From: Chitinophagaceae bacterium
Lineage (GTDB): Bacteria > Bacteroidota > Bacteroidia > Chitinophagales > Chitinophagaceae
Assembly: GCA_023251255.1 (NCBI GenBank)
Contig: JAHEZD010000003.1
Coordinates: 1 to 41,534, forward strand
DNA length: 41,534 nt
Reading direction: 5' to 3'
Under the pieces are notes generated by a model. The model worked only from the letters and a program-made list of their open reading frames with translations, was not told where the DNA came from and searched no databases. Below are positions 1 to 41,534 of this stretch, piece after piece. Position 1 is the first letter of the stretch. Each line of letters starts with the position of its first letter. The translations under genes were made by a program, and so were the position numbers.

Positions 1-1
1 G

Positions 2-136
2 TTCGAGAAGGCAGACATCAGTGACCTGCAGGTGCAATTGGTGCTGAGCACCAAAAAGGGCAATGAACTGCAATCGTACAACATCAGCAAGAGCACAAGG
101 ACAATAGATGATGTTGTGGTGACGAGGTTGAAATAA
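2..136 (+). CDS. C-terminal end of an unidentified protein (partial)
   Basis: An open frame enters from the left edge and ends at a TAA at 134-136, giving 44 residues that finish in DDVVVTRLK. The codon use is normal for the region, and a strong terminator follows 55 bp downstream, which supports it as the true 3' end of a plus-strand gene. The fragment is too short and too plain (polar, beta-prone) to assign a family, so no function is offered. Confidence 0.6.
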   Translation, partial: FEKADISDLQVQLVLSTKKGNELQSYNISKSTRTIDDVVVTRLK

Positions 137-190
137 TTGGTTACGAAAGGCCGTTCGTATAAGTTTCAATTGGTTTTGGTTTTAATAGTT

Positions 191-228
191 ACAGGCTTGC
201 ACATATACATGTGCAAGCCTGTTTTTTT
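191..228 (+). terminator. Intrinsic terminator of the left-edge gene
   Basis: A perfect 14-bp stem (191-204 with 209-222) closes a 4-nt loop and runs straight into seven T residues. The T tract lies on the plus-strand side only, so it ends the partial gene at the left edge. The convergent DinB gene stops 12 bp beyond. Confidence 0.9.
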
Positions 229-240
229 AATGAGATAAGA

Positions 241-738
241 TTACATGCTTTGGTCATCTGCACTCGGGCCATAGCTTCCTGGAATAGCCACATCCAATAA
301 ACGCAAGAAGACTCCCAGTTGTGCACGGTGATGTGTAGTTTGGTTGAGGCTCATCCTTATTACTTCATGCTTTTGTCTAATGCTATACACCTGTTCTGCA
401 TTTCTCAATGTCCAATTAGGCAATAGGTCTTCTTCTTTGGCATTTTCTAGAGCAAACTTTCCTTCACTATAGGATTTTTCAAATAAGGCCAACAAAGCAT
501 CGGTATTTTCCACAGGAGTTGGAGAATAGTCCATTGTTGCAAAATCCAACTCAGTAGTTGTCAAGGCAATTTTTGTCCAACTTGGCAGTTCGGCAATATG
601 TGTTGTCAATTGACGGATGCTCATGCTTTTTTCATGTGGCTTCCAGTTATACTTATCATTGGGTACAATTGCCAGCATTTTTCTGGTAATAACGGCTTCT
701 TCCTCCATTTCTTTTAGGAGGATTGGGATCAGTTCCAT
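241..738 (-). CDS. DinB-family (YfiT-like) putative metal-dependent protein
   Basis: A 165-residue protein with the four-helix DinB/YfiT layout. The expected metal-ligand histidines are visible: His47 in the early LTTHIAEL segment and the HHRAQLG motif at 136-142 near the third helix. The position usually occupied by the first histidine of an NHxxHHR motif is Gln here (NQTTHHR), which is a small deviation. DinB superfamily members bind a divalent metal, and some act as thiol transferases or damage-inducible proteins; the specific reaction is not predictable. It is the last gene of a co-directional minus-strand run, 95 bp after a WYL-type regulator, a pairing compatible with local regulation. 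The ATG at 736-738 is preceded by no closer in-frame alternative. Confidence 0.88.
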   Translation of the reverse strand: MELIPILLKEMEEEAVITRKMLAIVPNDKYNWKPHEKSMSIRQLTTHIAELPSWTKIALTTTELDFATMDYSPTPVENTDALLALFEKSYSEGKFALENAKEEDLLPNWTLRNAEQVYSIRQKHEVIRMSLNQTTHHRAQLGVFLRLLDVAIPGSYGPSADDQSM

Positions 739-833
739 AATGTTTTTGTTTTTGATGATAATACAAAGGAAAACGGCACCACTGACAACCCTATGGCAGT
801 GCGGTTTTGAGAAATAACAATTTTTTGGGACGC

Positions 834-1523
834 TTAAAAATCAACTGGTAATTCCTTCATGTAATCATTGATGTCAATATGGGCCGACTTGATAAAAGCC
901 TGATTGGTAATTTTTAACCGGATTATTCTTGACACTTTAAAATCACGGTACTCCTTTCTTAAATGGCACCAAGCAATTACATGCCAACTGAAGGCATAAA
1001 ATATAAGCCCAATAGGCTCCATTTCCCTTTGGCTGGTTTCTTCCTTGTTGTTCTTATATTCAACAATGATTATTTTTTGAGAGGAGATGGCTGTTTGGAG
1101 AATAGATAGGAACTCAAAATCCTGTTTCAGTCTCGCAGGAATTTGTAATTTGATATTGTTGGCCAAATGCTCTGCTTTGTCTTTTTCTGAGGAATGCAAA
1201 ACAGACTTTACTTTATTCAGTGCAGATGCATAGTGTGTTTGGATAGATTTATCAGCAAAGCCTTGCACTACGGCTTCCATCAATAAAAAAGCATTCGCTT
1301 CTTCCGAAGTGAAAGAGATAGGGGGTAGGAAATAACCTTGAACAATAAAGTAGCCTTTATGCTGCTCGAAGCTAATGGGAATACCTTGTTCGCATAAAGC
1401 CTTTATGTCCCTGTAAACCGTTCTAACGCTCATATCAAACCTGTCTGCAATCTTCTCTGCAGTTACAAATCTTTTTGATTGCAACAGGGTAAGTATTCCA
1501 AAAAGCCTGTCGATGCGGTTCAT
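834..1523 (-). CDS. YafY-type HTH and WYL-domain transcriptional regulator
   Basis: A 229-residue cytoplasmic regulator. Residues 1-60 form a DeoR-like winged helix-turn-helix, with MNRIDRLFGILTLLQ as first helix and the TAEKIADRFDMSVRTVYRDI recognition region at 21-40. Residues about 135-225 form the WYL ligand-sensing domain; the namesake triad is degenerate (WHVIAWCHLRKEYRDFKVSRI region, about 180-200), as in many Bacteroidota members. WYL domains of this kind sense nucleic acid or nucleotide-like ligands, but the effector is unknown here. Its ATG (1521-1523) lies 5 bp after the stop of the rRNA methyltransferase gene, so the two are almost certainly co-transcribed. It may control this short operon or the DinB gene downstream. 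Confidence 0.9.
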   Translation of the reverse strand: MNRIDRLFGILTLLQSKRFVTAEKIADRFDMSVRTVYRDIKALCEQGIPISFEQHKGYFIVQGYFLPPISFTSEEANAFLLMEAVVQGFADKSIQTHYASALNKVKSVLHSSEKDKAEHLANNIKLQIPARLKQDFEFLSILQTAISSQKIIIVEYKNNKEETSQREMEPIGLIFYAFSWHVIAWCHLRKEYRDFKVSRIIRLKITNQAFIKSAHIDINDYMKELPVDF

Positions 1524-1528
1524 GGTGT

Positions 1529-2716
1529 TTACGCAATTTGTTCTGTTTCTTTTTCCATCCTTCTCGTACCACTGTACAGTTCATATTCCAATAGCCGACA
1601 GTCAATCGTACTATTGTAGAACTCTATCCTACGTTTGGCCTTTAGGCCAATCTTTTTAGCAAGGTCAAGGTTGCCCGTAAAAACATAGCCAAAATATCCA
1701 CCACATTGCTTCTTCATGAAATCACCGATTCGGCTATAGGTTTCCTCGAGCTCTTCTATTTCCCCCAAACGTTCACCATACTCGGGGTTCACCATCATGA
1801 TACCAACTTGGTTTTGTGGAACCTGCGTTGCGGCAAAATCGCAAACAGCAAAGTGGATCAATTGTTCAACACCTGCAGCTAATGCATTTTTCTTTGCATT
1901 TTCTATAGCCTTATTACTTAAATCTGTCGCAATGATTTTTAGATGATGGGGCGTTTTTATCTGCTCTAGCAATAAGTCCCTTTCCTTTTTATAAACAGAA
2001 TCATCATAACCAAGTAAATGCATGAAAGCATAGTTTGTTCTGAACAGCCCTGGCCCCCTATTGGTAGCAATCAGTGCCGCTTCAATGGCCAATGTTCCTG
2101 AGCCACACATGGGATTAACGAAAGGCGAATTCTTGTTCCAGTTGGTTGCATAAATCGTTGCTGAAGCCAATCCTTCCAGCATAGGAGCAAGGCCCGGTAT
2201 TTTCCTGTAGCCATGTCTTGCTAAGGACTCTCCAGATGTATCAATGAACACTTCTGCCTCTTCATTCTTCCAAAATAGATGGATAACGGCACCTGTTAGT
2301 TCTGCACCTGTACTTGGACGGTTGCCCCTTACATCCCGCATTCTATCAACAATGGCGTCTTTTACACGGAGGTTGGAAAACATGCTGTTATTGATGGTGT
2401 CGTTCTGTACATTGCTGGTGATGGAAAAATAACCGGGATTGGGGATGATTTTTTCCCATGGATATGACTTCAAGTGTTGGTGTATGCTATCTGCATCCTT
2501 AGCCATAAAGCTTTGCAAACTGTACAGTATCTGGCTGGCGCATCGCAGGTTCAAATTGAGTTTGATGCAATCATTGATGGTACCCGTAAGCCTTACGCCA
2601 GTAATGAAAGTTTCATCAACAATAAAGCCCAAGGCTTCCACTTCTTTTTGTAAATAAGGGGCAATGCGTTTATGGCAAGTAATGATGATGGCAGCTTTTT
2701 CCGTGAATGGGTTCAT
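1529..2716 (-). CDS. THUMP-domain class I SAM-dependent rRNA methyltransferase (RlmL-like)
   Basis: A 395-residue protein of the COG0116 family, whose characterised member RlmL makes N2-methylguanosine in 23S rRNA. Residues about 1-155 are the ferredoxin-like and THUMP RNA-binding part. The Rossmann methyltransferase follows, with motif I NPMCGSGT at 201-208, an acidic ATDLS motif at 263-267 and the catalytic motif IV as NPEYGER at 310-316, a common Bacteroidota variant of NPPYGER. I chose the ATG at 2714-2716, because the longer frame opens with a TTG only three codons upstream. It stops 5 bp before the WYL regulator, and a small ORF lies 54 bp upstream. It lacks the second, RlmK-like domain found in the fused enterobacterial protein. 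Confidence 0.93.
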   Translation of the reverse strand: MNPFTEKAAIIITCHKRIAPYLQKEVEALGFIVDETFITGVRLTGTINDCIKLNLNLRCASQILYSLQSFMAKDADSIHQHLKSYPWEKIIPNPGYFSITSNVQNDTINNSMFSNLRVKDAIVDRMRDVRGNRPSTGAELTGAVIHLFWKNEEAEVFIDTSGESLARHGYRKIPGLAPMLEGLASATIYATNWNKNSPFVNPMCGSGTLAIEAALIATNRGPGLFRTNYAFMHLLGYDDSVYKKERDLLLEQIKTPHHLKIIATDLSNKAIENAKKNALAAGVEQLIHFAVCDFAATQVPQNQVGIMMVNPEYGERLGEIEELEETYSRIGDFMKKQCGGYFGYVFTGNLDLAKKIGLKAKRRIEFYNSTIDCRLLEYELYSGTRRMEKETEQIA

Positions 2717-2770
2717 AAGATGCAAAGGTAAAAGCTTAGTAAAGGTAGTAGGAAGAAAGTTTAGTATACT

Positions 2771-2989
2771 TTATTGCTTTTGTTTTTTCATGTATTCATC
2801 TAAGTCTAACGTGTCCATCTTGTTTGTCGATGAATCCTTCAGAAGGATAATTGCTTTTGCATCTTTGAAAACATTTTCTTTGTTTTCCCCCAATTGGGAA
2901 ACAACATGGGCTGCATGTAATAAATGTATGAAAATAAAAAGTACGGCTATGGAAGAAACACCCGTTAACGTTTTTGTTTTGTTGTTCAT
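2771..2989 (-). CDS. Small single-span membrane or exported hypothetical protein
   Basis: A 72-residue protein with a basic start (MNNKTKT) and one hydrophobic stretch at about 10-28, then a charged tail ending DEYMKKQKQ. The hydrophobic stretch could be a membrane anchor or an uncleaved signal; there is no lipobox cysteine. It sits 24 bp after the stop of the upstream helical-repeat gene and 54 bp before the methyltransferase, on the same strand, so it is probably part of the same transcript. I do not recognise the family. Support comes from operon position and sensible composition, not homology. Confidence 0.6.
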   Translation of the reverse strand: MNNKTKTLTGVSSIAVLFIFIHLLHAAHVVSQLGENKENVFKDAKAIILLKDSSTNKMDTLDLDEYMKKQKQ

Positions 2990-3013
2990 GATTGAAAATG
3001 AATAGGCAAATGA

Positions 3014-4570
3014 TTAATTCCCTGTTTTCCTTTTGCTCTTCAAGTATTTACTGTATATAATTTCGCTCATAGGCTTGTTGTACACTTTGCTTTCCACCCA
3101 GGAAATCACGTCCAAATAGGCAAAGGCGCGGGTTTCGAACCTGTTTTTTTCCAAGTGCTTTATTTTGTTAAGGAACTTTTCCAGTTCGGGTTTCAGTAGC
3201 CTTGGATGCACACCAAATGATTGCCTCACAAAACGGAACATTTCCTCTTCCACTACGGTCAGGTTCTTCATTTTCGCCATGAAGCGGTAAACAGATTTTA
3301 TCAGGGATTCCATGATTTCATAGTTACCCATTTCATAGTGGGCCATTAATTGCAATAGGCGTGCATAGCATTGAAGGTCAATCCGAAGGTCCATGGGTCC
3401 ATTGATAATCTTGAACAGGTAATCAATGGCTTCGCTATAATTGCCATTACCAAAATGTAAGGAGGCAAACTTATAAGTGAAAACCAGGATTCTGTGCCTA
3501 TCTACATACATATCGTACTCACTCAATTTTTCCTCAATATGTGGAATGAGTGCCACGCCTTCCTTGAATGTGCCCTTCATTAAATGCCCATTAATTTTTG
3601 CACTGTTTATGTAAATAGAGGTGTGCGTACGGAAATTATCATGCTGATTGGCGGCATCTGTTTTTTCAAAATCCTCAAACTGTTTCAGCGTAATATCGAA
3701 CTGCTCAAAATTTCGGAGGTCGAAATGTGCATTCAACAAAGTGTGGATGCCTTTTATATAGTGGCCTGTTTCTACGGATTTCATTAAAGGGTGTGCGTTG
3801 AATACATCAACCCATTTTTGGCTGTAACGATAGTACATTAAAAAGTCCTGACGGATAAATGCATACCAGCAATAGCTTTGATACAGGTAGAGTTCTTCAT
3901 AAAACCCATGTATTTCCTTCACATTTGGGGGCAGGTTTTCCTTGAAAAACTCCCGAATGTCCTTTTCATCATTTTCGTTTCTCGCATGCCCATTGATAAC
4001 ATACCACCTGTATAACAGTAAAGCAAGGTTGGAAAGCTTTGTAACTCTGTAAACATGACCACTGATTTCCATGGCTTCCTTGGCGAGCACTTCCGTTTTT
4101 TCTGTGGAACTACGGGTTATATGAAGTGTTTCGATTTTCTTTTCCAATGAAAGTGCCTGAACAAGAAAGTTGAATTTCTGGTTGGCCTTGGCAAGTTCCT
4201 TTGCCTTCTCCAAAATGCGCAGGGCCTGTATTTTCAAACCTTTGTTGTACAGCAAGCGTGCATAATCCAAATGCTCACTTAATTGGAGGTCAATGTTTTC
4301 CGTGCTTTTCAATAAACGAAGGCTTGCGAGAACCTGTTTATACAAATGGGTTTTAAGATTGGCCAATTGTGGTTTTGTGACGGAAGGAAGTCTTTTCATC
4401 AATACCGTATCATCTGCATCCTGCATTTTATCGATGGCATCAAAAAGCTGCACGATTTTAAGGTCTTCTTTAGCGGAACTCCTTTTTATATAAAGCTTGA
4501 AATGTCTTTTCTCGGCTTTTTCAAGAGAGTGAATTAATTGAAACAATATATCTGAAAATCGGTTGGACAT
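3014..4570 (-). CDS. Conserved helical-repeat protein of unknown function
   Basis: A 518-residue, mainly alpha-helical and soluble protein beginning MSNRFSDILFQLIHSLEKAE. Repeated stretches with the spacing of TPR-like helix pairs (for example LYNKGLKIQALRILEKAKEL near 130-150 and the FGNGNYSEAIDYLFKI region near 370) suggest a tetratricopeptide-type scaffold for protein contacts. I recognise the amino-terminal pattern as one seen in hypothetical proteins of Chitinophagaceae, but know of no function. The frame is open for another 64 codons upstream to 4762. That extension has poor composition (runs of Cys, Ser, Thr) and overlaps the repeat copy starting at 4666, so I take the ATG at 4568-4570. 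There is no signal peptide or membrane span. Confidence 0.85.
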   Translation of the reverse strand: MSNRFSDILFQLIHSLEKAEKRHFKLYIKRSSAKEDLKIVQLFDAIDKMQDADDTVLMKRLPSVTKPQLANLKTHLYKQVLASLRLLKSTENIDLQLSEHLDYARLLYNKGLKIQALRILEKAKELAKANQKFNFLVQALSLEKKIETLHITRSSTEKTEVLAKEAMEISGHVYRVTKLSNLALLLYRWYVINGHARNENDEKDIREFFKENLPPNVKEIHGFYEELYLYQSYCWYAFIRQDFLMYYRYSQKWVDVFNAHPLMKSVETGHYIKGIHTLLNAHFDLRNFEQFDITLKQFEDFEKTDAANQHDNFRTHTSIYINSAKINGHLMKGTFKEGVALIPHIEEKLSEYDMYVDRHRILVFTYKFASLHFGNGNYSEAIDYLFKIINGPMDLRIDLQCYARLLQLMAHYEMGNYEIMESLIKSVYRFMAKMKNLTVVEEEMFRFVRQSFGVHPRLLKPELEKFLNKIKHLEKNRFETRAFAYLDVISWVESKVYNKPMSEIIYSKYLKSKRKTGN

Positions 4571-4665
4571 AATGGTTGTTTTTAGCCCAATTGCAATGCC
4601 AATAAGGCTTTGCAAAAAGCGTTCGATAGTTTGGGCATAATAAAACAGAAGGTAAGTTGTTGTAG

Positions 4666-4863
4666 AACATGCGGTGGAGCATGTTACTTTTACTGTAGAA
4701 AATGAGGCAAGGCAATCGTTAGATTTGGAATAAGCAATCAGAAGAGGTCCGTTTTCATTCAATCAAGAGGTTGAATACACAACATCGAAAGAACTATTTT
4801 TCATATGGCAAGCAATCGTTAGAGGTCGGCTGTTTCTACAGTGGACCTTCTTTTTTTAGCCAC
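4666..4863 (+). repeat. Structured direct repeat, copy A (possible small RNA locus)
   Basis: The copy opens with a hairpin (7-bp stem, 4666-4672 with 4679-4685) followed by ACTTTTAC. It then carries motif CAATCGTTAGA at 4713 and 4813 and a degenerate version near 4733, and closes with a terminator hairpin at 4823-4857. From about 4758 on it is nearly identical to copy B for roughly 105 bp, with two substitutions near 4766-4768 and a different T-run length. Both copies share hairpin, motif and terminator order. This is compatible with a plus-strand small RNA, but no confident promoter was found. Confidence 0.8.
4823..4857 (+). terminator. Terminator closing repeat copy A
   Basis: The stem AGGTC/GACCT is extended inside by CTGT/ACAG around a TTCT loop, with one G-G mismatch and one G-U pair between them. 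It is followed by TC and seven T residues. No coding gene on the plus strand ends here, so the transcript it would stop must be non-coding. Confidence 0.65.
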
Positions 4864-5350
4864 TAACGCAAATGTAACAACTGTTTGTTATTCATGCACT
4901 TTCTTCAATAAAAAAGTTTTCATCAGTCGTTAATATCTTCCTTGATAGCCATTTAAATCGATTTTTCAGTTTCCAATGTGGATTTTTGTTGGCTTTCTAC
5001 CTGAACGAACTCAGCTTTCTTCGACTTATTTGATCGTTTTCCAATAAAATTTGACAATTTTTGAACCAGCCTTAACCATATACTGCCATTTTCTCGAGTA
5101 AAGAAGATTTCCAAGGCGAGGAAACTGCACCCAACTGCGATTAGGCTATGTTTAATTGTATTCCTTTTAGGCCCAATTCTTGTTTTTTACACAAACTGCA
5201 TTTTTACACAATTTTCCAGCAGTAATTCGAAGAAAATCGCCTACTTAAAAAATGGTTGGATATAATGCTTCGACTGTAATGAAAATCAATACCACAAAGG
5301 GTTTCAAAAAAATGAACTGGCTTAGGCATGATAAAAACGGATATAAAAAG

Positions 5351-5564
5351 AAAAGTAGCGTGTACTGGTACATGCTACTTTTACAATGCAAATAAGAAAT
5401 AAAGAATTAGGCAGGCAATCGTTAGAGAGAAAAGAGCAAATCGTTAGAGGCCTAAATTCAATCGAAAGGTTGAATACACAACATCGAAAGAACTATTTTT
5501 CATATGGCAAGCAATCGTTAGAGGTCGGCTGTTTCTACAGTGGACCTTCTTTTTTTTTAGCCAC
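5351..5564 (+). repeat. Structured direct repeat, copy B (possible small RNA locus)
   Basis: The same order as copy A: a strong opening hairpin (14-bp stem, 5351-5364 with 5369-5382, one G-U pair, loop CTGG), ACTTTTAC, three AATCGTTAGA motifs at about 5417, 5439 and 5513, and a terminator. The last 105 bp nearly match copy A at an offset of 698 bp. It lies just after the stop of the histidine kinase gene, which runs in the opposite direction. Confidence 0.8.
5522..5558 (+). terminator. Terminator closing repeat copy B
   Basis: The same hairpin as in copy A (AGGTC/GACCT with inner CTGT/ACAG), followed by nine T residues instead of seven. It points rightward, towards the 3' end of the convergent kinase gene. 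On the minus strand the hairpin has no following T run, so it would not end the kinase transcript. Confidence 0.65.
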
Positions 5565-5611
5565 GTTTGCAAATATATACCCCTCACATCATATAAATTA
5601 ACTTTTAAGGC

Positions 5612-7996
5612 TTATTTTTTAACTTTTTTTATTGTGTAGTTTAGGACAATCCTGTATAAATCATTTGGAACAAAAGGTTTTACTACAATATCATCTATTC
5701 CTGTTTCCTTAATCTGAAGCTCTGTTTCTTTTGGCAAACTTGCTGTAAGTGCCACAATTGGTAATGTTACGCCCATTTCCCTTAACCGTCTTGTTGCTTC
5801 ATAACCATCCATTACCGGCATGTGCATGTCCATTAATATAAGTTTGTGACGACTTTGATCCAATTTGTCCAGTGCTTCTTGACCATTATGGGCAATATCT
5901 ATTGTAGCCCCCCATTTCTGCAAAAAAGATTGGGCCACCATTATATTCATGGGATTATCCTCTACCAATAGAATTGAAACACCCATCAGCGGCCTATCTT
6001 CTTCTTTGGGAAGGGTTTCTTTGTGAAGAAAATCAACCGTAATATTTTTACTAATTCCGAACGTTTGTTCAAAATAAAATAAGGTGCCCTTTCCTTCTTC
6101 ACTATTTACTTTTAATGATGAACCTTGCAGTTCCAGGATTCTTTTACAAATGGCAAGCCCAAGACCTGTGCCACCGAAGCTTCTAGATGTGGATGAATCG
6201 GCTTGAGTAAACTGTTCAAATATCAGTTTCTGCTTTTCTACAGGTATACCAATGCCTGTATCCTGTACACTGATCTCAACGGTGATTTCCCTTTCGGTGC
6301 TATTTTTTATCTGCACATTTAACTCCACAAACCCTTTTTGCGTGAACTTGATGGCATTATGAACAAGATTGGTTATCACCTGTGATAACCTTGTTGGGTC
6401 GCCCATTAGTTTTTGCTGCAACCGCTTATCAATAATTGTTCTTAGTTCTATTCCTTTATCCTTTGCTGAGATTTTCAATGCGGATATGATATTGTTTGCA
6501 ACAGAAGTAATGTCCATTTCAATGTTCTCAATTAAGATTTTGCCAGCTTCTATTTTACTGAAATCCAAAATATCGTTTACAATAGCCAATAAATTGTTGG
6601 CAGAAAAAAGCATTACTTCCATTTGTTCTTTTTGGTCCTCCCTAGGATTGTTCCGTAGCAGCAAGTGGCTCATACCTATAACAGAATTAAGGGGTGTCCT
6701 TATTTCATGGCTCATGGTCGAAAGGAATTCCCCTTTTGCTTTTAGACCTTGTTCTGCTTGGATCTTTGCCTGTTGCAATTTATAGGAGAACCGAAACGAA
6801 AGAATGAGTGACTGCAGGAAAAAGAAAGCAAGGTAACAGGCGAAAATGATAACTTTCAAAGGCTTGATAACACCAAAATATTCAAGGTTTATGATTAATA
6901 TAACCGCCATCAAAATGACAATGCTTGCCAATGCGAATGAAGAGCCAATCCGTTTTTTGACCACAGCTTTAATAAATACAAAAAGTATAAAAGCTATGCA
7001 GAAGAACATCACTAACAAGAAGGGATTGATAAGCTTGGTGAAAAAAAGGGTGGGGGTAAATACAGGTGTCATTGCTGCCGCAAGGCTAAAAACGAATAAA
7101 AACTTCAGTACAGGCTTGTACACATCTTCAGGATAAAGGTTGTTTATGTATTGGAGAAACAAAACAACGCTGCTGAACAATGTGAAATATTCGAGCCTTA
7201 CGGTTAGCACCCAACTAAGATTCGGGAAAATGGCATGCAGTGCATAAAAGGAACTACCAATAATCCTGTAACTATAAACCATGCAGAAAAGGGAGAAATA
7301 AAGCGTGGCCCTATCGTACTTGCCAAAAAGGTACAGACTGAAAAAGAACAGTCCACCCATAAACAGGCAACCGCACATTAAAAAATCAGCAGCGGCCGTC
7401 TTTTTGTTCAATAATTGTAACGTTTCGTTGCTGCCGATAATAATCTCCTTATAGGGGCCGCCTTTGTCATGGGAAAAATTGCTTACTTGCAGCACCAATT
7501 GCAGTGTATCCGACTGATTGTTTAGCGGAACGGTACAGTTTATCCAATGTGGCTCATCGTTTATGGCCAAGCTATCTGGATGGCCGTTTGATGAAAACAG
7601 GTTCCCGTTTACATATAATTTATAGGCACAGTAAACATCCGGTACAGTGAGTGCCAATGGAGGTTTTTGCGTTGGTAACAAAACAGTTAAGGTATATGTA
7701 GCAAAACCTTGTGGGGAAAGCTTAATGCCATTAACTTCTGTGCCATTCCAAATTTTAGGGAACATATTAAATTGGATAGGCTCGGGAACACTGCCTGGCG
7801 CTACCAATTGTTTCCAGTAAAAACCCCACTCCCCATTTAATGCAAATGATGATTCCTTTAAATTGACTTTCCTTAAATCAAGCAATCCCCTATTTGCAGT
7901 TGGTATGTCTGGACTTCCAACTGCAAATAGGGTTGTAGATACCAAAAGCAATAGAATGATTATTGTAATATAGTATTTAAGGAGGTTGATTTTCAC
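5612..7996 (-). CDS. Hybrid sensor histidine kinase with 7TMR-DISM sensor and receiver domain
   Basis: A 794-residue inner-membrane kinase. Residues 1-25 are a signal peptide; about 35-190 form a periplasmic jelly-roll of the 7TMR-DISMED2 type, which in relatives binds carbohydrate-like ligands. About 200-405 hold the seven-helix 7TMR-DISM membrane region, followed by a short coiled coil. HisKA follows with phospho-accepting His430 in MSHEIRTPLN. The ATPase domain shows the N box (HNAIKF near 546-551), DTGIGIP at 579-585 and GGTGLGL at 608-614. A C-terminal receiver (about 673-790) has acidic Glu679/Asp680, phospho-accepting Asp723, Thr751 and Lys773. There is no DNA-binding output domain, so a separate regulator or phosphotransfer partner is expected. 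The start is a GTG at 7994-7996; an in-frame TGA lies three codons upstream, so no longer start is possible. Confidence 0.95.
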   Translation of the reverse strand: MKINLLKYYITIIILLLLVSTTLFAVGSPDIPTANRGLLDLRKVNLKESSFALNGEWGFYWKQLVAPGSVPEPIQFNMFPKIWNGTEVNGIKLSPQGFATYTLTVLLPTQKPPLALTVPDVYCAYKLYVNGNLFSSNGHPDSLAINDEPHWINCTVPLNNQSDTLQLVLQVSNFSHDKGGPYKEIIIGSNETLQLLNKKTAAADFLMCGCLFMGGLFFFSLYLFGKYDRATLYFSLFCMVYSYRIIGSSFYALHAIFPNLSWVLTVRLEYFTLFSSVVLFLQYINNLYPEDVYKPVLKFLFVFSLAAAMTPVFTPTLFFTKLINPFLLVMFFCIAFILFVFIKAVVKKRIGSSFALASIVILMAVILIINLEYFGVIKPLKVIIFACYLAFFFLQSLILSFRFSYKLQQAKIQAEQGLKAKGEFLSTMSHEIRTPLNSVIGMSHLLLRNNPREDQKEQMEVMLFSANNLLAIVNDILDFSKIEAGKILIENIEMDITSVANNIISALKISAKDKGIELRTIIDKRLQQKLMGDPTRLSQVITNLVHNAIKFTQKGFVELNVQIKNSTEREITVEISVQDTGIGIPVEKQKLIFEQFTQADSSTSRSFGGTGLGLAICKRILELQGSSLKVNSEEGKGTLFYFEQTFGISKNITVDFLHKETLPKEEDRPLMGVSILLVEDNPMNIMVAQSFLQKWGATIDIAHNGQEALDKLDQSRHKLILMDMHMPVMDGYEATRRLREMGVTLPIVALTASLPKETELQIKETGIDDIVVKPFVPNDLYRIVLNYTIKKVKK

Positions 7997-8183
7997 AGGA
8001 ACTCAATTTAACTAGCTGTTTGCCAAAGTTATATATTCTGTTAAACGCATTTTGGCAGAGGATTATTTGTTTTATTGGAAACCCTTTACCGTTCGTCTTA
8101 TATTATTTCATTGTGGCCGAAAAAACATACCGATTACAAAAATTGGTTTAACTTGTTCCGCTAAATTGTGTTCACCCAAAACA

Positions 8184-11100
8184 ATGAGTATGAAAATTTT
8201 GTACAAAGGTATTTTACTGTTATCCCTATTCTTGTTCAATGAAATTAAGGCACAGAACAATTTCTGGACCGATGCTCCGGAAGCAACCATGAAAACGGCC
8301 AACCAGAAAAGGCCGATTGTTCCCAACAAGTTCCGTAGCCTCAGTTTGGATACTGTTCAACTGAAGCAGTTCCTCAAGACTGCTCCCATGGAATTTACCG
8401 AAGCTGCAAGAGTAGCTGCACCTATTATGAGCATTCCAATGCCGGATGGCACCGTCAGCCATTTCAGCATTGTGGAATCACCTATTATGGAACCAGGTTT
8501 AGCTTCAAAGTTCCCCAACATCAAAACGTATAGCGGGCAAGGCGTTGAAGATAGGACCGCGACCATTAAGATTGACTGGACGGATTTTGGCTTCCATGCA
8601 ATGATTTTTTCTGCATTGACTCCTTCGATTTCTGTGGATCCCTATGCAAGGGGAACAAAAACAAACTATATCAGCTATTCTAAATCAGACCTTAATCCCA
8701 AGCCCTTTATAGAACAAGGTGTTGAGGTTTCCGATGAGTATATCAATAACCAAATAAACCAGCAAAGAACACAATCCGGTTTTTGCTTTGGTAGCCAATT
8801 ACGCACTTATAGATTAGCAGTTGCTTGTACAGGTGAGTATGCTGTAGCTGTTGGCGGAACAACGGCTTCCTTATTGCATTCGGCTATTGTAACCACTGTA
8901 AACAGGGTGGATGGAGTGTATGAGAAAGAGGTGGCCATAAGAATGGTGCTTGTAGCCAATAATAACCTGGTTGAATTTCTGGATGCAACAACTGACCCTT
9001 TTAGCGGCAACAATAATGCAAACACTTTAATCACGGAAAGCCAAACAGTCATTACGGCAAATATTGGTACTGCTAATTTTGATATAGGCCATACATTCAG
9101 TACTGGCGGCGGCGGTTTGGCAGGCTTGGGTGTTGTTTGCAACAGCACACAAAAAGCGAGGGGCATTACTGGTAGCCCAGCCCCAACTGGTGACGCTTAT
9201 GATATAGATTATGTGGCACATGAAATGGGGCATGAGTTTGGGGGGAACCATACCTTTAACTCAGGTACAGGAAGCTGCGGAGGCGGAAACAGGAATGCAG
9301 CAACAGCCGTGGAGCCTGGTAGTGGCATTACCATAATGGCCTATGCAGGCATCTGTTCATCTACAAACGACCTAGCAGCACATAGTATACCTTATTTCCA
9401 CACCATAAGCCAAGGAGAAATCGGTAACTATTCCAATAACAGCACAGGAAATACCTGCGCTGTTAACACAGCAACAGGCAATACCCCTCCTGTTGTGAAT
9501 GCCGGTGCCGATTACACCATTCCTGCAGGGACCCCTTTTGCACTGACCGGTACGGCAACAGATGCCAATGGCGACGCACTTACCTATAGTTGGGAAGAGA
9601 TTGATGCAGGTACAACAACAGCCAACTGGAACTCTGGCAGTACTCCTTATTTCCGTTCATTTTCACCCACTCTTTCTGGTACAAGGTATTTCCCCCAATT
9701 AAGTGATGTTGCTTCTGCAACAGCAACTATTGGTGAAACTCTCCCAACATTTGCTCAAGCATTGAACTTTCGTTTAACTGCTAGGGACAACAGGAACGGC
9801 GGCGGCGGCGTATGTTCTGATGAAATGGTGCTCAATATAACCAATGGCTTTTCTTTCGCAGTTACTTCGCAAAACTCTTTGACATCTTGGACAGGTAATG
9901 GCAGCAATACTGCTACCATTACTTGGGATGTAGTGGGGACAAATGTTGCACCTTTTAACGCAACCAATGTAACCATTCTTTTTTCTGCTGATGGGGGCCT
10001 TAGTTTTCCTTATACGCTGATTAGTTCTACAGCCAATGATGGCACGGAGAATATTGTTATCCCTGCTGTGAATACTACTAAAGGCAGGATTATGGTAAAA
10101 GCGATAGGCAATGTGTTCTTTAATGTAAATACTACTAATATTACGGTTTCGGCGGCAGCCTCCTGTGTAGCAGAAGGGGCAGTGATAGCACCAACCACAA
10201 GCGTAACGGCACCAGCAGGAAATGCTTCCTTGAACTTGGCGCTTTCCCCACAATATACAACAGCTTTTGCACCTAGTGGTAACGTTGCTACAACGGATCC
10301 AAGTACAAACCTCACTGTGTTTAGTTCTTCCACTTCTGCCTGTACGCAGTACAGCAATATCTTTAATTATGACACGTACAACTTTACTGTGTCTGTTACC
10401 GGCAGCTACACTTTCCAGCGTACGGGTGCAGGATCTATTTATAATATTTATGCCAATTCCTACAATCCGTCCAGCAACTGTACCAATTTCATAGCTTCCA
10501 ATGCTACGGTAGACGCTACCAATGCCTTAAGTACTTCTGCTACATTAACAGTAAGCTTAACTGCTGGTACACCTTATGTATTGGTAATAGGGGTTTATGG
10601 AGCCAACTCTACAACTCCTTCCACTTCTTTACCATTTACTTATTCTTTTGCAGTTACTTCTACTCCTGTGGGTGGGGCTGTAACCACAGGAACTGGTACC
10701 TATACAAATCCGGGCCTTAGTTACAGTTATAGTTATGTAATGGTTGATAATGTAACCAACTTGATTAAGGCTATTAGCAGTACGGCAAACCTTACCAATA
10801 CTTCTACTTATCCCAACGGAACTAGCTATACCATTTATGGTATATCCTATAGTACCAGTCAGGCAACAACCTTAAATAGTTATGTGGGTGCAAATTTCTC
10901 TACGTTAACAAGCGGTATAATTGCCAATCCTGCTACTTTCTGTGCTAACCTTAGTAAGAATACAGTAACAGTTATTGTTCAAGCTGCATTACCAGTGAAC
11001 TTTCTTGGGTTAAAGGCGCGCAAGCAGAACAAAAATGTACTGCTTGAATGGTCTACAGCATCTGAGTTCAATAGTGATTATTTTGATTTGCAGCGCTCTG

Positions 11101-11543
11101 CCGACGGAACCAACTTCTCTTCAACTATTGGAAGATTGACAGCGGCAGGTACAAGTACTTCCGTAAAAAATTACAGTGTTACAGATGCACAACCGTTTGC
11201 TACTTGGAACTATTACCGTGTGAAGCAGGTGGACAAGGATGGCAAAATAGCCTACAGCAATGTAGCTGCTATCAATTTTGAAAAAGAAGCTGCTGTAGTT
11301 ATTGTTTATCCAAATCCTGCCAAGGACAAGCTCAACATTGAATATACCAGTACCAAATCCGGCAATGTACAATTGCAAGTGATGGATAGCAAAGGGGCAT
11401 TGGTTTTGAGCCAAACAGCCAATATGGTGCTTGGAAGGAATACCAATACTGTAAATGTTTCTACTCTTAGCAAAGGTGTTTACATGCTAAGAACCATGGA
11501 TACAGATGGCAATGTAAATTTTGTGAAGTTTATTAAGGAGTAA
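8184..11543 (+). CDS. Secreted reprolysin-like zinc metallopeptidase with T9SS sorting domain
   Basis: About 1119 residues from the ATG at 8184 (an ATG two codons later is equally possible). The open frame reaches back to 8052, but that extension would bury the signal peptide MKILYKGILLLSLFLFNEIKA. The protease domain carries the zinc motif HEMGHEFGGNH (His346, Glu347, His350, His356) with a following IMAYAG that fits the Met-turn of metzincins. Downstream come a PKD/cadherin-like segment near 435-530, further beta-rich repeats, an FnIII-like region near 935-1030, and a C-terminal type A sorting domain starting VYPNPAKDKLNIEY near 1041. The protein should be exported by Sec, cross the outer membrane by the type IX system and end at the surface or outside. 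It diverges from the histidine kinase across 187 bp. Confidence 0.93.
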   Translation: MSMKILYKGILLLSLFLFNEIKAQNNFWTDAPEATMKTANQKRPIVPNKFRSLSLDTVQLKQFLKTAPMEFTEAARVAAPIMSIPMPDGTVSHFSIVESPIMEPGLASKFPNIKTYSGQGVEDRTATIKIDWTDFGFHAMIFSALTPSISVDPYARGTKTNYISYSKSDLNPKPFIEQGVEVSDEYINNQINQQRTQSGFCFGSQLRTYRLAVACTGEYAVAVGGTTASLLHSAIVTTVNRVDGVYEKEVAIRMVLVANNNLVEFLDATTDPFSGNNNANTLITESQTVITANIGTANFDIGHTFSTGGGGLAGLGVVCNSTQKARGITGSPAPTGDAYDIDYVAHEMGHEFGGNHTFNSGTGSCGGGNRNAATAVEPGSGITIMAYAGICSSTNDLAAHSIPYFHTISQGEIGNYSNNSTGNTCAVNTATGNTPPVVNAGADYTIPAGTPFALTGTATDANGDALTYSWEEIDAGTTTANWNSGSTPYFRSFSPTLSGTRYFPQLSDVASATATIGETLPTFAQALNFRLTARDNRNGGGGVCSDEMVLNITNGFSFAVTSQNSLTSWTGNGSNTATITWDVVGTNVAPFNATNVTILFSADGGLSFPYTLISSTANDGTENIVIPAVNTTKGRIMVKAIGNVFFNVNTTNITVSAAASCVAEGAVIAPTTSVTAPAGNASLNLALSPQYTTAFAPSGNVATTDPSTNLTVFSSSTSACTQYSNIFNYDTYNFTVSVTGSYTFQRTGAGSIYNIYANSYNPSSNCTNFIASNATVDATNALSTSATLTVSLTAGTPYVLVIGVYGANSTTPSTSLPFTYSFAVTSTPVGGAVTTGTGTYTNPGLSYSYSYVMVDNVTNLIKAISSTANLTNTSTYPNGTSYTIYGISYSTSQATTLNSYVGANFSTLTSGIIANPATFCANLSKNTVTVIVQAALPVNFLGLKARKQNKNVLLEWSTASEFNSDYFDLQRSADGTNFSSTIGRLTAAGTSTSVKNYSVTDAQPFATWNYYRVKQVDKDGKIAYSNVAAINFEKEAAVVIVYPNPAKDKLNIEYTSTKSGNVQLQVMDSKGALVLSQTANMVLGRNTNTVNVSTLSKGVYMLRTMDTDGNVNFVKFIKE

Positions 11544-11556
11544 TACAGTTCCTGTT

Positions 11557-11603
11557 CAACAAAAAACAAATCCCCGCTAATTGCGGGGATTTGTTTTTTG
11601 TTG
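11557..11603. terminator. Very strong bidirectional terminator after the metallopeptidase
   Basis: A perfect 21-bp stem (11557-11577 with 11583-11603) closes a 5-nt loop. The arms carry an A-rich left part and a T-rich right part around a CCCCGC/GCGGGG core, so the hairpin supplies a U-rich 3' arm on either strand. It ends the metallopeptidase gene 13 bp after its stop. Confidence 0.92.
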
Positions 11604-12264
11604 ACAATCAGCGCTTTTTTACGCCTATTGCCCCTACTTTATGATAACATTATAAAACAGTGCAGATTTGCATTGCCAGCCAGCAAAGGCAAGGTACGGT
11701 GAACAAAATCTTAATTCGACAAAAGGCTTCGGCTGAGTTGCCAATGACACCCAATAGTCAAATAAAATAAATGACGGAATCTGTTTTTAAAGACTGTGAC
11801 CAAAATTTTGTGAACTTTTAAAAGTTCACAAAATTTTGGTCACACATGAAATCATCATTAAATTGATGTCAAAAAAGACCATGAAAAGCCTGTCTGGTAG
11901 GTTTGGCATCAGCCAGAAACTGATGGCAGATTAACTAGGCTTCGCTCTTAGTTCGATAACCATGCTTATTTATGCCAAGGCAGGTCATGCCAACACTTTT
12001 TTAGAATAAGCACATCAGCATAATTAAAGTAACATAACAAACCTTATGTTTTGTTATAGTATATAATGGTGCGTACAATAATTTTATGCAGGCATTTAAG
12101 AAATCTGCTGATTTTAGTGTTTGCTCAATTATAGCCACAGCCCTGCAGTTTTAAAGTAGAGACAGGTAGATGCTCTATTTGACGCGGAAAACACATATAT
12201 TGTTTTATAAAAACTTTGCCTTCCGCCAACATTTGCTTATTTTCCCTATCCAAAACTTGGAATT
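11604..12264. other. Gene-free spacer before parA-like gene
   Basis: No credible gene was found. The stretch contains the 50-bp palindrome at 11796-11845 and, at 12034-12057, a dyad ATAACAAA-N8-TTTGTTAT (8-bp arms), which could be an operator or a weak hairpin. A short frame at 11867 with two in-frame stops looks vaguely protein-like but cannot be assigned. The promoter of the ParA-like gene should lie in 12150-12260; no clear Bacteroidota consensus was found there. Confidence 0.55.
11796..11845. repeat. 50-bp perfect palindrome without spacer
   Basis: The 25 bases 11796-11820 are the exact reverse complement of 11821-11845, starting TGTGACCAAAATTTTG and meeting at TTTT/AAAA. Smaller palindromes (CAAAATTTTG) are nested in each arm. 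It is not followed by a T run and ends no gene, so it is not a usual terminator. Possible roles are a protein-binding site, a cruciform, or fused ends of a vanished mobile element. Confidence 0.9.
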
Positions 12265-13002
12265 ATGAAAACACTGGCTTTGTACAACTTGAAAGGTGGT
12301 GTGGGGAAAACGGCGGCGGCCGTTAACCTTGCTTATTTGGCTGCTGCCGATGGATTGAAGACCCTGGTTTGGGATCTGGACCCCCAGGGATCGTCCTCTT
12401 TTTACTTACATGTAAAAAATGACAAGGCAGATAGTGAAAAACTATTTTCCGGCAAGATGGATATAAAGGATGCCATCAAGGACTCCAGATTTGAAAACCT
12501 TTGGGTAATTCCTGCCGATATCTCTGCAAGGAACTTTGATACCATTGTGGATGATATAAAGCAGAGCAAAAAAAAGCTGAAAAGCCTCCTGAACGGATTG
12601 AAGGGATTTGATTTAGTTGTTCTCGATTGCCCACCGGGTATTTCCTTATTGCATGACAATGTTTTCAATGCTGCTGATTGGATTTTGATGCCCAATATCC
12701 CAACAACCTTATCCATACGCAGTTATGAAACCGTGGCTGAATATTTCAAGGCGAATGACTTGGATAAATCAAAAATAAAATGCTTCTTCAGTATGGTGGA
12801 CCACCGCAAGACATTGCACCATGAAACATTGCAGGCGTTTTACAACAATAGGTTCTTCCTTAAAAACTACATACCCTATTTAAGCGATGTGGAGAAAATG
12901 GGCGTCAATGAACAGCCATTATTTGAGTTTGCAAACAGCAGCTATGCAGCACAATGTTTCAGGGACCTATGGAAAGATGTGCGGAAGCACTGCATTGATT
13001 AA
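12265..13002 (+). CDS. ParA/MinD-family ATPase
   Basis: A 245-residue cytosolic P-loop ATPase of the ParA group. The deviant Walker A motif KGGVGKT lies at 10-16, a DLDPQGSSS switch at 38-46 and the Walker B region LVVLDCPPG near 117-125. It lacks the N-terminal helix-turn-helix found in some plasmid ParA proteins. No ParB gene or parS-like site is adjacent, so it is better viewed as an orphan ParA-like ATPase that positions or activates something else. An esterase gene follows after 132 bp on the same strand. Nothing nearby suggests a plasmid or phage partition cassette. Confidence 0.9.
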   Translation: MKTLALYNLKGGVGKTAAAVNLAYLAAADGLKTLVWDLDPQGSSSFYLHVKNDKADSEKLFSGKMDIKDAIKDSRFENLWVIPADISARNFDTIVDDIKQSKKKLKSLLNGLKGFDLVVLDCPPGISLLHDNVFNAADWILMPNIPTTLSIRSYETVAEYFKANDLDKSKIKCFFSMVDHRKTLHHETLQAFYNNRFFLKNYIPYLSDVEKMGVNEQPLFEFANSSYAAQCFRDLWKDVRKHCID

Positions 13003-13134
13003 ATAGCCTGTTACCCACTTTGGATCTGTTGAAGCTAAGCCATCGTATTATGGTATATACAAAATTGCTTTCCACAAATTCTGGTTGTACAGTGGTTTTG
13101 ACTTTATGAATTAACATACCAAACTAAACTCCCA

Positions 13135-13866
13135 ATGAACAAATTTGTAGATTCATGGTACAGCCCATCTTTAGATAAGGAAATGCCTATTGTTTCCTAC
13201 GGTCACTTTGGTTTTGCTTTATTGCTTGTTCCTACAGCAGCAGCAGACTATTTGGAGTACGAACGTTTTCAAATGATGGATGCATTGGCTCCATTTATCA
13301 ATGCAGGCAAACTTCGTGTGTTCAGCATCAATAGCATCAACAATGAAAGTTGGCTGAACAATAATATGGTTCCGGCACATAAGGCCATACGCCAAAACCA
13401 GTTCAACAATTATGTGTTCAATGAGGTAGTGCCTTATATAAGGAATGCAACCAGTAACGAAACACTCATTTATACCAGTGGGGCAAGCTTTGGGGCCCTG
13501 CACAGCATGAACCTGTTCCTGAAAAGGCCGGATATCATCAATGGCTGTATCAGCATGAGCGGTGTATATGACCTGAGTGAGTATACCAAGGGCTTTTGGG
13601 ACGAACAGGTTTACTTCAATTCGCCCTATCACTATATTCCCAACCTGAATGACCAATGGTACCTGGACAAAATAAAATCGAGCCATCATATCCATATAGC
13701 TACCGGTGCCGGTGCGCACGAGGACCCGGAAGCCAATAGGCGTTTCTCCCAAGTATTGTGGAACAAGGGCATCTGGCATGACCTTGATGTTTGGGGGCCG
13801 GACATCAATCATGATTGGCCTACATGGAGGGCCATGTTGCCATATATTTTGGAAACAAAATTCTAA
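13135..13866 (+). CDS. Cytosolic alpha/beta-hydrolase esterase (esterase-D-like)
   Basis: A 243-residue protein of the putative-esterase group, resembling the short bacterial esterases often annotated COG4947. The nucleophile elbow GASFG lies at 116-120 with Ser118, and the likely catalytic histidine is His226 in the C-terminal NHDWPTW segment; the acid is probably Asp197 or a neighbour. There is no signal peptide, so it acts in the cytosol. Relatives are reported next to ATP-grasp ligase genes in other bacteria (from memory, not checked), which is notable because an ATP-grasp cluster lies 1 kb downstream. It probably shares a transcript with the ParA-like gene and ends at a clear terminator. 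Confidence 0.85.
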   Translation: MNKFVDSWYSPSLDKEMPIVSYGHFGFALLLVPTAAADYLEYERFQMMDALAPFINAGKLRVFSINSINNESWLNNNMVPAHKAIRQNQFNNYVFNEVVPYIRNATSNETLIYTSGASFGALHSMNLFLKRPDIINGCISMSGVYDLSEYTKGFWDEQVYFNSPYHYIPNLNDQWYLDKIKSSHHIHIATGAGAHEDPEANRRFSQVLWNKGIWHDLDVWGPDINHDWPTWRAMLPYILETKF

Positions 13867-13880
13867 TAGATACAGTTTCA

Positions 13881-13910
13881 CCCCGAAAGTTCCTGCTTTC
13901 GGGGTTTTAA
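13881..13910 (+). terminator. Intrinsic terminator after the esterase
   Basis: A 9-bp perfect stem CCCCGAAAG/CTTTCGGGG (13881-13889 with 13896-13904) with a 6-nt loop runs into TTTTAATTT. It lies 14 bp after the esterase stop and separates that unit from the next plus-strand gene. Confidence 0.9.
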
Positions 13911-13992
13911 TTTCCAAAGAAGCGTTAATTCATCAGCGCCAAGATGGATGTATAACGGTGGTGCTTTAATATTACAGTTCAATTAACTGGTT

Positions 13993-14778
13993 TTGACAAA
14001 AAAATTACTCCAACTTTCTTTTTTTGTACTGCTTTGTTTCAACACAAAACAACTGATGGCACAATATGTAACCATCAGTGGAACAGTGTACGATATTACA
14101 GCCAGAAGGCCATTGGAAGCCGTTGCCGTGTTGAGCACATCTGGTAGGGGAACCATTACGGATTCAATGGGCCGTTACAGTTTAACCGTAATGAAGAAAG
14201 ATTCCATGTGGTTTTCCATGATAGGCAAGACAACTATGAAGTACCCTGTTGATACTATCTCCAATACCATGGGCTTTGATGTAATGATACATATAAAAGC
14301 AACACAGTTGCCGGAAGTGAAAGTGAGGAACAGCTATTATAAATTTGATTCCTTGCAGAACAGGAACGATTATGCAAAAGTCTTCAATTTCAGGAAGCCG
14401 GGCCTACGTCTAAGCAACAATACATCTACTTATAATCCCGGTACGGTTACGGTTGGCTTTGATTTGGACGAGATTGTGAACATGTTCCGCTTCAAGCGGA
14501 ACAGGCAAATTCTTGCCCTACAAAAAAGGCTACTGCAGCAGGAACAGGACAAATACATTGAACACCGCTTTTCAAAGGCATTTGTCCGTAAGATTACCAA
14601 ATTGAACAGCCCGGAACTGGATACATTTATCGAGCGCTATAAGCCGGATTATGAATGGTTGCAGACATTGAACGATTTGGAACTGGGCTACTATGTGGAG
14701 CAGTGTTTTGATGCCTACAAAAACAATTTACCTGCACCATTCAAAGGTTTTGGGAGAAGGAACGATGATTGGGAATAG
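13993..14778 (+). CDS. Exported CarboxypepD_reg-like domain protein
   Basis: A 261-residue protein with a signal peptide (MTKKLLQLSFFVLLCFNTKQLMA, cleavage before Gln24). Residues about 26-100 form a carboxypeptidase-D regulatory-like beta sandwich (VTISGTVYDITARRPLEAVAV, then GRGTITDSMGRYSL), the same fold that begins SusC proteins. The rest is helical and basic and has no family I can name. The start is the TTG at 13993-13995: an in-frame TAA at 13984 blocks any longer frame, and the first ATG codons inside would remove the signal peptide. Such proteins are usually periplasmic or outer-membrane-associated in Bacteroidota. The gene converges with the ABC-type membrane gene on the other strand. 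Confidence 0.85.
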   Translation: MTKKLLQLSFFVLLCFNTKQLMAQYVTISGTVYDITARRPLEAVAVLSTSGRGTITDSMGRYSLTVMKKDSMWFSMIGKTTMKYPVDTISNTMGFDVMIHIKATQLPEVKVRNSYYKFDSLQNRNDYAKVFNFRKPGLRLSNNTSTYNPGTVTVGFDLDEIVNMFRFKRNRQILALQKRLLQQEQDKYIEHRFSKAFVRKITKLNSPELDTFIERYKPDYEWLQTLNDLELGYYVEQCFDAYKNNLPAPFKGFGRRNDDWE

Positions 14779-14866
14779 GTTTCCTTAACAGCATCTGAGG
14801 TAAACAAGGGTAATGTTAATTAGTTACAGGGTGCAGCTTTGTCCCGCATAGTTCCACATAAATTAT

Positions 14867-15763
14867 CTACTCATTGACTGCCTGCTTTTCCGGTTCATCG
14901 TTAAAGTCGCCAGCTTCTAACTCCATCCTTCTGGTAATATCGCTAAGCGAAGCAAATTTTTCCACGGCATACGGAATGGTCTCAAGGCCATATACAAAGT
15001 TCTTGATGTAGAAATAAATACCAATTACACTACCTGCGTCCAACACGGCATCCGTGGTAGTTTCTGTAATAATCAAGGAAATGGCAATAACAATAATGGA
15101 AAGGACTTCCATCACACCAAAGTTCCATGCTTGTTTATCGGAAATCTTTATTTGCCAATGCTTCAACTTTTCATAGTGGCGACGAATGGCCAGGATATTG
15201 CCAGAGGAGATAATGTCTACCTGCTGTTCCAGCTCATCATTCTTCATCCTGTTAAGCACTTTCATTTTCTTGCCATAATAATAACTGATGGCCAGCACCG
15301 GAACCAGGATAGCCATACAAATACCAACAACCCTTATATCATAGAAGCAAAGTAAAATAAGCGAACCAAAAATATTATATGCCGCTTCTATCACATAAAC
15401 AAGGTCATGTTCCAAAAAATCAACGAACTCCCTGGACAATGTTGAATGTGCCGAAAGCTTGGAAACATCTGCAAGAACATATTTCCGGCTTAAAAATTTT
15501 GTGACAATGGATGTGTAGATACCCGAATAGGTCCTTGTGTCATAGCGTTGCCTTATTACACCAATAACCATCCATGCCACCCGCACCAAGCACAAAATGA
15601 CAAGGCCAGTGTACTTTTCATAAATCAGCCCATTGATGGCCTCACCCAAAAAATAGGGGGTCAATAAGGAGCCAATCATTTCGAGTGAAAAAAGGATATA
15701 GGTAACCAGCAACTGGAAACGGTGCTTTTTAAAAATGCGTCTTAAAATTCTTAATTGGGGCAT
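14867..15763 (-). CDS. ABC-transporter six-helix membrane domain without ATPase domain
   Basis: About 298 residues, all resembling an exporter-type ABC transmembrane domain: hydrophobic helices near 19-40, 54-72, 125-170 and 215-270, and a long cytosolic charged loop between. No Walker A, signature LSGGQ or Walker B is present, and no separate ATPase gene lies in the window. This matches the family of stand-alone ABC six-transmembrane-domain proteins (ABC_membrane_3 type), so the short length is probably native and not a truncation. I chose the ATG at 15761-15763 over a TTG two codons upstream. It follows the ATP-grasp-SET fusion gene after about 190 bp on the same strand and could export or sense the product of that cluster. 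Confidence 0.85.
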   Translation of the reverse strand: MPQLRILRRIFKKHRFQLLVTYILFSLEMIGSLLTPYFLGEAINGLIYEKYTGLVILCLVRVAWMVIGVIRQRYDTRTYSGIYTSIVTKFLSRKYVLADVSKLSAHSTLSREFVDFLEHDLVYVIEAAYNIFGSLILLCFYDIRVVGICMAILVPVLAISYYYGKKMKVLNRMKNDELEQQVDIISSGNILAIRRHYEKLKHWQIKISDKQAWNFGVMEVLSIIVIAISLIITETTTDAVLDAGSVIGIYFYIKNFVYGLETIPYAVEKFASLSDITRRMELEAGDFNDEPEKQAVNE

Positions 15764-15953
15764 ATCCAAACCTTCTTTTAAAATCGTTAGGGTTACAAAG
15801 CTTTTTCTAGAAAGTAGCTGGTATAAGACCTATTGGGCTTACACTTGTTTAATGGTCTGGAATATATGGGAAGGCAAATTTAGCCTAAGAAGCGTACAAG
15901 GCTAGGTTAAAAAAAGATAAAGAAGGAGGAATGATTGTATAAAAGCTTGATTA

Positions 15954-17357
15954 TTAACCAATCATATTGCCCTTTAGTCCAGAAACCCTTCCCCGGCAAT
16001 TAGGGGAACCGCACTGGCAATTAAAGGGCTCAGCAGTTTCATCCAGGAAACTGGCATAATCCAAGGTAAGCTCCTCCCCTTTTTGAATGTTTTTCAGGGC
16101 AACTACATTCAGCCCCGCATACCCTGTATTGGCATTGCAGCTATGGTTTTGAGGCGCCCATTCACTTGGGTTGCTGTCCCATAAAATGAACACTTGGTTG
16201 CTTATAGGGTAGGCATAGCGGCGGAAGTCCTCTTTTTCGGCTTCGCTCCAATTTTCTGCAACAAAGTTTTTAGTAACAATCCGTTGAGGCCTTCCTTCTC
16301 CTTTAAAAACAGTCTCACCTGCGGCAATTGCAACCGTTGCATAAATGCCGTACCCCGCAATTGAATTGCCCTTTACCATGTATTTTTTCTGGTTCCTTTT
16401 ATGCCGTGCAATACCTTCTTCAATAATATGGTCCAGGAACCCCTGTTGGCCAATGCCATCATACTTCAGAATATAATCTGCACTTCCTTCATAACCATCC
16501 TTGTAGAAAACGGAACAGGTAAAATTGATTTCAAGAAAATATAGCTCCCCTTTATTGTCCATCCTGAAATCCAATCTTGCATACCCAACCCCATTGAATG
16601 ATTGGAATATGGCTTTTGCTGCAGTCTTCAACTCATTGGACAGGACCTTGTCTTCCACAGGAACATTGGCGTCTGTATGCAGTTCGGATGTTTTCAGGGC
16701 GTATGTCTTGAACCTTTTCCCTTCGGGGAAAATGAATTCAACAGGTTCCAACGCTGTAGATGTTTTGCCATCCGTATTGCCCATTACCAATACCGTGAAT
16801 TCCCTACCTGCAATATATTCTTCCACCAGTAGTTCATCATATTCCTGAATAATGGAAGAAACTTTTTGCAGGAGCCCCTCTTCGTTGTGAACAAGCGAAG
16901 AATCATCAATACCCAAACTGTCACCAGCTTTTGCTGGTTTAATAAACAGGGGAAAGTGCAAATGTTTGCAGGCTTCCAATGCCAGTTGCTCCTGTTCAAT
17001 CAAGGCGTAGGCCGGTGTTTTTACGGATGCACAATAGGCCACATATTTCATCAGTTCCTTTGGCGGATCGTACAGTAAAGTGGTAGGCCCAGTAAAAGGA
17101 AGGGTCAGCAGTTCCAGTGTATAAATAACATCAATGCTGGGAACCTCCCATTCCAAATAGCCCTCACAAAGGTTCACGAAAATAGCATAGCCCTTTTTGC
17201 TTAAGGACTTGAGCTGTTGGTAGGTAGTAAGCTTGTTCAGGAAGATGGTGTGCACTTCGTGCCCCGGCAGTAGAACAGTTAAGTCCCTTGGCGGGTCATA
17301 GTATTGGTAATCTACTGATGAAGTTGAATAGTCTGGTTGTAGAACGCAAATTTTCAT
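15954..17357 (-). CDS. ATP-grasp ligase fused to a SET-domain methyltransferase
   Basis: A 467-residue fusion. Residues 1-315 are a D-Ala-D-Ala-ligase-like ATP-grasp enzyme: Lys140 in FIKPA, Glu179/Glu180 in LLVEEYI, Arg186, Asp263 in RLDFRMD, and the metal ligands Glu276 and Asn278 in YFLEINFT. Residues about 322-467 are a SET domain with GYGIYA at 335-340, the pseudoknot motif NHSCNAN at 404-410, ELTLDYA at 429-435 and a zinc-binding post-SET motif CQCGSPNC (Cys447, 449, 454). All hallmark residues of both enzymes look intact. ATP-grasp enzymes join a carboxylate to an amine; SET domains methylate lysine or similar amines using S-adenosylmethionine. The substrate is unknown. The start overlaps the upstream ATP-grasp stop by 4 bp, indicating translational coupling. 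No signal peptide. Confidence 0.92.
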   Translation of the reverse strand: MKICVLQPDYSTSSVDYQYYDPPRDLTVLLPGHEVHTIFLNKLTTYQQLKSLSKKGYAIFVNLCEGYLEWEVPSIDVIYTLELLTLPFTGPTTLLYDPPKELMKYVAYCASVKTPAYALIEQEQLALEACKHLHFPLFIKPAKAGDSLGIDDSSLVHNEEGLLQKVSSIIQEYDELLVEEYIAGREFTVLVMGNTDGKTSTALEPVEFIFPEGKRFKTYALKTSELHTDANVPVEDKVLSNELKTAAKAIFQSFNGVGYARLDFRMDNKGELYFLEINFTCSVFYKDGYEGSADYILKYDGIGQQGFLDHIIEEGIARHKRNQKKYMVKGNSIAGYGIYATVAIAAGETVFKGEGRPQRIVTKNFVAENWSEAEKEDFRRYAYPISNQVFILWDSNPSEWAPQNHSCNANTGYAGLNVVALKNIQKGEELTLDYASFLDETAEPFNCQCGSPNCRGRVSGLKGNMIG

Positions 17358-18493
17358 GCTGCTTTTAATGGTCGTTTCTGTTTGCCAACAGTTGCAGGTT
17401 CCAATGACTCCGCAGCATTGTTCAACGTGTTCGTCAAAATTGTTTCAATAAGGGCCGTAAATGTTTGATTGCTGAACTTGAGTATAGCTCCAATGGAAGT
17501 ATAGTTTTCATCCTCACTTATGCCACACTGTGCGTTCACTTCAAGCACCAATAGCTTTCCAGATGATTTATCCATCCGGATATCAACCCTTGTATAGCCC
17601 CTGCCCTTGCAGGCCACATAAGCATCCCAGCTTATCTTTTTTAAGGCCCCGTGCAGTGAGGTGTCCGGTACAGCGTATTCATAAAAGTTCTCCTCGTTGG
17701 GCATGGGCGTTTCATCTTCATAGATTTCCCAAAGCCTATCGAACGACAGGAACCTTTCTGTTGCTGGCAATGATTCATGGAACACCCTTTCAACGGGTGT
17801 ATAAATAACAGCACTGGCCGGTTTATCATAATCGCCCACAATCATCACGGTGTATTCCGGCCCGTCCACATAAGATTCTGCAATGATGCCATCCGTGGTC
17901 AATTGCCAGCCACGGTAACCATCAAACATTTTATTTACCTGCCCCTGCAGCTCCTTTCCATCTTTCACCACATTCCTGATGCTCACGCCCATACTGCCAC
18001 CACTTACAGAAGGCTTCACAATAATGGGCCAATTGAACTTGTCAAACAGCCCATTCAGGTCCTGTTCCCTGCTGCCAATGGCCTCCCATGCAGGCGTAGC
18101 CACATTGTAGGCATCAAAAGCCTGTTTCATGGGAACCTTGGAGGTGGTGATATTGTAGAAATAGGCATCCGATCCAGTGTACAGTAACTTCTTTTCTTCC
18201 AAGTAATGGATAACGGAAACACCGGGTGTCCCATTAATTTCATCCCCATCGCATAGGTTAAGTACAACAGCGGTTTTGGTGGACAATTGCTCCTTGGCAA
18301 TCCTGTCAATCACTTCCTTATAATCACCCATGGTTACAGGCTGCCATTGCCATGGTATATCCAGTTCCTTAAAAGTGCTGGTATATTCTTCAATACTTTG
18401 GGAGAAGTCATAATAGTAATCAATGTTTTCATCATTGGTTACCAGATGGGGTACAAGCACCCAGACTTTTATTTGCTGCAGGTCAATGGTCAA
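17354..18493 (-). CDS. D-Ala-D-Ala-ligase-like ATP-grasp enzyme
   Basis: A 379-residue cytosolic ligase related to, but distinct from, D-alanine-D-alanine ligase. The ATP-binding Lys160 (IIVKPS), the flexible SVSGGSMGVS loop at 162-171, Glu206 (IIAESYVDG), Arg302/Asp304 (TRVDIRMD) and metal ligands Glu318 and Asn320 (LLVLEVNAQCG) are all present. It is not the housekeeping Ddl: the amino-terminal part differs and the gene is embedded with SET genes instead of murein genes. The start is a TTG at 18491-18493, because no ATG exists upstream before the frame leaves the gap; the gap to the upstream SET gene is 53 bp. It overlaps the following fusion gene by 4 bp. Confidence 0.92.
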   Translation of the reverse strand: MTIDLQQIKVWVLVPHLVTNDENIDYYYDFSQSIEEYTSTFKELDIPWQWQPVTMGDYKEVIDRIAKEQLSTKTAVVLNLCDGDEINGTPGVSVIHYLEEKKLLYTGSDAYFYNITTSKVPMKQAFDAYNVATPAWEAIGSREQDLNGLFDKFNWPIIVKPSVSGGSMGVSIRNVVKDGKELQGQVNKMFDGYRGWQLTTDGIIAESYVDGPEYTVMIVGDYDKPASAVIYTPVERVFHESLPATERFLSFDRLWEIYEDETPMPNEENFYEYAVPDTSLHGALKKISWDAYVACKGRGYTRVDIRMDKSSGKLLVLEVNAQCGISEDENYTSIGAILKFSNQTFTALIETILTNTLNNAAESLEPATVGKQKRPLKAA

Positions 18494-18546
18494 TTTGTAT
18501 GTTGTTAGTTTGCAAGCCCGAGCTGTCTATCAGCTCAACCCTACAA

Positions 18547-19038
18547 TTATTTATTGAGCATGCTTTGTATAAAAGCAGTGAGTTTATAATTGGGCAAGAT
18601 TCCTTTGGATAGGTACTTGGCCCCCTGTACCTGCTTGATGCAGCTTGCCGTACCGCACAAACATTCAAAAGGCTGGGCCATGTCCCATTCGGTGGCTGGA
18701 TAAAAGAAGCAAAGCTCATCGCCTGCTTCAATATCCTTCAGGCATTCAAGCTGCATGGTATCCGTGTTGAACAGCACATTGGGCTCACAACTATGGTTGA
18801 TGTACTGTAGGTATTCGGGCCTAAGGTGTATATGTTCATCCTCTCCTATTTGCACCGTTAAGTAGGTAGGCTCCTTTAAAATGGCTGCTGCCGAAAAGGG
18901 GCAGATAACACTGCCTGCACTGAAGTTCTGCATGGCGAAAAAAGCCTTGGCAAGCGAAGCTTCATCTTCCCTTATTTCACCAAAACCATGGGAGCTAATC
19001 ACATGGTAAATAGGTTGGGTTAATTGTTGTGTAAGCAT
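18547..19038 (-). CDS. Stand-alone SET-domain protein
   Basis: A 163-residue protein that is essentially a compact SET domain: a GFGEIRE-like first motif near 18-24, NHSCEPN at 81-87, the GDELCFFYPA segment with Tyr113, and a post-SET CLCGTASC with Cys126, Cys128 and Cys133. The core is shorter than the SET part of the downstream fusion and the first glycine motif is weaker, so activity is likely but less certain. It could be a second methyltransferase or a partner of the fusion protein. It is the first gene of the minus-strand cluster; its ATG is at 19036-19038. SET proteins are rare in bacteria, and finding two in one operon with ligases is unusual. Confidence 0.9.
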   Translation of the reverse strand: MLTQQLTQPIYHVISSHGFGEIREDEASLAKAFFAMQNFSAGSVICPFSAAAILKEPTYLTVQIGEDEHIHLRPEYLQYINHSCEPNVLFNTDTMQLECLKDIEAGDELCFFYPATEWDMAQPFECLCGTASCIKQVQGAKYLSKGILPNYKLTAFIQSMLNK

Positions 19039-19643
19039 AGTGGGTTATTGACTGTAAAATAGTTAAAGGTTTAATAGTTAGCAACAATAAAATAGGTGAA
19101 TGTGGATAATGGTGCATAAGCTTAATTGCTTTTTAATAAGTTCATGAAACTATCCGCATGAAGGCAAAGTGCGTGGTGCAATTCCATTTCAAAATAGGGT
19201 ATGAACCATTACCACAACTAATGGGAAACTATGGGTTCTGTGATTGGTTGAAAAATCAAGGTGATTTGCTTTGGGCAGTGTCAGTGTAGCTGGTCAAGTA
19301 TGGTTGAAAGCTGGGTCATGTATGGCTGGAGATAGCATCAGGTATAAGTGAAAGCAGGATCATGTGGTCAGTATAATGTCAGTATAACATCAGTATAGTG
19401 TCAGTATAATGTCTGTATAATCCCTACCATTTTCTTTATTTCAATTGGAGTGTAGCCAACTCAATGGAGCTTATAGCAATTTAAGCCATTATCCTGATAT
19501 GACAAAAAGAAAACATCAATTAGCAGAACCACATGCATGCTGGCTAGAATTATCAATACTTCCTTGTCAGTTGGTTTTTTAGTTAAAGAAATAATTGCCT
19601 GCTCATTTAACACACAGTTTTACCTTCACAAAAAAGGAATACC
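19039..19643. other. Divergent intergenic region between SET cluster and acetylesterase
   Basis: About 600 bp without a gene. It must hold the promoters of the leftward SET/ATP-grasp cluster and of the rightward acetylesterase gene. On the minus strand, TTG-N20-TATTTTAC ends roughly 20 bp before the SET start and is a weak promoter candidate. The right part carries the 11-bp tandem repeat at 19367-19421, with looser relatives such as GGTCATGTATGG upstream from about 19290. An AAAGGAA just before the acetylesterase ATG could aid ribosome binding. Confidence 0.6.
19367..19421. repeat. Five tandem 11-bp repeats (GTCAGTATAAT)
   Basis: Five adjacent units read GTCAGTATAAT, GTCAGTATAAC, ATCAGTATAGT, GTCAGTATAAT and GTCTGTATAAT. 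The 11-bp period is close to one helical turn, so all units would face the same side of the DNA. It lies between two divergent transcription units, 220 bp before the acetylesterase start. Confidence 0.93.
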
Positions 19644-20399
19644 ATGCAATCGAAGTATAGCGTTAGCGGGTTGGCATTTTTAGCAGCTTTTTTATTGATG
19701 TCTTTTATACTGATGAAGAAAAAAGACATCACCGTTTATATGATTGGGGACAGCACTATGGCCAACAAACAGGCCAAGGCCTTTCCTGAAACAGGTTGGG
19801 GAATGCCCTTTGGCGAATTCTTTGACAAAACCGTTACAGTAGATAACCGGGCACTGAACGGAAGGAGTACCTTGTCCTTCCAAACAGAAAACAAATGGCA
19901 GCCCATAGTTGACCAGTTAAAGGAAGGGGATTATGTAATTATTGAATTTGGTCACAATGATGAAAAGATAGACAAGCCCGGCGTTGGTACCACATTGGAG
20001 CAGTTCCGGGATAACCTCGTCAAGTTTGTGCTGGATACAAGAAGCAAAAAAGCCAACCCCATTTTGCTAACGCCCATTTCAAGAAGGAGCTTCAAAGCAG
20101 GTGTTCTGACCGATACACATAAGGGTTACCCCGATGTGGTGAGAAAGGTGGCAGACAGCTTGCAAGTGCACATGGTAGACATGCTCAAGAAAACGGAACA
20201 ATGGTTAACGGCAATAGGCGATGAACCATCAAAAAAATTCTTCAATTATGTACCAGCAGGTCACCCCAATTATCCAGAAGGCAAAAAGGATGATACCCAT
20301 TTAAGTCCAGAAGGTGCCAAGCAAATAGCGGCACTGGCAGCAGAGGGCATCAGGGAGCTGAAGATAGAGCTGGCAGAAAGACTAGTAAACAATCAGTAG
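19644..20399 (+). CDS. Rhamnogalacturonan acetylesterase-like SGNH hydrolase (CE12 type)
   Basis: A 251-residue SGNH/GDSL hydrolase. Block I is GDSTMA at 35-40 with Ser37, block II NGRST at 72-76, block III GHND at 103-106 with Asn105, and block V DDTH with Asp216 and His219 as acid and base. This arrangement and the length match rhamnogalacturonan acetylesterases of carbohydrate esterase family 12, which remove acetyl groups from pectic rhamnogalacturonan I. The N terminus (hydrophobic residues 8-24 followed by MKKKD) is a signal anchor or signal peptide, so it acts in the periplasm or beyond. It stands alone as a transcription unit, with a terminator after it, 7 kb from the SusC/SusD locus. 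Confidence 0.92.
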   Translation: MQSKYSVSGLAFLAAFLLMSFILMKKKDITVYMIGDSTMANKQAKAFPETGWGMPFGEFFDKTVTVDNRALNGRSTLSFQTENKWQPIVDQLKEGDYVIIEFGHNDEKIDKPGVGTTLEQFRDNLVKFVLDTRSKKANPILLTPISRRSFKAGVLTDTHKGYPDVVRKVADSLQVHMVDMLKKTEQWLTAIGDEPSKKFFNYVPAGHPNYPEGKKDDTHLSPEGAKQIAALAAEGIRELKIELAERLVNNQ

Positions 20400-20442
20400 G
20401 TCCATACCGTTAATTATAACAGTGCCCATTGTGCTTACTTAT

Positions 20443-20477
20443 AAAAGCCGTCAGGGAACTAATCCCTGACGGCTTTT
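20443..20477. terminator. Bidirectional terminator between acetylesterase and ice-binding gene
   Basis: A perfect 15-bp stem (20443-20457 with 20463-20477) with a 5-nt loop starts in AAAA and ends in TTTT. It can therefore serve both convergent genes, the acetylesterase and the DUF3494 pseudogene. Confidence 0.92.
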
Positions 20478-20509
20478 GTTATTGAGTTAAGCGTTTAATC
20501 TATTCGGTC

Positions 20510-22813
20510 CTAATACTTCACAAATTGTTTCTGTTCAAGTTGGCCATTGCTTCTTATAAGCAATACATAAGTGCCCCTTGCTAAACTTGCTGCGTTAAGC
20601 GATAAAGAAGTACTGCCCACAGTTGCAGCAAATTCCTGCTGCTGCAATACCCTTCCTTCCATATCAGCAACCTGCATGGTAAACTTACCAGCTTGTGCAG
20701 CAAAGAACTGTACAAACAAGGTTTCCTTTACAGGATTCGGGAAGATGCTAAGTTGCGTACCGGCATTCTTGAACTGCACGGCAATTGTTTTACTATAAGA
20801 AAAGCTGCCATCTTTATCCATTATTTGTAAACGGTAGAAAACAGTAGGGGCATTGATGTTTGATACATCGTCCATATAGGTATAGTTGCCGCCAGTCTTG
20901 GCATCCATTTTACCAACCGTATGGAAGCTGGTAGCATCAGTGCCGCGCTGGATAGCATAATTGGAAACGTTTATTTCATTGGCCGTTTGCCATGTTAAGG
21001 TAATATGGTTGTTCTGCGGTTGCGCAGTGAAGGAAATCAAGCTTAGCGGTAAGGAATTGCTAGCTGTACTGCTGCCAAGTGTAAATGGCCCAAAAACACC
21101 CAGTGCTGCATTTGACTTCACCGTGCCATTGCTGGCATTGCCTGTTGTACCCGTATTGCCCTGATTGGTCCATTGGGTACCGTTCCATGAAGCCACCCTC
21201 AAATCGGCGATCGTGGTAATGCCGCCGCTACGGGGGAAGTCGAAGCTCAATGTCACATCCACATTGCTGGTGCCATTGGTCCTGTTCAATAACCAGTATT
21301 CCTGAACGCTCACCCTGTTCAAACCGGCTCCCAAACTTGTAGTGAGGTAGCTATTGTTATTGGGGTTTACAAATGCATAGCTTGCTGTGAAATGGTCTAT
21401 TGCATTGGTTGGTGCAGACATGCTAATAGGTGCATACACATTCAAGTTGCCCACCGGAAAGGAGAAAGCCTGGTTCCCAATTTTTCTAACGTTGCCATCC
21501 ACATACCTTGTAATGGATGCACCTGCAGTAGTAGCATTGTTGGCTATAATTAAATTGTTGCCCGCCGCTTTCAATACACCGTTGCTCAAGGTAAACAGGT
21601 TGCTAACAGCAATATCTCCACCCAAGCTTACACCCGTACTGTTGTTGATGATAAGGTTCTGCACCGTATTGCCATTGGTAAAAGTAGCGGCAGGGATAAC
21701 CTGTGGCAAAGTGCCATTGGTGGTAATGGTACCAATGCTGGCATCAAAGGCATTGCCCAGATTGTTCATGAAGCCCCCAATTTGCAGGGTACTGGTAACG
21801 GTTAGAGCCGAACCGGTATAGATGGTAAGGTTGTACAAGGAAGATGTGGTACTGCTAACCACGGGTTTCGGTGTGGTTACATTGGGTACCAGTACTTCCT
21901 CGGAACTGATGGGTACGGAACCCCTTGACCAGTTGGTAGCAGTTGTCCAGATATTGCTGGTTAAACCAGTCCATGTATCTGTGGCATTCACTGTTGTATT
22001 TACCATGGTAACACCTGCATTCAAGCTCAAAGCCCTACCGTTCAGTACGGTCTGTACGGCATTGCCAGCCGTAGAAAAGGTAATGGCAGCAGAAGCAATA
22101 ATGGTACCCTACATGATACCACCCCCTGCACCATTTATCGTGGCACCACTGCCCACATACCAGTATACATTCCTTGCCAGGCCACCATTGGTCATGATTA
22201 CGCTTCTTGGCCCACTGGGAATGCCAACGGTCAACGCCGCCGTAGTTTGGAATATCCAAACCGCATTGGGGTCCCCTTGAGCATCCAGCGTAAGGTCCAG
22301 ATTGGATATTTTAAAAGTAACGGATTTATACACACCCGGTGTTAATGTTAGGCCGCCCAGTTCCCCTGCGCCGGGGTCAACGCCCCCTGGCTGGATAGCT
22401 GGCGAAATATTGTTGAAAGCGGTTGTGGCATCTGCCAATGTTTGTGTTGCAAACAAAAACGTGGTGGCCGTGCCCGGTGCAGGCACATTGGAATAGATAC
22501 CACCAAATGCATTGCCCGTATTGGAAGTCGTTTCACTATAAACAGCAGCAGTAACCCCATCATGGAACCCGGTAATGAGCGTGGCTGCAGCAACTGTACC
22601 GATGCTGCCATGCGTAACGGTATTCAGGCCCTGATTGGTAATGCCCGCATTGCCACCAAATACTGCAAACGAAGCAGCTTTCCCCAAAACGGGAGCAACA
22701 GCAGGTGGTTGGGCAAGGACCAAGCTGGTAAATAGGACTGCTATTGGTAACAGCAAATGCTTTTTGGAAGAAAACGGTAACCCGTTCTTCCCCTTTATGT
22801 GTAAGTGTTTCAT
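20510..22813 (-). pseudogene. Ice-binding-like (DUF3494) T9SS protein gene with one in-frame TAG
   Basis: The minus-strand frame runs for 768 codons from the ATG at 22811-22813 to a TAG at 20510-20512 but is interrupted once, by TAG at 22109-22111. Upstream of it lie a signal peptide and most of a DUF3494 ice-binding beta-solenoid (VLGKAASFAVFGG, then TLTPGVYKS, NAVWIFQ and VYWYVGSGATING). Immediately after the stop the same frame continues with the expected end of that domain (GTIIASAAITF, NGRALSLNAGV). It then runs through a beta-rich region and a type A T9SS sorting domain (LSIFPNPVKETLFVQF). A single base change from CAG or TGG would explain the stop; a sequencing error is the main alternative. 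If real, the product lacks its surface-sorting tail. The part after the stop could start at an ATG at 22028-22030 but would lack a signal peptide. Confidence 0.88.
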
Positions 22814-23059
22814 GGTATATGGCTTTTATTTTATAAACCTTTTTACTATGAAACAATAACCATGCTGCCTTGCCAGCAGGCATACTATTGGCGTATTGAA
22901 CGCATAATTCGCATATTGGGCAATTAATTGCCCTCTTTTCTCCGTTTATAGGTTGCAGTAAAACTTGCCGCTAAGGGTGGGTTTTCTTGTTGGCTTTGAT
23001 TGGTTGCTTTAAAGTTTGGATCCAATGGCTGGGTGGGAGCGCCAACTGGTATACCTGCG

Positions 23060-23260
23060 TTAATTGATTATCCGCTCGCGCAGTCTATGTTTCTCCAAAA
23101 CCTGCATATCATTTTCCAGTTCCCTGATGCGCAGGTGGATTTTCTTGAGCTCACCAAAATTGGCGCCCTTCTTCCGGCTTGCATCAAATAGGTGCTTCTG
23201 GTAAGTGAGGTCGTGCCTCAATTGGAGTATGCTGCTATGTAGTTGCTGGCTGCTTTGCAT
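23060..23260 (-). CDS. Small coiled-coil hypothetical protein
   Basis: A 66-residue, highly charged, helical protein. Leucine and isoleucine recur at heptad-like spacing (ILQLRHDLTYQKHLFD, then IHLRIRELENDMQVLEKH), which suggests a short coiled coil that may dimerise. No signal peptide or motif of known function is visible. The ATG is at 23258-23260. It stands alone between the DUF3494 pseudogene and the GlxA-type regulator. Composition and length suggest a real small gene, but I do not recognise the family. Confidence 0.55.
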   Translation of the reverse strand: MQSSQQLHSSILQLRHDLTYQKHLFDASRKKGANFGELKKIHLRIRELENDMQVLEKHRLRERIIN

Positions 23261-23425
23261 ACGGTGGAGATATGCGGTTAACGATATTCACAATATAAGG
23301 AAAAAAGGAGCATTTTCCAAATAAAATACCCTCTTTTTTATATCTATTATCAATGTTCAAACTTAGATGTATAGCGTTCTAAAATAACTATACAAGGTAT
23401 TACCAATTGGACATAAGGCCCACCA

Positions 23426-24427
23426 CTAAACCAAAGCAGCTTCCTTATTGTACCTTGATCGATAGTCCAATGGAAGCATTCCTGTAACCTTCCTGAACAC
23501 TTCACGGAATGCTTTCACATCCAAATAGCCCACATCGTACATTACCTCATTCACGGTTTTGCGGGTGGTTTCAAACGCTTTTTTGGCCGATTCTATTTTC
23601 GCCCGTTGTGCATATTCAACAGGGGTATTGCCAGTAGCCTTAATAAAGCGCCTGTCAAAGTTCCGCCTGCCCACAGCAAACCGGGAAGACAAATGTTCAA
23701 CAGATATCTTTTCGTGCAGGTTACTTTCAATATAGGCCTGTGCCTGTTGAACCATTTCATCCCCATGCAGTTTCTGGCCTGTAAATATGATGAATGCCGA
23801 CTGGCTTTGCCTGTCCATTTCAATCTGGAATACCTTGGAACAAAAAATGGCCGTTTGCCTGTCGTAGTATTTCTCTACCAAATAAATAATCAGGTTCAGG
23901 AAGGAATAAGCACCACCATTGGTGTAAATGCCATCTTCATCGGTAATCAATCGGTCGGTCTGCAAGTTCACTTTCGGGAACATGCTCCTGAATGTAGGGG
24001 CAGCAGCCCAATGCGTGGAGCAGGTTTTTCCATCCAGCAAACCCGATGCTGCCAGCATAAATGCACCCGTGCATATACTTGCTATTTCGGCACCGTCCTT
24101 ATATTGCTGCTCCATCCAATCAACCAGCAATTGATTTTCCTTCAAAGCATTTTTATAATCGTGGTTCAACGAAGGAACAATGATCAAATTGGTTTTGGCA
24201 ATAGCCGAAATGTGGGTGTGCGGCTTCACGGTAAACAGGCCCTCATAGAATTCCACTTCCTTTGAAATACCAGCCAATTGAATTTTGAACAGTTCCCCCC
24301 TGCCCATCCGATATTTATCGCACTGCTTCCAATACTCATTGGCCCTTGTAAATATTTTGTAGGCACCCACTATGCTGCTTAAGTTGTTGCCCTGGCCGTC
24401 CGGCACTATGATGGTAAGATGTTTCAT
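23426..24427 (-). CDS. GlxA-family transcriptional regulator (DJ-1/PfpI plus AraC HTH)
   Basis: About 333 residues. Residues 1-190 form a DJ-1/PfpI-like domain with the nucleophile-elbow cysteine (Cys119) in ASICTGAFMLAASGLLDGK. Residues about 225-325 form an AraC-type pair of helix-turn-helix motifs (ISVEHLSSRFAVGRRNFDRR, then VNEVMYDVGYLDVKAFREVF). Regulators of this class bind DNA directly and sense an unknown small molecule through the amino-terminal part. I took the ATG at 24425-24427, where the typical MKHLTIIVPDGQ start lies; an ATG five codons upstream is also open. It is divergent from two SRPBCC genes across about 170 bp, which makes those genes its most likely targets. Confidence 0.92.
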   Translation of the reverse strand: MKHLTIIVPDGQGNNLSSIVGAYKIFTRANEYWKQCDKYRMGRGELFKIQLAGISKEVEFYEGLFTVKPHTHISAIAKTNLIIVPSLNHDYKNALKENQLLVDWMEQQYKDGAEIASICTGAFMLAASGLLDGKTCSTHWAAAPTFRSMFPKVNLQTDRLITDEDGIYTNGGAYSFLNLIIYLVEKYYDRQTAIFCSKVFQIEMDRQSQSAFIIFTGQKLHGDEMVQQAQAYIESNLHEKISVEHLSSRFAVGRRNFDRRFIKATGNTPVEYAQRAKIESAKKAFETTRKTVNEVMYDVGYLDVKAFREVFRKVTGMLPLDYRSRYNKEAALV

Positions 24428-24598
24428 GGCTACTCTTTGCACAAAGGTAAAAACTTACCCTGTCCAAATTGGCCCACTAAGAAGTCCATTTTGCCCACCA
24501 ACAAAATAATAACTTGGAAATACATTTGCTATATAAAATGGCTGATAGCAAATAACAACCATGAGCATGGCCAATAATAACAATGCAAATACACGCTT

Positions 24599-25171
24599 AT
24601 GAAAATACAATGGATGTGGACCAGCCTACTTGTTTTATGTTCGGTATCCACTTTTGCGCAAGACACACTAAAAACAAAGAAGATGAATACAGCAGATTTT
24701 ACCACTACCATTTTGGTAGACCAAACACCTGCAGCAGCCTTTGATGCCATCAACCATGTTCGTGCATGGTGGTCGGAAGAAATTGAAGGCAGTACGGATA
24801 AGCTCAATGATGTGTTCAACTACCATTACGAAGATGTACACCGTTGCCAAATAAAAATAATAGCATCCGTTCCTGGTCAAAAAATTGTTTGGCTGGTGAT
24901 GGACAACTATTTCAAGTTTACCAAGGAAAAAAGTGAATGGAAGGGCACAAAAATAATTTTCGACATTTCCACAGTAGGTAACCAAACACAAATCCGCTTC
25001 ACCCATCAGGGATTGGTTCCCCAATATGAATGTTTCGAAATCTGCAGGGATGCGTGGACCAATTATATACAAAACAGTTTACAGAACCTGATTGCCACAG
25101 GCAAGGGCAAGCCAAACGGCAAGGGCAAGCCACAAACTGAAAATGAAAAGAAACTTGGTGCGGGGCATTGA
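24599..25171 (+). CDS. SRPBCC (AHSA1-like) protein with signal peptide
   Basis: A 190-residue protein. Residues about 30-165 match the SRPBCC/START-like fold (FTTTILVDQTPAAAFDAINH, AWWSEEIEG, then IRFTHQGLVPQYECFEICRDAW), a helix-grip ligand pocket. Residues 1-20 (MKIQWMWTSLLVLCSVSTFA followed by Gln) look like a real Sec signal, which is unusual for this normally cytosolic family. An internal ATG at 24683 would give a plain cytosolic SRPBCC protein, so the start deserves a check. The tail has a repeated GKGKPNGKGKP stretch. A paralogue follows 40 bp downstream, so the two form an operon facing the GlxA-type regulator. The ligand is unknown. Confidence 0.85.
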   Translation: MKIQWMWTSLLVLCSVSTFAQDTLKTKKMNTADFTTTILVDQTPAAAFDAINHVRAWWSEEIEGSTDKLNDVFNYHYEDVHRCQIKIIASVPGQKIVWLVMDNYFKFTKEKSEWKGTKIIFDISTVGNQTQIRFTHQGLVPQYECFEICRDAWTNYIQNSLQNLIATGKGKPNGKGKPQTENEKKLGAGH

Positions 25172-25211
25172 GAGGCACCAGTGAGATTTTTTATTAGTAA
25201 ACAATCATAAA

Positions 25212-25655
25212 ATGGAAGAACAAAATTATACGGCAAGCATTATAGTTAATGTAACGTCGCAAGAAGCATTCAACAGTATTAACAGTGTTACAAAGTGGTG
25301 GACAGACGATTTGGAAGGCAATTCGCAAATGCTGGGCGATGAATTTACTGTTCGATTTGCCGACATCCATGTTTCAACACAAAAAGTAGTGGAGCTAGTG
25401 CCAGACAAAAAAGTAGTATGGCTTGTTACGAATAGCAAACTCAATTTTATTGAAGACAAAGAGGAATGGACCAACACAACCATCTGTTTTGAAATAACCA
25501 ACCACCACCACAAAACGCAGGTTCACTTCACCCATATCGGATTGGTTCCCGAAGTAGCGTGTTATAATAGTTGCACAAAAGGGTGGGACCATTATTTCAA
25601 AGGAAGCCTGTTCAAATTATTGACCGAAGGAAAAGGGATGCCCGGGTTATGGTAA
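25212..25655 (+). CDS. SRPBCC (AHSA1-like) domain protein
   Basis: A 147-residue cytosolic paralogue of the preceding protein with the same landmarks: TASIIVNVTSQEAFNSINSV, KWWTDDLEG, KKVVWLV, and VHFTHIGLVPEVACYNSC near the C terminus. It has no signal peptide. Family members bind hydrophobic small molecules or act as co-chaperone-like proteins; the role here is unknown. It is the second gene of the pair divergent from the GlxA-type regulator. A terminator lies about 160 bp further on. Confidence 0.88.
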   Translation: MEEQNYTASIIVNVTSQEAFNSINSVTKWWTDDLEGNSQMLGDEFTVRFADIHVSTQKVVELVPDKKVVWLVTNSKLNFIEDKEEWTNTTICFEITNHHHKTQVHFTHIGLVPEVACYNSCTKGWDHYFKGSLFKLLTEGKGMPGLW

Positions 25656-25818
25656 AATGGAAACGGTGGTTATTGACTGGTTCCCTATTACATCACATAC
25701 TTTAACTCGTCCGCAGTCAATCTTCCCTATTTGTTCACCACAACTTAACATGGGCATGCATAGGAAAATAGTAATTTTATTCCTGTTAGAATGGCTTAGT
25801 GAATTCATTCCATACGGG

Positions 25819-25847
25819 GCCGCCCCTTTTGCAGGGGTGGCTTTTTT
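25819..25847 (+). terminator. Intrinsic terminator downstream of the SRPBCC pair
   Basis: A 9-bp stem GCCGCCCCT/AGGGGTGGC (one G-U pair, loop TTTGC) is followed by six T residues. It ends the SRPBCC transcript, and it overlaps a spurious open frame at 25657-25911. Confidence 0.85.
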
Positions 25848-25880
25848 GTGCAGAACGGCGGCGTGGCTGTTTATACTGGT

Positions 25881-25930
25881 TTATTTCAGCGTTTCGTGGC
25901 GTGGTTCGTGAGACACGAATCCACGGCGGG
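25881..25930 (+). repeat. Direct repeat, left copy (CGTGGCGTGG-type)
   Basis: About 50 bp, from TTATTTCAGCGTTTCGTGGC to CCACGGCGGG, matching 26472-26520 with roughly six substitutions and one indel. The copy folds on itself (CGTGGTTCGTG with CACGAATCCACG, one bulged T), giving a stable hairpin. Confidence 0.85.
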
Positions 25931-26025
25931 AGAACAGCAGCGTGGTGTACCACTTAATCACCTTTTCTCGTCCCATCATACATCAATGCCGTTTAATTAA
26001 CGCAAGTTGCAAGTTGGAAGCAAGG

Positions 26026-26091
26026 CCGCAAAAAGGGCCCTCTTTATTAACAAGCAGCATTTCAAGCGGCCCTTTTTGTGGTAATTTTTTT
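26026..26091 (+). terminator. Long-loop hairpin followed by T run
   Basis: The 14 bases 26026-26039 pair with 26068-26081 (one G-U pair) around a 28-nt loop; the right arm contains TTTTT and is followed, after TAA, by seven T residues. It could terminate rightward transcripts, although no gene lies directly before it. Confidence 0.5.
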
Positions 26092-26116
26092 GTGGTAATT
26101 ATTTTACCACAAAAAA
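26086..26116. repeat. GTGGTAA hairpin
   Basis: TTTTTTGTGGTAA (26086-26098) pairs perfectly with 26104-26116 around the 5-nt loop TTATT. A second GTGGTAA lies just upstream at 26078 and a second TACCAC just downstream near 26119, so alternative nested pairings are possible. Confidence 0.8.
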
Positions 26117-26471
26117 TCTACCACAAATCTTCATCATGAAAATAGGTACCTTACAGTAAGTATGGGGCAGGGGCCGGACACAACAAGCATTGCCACCTGA
26201 ATTGACAGCCATTAAACGCTTACAAAAGCTTTCTTTTTCCGAAGGGGCAGCCTAATCCGATTGGGGGAACCGCTGAATTGGATTTGGACAGCTTCCCAGG
26301 TGCCATTTTTGGGGGCATCCTATTTTGGGGATGATTTCTTTTCAAAAAAAATGATTGGGGAAGCGTATTTGGTCGTTTTGCTGAATACTTCCAAAAAGAA
26401 AAGGGGCAGGCTTAGCCAGTCCAAGGCAACCATTTCCTACAATTAGTTTTGCTTTTAACTAGCAACTTGCG

Positions 26472-26520
26472 TTATTTAAGCGTTCGTGGCGTAGCTCGTG
26501 GGATATGAATCCACGGCGGG
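26472..26520 (+). repeat. Direct repeat, right copy (CGTGGCGTAG-type)
   Basis: Second copy of the repeat at 25881-25930, about 86 per cent identical by eye. Substitutions in the right half (GGATATGAAT for AGACACGAAT) weaken its own hairpin. It directly abuts the right inverted repeat of the candidate element. Confidence 0.85.
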
Positions 26521-26674
26521 GAGGTAATCCCTAGTAGATAGTGTCAACTTCGTTAATCGTACATCTTTCATTTTCAGCCCTGTACACCAATGCTAAATAA
26601 TTTACATGCAACACCATAAAAATCCCTATCTTCATTTCCTAGAACCACTAAGGTACTTTAACCCCCAAGGTGGG

Positions 26675-26701
26675 AGCTGCATCTGAAAAGGTGCAGCTTT
26701 T
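26675..26701 (+). terminator. Weak terminator-like hairpin
   Basis: AGCTGCA pairs with TGCAGCT (7 bp, extendable by one G-U pair) around a short A-rich loop and is followed by TTTTG. The T run is short and no gene precedes it, so function is doubtful. Confidence 0.35.
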
Positions 26702-26760
26702 GTTCCAAAATCCACTTCCCAAAAAGGCGATGTCGGCAGTCTAATGGTTCCTCCCACCTA

Positions 26761-27060
26761 AATCCAATCCTCAATCCATCTTCCTCCACCTGCCATAAAT
26801 CAGTAACTTCTTCCATAGTCAATGGTACATAGCCCTGATTTCCCCCTTCCCGTCAATCACCAATTAGCTACCTCCCCCAACCCATAGTGACTCCATGGTA
26901 ACCTTATTAAAACCTTACCCGCACTCCATAAACCCCTTCCCCAAATCAAAAACCATCCACCCTACTCCATCCATCACCAATTAACGAACTAACCTTCCTC
27001 CAACCATAAGCCCCTACTTTCCTTCAACAATTCCCCCCAACGTAGTCCTTTTTCCAGTAA
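26761..27060. other. Strongly strand-asymmetric, G-poor segment
   Basis: By hand count these 300 bases contain 19 G and 117 C on the plus strand. Loose repeats such as ATCACCAATTA (twice) and CCTCCCCCAA/TTCCCCCCAA recur. No long open frame exists on either strand. Nothing in it matches a feature I can name. Confidence 0.8.
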
Positions 27061-27325
27061 AATTTATACAACTCATTGAAAACCAATAATTCATTTTCAA
27101 CCTGTAGAGGTTTTGGCGTAGTGCTTTCTTTGGAACAGGGGAGCTTCCAGGCTCAATTTTGTGTCAGCAAAAACCAAATTGCTGCCATACAATGAGAAAA
27201 CGATTGCCCACGGCCTTAGCTGCCACTGCACTGATGCCACCCTTAGAGCCACCCGACCAGCATACCCAAAACCATTCCCCCACCTAAAAACGGCTTACTG
27301 ACGTTACACAGAATTTTAAATGCTG

Positions 27326-27393
27326 ATGTCAGGTTGAGCCTGTCGAAACCCTTTTGGAAACGAGCCTCGCCTTCGAGGGCCTCAGGCTGACAT
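27326..27393. repeat. REP-like palindromic repeat
   Basis: The ends ATGTCAG (27326) and CTGACAT (27387-27393) pair, extended by GGTTGAGCC with GGCCTCAGG, and an inner CCTCG/CGAGG stem closes over CCTT. The arm GTCAGGTTGAGCCTGTCGAA resembles a dispersed intergenic palindrome that I recall from many bacterial genomes, including Bacteroidota. Confidence 0.7.
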
Positions 27394-27463
27394 TGGATCC
27401 GTAAATAGCTGCGTAACATCAGCTGCTTAAACAAAAACAGGCTTTTTAGCCACCGTACCCAGC

Positions 27464-27494
27464 TTGCTGTACGGCCAAACGATTGTAAACTTTT
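27464..27494 (+). promoter_or_regulatory. Possible promoter of susC
   Basis: TTG at 27464-27466 is followed after exactly 19 bp by TAAACTTTTT at 27486, which loosely resembles the Bacteroidota promoter TTTG-N19-TAnnTTTG. The -7 box is imperfect, and the distance to the susC ATG (27511) is short, so this is tentative. Confidence 0.25.
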
Positions 27495-27510
27495 TAAACC
27501 AACTGCTATT

Positions 27511-30500
27511 ATGGGAAAGATCCTTAGCTACTTCCTCCTGTTGTTCATGCTGGCCACCGGTGCCAGCGCCCAGAAAAAGATTTCCGGAAAGATAACAGGC
27601 ACCAACGACCAGCCACTGGCAGGCGTAAGCGTGCTCCTCAAGGGCACCCAAACACAAACCATCAGTAATGAACAGGGTATGTACAGCATATCCGTTCCTG
27701 AAAACAATAAGGCCACCCTTGTTTTCTCCTATATCGGTTACGAAACCGCAGAACAGCTTATTGGCATCAACGCCACCGTAAATATCAGCCTGAAAGAAGC
27801 ACCCTCCAGCCTGAAGGACGTGGTAGTGGTGGGCTATGGCACCCAGCGCAAGGTGAACCTGAGCGGGGCCGTGGCACAGGTGGGCGGCAAGGACCTGGTA
27901 AACAGGCCCGTACCCAATGTAACCGGTGCCTTACAGGGTGTACTGCCCGGTGTAACCGTATTGAGGGGCAGTGGTAAGCCCGGCGCAGAAGGCTATGGCA
28001 TACGTGTGCGTGGCTTCACTTCCTCCAACACTGCCAATGCACTGGTACTGGTAGATGGCATAGAACAGGACATCAACCTGCTGGACCCCAACGATGTGGA
28101 ATCCATTACCGTGCTCAAAGATGCCTCCGCTTCCGCCATTTATGGAGCAAGGGCCGCCGCTGGTGTGGTACTGGTAACCACCAAGCAGGGCGTACCCGGC
28201 AAAACAAGGATCAACTTCAATACCTACTACGGCATCAATATCACTGCCAGGCAACCCGAGCGCCTCAACTCATGGGACGAGCAGACCCTGATAGACGAGG
28301 CCCGCTTCAATGCCACCGGTGCCCGTGAGTTTACCCCCGAGCAAATAGAATGGCTGCAGAACCCCAACTTCTCCTACCGCCCCAACCCAACAGCAGACCG
28401 CTGGGAATACTACGGTAACAATAACTGGGTGAAGGAAGGCATGGACAAGGTGAACCACCAGCAGAACCATTCCATTTCCATAGGCGGTGGCGACCAGAAA
28501 GTGAACTATCTGGTATCGGGCAACTATTACAAAAGGGACGGCGTACTGCGCTATGGCCCCGATGACAACTCCCGCTACAATTTCAAGATGAACCTGAATG
28601 CCGAGCTGAACCCCTATATGAGCCTAAAGGCTACCGCAGGTTATATAGGCTCCTTTGTAAGGGAGAACTCCTATGGCACTGACCAGATCATCAACAGGCT
28701 CTACCGCAGCCGTACCCGCCAATCACTGTACGTACCAGCAGAAGATGTAACCGGACAGAAGTTCAATGGCGACCTGCAGGTAAATGCCGTGGACATAGAG
28801 CAGAATGCAGGCCTGGAAACAAGGGACTACGAAACCTTTACCAGCAAGCTGAACCTCCAAGTGAAGAATGTGGTAAAGGGCCTGACGCTTGACGTAACCG
28901 GCTGGAGGAACCAGAACAACTACAATATGGAGAACAACAGCAAGACGCTGTACTGGTACGGCAGGAGCGTCAATACCGTGCGCTTCAGCATCAATACGCC
29001 CAATACCATGTCGCTGGTAAAGAACAAGGCCTACCAGAACAACCTGCAGGGCTTCCTTACCTACAACTATAAGGTGGGCGACCATAACTTTACCCTGTTG
29101 CAGGGCGGTTCGTATGAAGAATACCGCAAGGACGAAGTAACCGCCACGGGGCAGAACATGATCAGCAATGATTTCTTCAGCCTGAACTTTGCCGACCCGC
29201 TTACCAAGACCAGCAAGGACCTGGTACAGACCTGGGCACTGGCATCGGCATTTGGCCGCCTCAACTATAGCTACAAGGGCAGGTACCTATTGGAAGCTTC
29301 CTATAGGTACGACGGTAGCTCCAGGTTGGCACCCAATAACCGCTGGCAGGCATTCCCCTCCTTCTCCTTGGCATGGAGGGCAAGCGAGGAAAGGTTCATG
29401 AAGGATATTTCCTTTATCAATAACCTGAAAGTGAGGGCATCATGGGGGCAATTGGGCAATAGTGCTGCCATTGGCCTGTACGATTACATACCCCTGCTTA
29501 CCAGTGGCCTCACCACTACCAATAACCTGGTGTTCAATGGTGTGCGCAGCCAGTATTTCTACCAGAATCAATTATCCTCCCCCGATATCACATGGGAAAC
29601 AGTGCAGCAGTCCAATATTGGTATTGACCTCGGTATGTTCCATAACAGGTTGACCATAACAGCGGACTATTATATCAAGAACAACAAGAACATGCTGGCC
29701 ACTTTGAACGTACCCAATATCATAGGCATACCCACGGGCTTTACCAATGTGGGCGAACTGAAGAGCTGGGGCTCCGAACTGGACATTAAGTGGAGGGACA
29801 AGATTGGCAAGCTTGACTACCATGTTGGCTTCAATATTTCCGACAACCAGAACAAGCTCATTCATTATGACGGCAAGAACTCCATTGGTACAGGCGGGGT
29901 AATACCCTTAATGGAAGGCTATGCCATGAATACCGTATGGGGATTCAGGACCGATGGTTTCTTCCAGAGCCAGGCAGAGGCAGATGCCTACAAGGCCAAG
30001 GTTTCCTACCCTTTCTTTGCCAGTCCCAAGGCTGGTGATGTGAAGTACCTGGACCTGAACGGTGATGGCGTGATCAATGCTGGCGACGGTACACCGCAAA
30101 ACCCCGGCGACCTTGTTTACCTGGGTACCACCAATGCCCGCTATACCTATGGCTTTGATATGGGCATTACCTGGAAGGGCTTTGATGTGTCCCTGTTTTT
30201 CCAAGGGGCCCTGGAACGCAAGTTCCTGATCAGTGAGGAAACCCTTTCGCCCATGCTGGGCACGGCAGATATGCCATGGACCATACACATGGACCGCTGG
30301 ACACCGGACAATCCCAATGCCTTTTTCCCGAGGATGTACCAGACCAGCGCACATAACTACAAACCATCGGACAGGTGGGCACAGAACGGTAGCTATATCC
30401 GGTTGAAGAACGTACAGATTGGCTATACCATTCCGGCTACCAAGAAGTTTGCCAGGGAAATAAAAGTGTACATATCCGGTCAGGACCTGTGGGAAAGCAC

Positions 30501-30603
30501 CAAAGTGCTGAGCGTGTTTGACCCGGAAGTGGGCAACAATGTAAGTGCCACTGCCTATCCCTTTTACCGCAGCATTGCTTTTGGCCTCAATATTTCACTC
30601 TAA
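27511..30603 (+). CDS. SusC/RagA-family TonB-dependent outer-membrane transporter
   Basis: A 1030-residue outer-membrane protein. A signal peptide (to about residue 20, before QKKISGK) is followed by a CarboxypepD_reg-like domain at about 22-97. The plug follows (KDVVVVGYGTQRKVNLSGAV near 102-121, then VLVDGIEQDINLLDPNDVESITVLKDASASAIYGARAAAGVVLV split across about 182-225), then the 22-strand beta barrel ending SIAFGLNISL. SusC transporters import oligosaccharides with energy from TonB. There is no N-terminal STN domain, so signalling through an anti-sigma factor is not expected, and none is nearby. It is the first gene of the locus, with SusD 14 bp downstream. Codon use is visibly more G+C-rich than that of genes left of 25 kb. 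Confidence 0.97.
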   Translation: MGKILSYFLLLFMLATGASAQKKISGKITGTNDQPLAGVSVLLKGTQTQTISNEQGMYSISVPENNKATLVFSYIGYETAEQLIGINATVNISLKEAPSSLKDVVVVGYGTQRKVNLSGAVAQVGGKDLVNRPVPNVTGALQGVLPGVTVLRGSGKPGAEGYGIRVRGFTSSNTANALVLVDGIEQDINLLDPNDVESITVLKDASASAIYGARAAAGVVLVTTKQGVPGKTRINFNTYYGINITARQPERLNSWDEQTLIDEARFNATGAREFTPEQIEWLQNPNFSYRPNPTADRWEYYGNNNWVKEGMDKVNHQQNHSISIGGGDQKVNYLVSGNYYKRDGVLRYGPDDNSRYNFKMNLNAELNPYMSLKATAGYIGSFVRENSYGTDQIINRLYRSRTRQSLYVPAEDVTGQKFNGDLQVNAVDIEQNAGLETRDYETFTSKLNLQVKNVVKGLTLDVTGWRNQNNYNMENNSKTLYWYGRSVNTVRFSINTPNTMSLVKNKAYQNNLQGFLTYNYKVGDHNFTLLQGGSYEEYRKDEVTATGQNMISNDFFSLNFADPLTKTSKDLVQTWALASAFGRLNYSYKGRYLLEASYRYDGSSRLAPNNRWQAFPSFSLAWRASEERFMKDISFINNLKVRASWGQLGNSAAIGLYDYIPLLTSGLTTTNNLVFNGVRSQYFYQNQLSSPDITWETVQQSNIGIDLGMFHNRLTITADYYIKNNKNMLATLNVPNIIGIPTGFTNVGELKSWGSELDIKWRDKIGKLDYHVGFNISDNQNKLIHYDGKNSIGTGGVIPLMEGYAMNTVWGFRTDGFFQSQAEADAYKAKVSYPFFASPKAGDVKYLDLNGDGVINAGDGTPQNPGDLVYLGTTNARYTYGFDMGITWKGFDVSLFFQGALERKFLISEETLSPMLGTADMPWTIHMDRWTPDNPNAFFPRMYQTSAHNYKPSDRWAQNGSYIRLKNVQIGYTIPATKKFAREIKVYISGQDLWESTKVLSVFDPEVGNNVSATAYPFYRSIAFGLNISL

Positions 30604-30617
30604 CACAATCAAGCAAC

Positions 30618-32279
30618 ATGAAACAATTGAAACAACTATCCCTATATGCAGCCGCAGCAGTACTGTGCTTGAGCGGGTGCAAGAAAATAGAACGCCTGCC
30701 CGAAACGGAGTTTACCGATGCCAATTTCTGGAATACGGAAACCGATTTGATGAACGCTGCCAACCGCCTTTACCAGCAACTGCCGGGCGATTGGATTGAC
30801 AACAGGGCAGATGATGCCGTGAACACCACACCCAATGGGGTGAGTACGGGCAATCGGTCCGTACCCAATACAAGTGGCGACTGGAGCGACCGCTACAGTG
30901 AGATATTCACTGCCAACAATATCCTTGAAAAGGGGGTAAAGGCGCAGGTAACCGATGCTATCAGGAACCGCTATTTTGCCGAGGCAAGGTTCTTCAGGGC
31001 CTATTCCTACTTCAAGCTAGTGAAAATATATGGGGATGTTCCCTTACTGTTAAAGACCCTGCTGATCAACTCCCCCGAGCTGACCATGGCACGTACCCCT
31101 AGGGCCGATGTAATCAAGGCCATTTATGATGACCTTGACTTTGCTGCACTGTGGCTGCCCAAAAGGGTGGACCTGCCTGCTGCCCAATGGGGCAGGGTGA
31201 TGAAGAGCACTGCATGGGCATTGAAAGCAAGGGTGGGCCTGTACGAAGGTACCAGGGGCAAGTTCCACGGCAATGTGGCCGATTGGCAGAACCACCTGAA
31301 CATTGCCATTGCAGCAGCCACCAATATTATGGGCGAGGGGCATACGCTGTTCCCCAACTATGGTAACCTGTTTATCCAGGCGGGCGAAGGGCAGGCCAAT
31401 ACCGAGAACATCTTCGTGAAGATATATGGTGTAAGCAATGCCAACCTCCTGCTGGGCCATAACCAGTCCAGGAACCTGGAGAACGGCCAATTGGCGCCTA
31501 CCCGCAACCTACTGCGTGAGTACCTGTACAGCGATGGGCTACCGGCCTTCAATGTGGATGGTGTTACGCCCTCCACTACCAGGTCCCCCCTATTTGTGGC
31601 AGAAGGAAGCGAAACAAGCTATAATACCATTCTTGATAACAGGGACCCCCGTGTTGGCTTCTCGTATTTCAGGGCAGGTGATGTGGCTTACCAGGGGCCA
31701 TGGATACCCAAGACATCCTTGGGCATCCGCACGGCCATTGCGCCCAAGAAGGGGTTCAATACCATAGACCAGGCGATTACCAATGCTGCTACTGTGGACA
31801 GGATACTGATCCGCTATGCTGAAGTGCTACTAATTTATGCCGAAGCAAAGTTTGAACTGAACAGTGCCATTACCGATGCGGACCTTAACCTTACCATCAA
31901 TGCACTACGTACAAGGGCGGGTTTTGCTCCAAGGCTTACCAATGCATTTGTGACCACCAATAACCTGAGCATGCGTGAGGAAATCAGAAGGGAAAGGACG
32001 GTGGAACTGGCCATGGAAGGATTCAGGTACGATGACCTGATCAGGTGGAAAACAGCGGAAACGGTGCTGCCACAGGCACTGCTTGGGGCCAAGTTCATAG
32101 CGGCAGAATGGGTAGGTACCAGCCAGTCCAGCCTGAACCTGAACAGCGATAATGTGCTGATTGTGGAACCGGCTTCTACAAGGAGCTTCAAGGTGAACCG
32201 TGACTACCTGTACCCCATTCCCATCAATGAAATTGCCTTGAGTAATGGAAACGTTATTCAGAACCCTAATTGGCAATAA
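30618..32279 (+). CDS. SusD/RagB-family nutrient-binding outer-membrane lipoprotein
   Basis: A 553-residue lipoprotein with signal peptide and lipobox ending LSGC, lipid attachment at Cys21. SusD landmarks are present: TEFTDANFWNTETDLMNAAN near 35-55, ARFFRAYSYFKLVKIYGDVPLL near 121-145 (helical TPR core), and a C-terminal RagB/SusD region with LIRYAEVLLIYAEAKFEL and REEIRRERTVELAMEGFRYDDLIRWK. It forms the lid over the SusC barrel and binds glycans at the cell surface. Paired directly with susC, it defines the locus as a polysaccharide utilisation locus. The following gene starts 193 bp later, after a hairpin-rich spacer. Confidence 0.97.
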   Translation: MKQLKQLSLYAAAAVLCLSGCKKIERLPETEFTDANFWNTETDLMNAANRLYQQLPGDWIDNRADDAVNTTPNGVSTGNRSVPNTSGDWSDRYSEIFTANNILEKGVKAQVTDAIRNRYFAEARFFRAYSYFKLVKIYGDVPLLLKTLLINSPELTMARTPRADVIKAIYDDLDFAALWLPKRVDLPAAQWGRVMKSTAWALKARVGLYEGTRGKFHGNVADWQNHLNIAIAAATNIMGEGHTLFPNYGNLFIQAGEGQANTENIFVKIYGVSNANLLLGHNQSRNLENGQLAPTRNLLREYLYSDGLPAFNVDGVTPSTTRSPLFVAEGSETSYNTILDNRDPRVGFSYFRAGDVAYQGPWIPKTSLGIRTAIAPKKGFNTIDQAITNAATVDRILIRYAEVLLIYAEAKFELNSAITDADLNLTINALRTRAGFAPRLTNAFVTTNNLSMREEIRRERTVELAMEGFRYDDLIRWKTAETVLPQALLGAKFIAAEWVGTSQSSLNLNSDNVLIVEPASTRSFKVNRDYLYPIPINEIALSNGNVIQNPNWQ

Positions 32280-32472
32280 CAGAAAACCATTTGTGAACAA
32301 ATGATTTTTATGCTTACCACAAAGGCACAAAGACACGAAGGAAAAAACTTCGTTTTTTAAAACCCTGCCAGGCAAGCACGTTAGCGTCCTAACCTGAACG
32401 TCCTTGCCCATGTCGGTACGGATAGCGACAAGCAGGTTGATACACTATATAATAATATTAAACAAGAACAAC
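32280..32472 (+). promoter_or_regulatory. Hairpin-rich spacer after susD (possible attenuator and repeat)
   Basis: Three structures are stacked here: CATTTG/CAAATG (32288-32303) followed by ATTTTTA, ACGAAG/CTTCGT (32335-32353) followed by a T run to 32358, and a larger fold, GGCAAG paired with CTTGCC with inner GTTAG/CTAAC (about 32370-32410). The middle part also has ACCACAAAGGCACAAAGACA, a phrase seen in dispersed bacterial repeats. Partial termination could lower expression of the enzymes relative to susCD. Confidence 0.45.
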
Positions 32473-32982
32473 ATGAAACGACTGAGCTATATGCTAATTG
32501 CAATTACGGGTGTGCTTGCCTTTGCTTCCTGCGAGAAAAAGGATGTGGCAGCAGGACTGCCGGAACTGGAGCACCATTATTATGCCCTGTTCGTGCCCAA
32601 TACCAATACGGGCATAACCGTGGCCCGGACCCAAACAACCCTGGTGAAGTTCCCCATCCAGTTCTATTCAACATTTGTACGTGACTACGATGCTGTGGCC
32701 AAGTATGCGGTGACCACTTACGGCATCACAACCCCTGCTGTGCGCGGGGTGGACTATAATATTGTTGATAAGAATGGTACGGTTATACCCTCTGCTGATT
32801 CCAGCTATTCCATTGTATTCCCCAAGGCCATACAGGCCATGGATACCATTTATATGAAGCTGCTGAACAATCCTGCAACGGGTGTACGCAAAATGGAGAT
32901 CCAGTTGCTGGACAATATCACGCCGCAATTTGATGTGGATATATTCTCCACTGCTTTCAGGAGGCCTGTACAGATCAATTAA
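32473..32982 (+). CDS. Small surface lipoprotein of the utilisation locus
   Basis: A 169-residue lipoprotein: MKRLSYMLIAITGVLAFASC, with lipidation at Cys20. The mature part is beta-rich (VKFPIQFYSTFVRDYDAVAK, GVDYNIVDKNG, YSIVFPKAIQAMDTIYMKLL), an arrangement like the Calx-beta or DUF4843-type domains often found right after SusD. Such proteins are thought to bind glycans or stabilise the SusCD complex; I cannot assign the exact family. I chose the ATG at 32473 because the frame upstream to 32404 lacks a signal peptide. The next gene begins 26 bp downstream. Confidence 0.8.
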   Translation: MKRLSYMLIAITGVLAFASCEKKDVAAGLPELEHHYYALFVPNTNTGITVARTQTTLVKFPIQFYSTFVRDYDAVAKYAVTTYGITTPAVRGVDYNIVDKNGTVIPSADSSYSIVFPKAIQAMDTIYMKLLNNPATGVRKMEIQLLDNITPQFDVDIFSTAFRRPVQIN

Positions 32983-33008
32983 TAACCGGGCCACTAAAAC
33001 CATCGAGC

Positions 33009-33518
33009 ATGTTCAGGTCAATCCTTTTTTTCCTATGGGTATTTTTTGCAGGCAATGGCCATGCACAAAAAGAAAATGATAAGGATGCCAGTTACCGATT
33101 GGCCTATATTGATTTGCCCAACAATCCCAAATTTGCATTTGGATATGGTTTGAGCTATACCAAATTCCAGTACAGCAACCTTGTGCTGAGCAGGAAAAAG
33201 ATGGCGGCAAAGGAAACCATCACAGCAAGCTTTACCGTTACCAATACGGGCAGTTGTGCTGGTGAGGAAGTGGCCCAATTGTATATCGGGGATATGGTGG
33301 CAAGTGTTGTTCGCCCTGTTAAGGAACTGAAAGGTTTTGAGAAATTTGCGCTGCAGCCGGGGGAAAGCAGGACGGTTTCGTTTGATATTTCAGAGGACCT
33401 ACTTTCCTTTTACAACAACCAGTTGGAGAAAATTGCGGAAGCTGGCGAATTCAAACTGATGATCGGGGCTGCTTCGGATGACATAAGATTGGATACAATG
33501 TTTGAACTGGTTAAATAA
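33009..33518 (+). CDS. GH3 remnant: signal peptide plus C-terminal FnIII-like domain
   Basis: A 169-residue protein. Residues 1-20 are a clean signal peptide (MFRSILFFLWVFFAGNGHAQ). Nearly all the rest is the end of a family 3 glycoside hydrolase: the RLAYIDLPNNPKFAFGYGLS segment, which in intact enzymes closes the second catalytic domain. The FnIII-like domain follows (ASFTVTNTGSCAGEEVAQLY, VVRPVKELKGFEKF, LQPGESRTVSFDIS). Both GH3 catalytic domains, some 500-600 residues, are absent. The join near residue 25 keeps the frame, which looks like an internal deletion in an ancestral gene. It cannot be a glycosidase by itself; it may be a harmless relic or a small secreted domain. It sits between the lipoprotein gene and GH30 (6-bp gap). 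Confidence 0.85.
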   Translation: MFRSILFFLWVFFAGNGHAQKENDKDASYRLAYIDLPNNPKFAFGYGLSYTKFQYSNLVLSRKKMAAKETITASFTVTNTGSCAGEEVAQLYIGDMVASVVRPVKELKGFEKFALQPGESRTVSFDISEDLLSFYNNQLEKIAEAGEFKLMIGAASDDIRLDTMFELVK

Positions 33519-33524
33519 ACAAAG

Positions 33525-34949
33525 ATGAAAAAATTATGGGGCTGCTGCTATTGGCTTTTTTTCTGCAACGTAATCATGGCACAGGTTGACAGGAAGGGGA
33601 CTGTTTATACCACAGCCGACAAAACTGCATTGCGGTTGTCGGCCAATGGTTCCTTAACATTTAAGGAATACAAGCAACCCTCGGAAAAGGAACCCTGCAT
33701 TTTTGTGGACGAGTCGGTTGGCCTTCAAACGTTTATCGGTATAGGGGCAGCCCTTACCGATGCTGCTGCCGAAACCTTTGACAAGTTGCCGAAGCAGCAG
33801 CAACAGGAACTGCTGACCGCTTATTTCGACAAGGGGAAAGGCATTGGTTATACCATGGCAAGAACGCATATCAACAGTTGCGATTTCAGTAGCGGTTCCT
33901 ATACTTATGTGAAGGACAATGATACTTTGTTGAAGACTTTCAATATAGCACCTGATTTAAGGTACCGTATCCCATTTATCAAACAGGCTATTGCAACGGC
34001 AGGCAAATTGAACCTGTTTGTTAGCCCATGGACGCCACCAGCCTGGATGAAGGACAACAACGACATGCTGCATGGCGGTAAGTTGAAGAACGAATTTGCA
34101 CAGGCCTGGGCCAATTATTATATCAAGTTCATCAATGCCTATGAGAAGGAGGGCATACCGATTTGGGGTCTGACCGTGCAGAATGAGCCCATGGCCAAGC
34201 AGCGTTGGGAATCCTGTATTTTTTCCGCTGAAGACGAAAGGGATTTTATCAAAACCTATTTGGGCCCAACATTGAAGAGCAATGGCATGGGCAACAAGAA
34301 ACTGATTGCTTGGGACCATAACCGTGACCTGCTGTACCAACGTGCCAGTGTGCTGATGAAGGACCCGGTAGCGGCAAAATATATATGGGGCTTCGGCTTC
34401 CACTGGTACGAAACATGGACGGGCGGACCCATGCAGTTCGAGAACCTGAAACTGGTATCCCAAGCCTATCCTGAGAAAAATTTGATATTCACGGAGGGCT
34501 GCAAGGAAAAGTTCAATATGGACAGTATCCACGATTGGTCACTGGGCGAACGTTACGGCTTTTCCATGATCAATGATTTCAATAATGGCACTTCGGCCTG
34601 GACCGACTGGAACATTGTGCTGGACGAGAAAGGCGGCCCCAACCATGTGGGCAATCTATGCTTTGCTCCTGTGCATGCAGATACCAAAAATGGGAAGCTG
34701 ATCTATACCAATGCCTACTACTATATTGGTCATTTCTCGAAATTCATCAAGCCCGGGGCCATACGCATAGCCAGCTCATCCAATAGGGCCGAACTGCAAA
34801 CCACAGCCTTTAAAAATACGGATGGCAGCATTGCTATTGTAGTAATCAACACAACTGAAAAGAGACTTCCCTATTATGTTTGGATGCAGGGCAAAGCTTC
34901 CTTAACAGAGAGCTTGCCAAGGTCCATCAGCACTTTGATTATACAATAA
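33525..34949 (+). CDS. Family 30 glycoside hydrolase
   Basis: A 474-residue exported enzyme with signal peptide to about residue 19. The (beta/alpha)8 barrel has the general acid/base Glu221 in TVQNEP and the nucleophile Glu324 in IFTEGC; TPPAWMK near 170-176 and FGFHWYETW near 290-298 are further GH30 landmarks. A short beta domain closes the C terminus. The family includes beta-glucosylceramidases, beta-1,6-glucanases and beta-xylanases. The overall pattern is closest in my reading to the glucosidase/beta-1,6-glucanase subfamilies, but this is not firm. It follows the GH3 remnant by 6 bp, so it belongs to the same operon. Confidence 0.93.
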   Translation: MKKLWGCCYWLFFCNVIMAQVDRKGTVYTTADKTALRLSANGSLTFKEYKQPSEKEPCIFVDESVGLQTFIGIGAALTDAAAETFDKLPKQQQQELLTAYFDKGKGIGYTMARTHINSCDFSSGSYTYVKDNDTLLKTFNIAPDLRYRIPFIKQAIATAGKLNLFVSPWTPPAWMKDNNDMLHGGKLKNEFAQAWANYYIKFINAYEKEGIPIWGLTVQNEPMAKQRWESCIFSAEDERDFIKTYLGPTLKSNGMGNKKLIAWDHNRDLLYQRASVLMKDPVAAKYIWGFGFHWYETWTGGPMQFENLKLVSQAYPEKNLIFTEGCKEKFNMDSIHDWSLGERYGFSMINDFNNGTSAWTDWNIVLDEKGGPNHVGNLCFAPVHADTKNGKLIYTNAYYYIGHFSKFIKPGAIRIASSSNRAELQTTAFKNTDGSIAIVVINTTEKRLPYYVWMQGKASLTESLPRSISTLIIQ

Positions 34950-35026
34950 TGGAAGATATTCCTGCACCCTATTCCGATAGCTTGGATAGGGCGGAATGAA
35001 CAACCATTGATTGGCTAAAATGTATT

Positions 35027-37717
35027 ATGTTGAACTATCTACCCGTTATATTAAGCGTTTCCTGTTTCTGTTCCGTCCATGCACAGGCTGTAAAGAAGCC
35101 TGCAAGGATTACCCAAAAAATCAGCAACGGATGGACGTTCACAAAAGATAAATACAGCGGAGGAAACCCTGCTGCCACTCAGTGGCAACAAGTGAACGTA
35201 CCGCATACCTGGAACAGCAAGGATGTGATGGATGATACACCGGGCTATTACAGGAATGCCTGCTGGTACAGGAAAACAATCAGCATTGAAAAGTCGTTCC
35301 GGAACAAGCAGGTCTTTCTTTATTTTGAAGGCGCCAATCAGGAAACGGAAGTTTTTGTGAATGGCCAAAAGGCTGGCGGACATATTGGTGGCTACACGGG
35401 TTTCTGCATTCCCATTAGCCCGTTTTTGGTATTTGATGGCAGGGGCAATAGCAATGAAATTGTGGTGAGGGTTGACAATAGCTTCAATGAAAATATTCCA
35501 CCATTAACGGCAGATTTTACTTTTTATGGAGGCATTTATAGGGATGTTTTTTTAATAGCCACCAATGATGTGCATTTTTCTTTGACTGACCAGGCTTCAA
35601 CTGGCATCTACATTTCAACGCCACAGGTTGCTGCGGGGAAGGCGGGTATCCATGTGAAAGGGAGTGTGGTGAATAATGCCCCAACCGAGAGGGAAATCCA
35701 GGTCCTGTCTTCAGTTATTGATAGACAGGGAAAGAAGGTTGCCAGTATTGAATCTGCTATTACTGTTCATGCAAATGAAACGAAAGTGTTTGAGCAAGAT
35801 GGTAGTGATAAGGTTGTTAGGCCCACATTATGGTCGCCCGAAAATCCTTACCTGTACACTGTTACCACAACTTTGAAAGATGTACTAACTGGCGAACTTT
35901 TGGATGAATCAAACCATACTATTGGTTTCCGCTGGTTCAATTTCGATGCCGATAAGGGTTTTTCCCTCAATGGCAAAAGTTACAAACTAGTTGGTACCAG
36001 CCGCCATCAGGATTATCAAGCCATGGGAAATGCTGTTCCGGATAAGTTGGCCATGAAGGATGTGGAACTGGTGAAGCAAATGGGTGGCAATTTTTTGCGT
36101 GTGGCACATTATCCCCAAGACCCTGTTGTGCTGGAAACATGCGACCGGTTGGGCATCCTTGCGTCTGTTGAAATTCCCATCGTTAATGAAATAACCGAGT
36201 CCGAACCTTTCTATAATAATTGCAGGAACATGCAGATGGAGATGATACGGCAGAACTATAACCACCCATCGGTTATCATCTGGTGCTACATGAATGAGAT
36301 ACTGTTGAAACCACATTTCAATGACGATAAGCAAAGGCAGCAATTGTATTTCAATAACATCACAAAGCTTGCGATGGAACTGGATAGCATTACCAGAAAG
36401 GAAGACCCCTACCGTTATACAATGATTGCGAACCATGCTGATTTAAAAAGGTACAAGGATGCCAAATTGATAGACATTCCCATGCTTGCAGGGTGGAACC
36501 TGTATTCTGGTTGGTACGGTAGCAAGATGGAGGAATTTCCCGCCTTCCTGGATAGGTTCCATACAGAATTCCCCAACAAGCCTTTGTTGGTTACGGAATA
36601 TGGGGCCGATGCCGACCCAAGGATACGCAGCGCCCATCCTGTGCGTTTTGACAAGAGTGTTGAATACACGACCCAGTTCCATCAATACTATCTCACGGAA
36701 ATGTTGAAGCGGCCATTTGTGGCTGCTGCCATGGTCTGGAACCTGGCCGATTTCAATTCTGAAACAAGGAATGAAACCATGCCACATATCAACAACAAGG
36801 GATTGCTTACTTGGGACAGGAAACCCAAAGACCCTTACTACTTGTACCAAGCGATGCTGTTGAAAACGCCTTTTATTAAGATACTCCCCTCGTCGGGCAA
36901 GCATAGGGTGGGTATTGCTGATAGTGCTATGAATAGCTGCAAGCAATTGGTACAGGTAGCGAGCAACCTTGATTCCCTATTGATTACAATAAACGACAAA
37001 CCATTCAGCAAAAATAAAGTTGTGAATGGTTTATGTGAATGGACATTGCCATTCAGGGACGGAAACAACCGGATAAGGGTTGCTGGATCAAGTAGGGGAA
37101 CCCTGTATACCGATACATTGACTTTCATGGTCAAATTGTATCCTTATCAATTGAGTGGACAAGCTGCGTTTAAGCAAATGAATATCCTGTTAGGGGCAGA
37201 AAGGTATTTTATTGATGATAAGGGAACCGAGTGGATGCCCTCCCAAGATTACCGTAAAGGTGCTTGGGGAAGCATTGGTGGCAGGGCTTTCAAAATCGCC
37301 AACAATAACCGCTTGCCCTATGGTACGGATAAGAATATTGCAGGCACGAACAACGACCCCATTTACCAAACACAGCAAATAGGCATTGAGCAGTACAGGT
37401 TTGACGTGCCCGATGGTAACTATGAACTTCAACTGCAATTTGCGGAACTGCTGGGCAATAGCACATGGCCATTACCTTATAATCTTACTGATACAACCGG
37501 TGGAAAGGAAAAGATAAGTAGCAGGATATTCAATGTTTATGTGAATGGCAAGTTGATACTGGGTAACTTCAACATGGCATCGGGATATGGCATTGCCACT
37601 GCTATTTTGAAAAAGGCAACAATTGCCGTATCCAATAAAGATGGAATAACGATTGAGTTCAGAGCTGTTGATGGCGAAGCTGTACTGAATGCCTTGCAAA
37701 TAAAAAAACTGGATTGA
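35027..37717 (+). CDS. Family 2 glycoside hydrolase with C-terminal malectin domain
   Basis: An 896-residue exported enzyme: signal peptide to about residue 19, then sugar-binding jelly roll (WQQVNVPHTWN, NGQKAGGHIGGYTGF), immunoglobulin-like domain, and TIM barrel. Acid/base Glu424 lies in WCYMNEI and nucleophile Glu524 in LLVTEYGADAD. From about residue 718 to the end is a malectin-type domain (NILLGAERYFIDDKGTEW, GNYELQLQFAELL, FNVYVNGKLI, ILKKATIAVSNKDG), a carbohydrate-binding fold. GH2 covers beta-galactosidases, beta-glucuronidases and beta-mannosidases; sequence alone does not decide which. The next GH2 starts 3 bp after the stop, so the two are probably translated together. Confidence 0.94.
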   Translation: MLNYLPVILSVSCFCSVHAQAVKKPARITQKISNGWTFTKDKYSGGNPAATQWQQVNVPHTWNSKDVMDDTPGYYRNACWYRKTISIEKSFRNKQVFLYFEGANQETEVFVNGQKAGGHIGGYTGFCIPISPFLVFDGRGNSNEIVVRVDNSFNENIPPLTADFTFYGGIYRDVFLIATNDVHFSLTDQASTGIYISTPQVAAGKAGIHVKGSVVNNAPTEREIQVLSSVIDRQGKKVASIESAITVHANETKVFEQDGSDKVVRPTLWSPENPYLYTVTTTLKDVLTGELLDESNHTIGFRWFNFDADKGFSLNGKSYKLVGTSRHQDYQAMGNAVPDKLAMKDVELVKQMGGNFLRVAHYPQDPVVLETCDRLGILASVEIPIVNEITESEPFYNNCRNMQMEMIRQNYNHPSVIIWCYMNEILLKPHFNDDKQRQQLYFNNITKLAMELDSITRKEDPYRYTMIANHADLKRYKDAKLIDIPMLAGWNLYSGWYGSKMEEFPAFLDRFHTEFPNKPLLVTEYGADADPRIRSAHPVRFDKSVEYTTQFHQYYLTEMLKRPFVAAAMVWNLADFNSETRNETMPHINNKGLLTWDRKPKDPYYLYQAMLLKTPFIKILPSSGKHRVGIADSAMNSCKQLVQVASNLDSLLITINDKPFSKNKVVNGLCEWTLPFRDGNNRIRVAGSSRGTLYTDTLTFMVKLYPYQLSGQAAFKQMNILLGAERYFIDDKGTEWMPSQDYRKGAWGSIGGRAFKIANNNRLPYGTDKNIAGTNNDPIYQTQQIGIEQYRFDVPDGNYELQLQFAELLGNSTWPLPYNLTDTTGGKEKISSRIFNVYVNGKLILGNFNMASGYGIATAILKKATIAVSNKDGITIEFRAVDGEAVLNALQIKKLD

Positions 37718-37720
37718 CCA

Positions 37721-40171
37721 ATGCCTGTCCATACGACCATATCAAAAACGCCATTGCTCCTGCTGCTCCTGCTGTACATACAAGTACCGGCACAGCAAAG
37801 CATGCGATTGATAGACAACTGGCAGTTTGTAAAAAAAGACTTGGGGAGCGTGTGGGAAGCGGTGAGGGCCATTCCCAAAGAAGACTATCCGGAAAATTTC
37901 CCAACATGGACAAATATCAGCTTGCCCCATTGTGTAAATGCAGAAGATGCAGTGAACCCCGATCAGAGCTATTATCAAGGGGCAGCTTGGTACAAGACGA
38001 GCATTGCGGTGCAGAACCCGTACAGCCATGGCAGGACCCTATTGCATTTTGAAGGTGCGGGACAGCAAACAGATGTGTATGTTTATACGACAAAGGTAGG
38101 CTCCCATGTTGGTGGTTATGATGAATGGACAGTGGATATAACGGAAGCTGTTGATGCTTTCAAGCAAACAACATTCTATGCGAAACAGTTCAAGGGCAGG
38201 GTCCCCATTTCCATCCGTTGCGATAATGGTCGTAATCCTGAAATGATCCCTTCCAACCTGTCTGACTTCAATGTGTATGGTGGTATTTACCGTTATTTGA
38301 ACCTGGTGTACGAACCACCATTGTCCATTGATAAAATCTTTGCTTCTGCATTGGTTGATGCAGATGGCAAACGTGGTAGACTTGGTATCAAAGCAAGGTG
38401 GTACAATCCTTTGAACATTGGTGCAGCAAGGATTTCAATTAAGGTCATTTCACCAGCGGGAAAGGCAATCAACCAGTTCGAGACAAGGTTGAGCAATTTA
38501 TTGAATGAGAATCCGGTTCACACTTTCTTCATAGATAGGCCCCAGCTTTGGCATCCTGACCAACCAGCACTGTATACCGTTGAATTAACCGTTTCAACTG
38601 ATAGCAGTACCTGCAAGCAATCAACCAAAATCGGCTTCAAGGATTTTCGGTTCATCAAGAAAGGGCCGTTCATGCTGAACGGGAAAAGGCTTTTACTCCG
38701 CGGTACACAAAGGCATGAGGACCATGCAGGAGTTGGCGCTGCCATGACAGAGGATATGATGCGTGAGGAAATGCGCATGATAAAGGAGCTGGGGGCCAAC
38801 TTCATCCGGTTGGGGCATTTTCAGCAATCAAGTATTATCTTGAACCTATGTGATAGTTTGGGCATCATGGTATGGGAAGAAATTCCCTGGTGCCGTGGCG
38901 GGCTTGGCGGTCAATTGTACCAGCAGCAGGCAAAGCGTATGCTGACCAATATGGTTGAGCAGCATTACAATCATGCTTCGGTCATTATTTGGGGACTGGG
39001 CAATGAAAACGATTGGCCCAATGAGTTCCCCGTGTTCAATAAAGACAGCATCCGGACTTTCATGAAGGAACTGAACATGCTTGCCCATCGATTGGACAGT
39101 TCGAGAAAAACGGCCATCCGCCGTTGCGATTTCTGCAGGGACATTGTGGATGTCTACTCCCCTTCCATTTGGCGGGGATGGTATAAGGGCGCCTATACGG
39201 AGTACAAACAGGGAACGGAAGAGGAGTTCAATAAAGTGAACAATTTCTTCCATGCAGAATGGGGAGGTGACAGCCACGCTGGGAGACATTCAGAAAAGGT
39301 ACAGGCATTATTGAAAGATGCAAGCACCGATAAGGATAGTACTTATTTCATCAATGCGGCAAAACGTTCAAAGGACAGTACTTGGAGCGAAACCTATATC
39401 TGCGACCTGTTTGACTGGCATTTGAAGGAACAGGAAAACATGCCATGGCTCACTGGTACTGCCCAATGGGTTTTCAAGGACTTCTCCACGCCGATAAGAC
39501 CAACGAACCCTTTGCCCTATATCAACCAAAAGGGTTTGGTGGAAAGGGACTTTACCAAGAAGGAGGGCTACTATGTTTTCCAATCCTATTGGGCCACAAA
39601 ACCCATGGTGCATATTTATGGGCATTCATGGCCTGTGCGTTGGGGCAATGACGGGGAAGAAAAAATGGTGAAGGTCTATTCCAATTGCGAGGAGGCAGAA
39701 CTGTTTGTGAATGGTAAAAGTTATGGTACCAAGAAAAGGAACAGCCAGGATTTCCCTGCCGCAGGTTTGCATTGGAACGTTGTTTTGAATAAAGGGAACA
39801 ACAAAATGAAGGTTATTGCCCGTACCAATAAGATAAAAGTGGAAGATGAACTTGATTTTGTTTATCAAACAGATCAATGGAACAAGCCTGCCACTATTTC
39901 CATCAAAAAAATCAAAGAAGAAAATGGTATTGCAACTGTGGAAGCCATATTGCTTGACAATAAGAATATCCTATGCCTTGATGCGACCAACAAAATACGC
40001 TTTGGCATAACTGGTGATGGAAAGTTAATAGCAGAACAGGGAACAACATCCGGCTCAAGACTATTGGAAGTGTCCAATGGAAGGGCTATTATAAAAGTGG
40101 ATACCAATAAAGGCAAAACCGTTATAAGTGTTCAATCGGAAGGATTGGCTACGGCTTTTCTTCAATTGTAG
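37721..40171 (+). CDS. Family 2 glycoside hydrolase (second, divergent)
   Basis: An 816-residue exported GH2 with a signal peptide rich in leucine (to about residue 24). The sugar-binding domain shows NISLPHCVNAEDAV and DVYVYTTKVGSHVGGYDEW; the barrel has acid/base Glu429 in WGLGNEND and nucleophile Glu513 in FFHAEWGG. The final part (about 650-816) is beta-sheet-rich, with NCEEAELFVNGKSYG and related repeats typical of a DUF4982 or similar C-terminal domain. It differs strongly from the preceding GH2, so the two probably cut different linkages. Start ATG at 37721, 3 bp after the previous stop. Confidence 0.94.
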   Translation: MPVHTTISKTPLLLLLLLYIQVPAQQSMRLIDNWQFVKKDLGSVWEAVRAIPKEDYPENFPTWTNISLPHCVNAEDAVNPDQSYYQGAAWYKTSIAVQNPYSHGRTLLHFEGAGQQTDVYVYTTKVGSHVGGYDEWTVDITEAVDAFKQTTFYAKQFKGRVPISIRCDNGRNPEMIPSNLSDFNVYGGIYRYLNLVYEPPLSIDKIFASALVDADGKRGRLGIKARWYNPLNIGAARISIKVISPAGKAINQFETRLSNLLNENPVHTFFIDRPQLWHPDQPALYTVELTVSTDSSTCKQSTKIGFKDFRFIKKGPFMLNGKRLLLRGTQRHEDHAGVGAAMTEDMMREEMRMIKELGANFIRLGHFQQSSIILNLCDSLGIMVWEEIPWCRGGLGGQLYQQQAKRMLTNMVEQHYNHASVIIWGLGNENDWPNEFPVFNKDSIRTFMKELNMLAHRLDSSRKTAIRRCDFCRDIVDVYSPSIWRGWYKGAYTEYKQGTEEEFNKVNNFFHAEWGGDSHAGRHSEKVQALLKDASTDKDSTYFINAAKRSKDSTWSETYICDLFDWHLKEQENMPWLTGTAQWVFKDFSTPIRPTNPLPYINQKGLVERDFTKKEGYYVFQSYWATKPMVHIYGHSWPVRWGNDGEEKMVKVYSNCEEAELFVNGKSYGTKKRNSQDFPAAGLHWNVVLNKGNNKMKVIARTNKIKVEDELDFVYQTDQWNKPATISIKKIKEENGIATVEAILLDNKNILCLDATNKIRFGITGDGKLIAEQGTTSGSRLLEVSNGRAIIKVDTNKGKTVISVQSEGLATAFLQL

Positions 40172-40215
40172 CTACAGGATACATCCTGTAGCTGCTGTTA
40201 TCAATCAACTAAATC

Positions 40216-41534
40216 ATGAAGGCGATTTCTATTACAATAAAAGTCTGTGTTTGCCTGCTCATTACCTGTACTGCAGCAAATTTGTTTGCACAATCAATCT
40301 GGCAATCAAAATATGTAACCCAACAAAAAGACGGCTCATTGCAATATATACCAGATGCGCAGGGCAATACCATTCCGGATTTCAGCAGGGTTGGTTATTA
40401 CCATGGACTGAAAGATATTCCCTCCGTTTCAATTGCACAAACAATTGAACCAAGCGGAAACAGTGAGCAAGCCATTCAGGCTGCCATAGATGAACTCTCC
40501 AAACGACCATTGGATGGAAATGGTTTCCGGGGTGCGATACTTTTAAGGAAAGGGGCCTACCTTATTGCTGGCACCATCAGGATATCAGCAAGTGGCATTG
40601 TTTTGCGCGGAGAGGGCGAGGAAACGAAATTGATTGCCACTGGGAAGGGGCAACGCAGTTTGATTTTTGTAAATGGTGCAGGCAGCATTAAGGAGATATC
40701 GGACAGCAGGACAAAAATTGAAGGCAAGTATGTACCTGTTGGAGCAAGGTCCTTTAAGGTTAGTTCAAGTGCTGGATATAAGGTTGGTGACAGGATCATT
40801 GTTTATAGGCCAGGCACACAACAATGGATCAGTGATTTGAAGATGGACCAGATTGAAGTGCGCGATACTGGTACCAAGCAATGGGAAGCAAAGGAGTTCA
40901 ACCTTTTGTTTGAAAGGGAAATTACGGCCATCGAAGGCAATACCCTTTTTATTGATAATCCTATTGTTATGGCCATGGAAGAGCAATATGGCAGTGGTTA
41001 TGTGTACAAATACAGTTTTGGTGGAAGGATAAACAATGTAGGCGTTGAGCACCTGTATTGTGAGTCTGCCTACAATGGTAACGAAGATGAAGACCATGGC
41101 TGGAATGCTGTCCAGTTCAACAGGGTGGAGAATGGTTGGGTTAAAAACGTTGTGTCAAGATATTTTGGCTACTCCTGTGTGAACCTTGGAGGGCAAGCAA
41201 AAAACATTACGGTGGATAGTTGCCGATGCCTGGATGCAAAATCCAAAATTACTGGGGGGCGGAGGTATTCATTCAACAATGATGGCCAGCAGAACCTGGT
41301 AATGAACTGCTTCGCATCAGAAGGCCGTCATGACTACGTAACCGGTGCAAGGGCCTGCGGCCCCAATGTTTTCTATCATTGCCGGGCAGAAAAAACACAT
41401 GCCGATATAGGGCCCCACCACCGTTGGGCAATGGGCACTTTGTATGATAACATTATCACCGATGGTGAAATCAATATACAGGACAGGGGCAACTGGGGCA
41501 CGGGCCATGGATGGTCGGGCGTGAACCAGGTCGT
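40216..41534 (+). CDS. Exported right-handed beta-helix protein, pectate-lyase-like (partial)
   Basis: The frame opens with an ATG at 40216 and stays open for 439 codons to the right edge. A signal peptide (MKAISITIKVCVCLLITCTA, cleavage after NLFA) is followed by an N-terminal region with AIQAAIDELSKR and GAILLRKGAYLIAGTIRI. Coils of a right-handed parallel beta-helix then repeat at a regular pitch (RVENGWVKNVVSRYFGYSC, NITVDSCRCLDAKSK, NLVMNCFASEGRHDY). This fold is typical of pectate lyases and related polysaccharide lyases or hydrolases. The conserved-looking stretch GPHHRWAMGTLYDN may be part of the active cleft. I cannot name a lyase family. It follows the second GH2 by 44 bp and belongs to the same locus. 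Confidence 0.88.
   Translation, partial: MKAISITIKVCVCLLITCTAANLFAQSIWQSKYVTQQKDGSLQYIPDAQGNTIPDFSRVGYYHGLKDIPSVSIAQTIEPSGNSEQAIQAAIDELSKRPLDGNGFRGAILLRKGAYLIAGTIRISASGIVLRGEGEETKLIATGKGQRSLIFVNGAGSIKEISDSRTKIEGKYVPVGARSFKVSSSAGYKVGDRIIVYRPGTQQWISDLKMDQIEVRDTGTKQWEAKEFNLLFEREITAIEGNTLFIDNPIVMAMEEQYGSGYVYKYSFGGRINNVGVEHLYCESAYNGNEDEDHGWNAVQFNRVENGWVKNVVSRYFGYSCVNLGGQAKNITVDSCRCLDAKSKITGGRRYSFNNDGQQNLVMNCFASEGRHDYVTGARACGPNVFYHCRAEKTHADIGPHHRWAMGTLYDNIITDGEINIQDRGNWGTGHGWSGVNQV

Follow-up and report, generated by a model that had tools for sequence, protein, structure and literature searches.

The window, i.e. the whole stretch of DNA analysed here, covers positions 1 to 41,534 of contig JAHEZD010000003.1, assembly GCA_023251255.1, from a Chitinophagaceae bacterium. 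It carries four consecutive genes, hereafter the cassette, with the following features:

18547..19038, minus strand: SET1, stand-alone SET-fold methyltransferase, 163 aa, with NHSC, FYPxTEW and CxCx4C motifs (ORF and Pfam)
18494..18546, minus strand: gap between SET1 and AG1, 53 bp, operon-like spacing (ORF coordinates)
17354..18493, minus strand: AG1, D-Ala-D-Ala-ligase-like ATP-grasp enzyme, 379 aa, TTG start (ORF and Pfam)
15954..17357, minus strand: AGS, ATP-grasp ligase with a fused C-terminal SET/post-SET domain, 467 aa (ORF and Pfam)
15770..15953, minus strand: gap between AGS and the membrane gene, 184 bp up to the TTG, no conserved small ORF seen
14867..15763, minus strand: orphan ABC-type membrane domain without ATPase domain, conserved ATG start (PF13748 and alignment)

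The initial annotation had placed four minus-strand genes here, and all four ORFs were found; the sole refinement concerns the start of the membrane gene. Its ORF as listed runs from 14867 to 15769 (300 aa, TTG start), and since Met3 is invariant among 16 aligned sequences, the ATG at 15763 is a more likely start than the TTG at 15769. The two ligase genes overlap by 4 bp as annotated, positions 17354-17357 being common to both. Across 92 loci the gap between SET1 and AG1 is at most 63 bp; that between AGS and the membrane gene spans 44-227 bp (median 111, 65 loci).

Conserved gene order and distribution

Full-length AGS is present in 39 of 298 genomes of the order Chitinophagales, and AG1 and AGS occupy the identical set of 39, i.e. 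they co-occur exactly. AG1 adjoins AGS in every one of these genomes, with an intervening gene in one. SET1 orthologues were found in 33 of the 39 AGS-bearing genomes (29 within the cassette, 4 elsewhere in the genome) compared with 2/259 of the others; among the six AGS-bearing genomes without a detected orthologue is one whose contig begins at AG1. The membrane gene has close orthologues in 18/298 genomes, adjoining AGS in 17 and lying near an AGS fragment at a contig end in one. Genome contigs were searched with an AGS profile (best 80 of 321 relatives kept), and the 80 named loci correspond to 78 assemblies. There are 107 distinct AGS sequences, and the cassette is found in about a hundred genomes.

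Conserved adjacency had been set beforehand as the test of the annotated cluster, and the order is indeed kept: at the 107 distinct loci the pair AG1-AGS recurs in 105 and all four genes are found together in 49. The flanks differ, with no flanking family of any kind in more than 7/40 loci, and all four genes have a low dN/dS, 0.02-0.21 in those comparisons among 14 pairs that allowed an estimate of dS. Hence it is hardly conceivable that unrelated genes became neighbours by chance: nothing was found in favour of this, and it is ruled out by the recurrence of AG1-AGS, the exact co-occurrence of the two ligases, the differing flanks and the low dN/dS. That the four genes form one joint, evolutionarily conserved system is well supported. 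The cassette is nevertheless patchy, being present in 39/298 genomes of the order and in 9/81 genomes of the green sulfur bacteria (Chlorobiaceae). Phage origin and spread by plasmids were considered and rejected, as 85 pattern matches in viral contigs included no relative and no plasmid site covers 80% of AGS.

Ligases, SET domains and membrane protein

Both ligases match Dala_Dala_lig_C (PF07478), AG1 with E 8.1e-14 and AGS with E 1.8e-24, the latter also matching SET (PF00856) at residues 335-434. The predicted structure of AGS (pLDDT 86.4, pTM 0.85) finds Ddl as its best Foldseek match (E 1.3e-18). Like Ddl and Ddl-like ligases the two enzymes have the ATP-grasp fold and the catalytic Lys, Glu, Arg-x-Asp and Glu-x-Asn. 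Among 28 aligned sequences each, K160, E206, R302, D304, E318 and N320 are invariant in AG1 and K140, E179, R261, D263, E276 and N278 in AGS; their catalytic roles are presumed from Ddl and alignments to it. With active-site motifs kept and confident models, the catalytic residues do appear intact in all enzymes, as the initial annotation had it. Unlike Ddl, AGS has its own conserved loops (YDPxR, KTYxLKTS, NFxCSVFY) besides the fused SET domain, and AG1 has FLSFDRLWE and NAQCG; a YD motif lies in the N-terminal loop of both. They are not the housekeeping Ddl: against the TIGR01205 Ddl model they score 93.6 and 68 bits, far under the cut-off of 245.65, and the true Ddl (285.1 bits) sits elsewhere in the genome.

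SET1 matches SET (PF00856) with E 1.7e-10. Its closest solved relative, over most of its length, is BurB (PDB 9l4t, 9l4v), a ranking drawn from a PDB that holds few bacterial SETs of similar size. The SET1 profile matches BurB with E 5.2e-21 (profile positions 17-147), the best histone enzyme reaching 1.4e-9. In the Foldseek search BurB is again first (E 8.8e-10, TM 0.70) and the best histone enzyme follows at 2.8e-6; histone enzymes rank after BurB with TM about 0.5. BurB is a SET-fold methionine S-methyltransferase that acts on the sulfur of free methionine, with residue numbering given in the same source (PMC12542666). Like SET1 it is a short free-standing SET, with TxQ...H and YxSTE...CxC positions common to both, among them T61, Q63, H69, Y113 and E117 as mapped by eye. 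Within the SET1 family FYPSTEWxM is found in 80/82 sequences, TxQ in 78/82 (82/82 if Ile is permitted mid-motif) and NHxCxP in 82/82. The premise that SET domains methylate amines is thus too narrow, since BurB methylates the sulfur of free methionine.

Does the BurB chemistry carry over to SET1? It need not, because SET1 keeps the canonical Asn of NHSC where BurB has Leu (LHSC), and the two superpose with an rmsd of 4.5-7.0 A (7.0 A over 150 columns). Three plasmid-borne SET relatives read LHSC, THGC or AHAC at this site and a Streptomyces one NHSC; Asn or non-Asn before His as a family mark is a criterion set in this analysis. BurB belongs to the bur (DMSP/malleicyprol) pathway of Burkholderia thailandensis. 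According to the excerpt of its description (PMC7496086) the bur genes feed a PKS-NRPS, and that excerpt names no ATP-grasp partner. We found no DMSP-type decarboxylase, transaminase or dehydrogenase among nine window proteins scanned, five of them neighbours of the cassette. By motif counts both SET types have the canonical NHSC, catalytic Tyr and post-SET Cys, the motif pair being that named in the excerpt of PMC3980110. In a SET tree of 30 rows, built by a quick method with a pattern that caught 1/5 of the other SETs of the same genome, SET1 and AGS-SET form separate groups; we read the tree for this separateness alone, because long branches make deeper joins unsure.

The membrane protein is a clear member of the orphan ABC membrane proteins ABC_membrane_3 (PF13748, E 4.2e-41). 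Cassette orthologues score above 480 bits, compared with 119-187 bits for the four other matching proteins of the order. A Walker A motif was found in 0/65 membrane protein sequences, two of which are truncated. Some Chlorobiaceae have the variant order SET1, AGS, complete ABC half-transporter, short SET. The half-transporter with its ATPase is present in 6/6 Chlorobiaceae loci where the contig continues, all six with Walker A and LSGGQ. None of the Chlorobiaceae loci retrieved has AG1. Homology between the orphan membrane gene and this transporter was considered and is not significant (orphan profile, E 0.29). The annotated idea that the membrane protein might handle the product receives some support, since a complete half-transporter occupies the equivalent place in Chlorobiaceae, but the orphan protein has no ATPase and is missing from more than half of the cassettes. 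The case for export in Chitinophagales is weak, because the membrane gene adjoins AGS in 17/39 genomes and comes without an ATPase.

Possible function of the cassette

We consider it probable, at roughly 60%, that the four genes make up a compact operon for biosynthesis, in which ATP-grasp enzymes lead to a small, methylated metabolite of peptide-like nature that is perhaps exported. AGS and AG1 would work in the manner of D-Ala-D-Ala ligases, activating a carboxylate with ATP and coupling it to a partner that resembles an amino acid, but each with its own substrates. The SET domain of AGS and SET1 might methylate building blocks or product from SAM at two different sites; if BurB is a guide, the methyl group may go to a sulfur or a nitrogen on a free amino acid. 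In Chitinophagales the orphan ABC domain might carry the product across the membrane or retain it there, a part that the complete half-transporter would have in green sulfur bacteria. The pathway has no fixed set of steps, because SET1 was not found in 6/39 genomes and AG1 is absent from the Chlorobiaceae loci. Of the annotated build-and-methylate pathway, the joint system stands on conserved adjacency and co-occurrence, and the metabolite reading fits the evidence as an interpretation.

Could the cassette instead modify a protein? RimK and tubulin-tyrosine-ligase-like enzymes add amino acids to proteins, TTL has an ATP-grasp-type fold, and methylation of protein lysines is the best-known activity of SET domains, so the ligases might add amino acids to a protein whose lysines the SET domains methylate, the membrane protein being target or anchor. 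After BurB the best structural matches of SET1 are protein lysine methyltransferases, the target could be encoded outside the operon, and a fusion of SET-like and TTL-like domains exists in eukaryotes: TTLL12, which according to the excerpt of PMC3520985 does not catalyse histone methylation. TTLL12 resembles AGS in uniting SET-type and ATP-grasp-type domains in one protein, but it is eukaryotic and of another ligase family. Protein modification is the main rival but nevertheless appears unlikely, as BurB acts on a free amino acid, the ligases are nearest Ddl in sequence and fold, and an ABC half-transporter is part of the Chlorobiaceae variant.

A special case of the metabolite pathway would be a sulfonium or betaine solute, in which SET1, like BurB, would produce S-methylmethionine (or a comparable charged amino acid) for the ligases to build into a dipeptide-like protectant. 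The homology of SET1 to BurB with its five common positions and the YD motif of both ligases are consistent with this. Three observations make it quite improbable: the Asn of NHSC; the five scanned neighbours of the cassette, none of which is a bur-type decarboxylase, transaminase or dehydrogenase; and a riboswitch search of 7 loci, which gave two tRNAs and nothing else at gathering scores. It is very doubtful that the cassette serves the cell envelope, the Ddl-like ligases supplying peptidoglycan or a different envelope polymer with an alternative dipeptide, the SETs methylating this dipeptide and the membrane protein acting as a flippase-like helper. In favour are the membership of both ligases in the Ddl superfamily and the linked membrane gene, but both ligases score under the Ddl cut-off with the true Ddl elsewhere, no flanking family of any kind recurs beyond 7/40 loci, and the distribution is patchy in both groups.

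Graspetide RiPP clusters also contain ATP-grasp ligases, often with tailoring enzymes and exporters. The cassette differs in that the matches listed for its ligases are Ddl-like and that no gene for a precursor peptide turned up: when small ORFs were grouped over the loci, each of the eight largest families (present at 5 to 8 loci) lay in the flanks, outside the cassette. On these eight families we rejected a RiPP with a precursor peptide, in keeping with the annotation, which had seen no such gene in the gaps. The N-methyl-bacillithiol pathway of Chlorobium was rejected as an explanation as well, because its NmbA is a class I enzyme according to the excerpt of PMC12719100.

We file the cassette as a new form of a known kind, the ATP-grasp biosynthetic operon, built on SET-fold methyltransferases. 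In the open-access literature, covered by titles and starts of abstracts, no description of an ATP-grasp plus SET system was found among the matches listed. In the excerpt of their 2020 paper (PMC7496086) the BurB authors state that little is known of prokaryotic SET domains and that, until then, classes I and III were the only ones with methyltransferases from natural-product pathways. Tentatively, and at somewhat less than even odds, the cassette might represent a new class of small-molecule pathway on bifunctional ATP-grasp-SET enzymes, in which class V (SET-fold) methyltransferases are dedicated to tailoring; its product, common to Chitinophagales and some green sulfur bacteria, would be a methylated peptide-like metabolite that may bear a sulfonium or ammonium group. 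The fused ligase-methyltransferase core in about a hundred genomes offers a concrete, testable case for bacterial SET function; the cassette predicts that Chitinophagaceae and their relatives have a new metabolite or modification, and it ties a subgroup of the orphan ABC membrane family PF13748 to a pathway.

The neighbourhoods of some relatives favour the metabolite reading. The more distant plasmid SETs adjoin either a PKS with bur-like genes or a PLP decarboxylase, and SET-less relatives of the ligases form pairs at six loci, mostly accompanied by a GNAT gene and a gene resembling lysine-2,3-aminomutase, and are also found on a plasmid with diaminopropionate-type genes. The fifteen other SET-less ligases stand single, opposite a weakly peptidase-like gene, a neighbourhood that does not speak for small-molecule synthesis.

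Gene content, linkage and selection

The window (contig 136, bases 1-41534, of a 6.1-Mb genome in 188 contigs) carries four cassette genes, which the ORF list and Pfam place on the minus strand, as the initial annotation had described them.

Cassette genes in the window
18547-19038, minus strand: SET1, stand-alone SET protein (ORF, Pfam)
17354-18493, minus strand: AG1, first ATP-grasp ligase (ORF, Pfam)
15954-17357, minus strand: AGS, ATP-grasp-SET fusion (ORF, Pfam)
14867-15763, minus strand: membrane gene, orphan ABC membrane domain (from the conserved ATG start; the TTG of the ORF list is at 15769)

The coordinates also confirm the 4-bp overlap of AG1 and AGS. The ligase half of AGS and AG1 share 29% identity over 268 residues and are, judging from sequence, related to each other. 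Against the model for D-alanine-D-alanine ligase (Ddl) they score 93.6 and 68 bits, under the cut-off of 245.65, which a separate true Ddl in the same genome passes with 285.1 bits. Seven SET matches occur in this genome, two of them within the cassette. A ParA-like ATPase is encoded at 12265-13002 of the window; no partner for it was seen among the neighbouring proteins scanned.

When 298 genomes of the order were searched with AGS (threshold 1e-10), 129 gave matches: full-length orthologues in 39 (58-100% identity) and matches to the ligase part alone in 90, in most of which the match is presumably Ddl. AG1 orthologues, defined by profile search (E up to 1e-80), were found in 39 of the same genomes, and the two genome lists, compared by eye, are identical (both genes in 39, neither in 259). 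We fetched 40 loci from the order, namely the 39 with full-length AGS, window included, and the divergent SET-less locus L056. Conserved adjacency bears out the proposal of a joint system for the two ligases: AG1 adjoins AGS in 39/39 full-length-AGS loci, with one opposite-strand gene between them in L073, while no flanking gene family is common to more than seven of the 40 loci.

SET1 lies within the cassette in 29/39 loci, upstream of AG1 in 28 and past the membrane gene in L046. At a cut-off of E up to 1e-25, SET1 orthologues occur in 35 of the 298 genomes. Of these, 33 belong to the 39 genomes with AGS (four carry SET1 outside the cassette) and two to the 259 without AGS. At this cut-off none was found in six of the 39 AGS genomes; the contig of genome G263 begins at AG1, so that SET1 there may have fallen in a gap. 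The membrane gene follows AGS in 17/39 loci and is matched at 1e-20 in 22/298 genomes. Eighteen of these matches exceed 480 bits, 17 of them next to AGS; in the eighteenth genome, G233, a fragment of the AGS SET domain (75 residues) sits some 2.7 kb upstream, close to the contig end. The remaining four (119-187 bits) are in genomes without full-length AGS. Two other ORFs occupy the stretch separating the membrane gene from the AGS piece in G233 (L240:9248-13066).

From a genome_contigs scan of 84,980 species we used the best 80 of 321 relatives, from 78 assemblies. Their titles name Chitinophagaceae, Chitinophagales, Bacteroidetes or genera including Ferruginibacter, Sediminibacterium, Lacibacter, Hydrotalea and Terrimonas, besides one Sphingobacteriales and one 'uncultured bacterium'. 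These 80 comprise SET1-AG1-AGS-membrane (39), SET1-AG1-AGS (23), AG1-AGS (9), AG1-AGS-membrane (6), AGS-membrane (2) and AG1-AGS-membrane-SET1 (1), some of the contigs stopping within the cassette. The sole repeated assembly among them, KLAP41, has three cassette loci (L109, L118, L119), either copies or mixed strains. After identical AGS sequences were merged, a pool of 119 loci came down to 107 distinct ones: 49 with all four genes, 33 with SET1-AG1-AGS, 17 with AG1-AGS, six with AG1-AGS-membrane and two with AGS-membrane, of which L118 begins at a contig edge. The other, L129, has no AG1 despite 6 kb of upstream sequence and no contig edge.

With duplicates kept, the spacing is operon-like. 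The SET1-AG1 gap is at most 63 bp in 92 loci (SET1 being downstream in two of them), the AG1-AGS distance is at most 60 bp in 87/117 loci (maximum gap 1708 bp; 14 show the 4-bp overlap seen in the window), and AGS is 44-227 bp from the membrane gene in 65 loci. Close relatives compared in 14 pairs gave dN/dS ratios, where these could be computed, of 0.05-0.21 (SET1), 0.02-0.11 (AG1), 0.02-0.09 (AGS) and 0.02-0.07 (membrane gene); values at dS >1 are rough, and dS was saturated in two pairs for AG1 and AGS. It therefore seems unlikely that the orphan membrane gene is a decaying remnant. The window's SET1 is 77-80% identical to that of L079/L080 and 53-60% to four other relatives. The other window genes match L079/L080 less closely (AGS 71-72%, AG1 64-66%, membrane gene 58-59%), which suggests SET1 replacement between lineages.

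Active-site motifs and predicted folds

Motifs were counted in the 107 distinct loci (107 AGS, 105 AG1, 82 SET1 and 65 membrane proteins). In the AGS ligase, KPxxxGDSLG, RxDFR and LExNFxCSVFY are present in 107/107, KTYxLKTS in 106 and YDPxR in 105; its SET domain keeps QNHxC and post-SET CxCx4C in 107/107 and the catalytic LTx(D/N)Y in 105. AG1 has RxDIR in 105/105, ExNAQCGxSxDE in 104, KPxxSxGSxG in 102 and FLSFDRLWE in 100. SET1 has NHxCxP and CxCx4C in 82/82, IxGA in 81, FYPSTEWxM in 80 and TxQ in 78, or in all 82 once Ile is allowed. Narrower patterns matched fewer proteins (EE..xGREFT in 86/107 AGS, YYYDF in 88/105 AG1). No Walker A motif was found in the 65 membrane proteins, two of which are truncated.

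AlphaFold2 models, built from alignments of the window protein with named relatives, are confident predictions for AGS (mean pLDDT 86.4, pTM 0.85) and SET1 (93.9, 0.86). AGS blocks below 70 mean pLDDT (residues 11-20, 61-70, 141-150, 221-230, 281-290 and the C-terminal end) cover some loops that enclose the active site in Ddl. With Foldseek the AGS model matched Ddl (E 1.3e-18) and the SET1 model matched BurB (E 8.8e-10, TM 0.70, rmsd 7.0 A; 4.5 and 6.9 A on other BurB chains); histone lysine methyltransferases ranked lower (best E 2.8e-6, TM about 0.5). Likewise the SET1 profile aligned with BurB over positions 17-147 (E 5.2e-21) and with the best histone enzyme in the C-terminal part alone (E 1.4e-9). 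Since the PDB seems to contain few bacterial SETs of this size, a best match to BurB is weaker than family membership.

BurB, a SET protein, uses free methionine as substrate and methylates its sulfur; the study describing it sees methionine bound via main-chain contacts and proposes that catalysis works by proximity and desolvation (PMC12542666). BurB residues T73, Q75, H81, Y124 and E128 correspond, mapped by eye, to SET1 T61, Q63, H69, Y113 and E117, which are invariant in 26-row and 41-row alignments. However, the canonical Asn of NHSC, kept in SET1, is a Leu in BurB.

Other lineages and a possible pathway

In a phylum sample of 395 genomes AGS was matched at 1e-30 in 41 and full-length in 17, nine of them from a single family; the FMO protein encoded in all three tested genomes of that family identifies them as green sulfur bacteria. 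Within this family, Chlorobiaceae, AGS is patchy (9/81 genomes). SET1 is upstream of AGS in all seven loci fetched of the nine, none of which showed an AG1. In 6/7, AGS is followed by an ABC protein of 580-694 aa and by another SET protein, the third, of 118-120 aa; the seventh locus stops at a contig edge. Pfam found membrane and ATPase domains in one of these ABC proteins, and Walker A and LSGGQ are present in 6/6. The short third SET closes the operon (L191:12401-12763; equivalents in L190, L192-L194 and L196). Elsewhere, genome G497 has a split cassette, AGS on one contig and SET1-AG1 on another; no other cassette gene was found around AGS within the stretches fetched from G496 and G621. 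Viral contigs gave no relatives.

Established here are the gene set, linkage, selection, kept motifs and predicted folds; the reaction steps that follow are the most likely reading, by inference. The AGS ligase would couple two initial building blocks, and the SET domain fused to it would methylate the AGS substrate or product. AG1 would make a second bond, a step dispensable in Chlorobiaceae, and SET1, not found in 6/39 genomes, would put a methyl at another site; the product may then be exported or retained at the membrane. Both ligases have a YD motif in the N-terminal loop (YDPxR in AGS, YYYDF in AG1), at the position where Ddl recognises the amino group of the first substrate. As a speculation, it could bind a cationic methylated group.

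We put the probability that the cassette makes a small methylated peptide-like metabolite at about 0.6. The initial annotation had also raised tagging of a protein by the cassette enzymes, which we consider unlikely. A tblastn search with SET1 found seven plasmid records, and four gene contexts were examined. In Eleftheria terrae the SET gene has a PKS on one side and a dioxygenase-aminotransferase-dehydrogenase set on the other; it precedes a gene annotated diaminopimelate decarboxylase in Sphingomonas, is flanked by asparagine-synthase-related and SAM-decarboxylase genes in Rhizobium, and in Streptomyces adjoins an oxygenase and a transporter, with P450, SDR and aminotransferase genes a few genes off. 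These contexts lean to a small-molecule role for SETs of this type but do not prove one for SET1 itself.

Every enzyme family here is already known. Among the open-access papers listed in literature searches, no title or abstract opening described an ATP-grasp and SET combination. An ATP-grasp operon combined with SET-fold methyltransferases, one fused to a ligase, appears to be new, and the cassette may be a categorically new pathway class.

Ligase relatives without a SET domain

We fetched 25 loci of SET-less ligase relatives. Six (L203, L209, L210, L213, L218, L219) have paired adjacent ligases after a RecG-like gene; a 157-163 aa gene downstream and a lysine-2,3-aminomutase-like gene each occur in five of the six, and Pfam identified RecG, GNAT and LAM_C in members of L209/L218. 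These paired Ddl-like ATP-grasp loci, mostly with GNAT and a lysine-2,3-aminomutase-like gene, are possibly a second system. Fifteen others (L198-L202, L204-L206, L211, L212, L214-L217, L221) carry one Ddl-like ligase gene and, divergent from it, a gene that weakly resembles Peptidase_C39; 12 of these loci also have an isochorismatase-like gene close by (Pfam on L199 only). In a Thioflavicoccus plasmid, diaminopropionate-type genes surround a ligase relative. The neighbours of these relatives place the wider ligase family partly, and partly not, with genes for amino-acid-derived small molecules.
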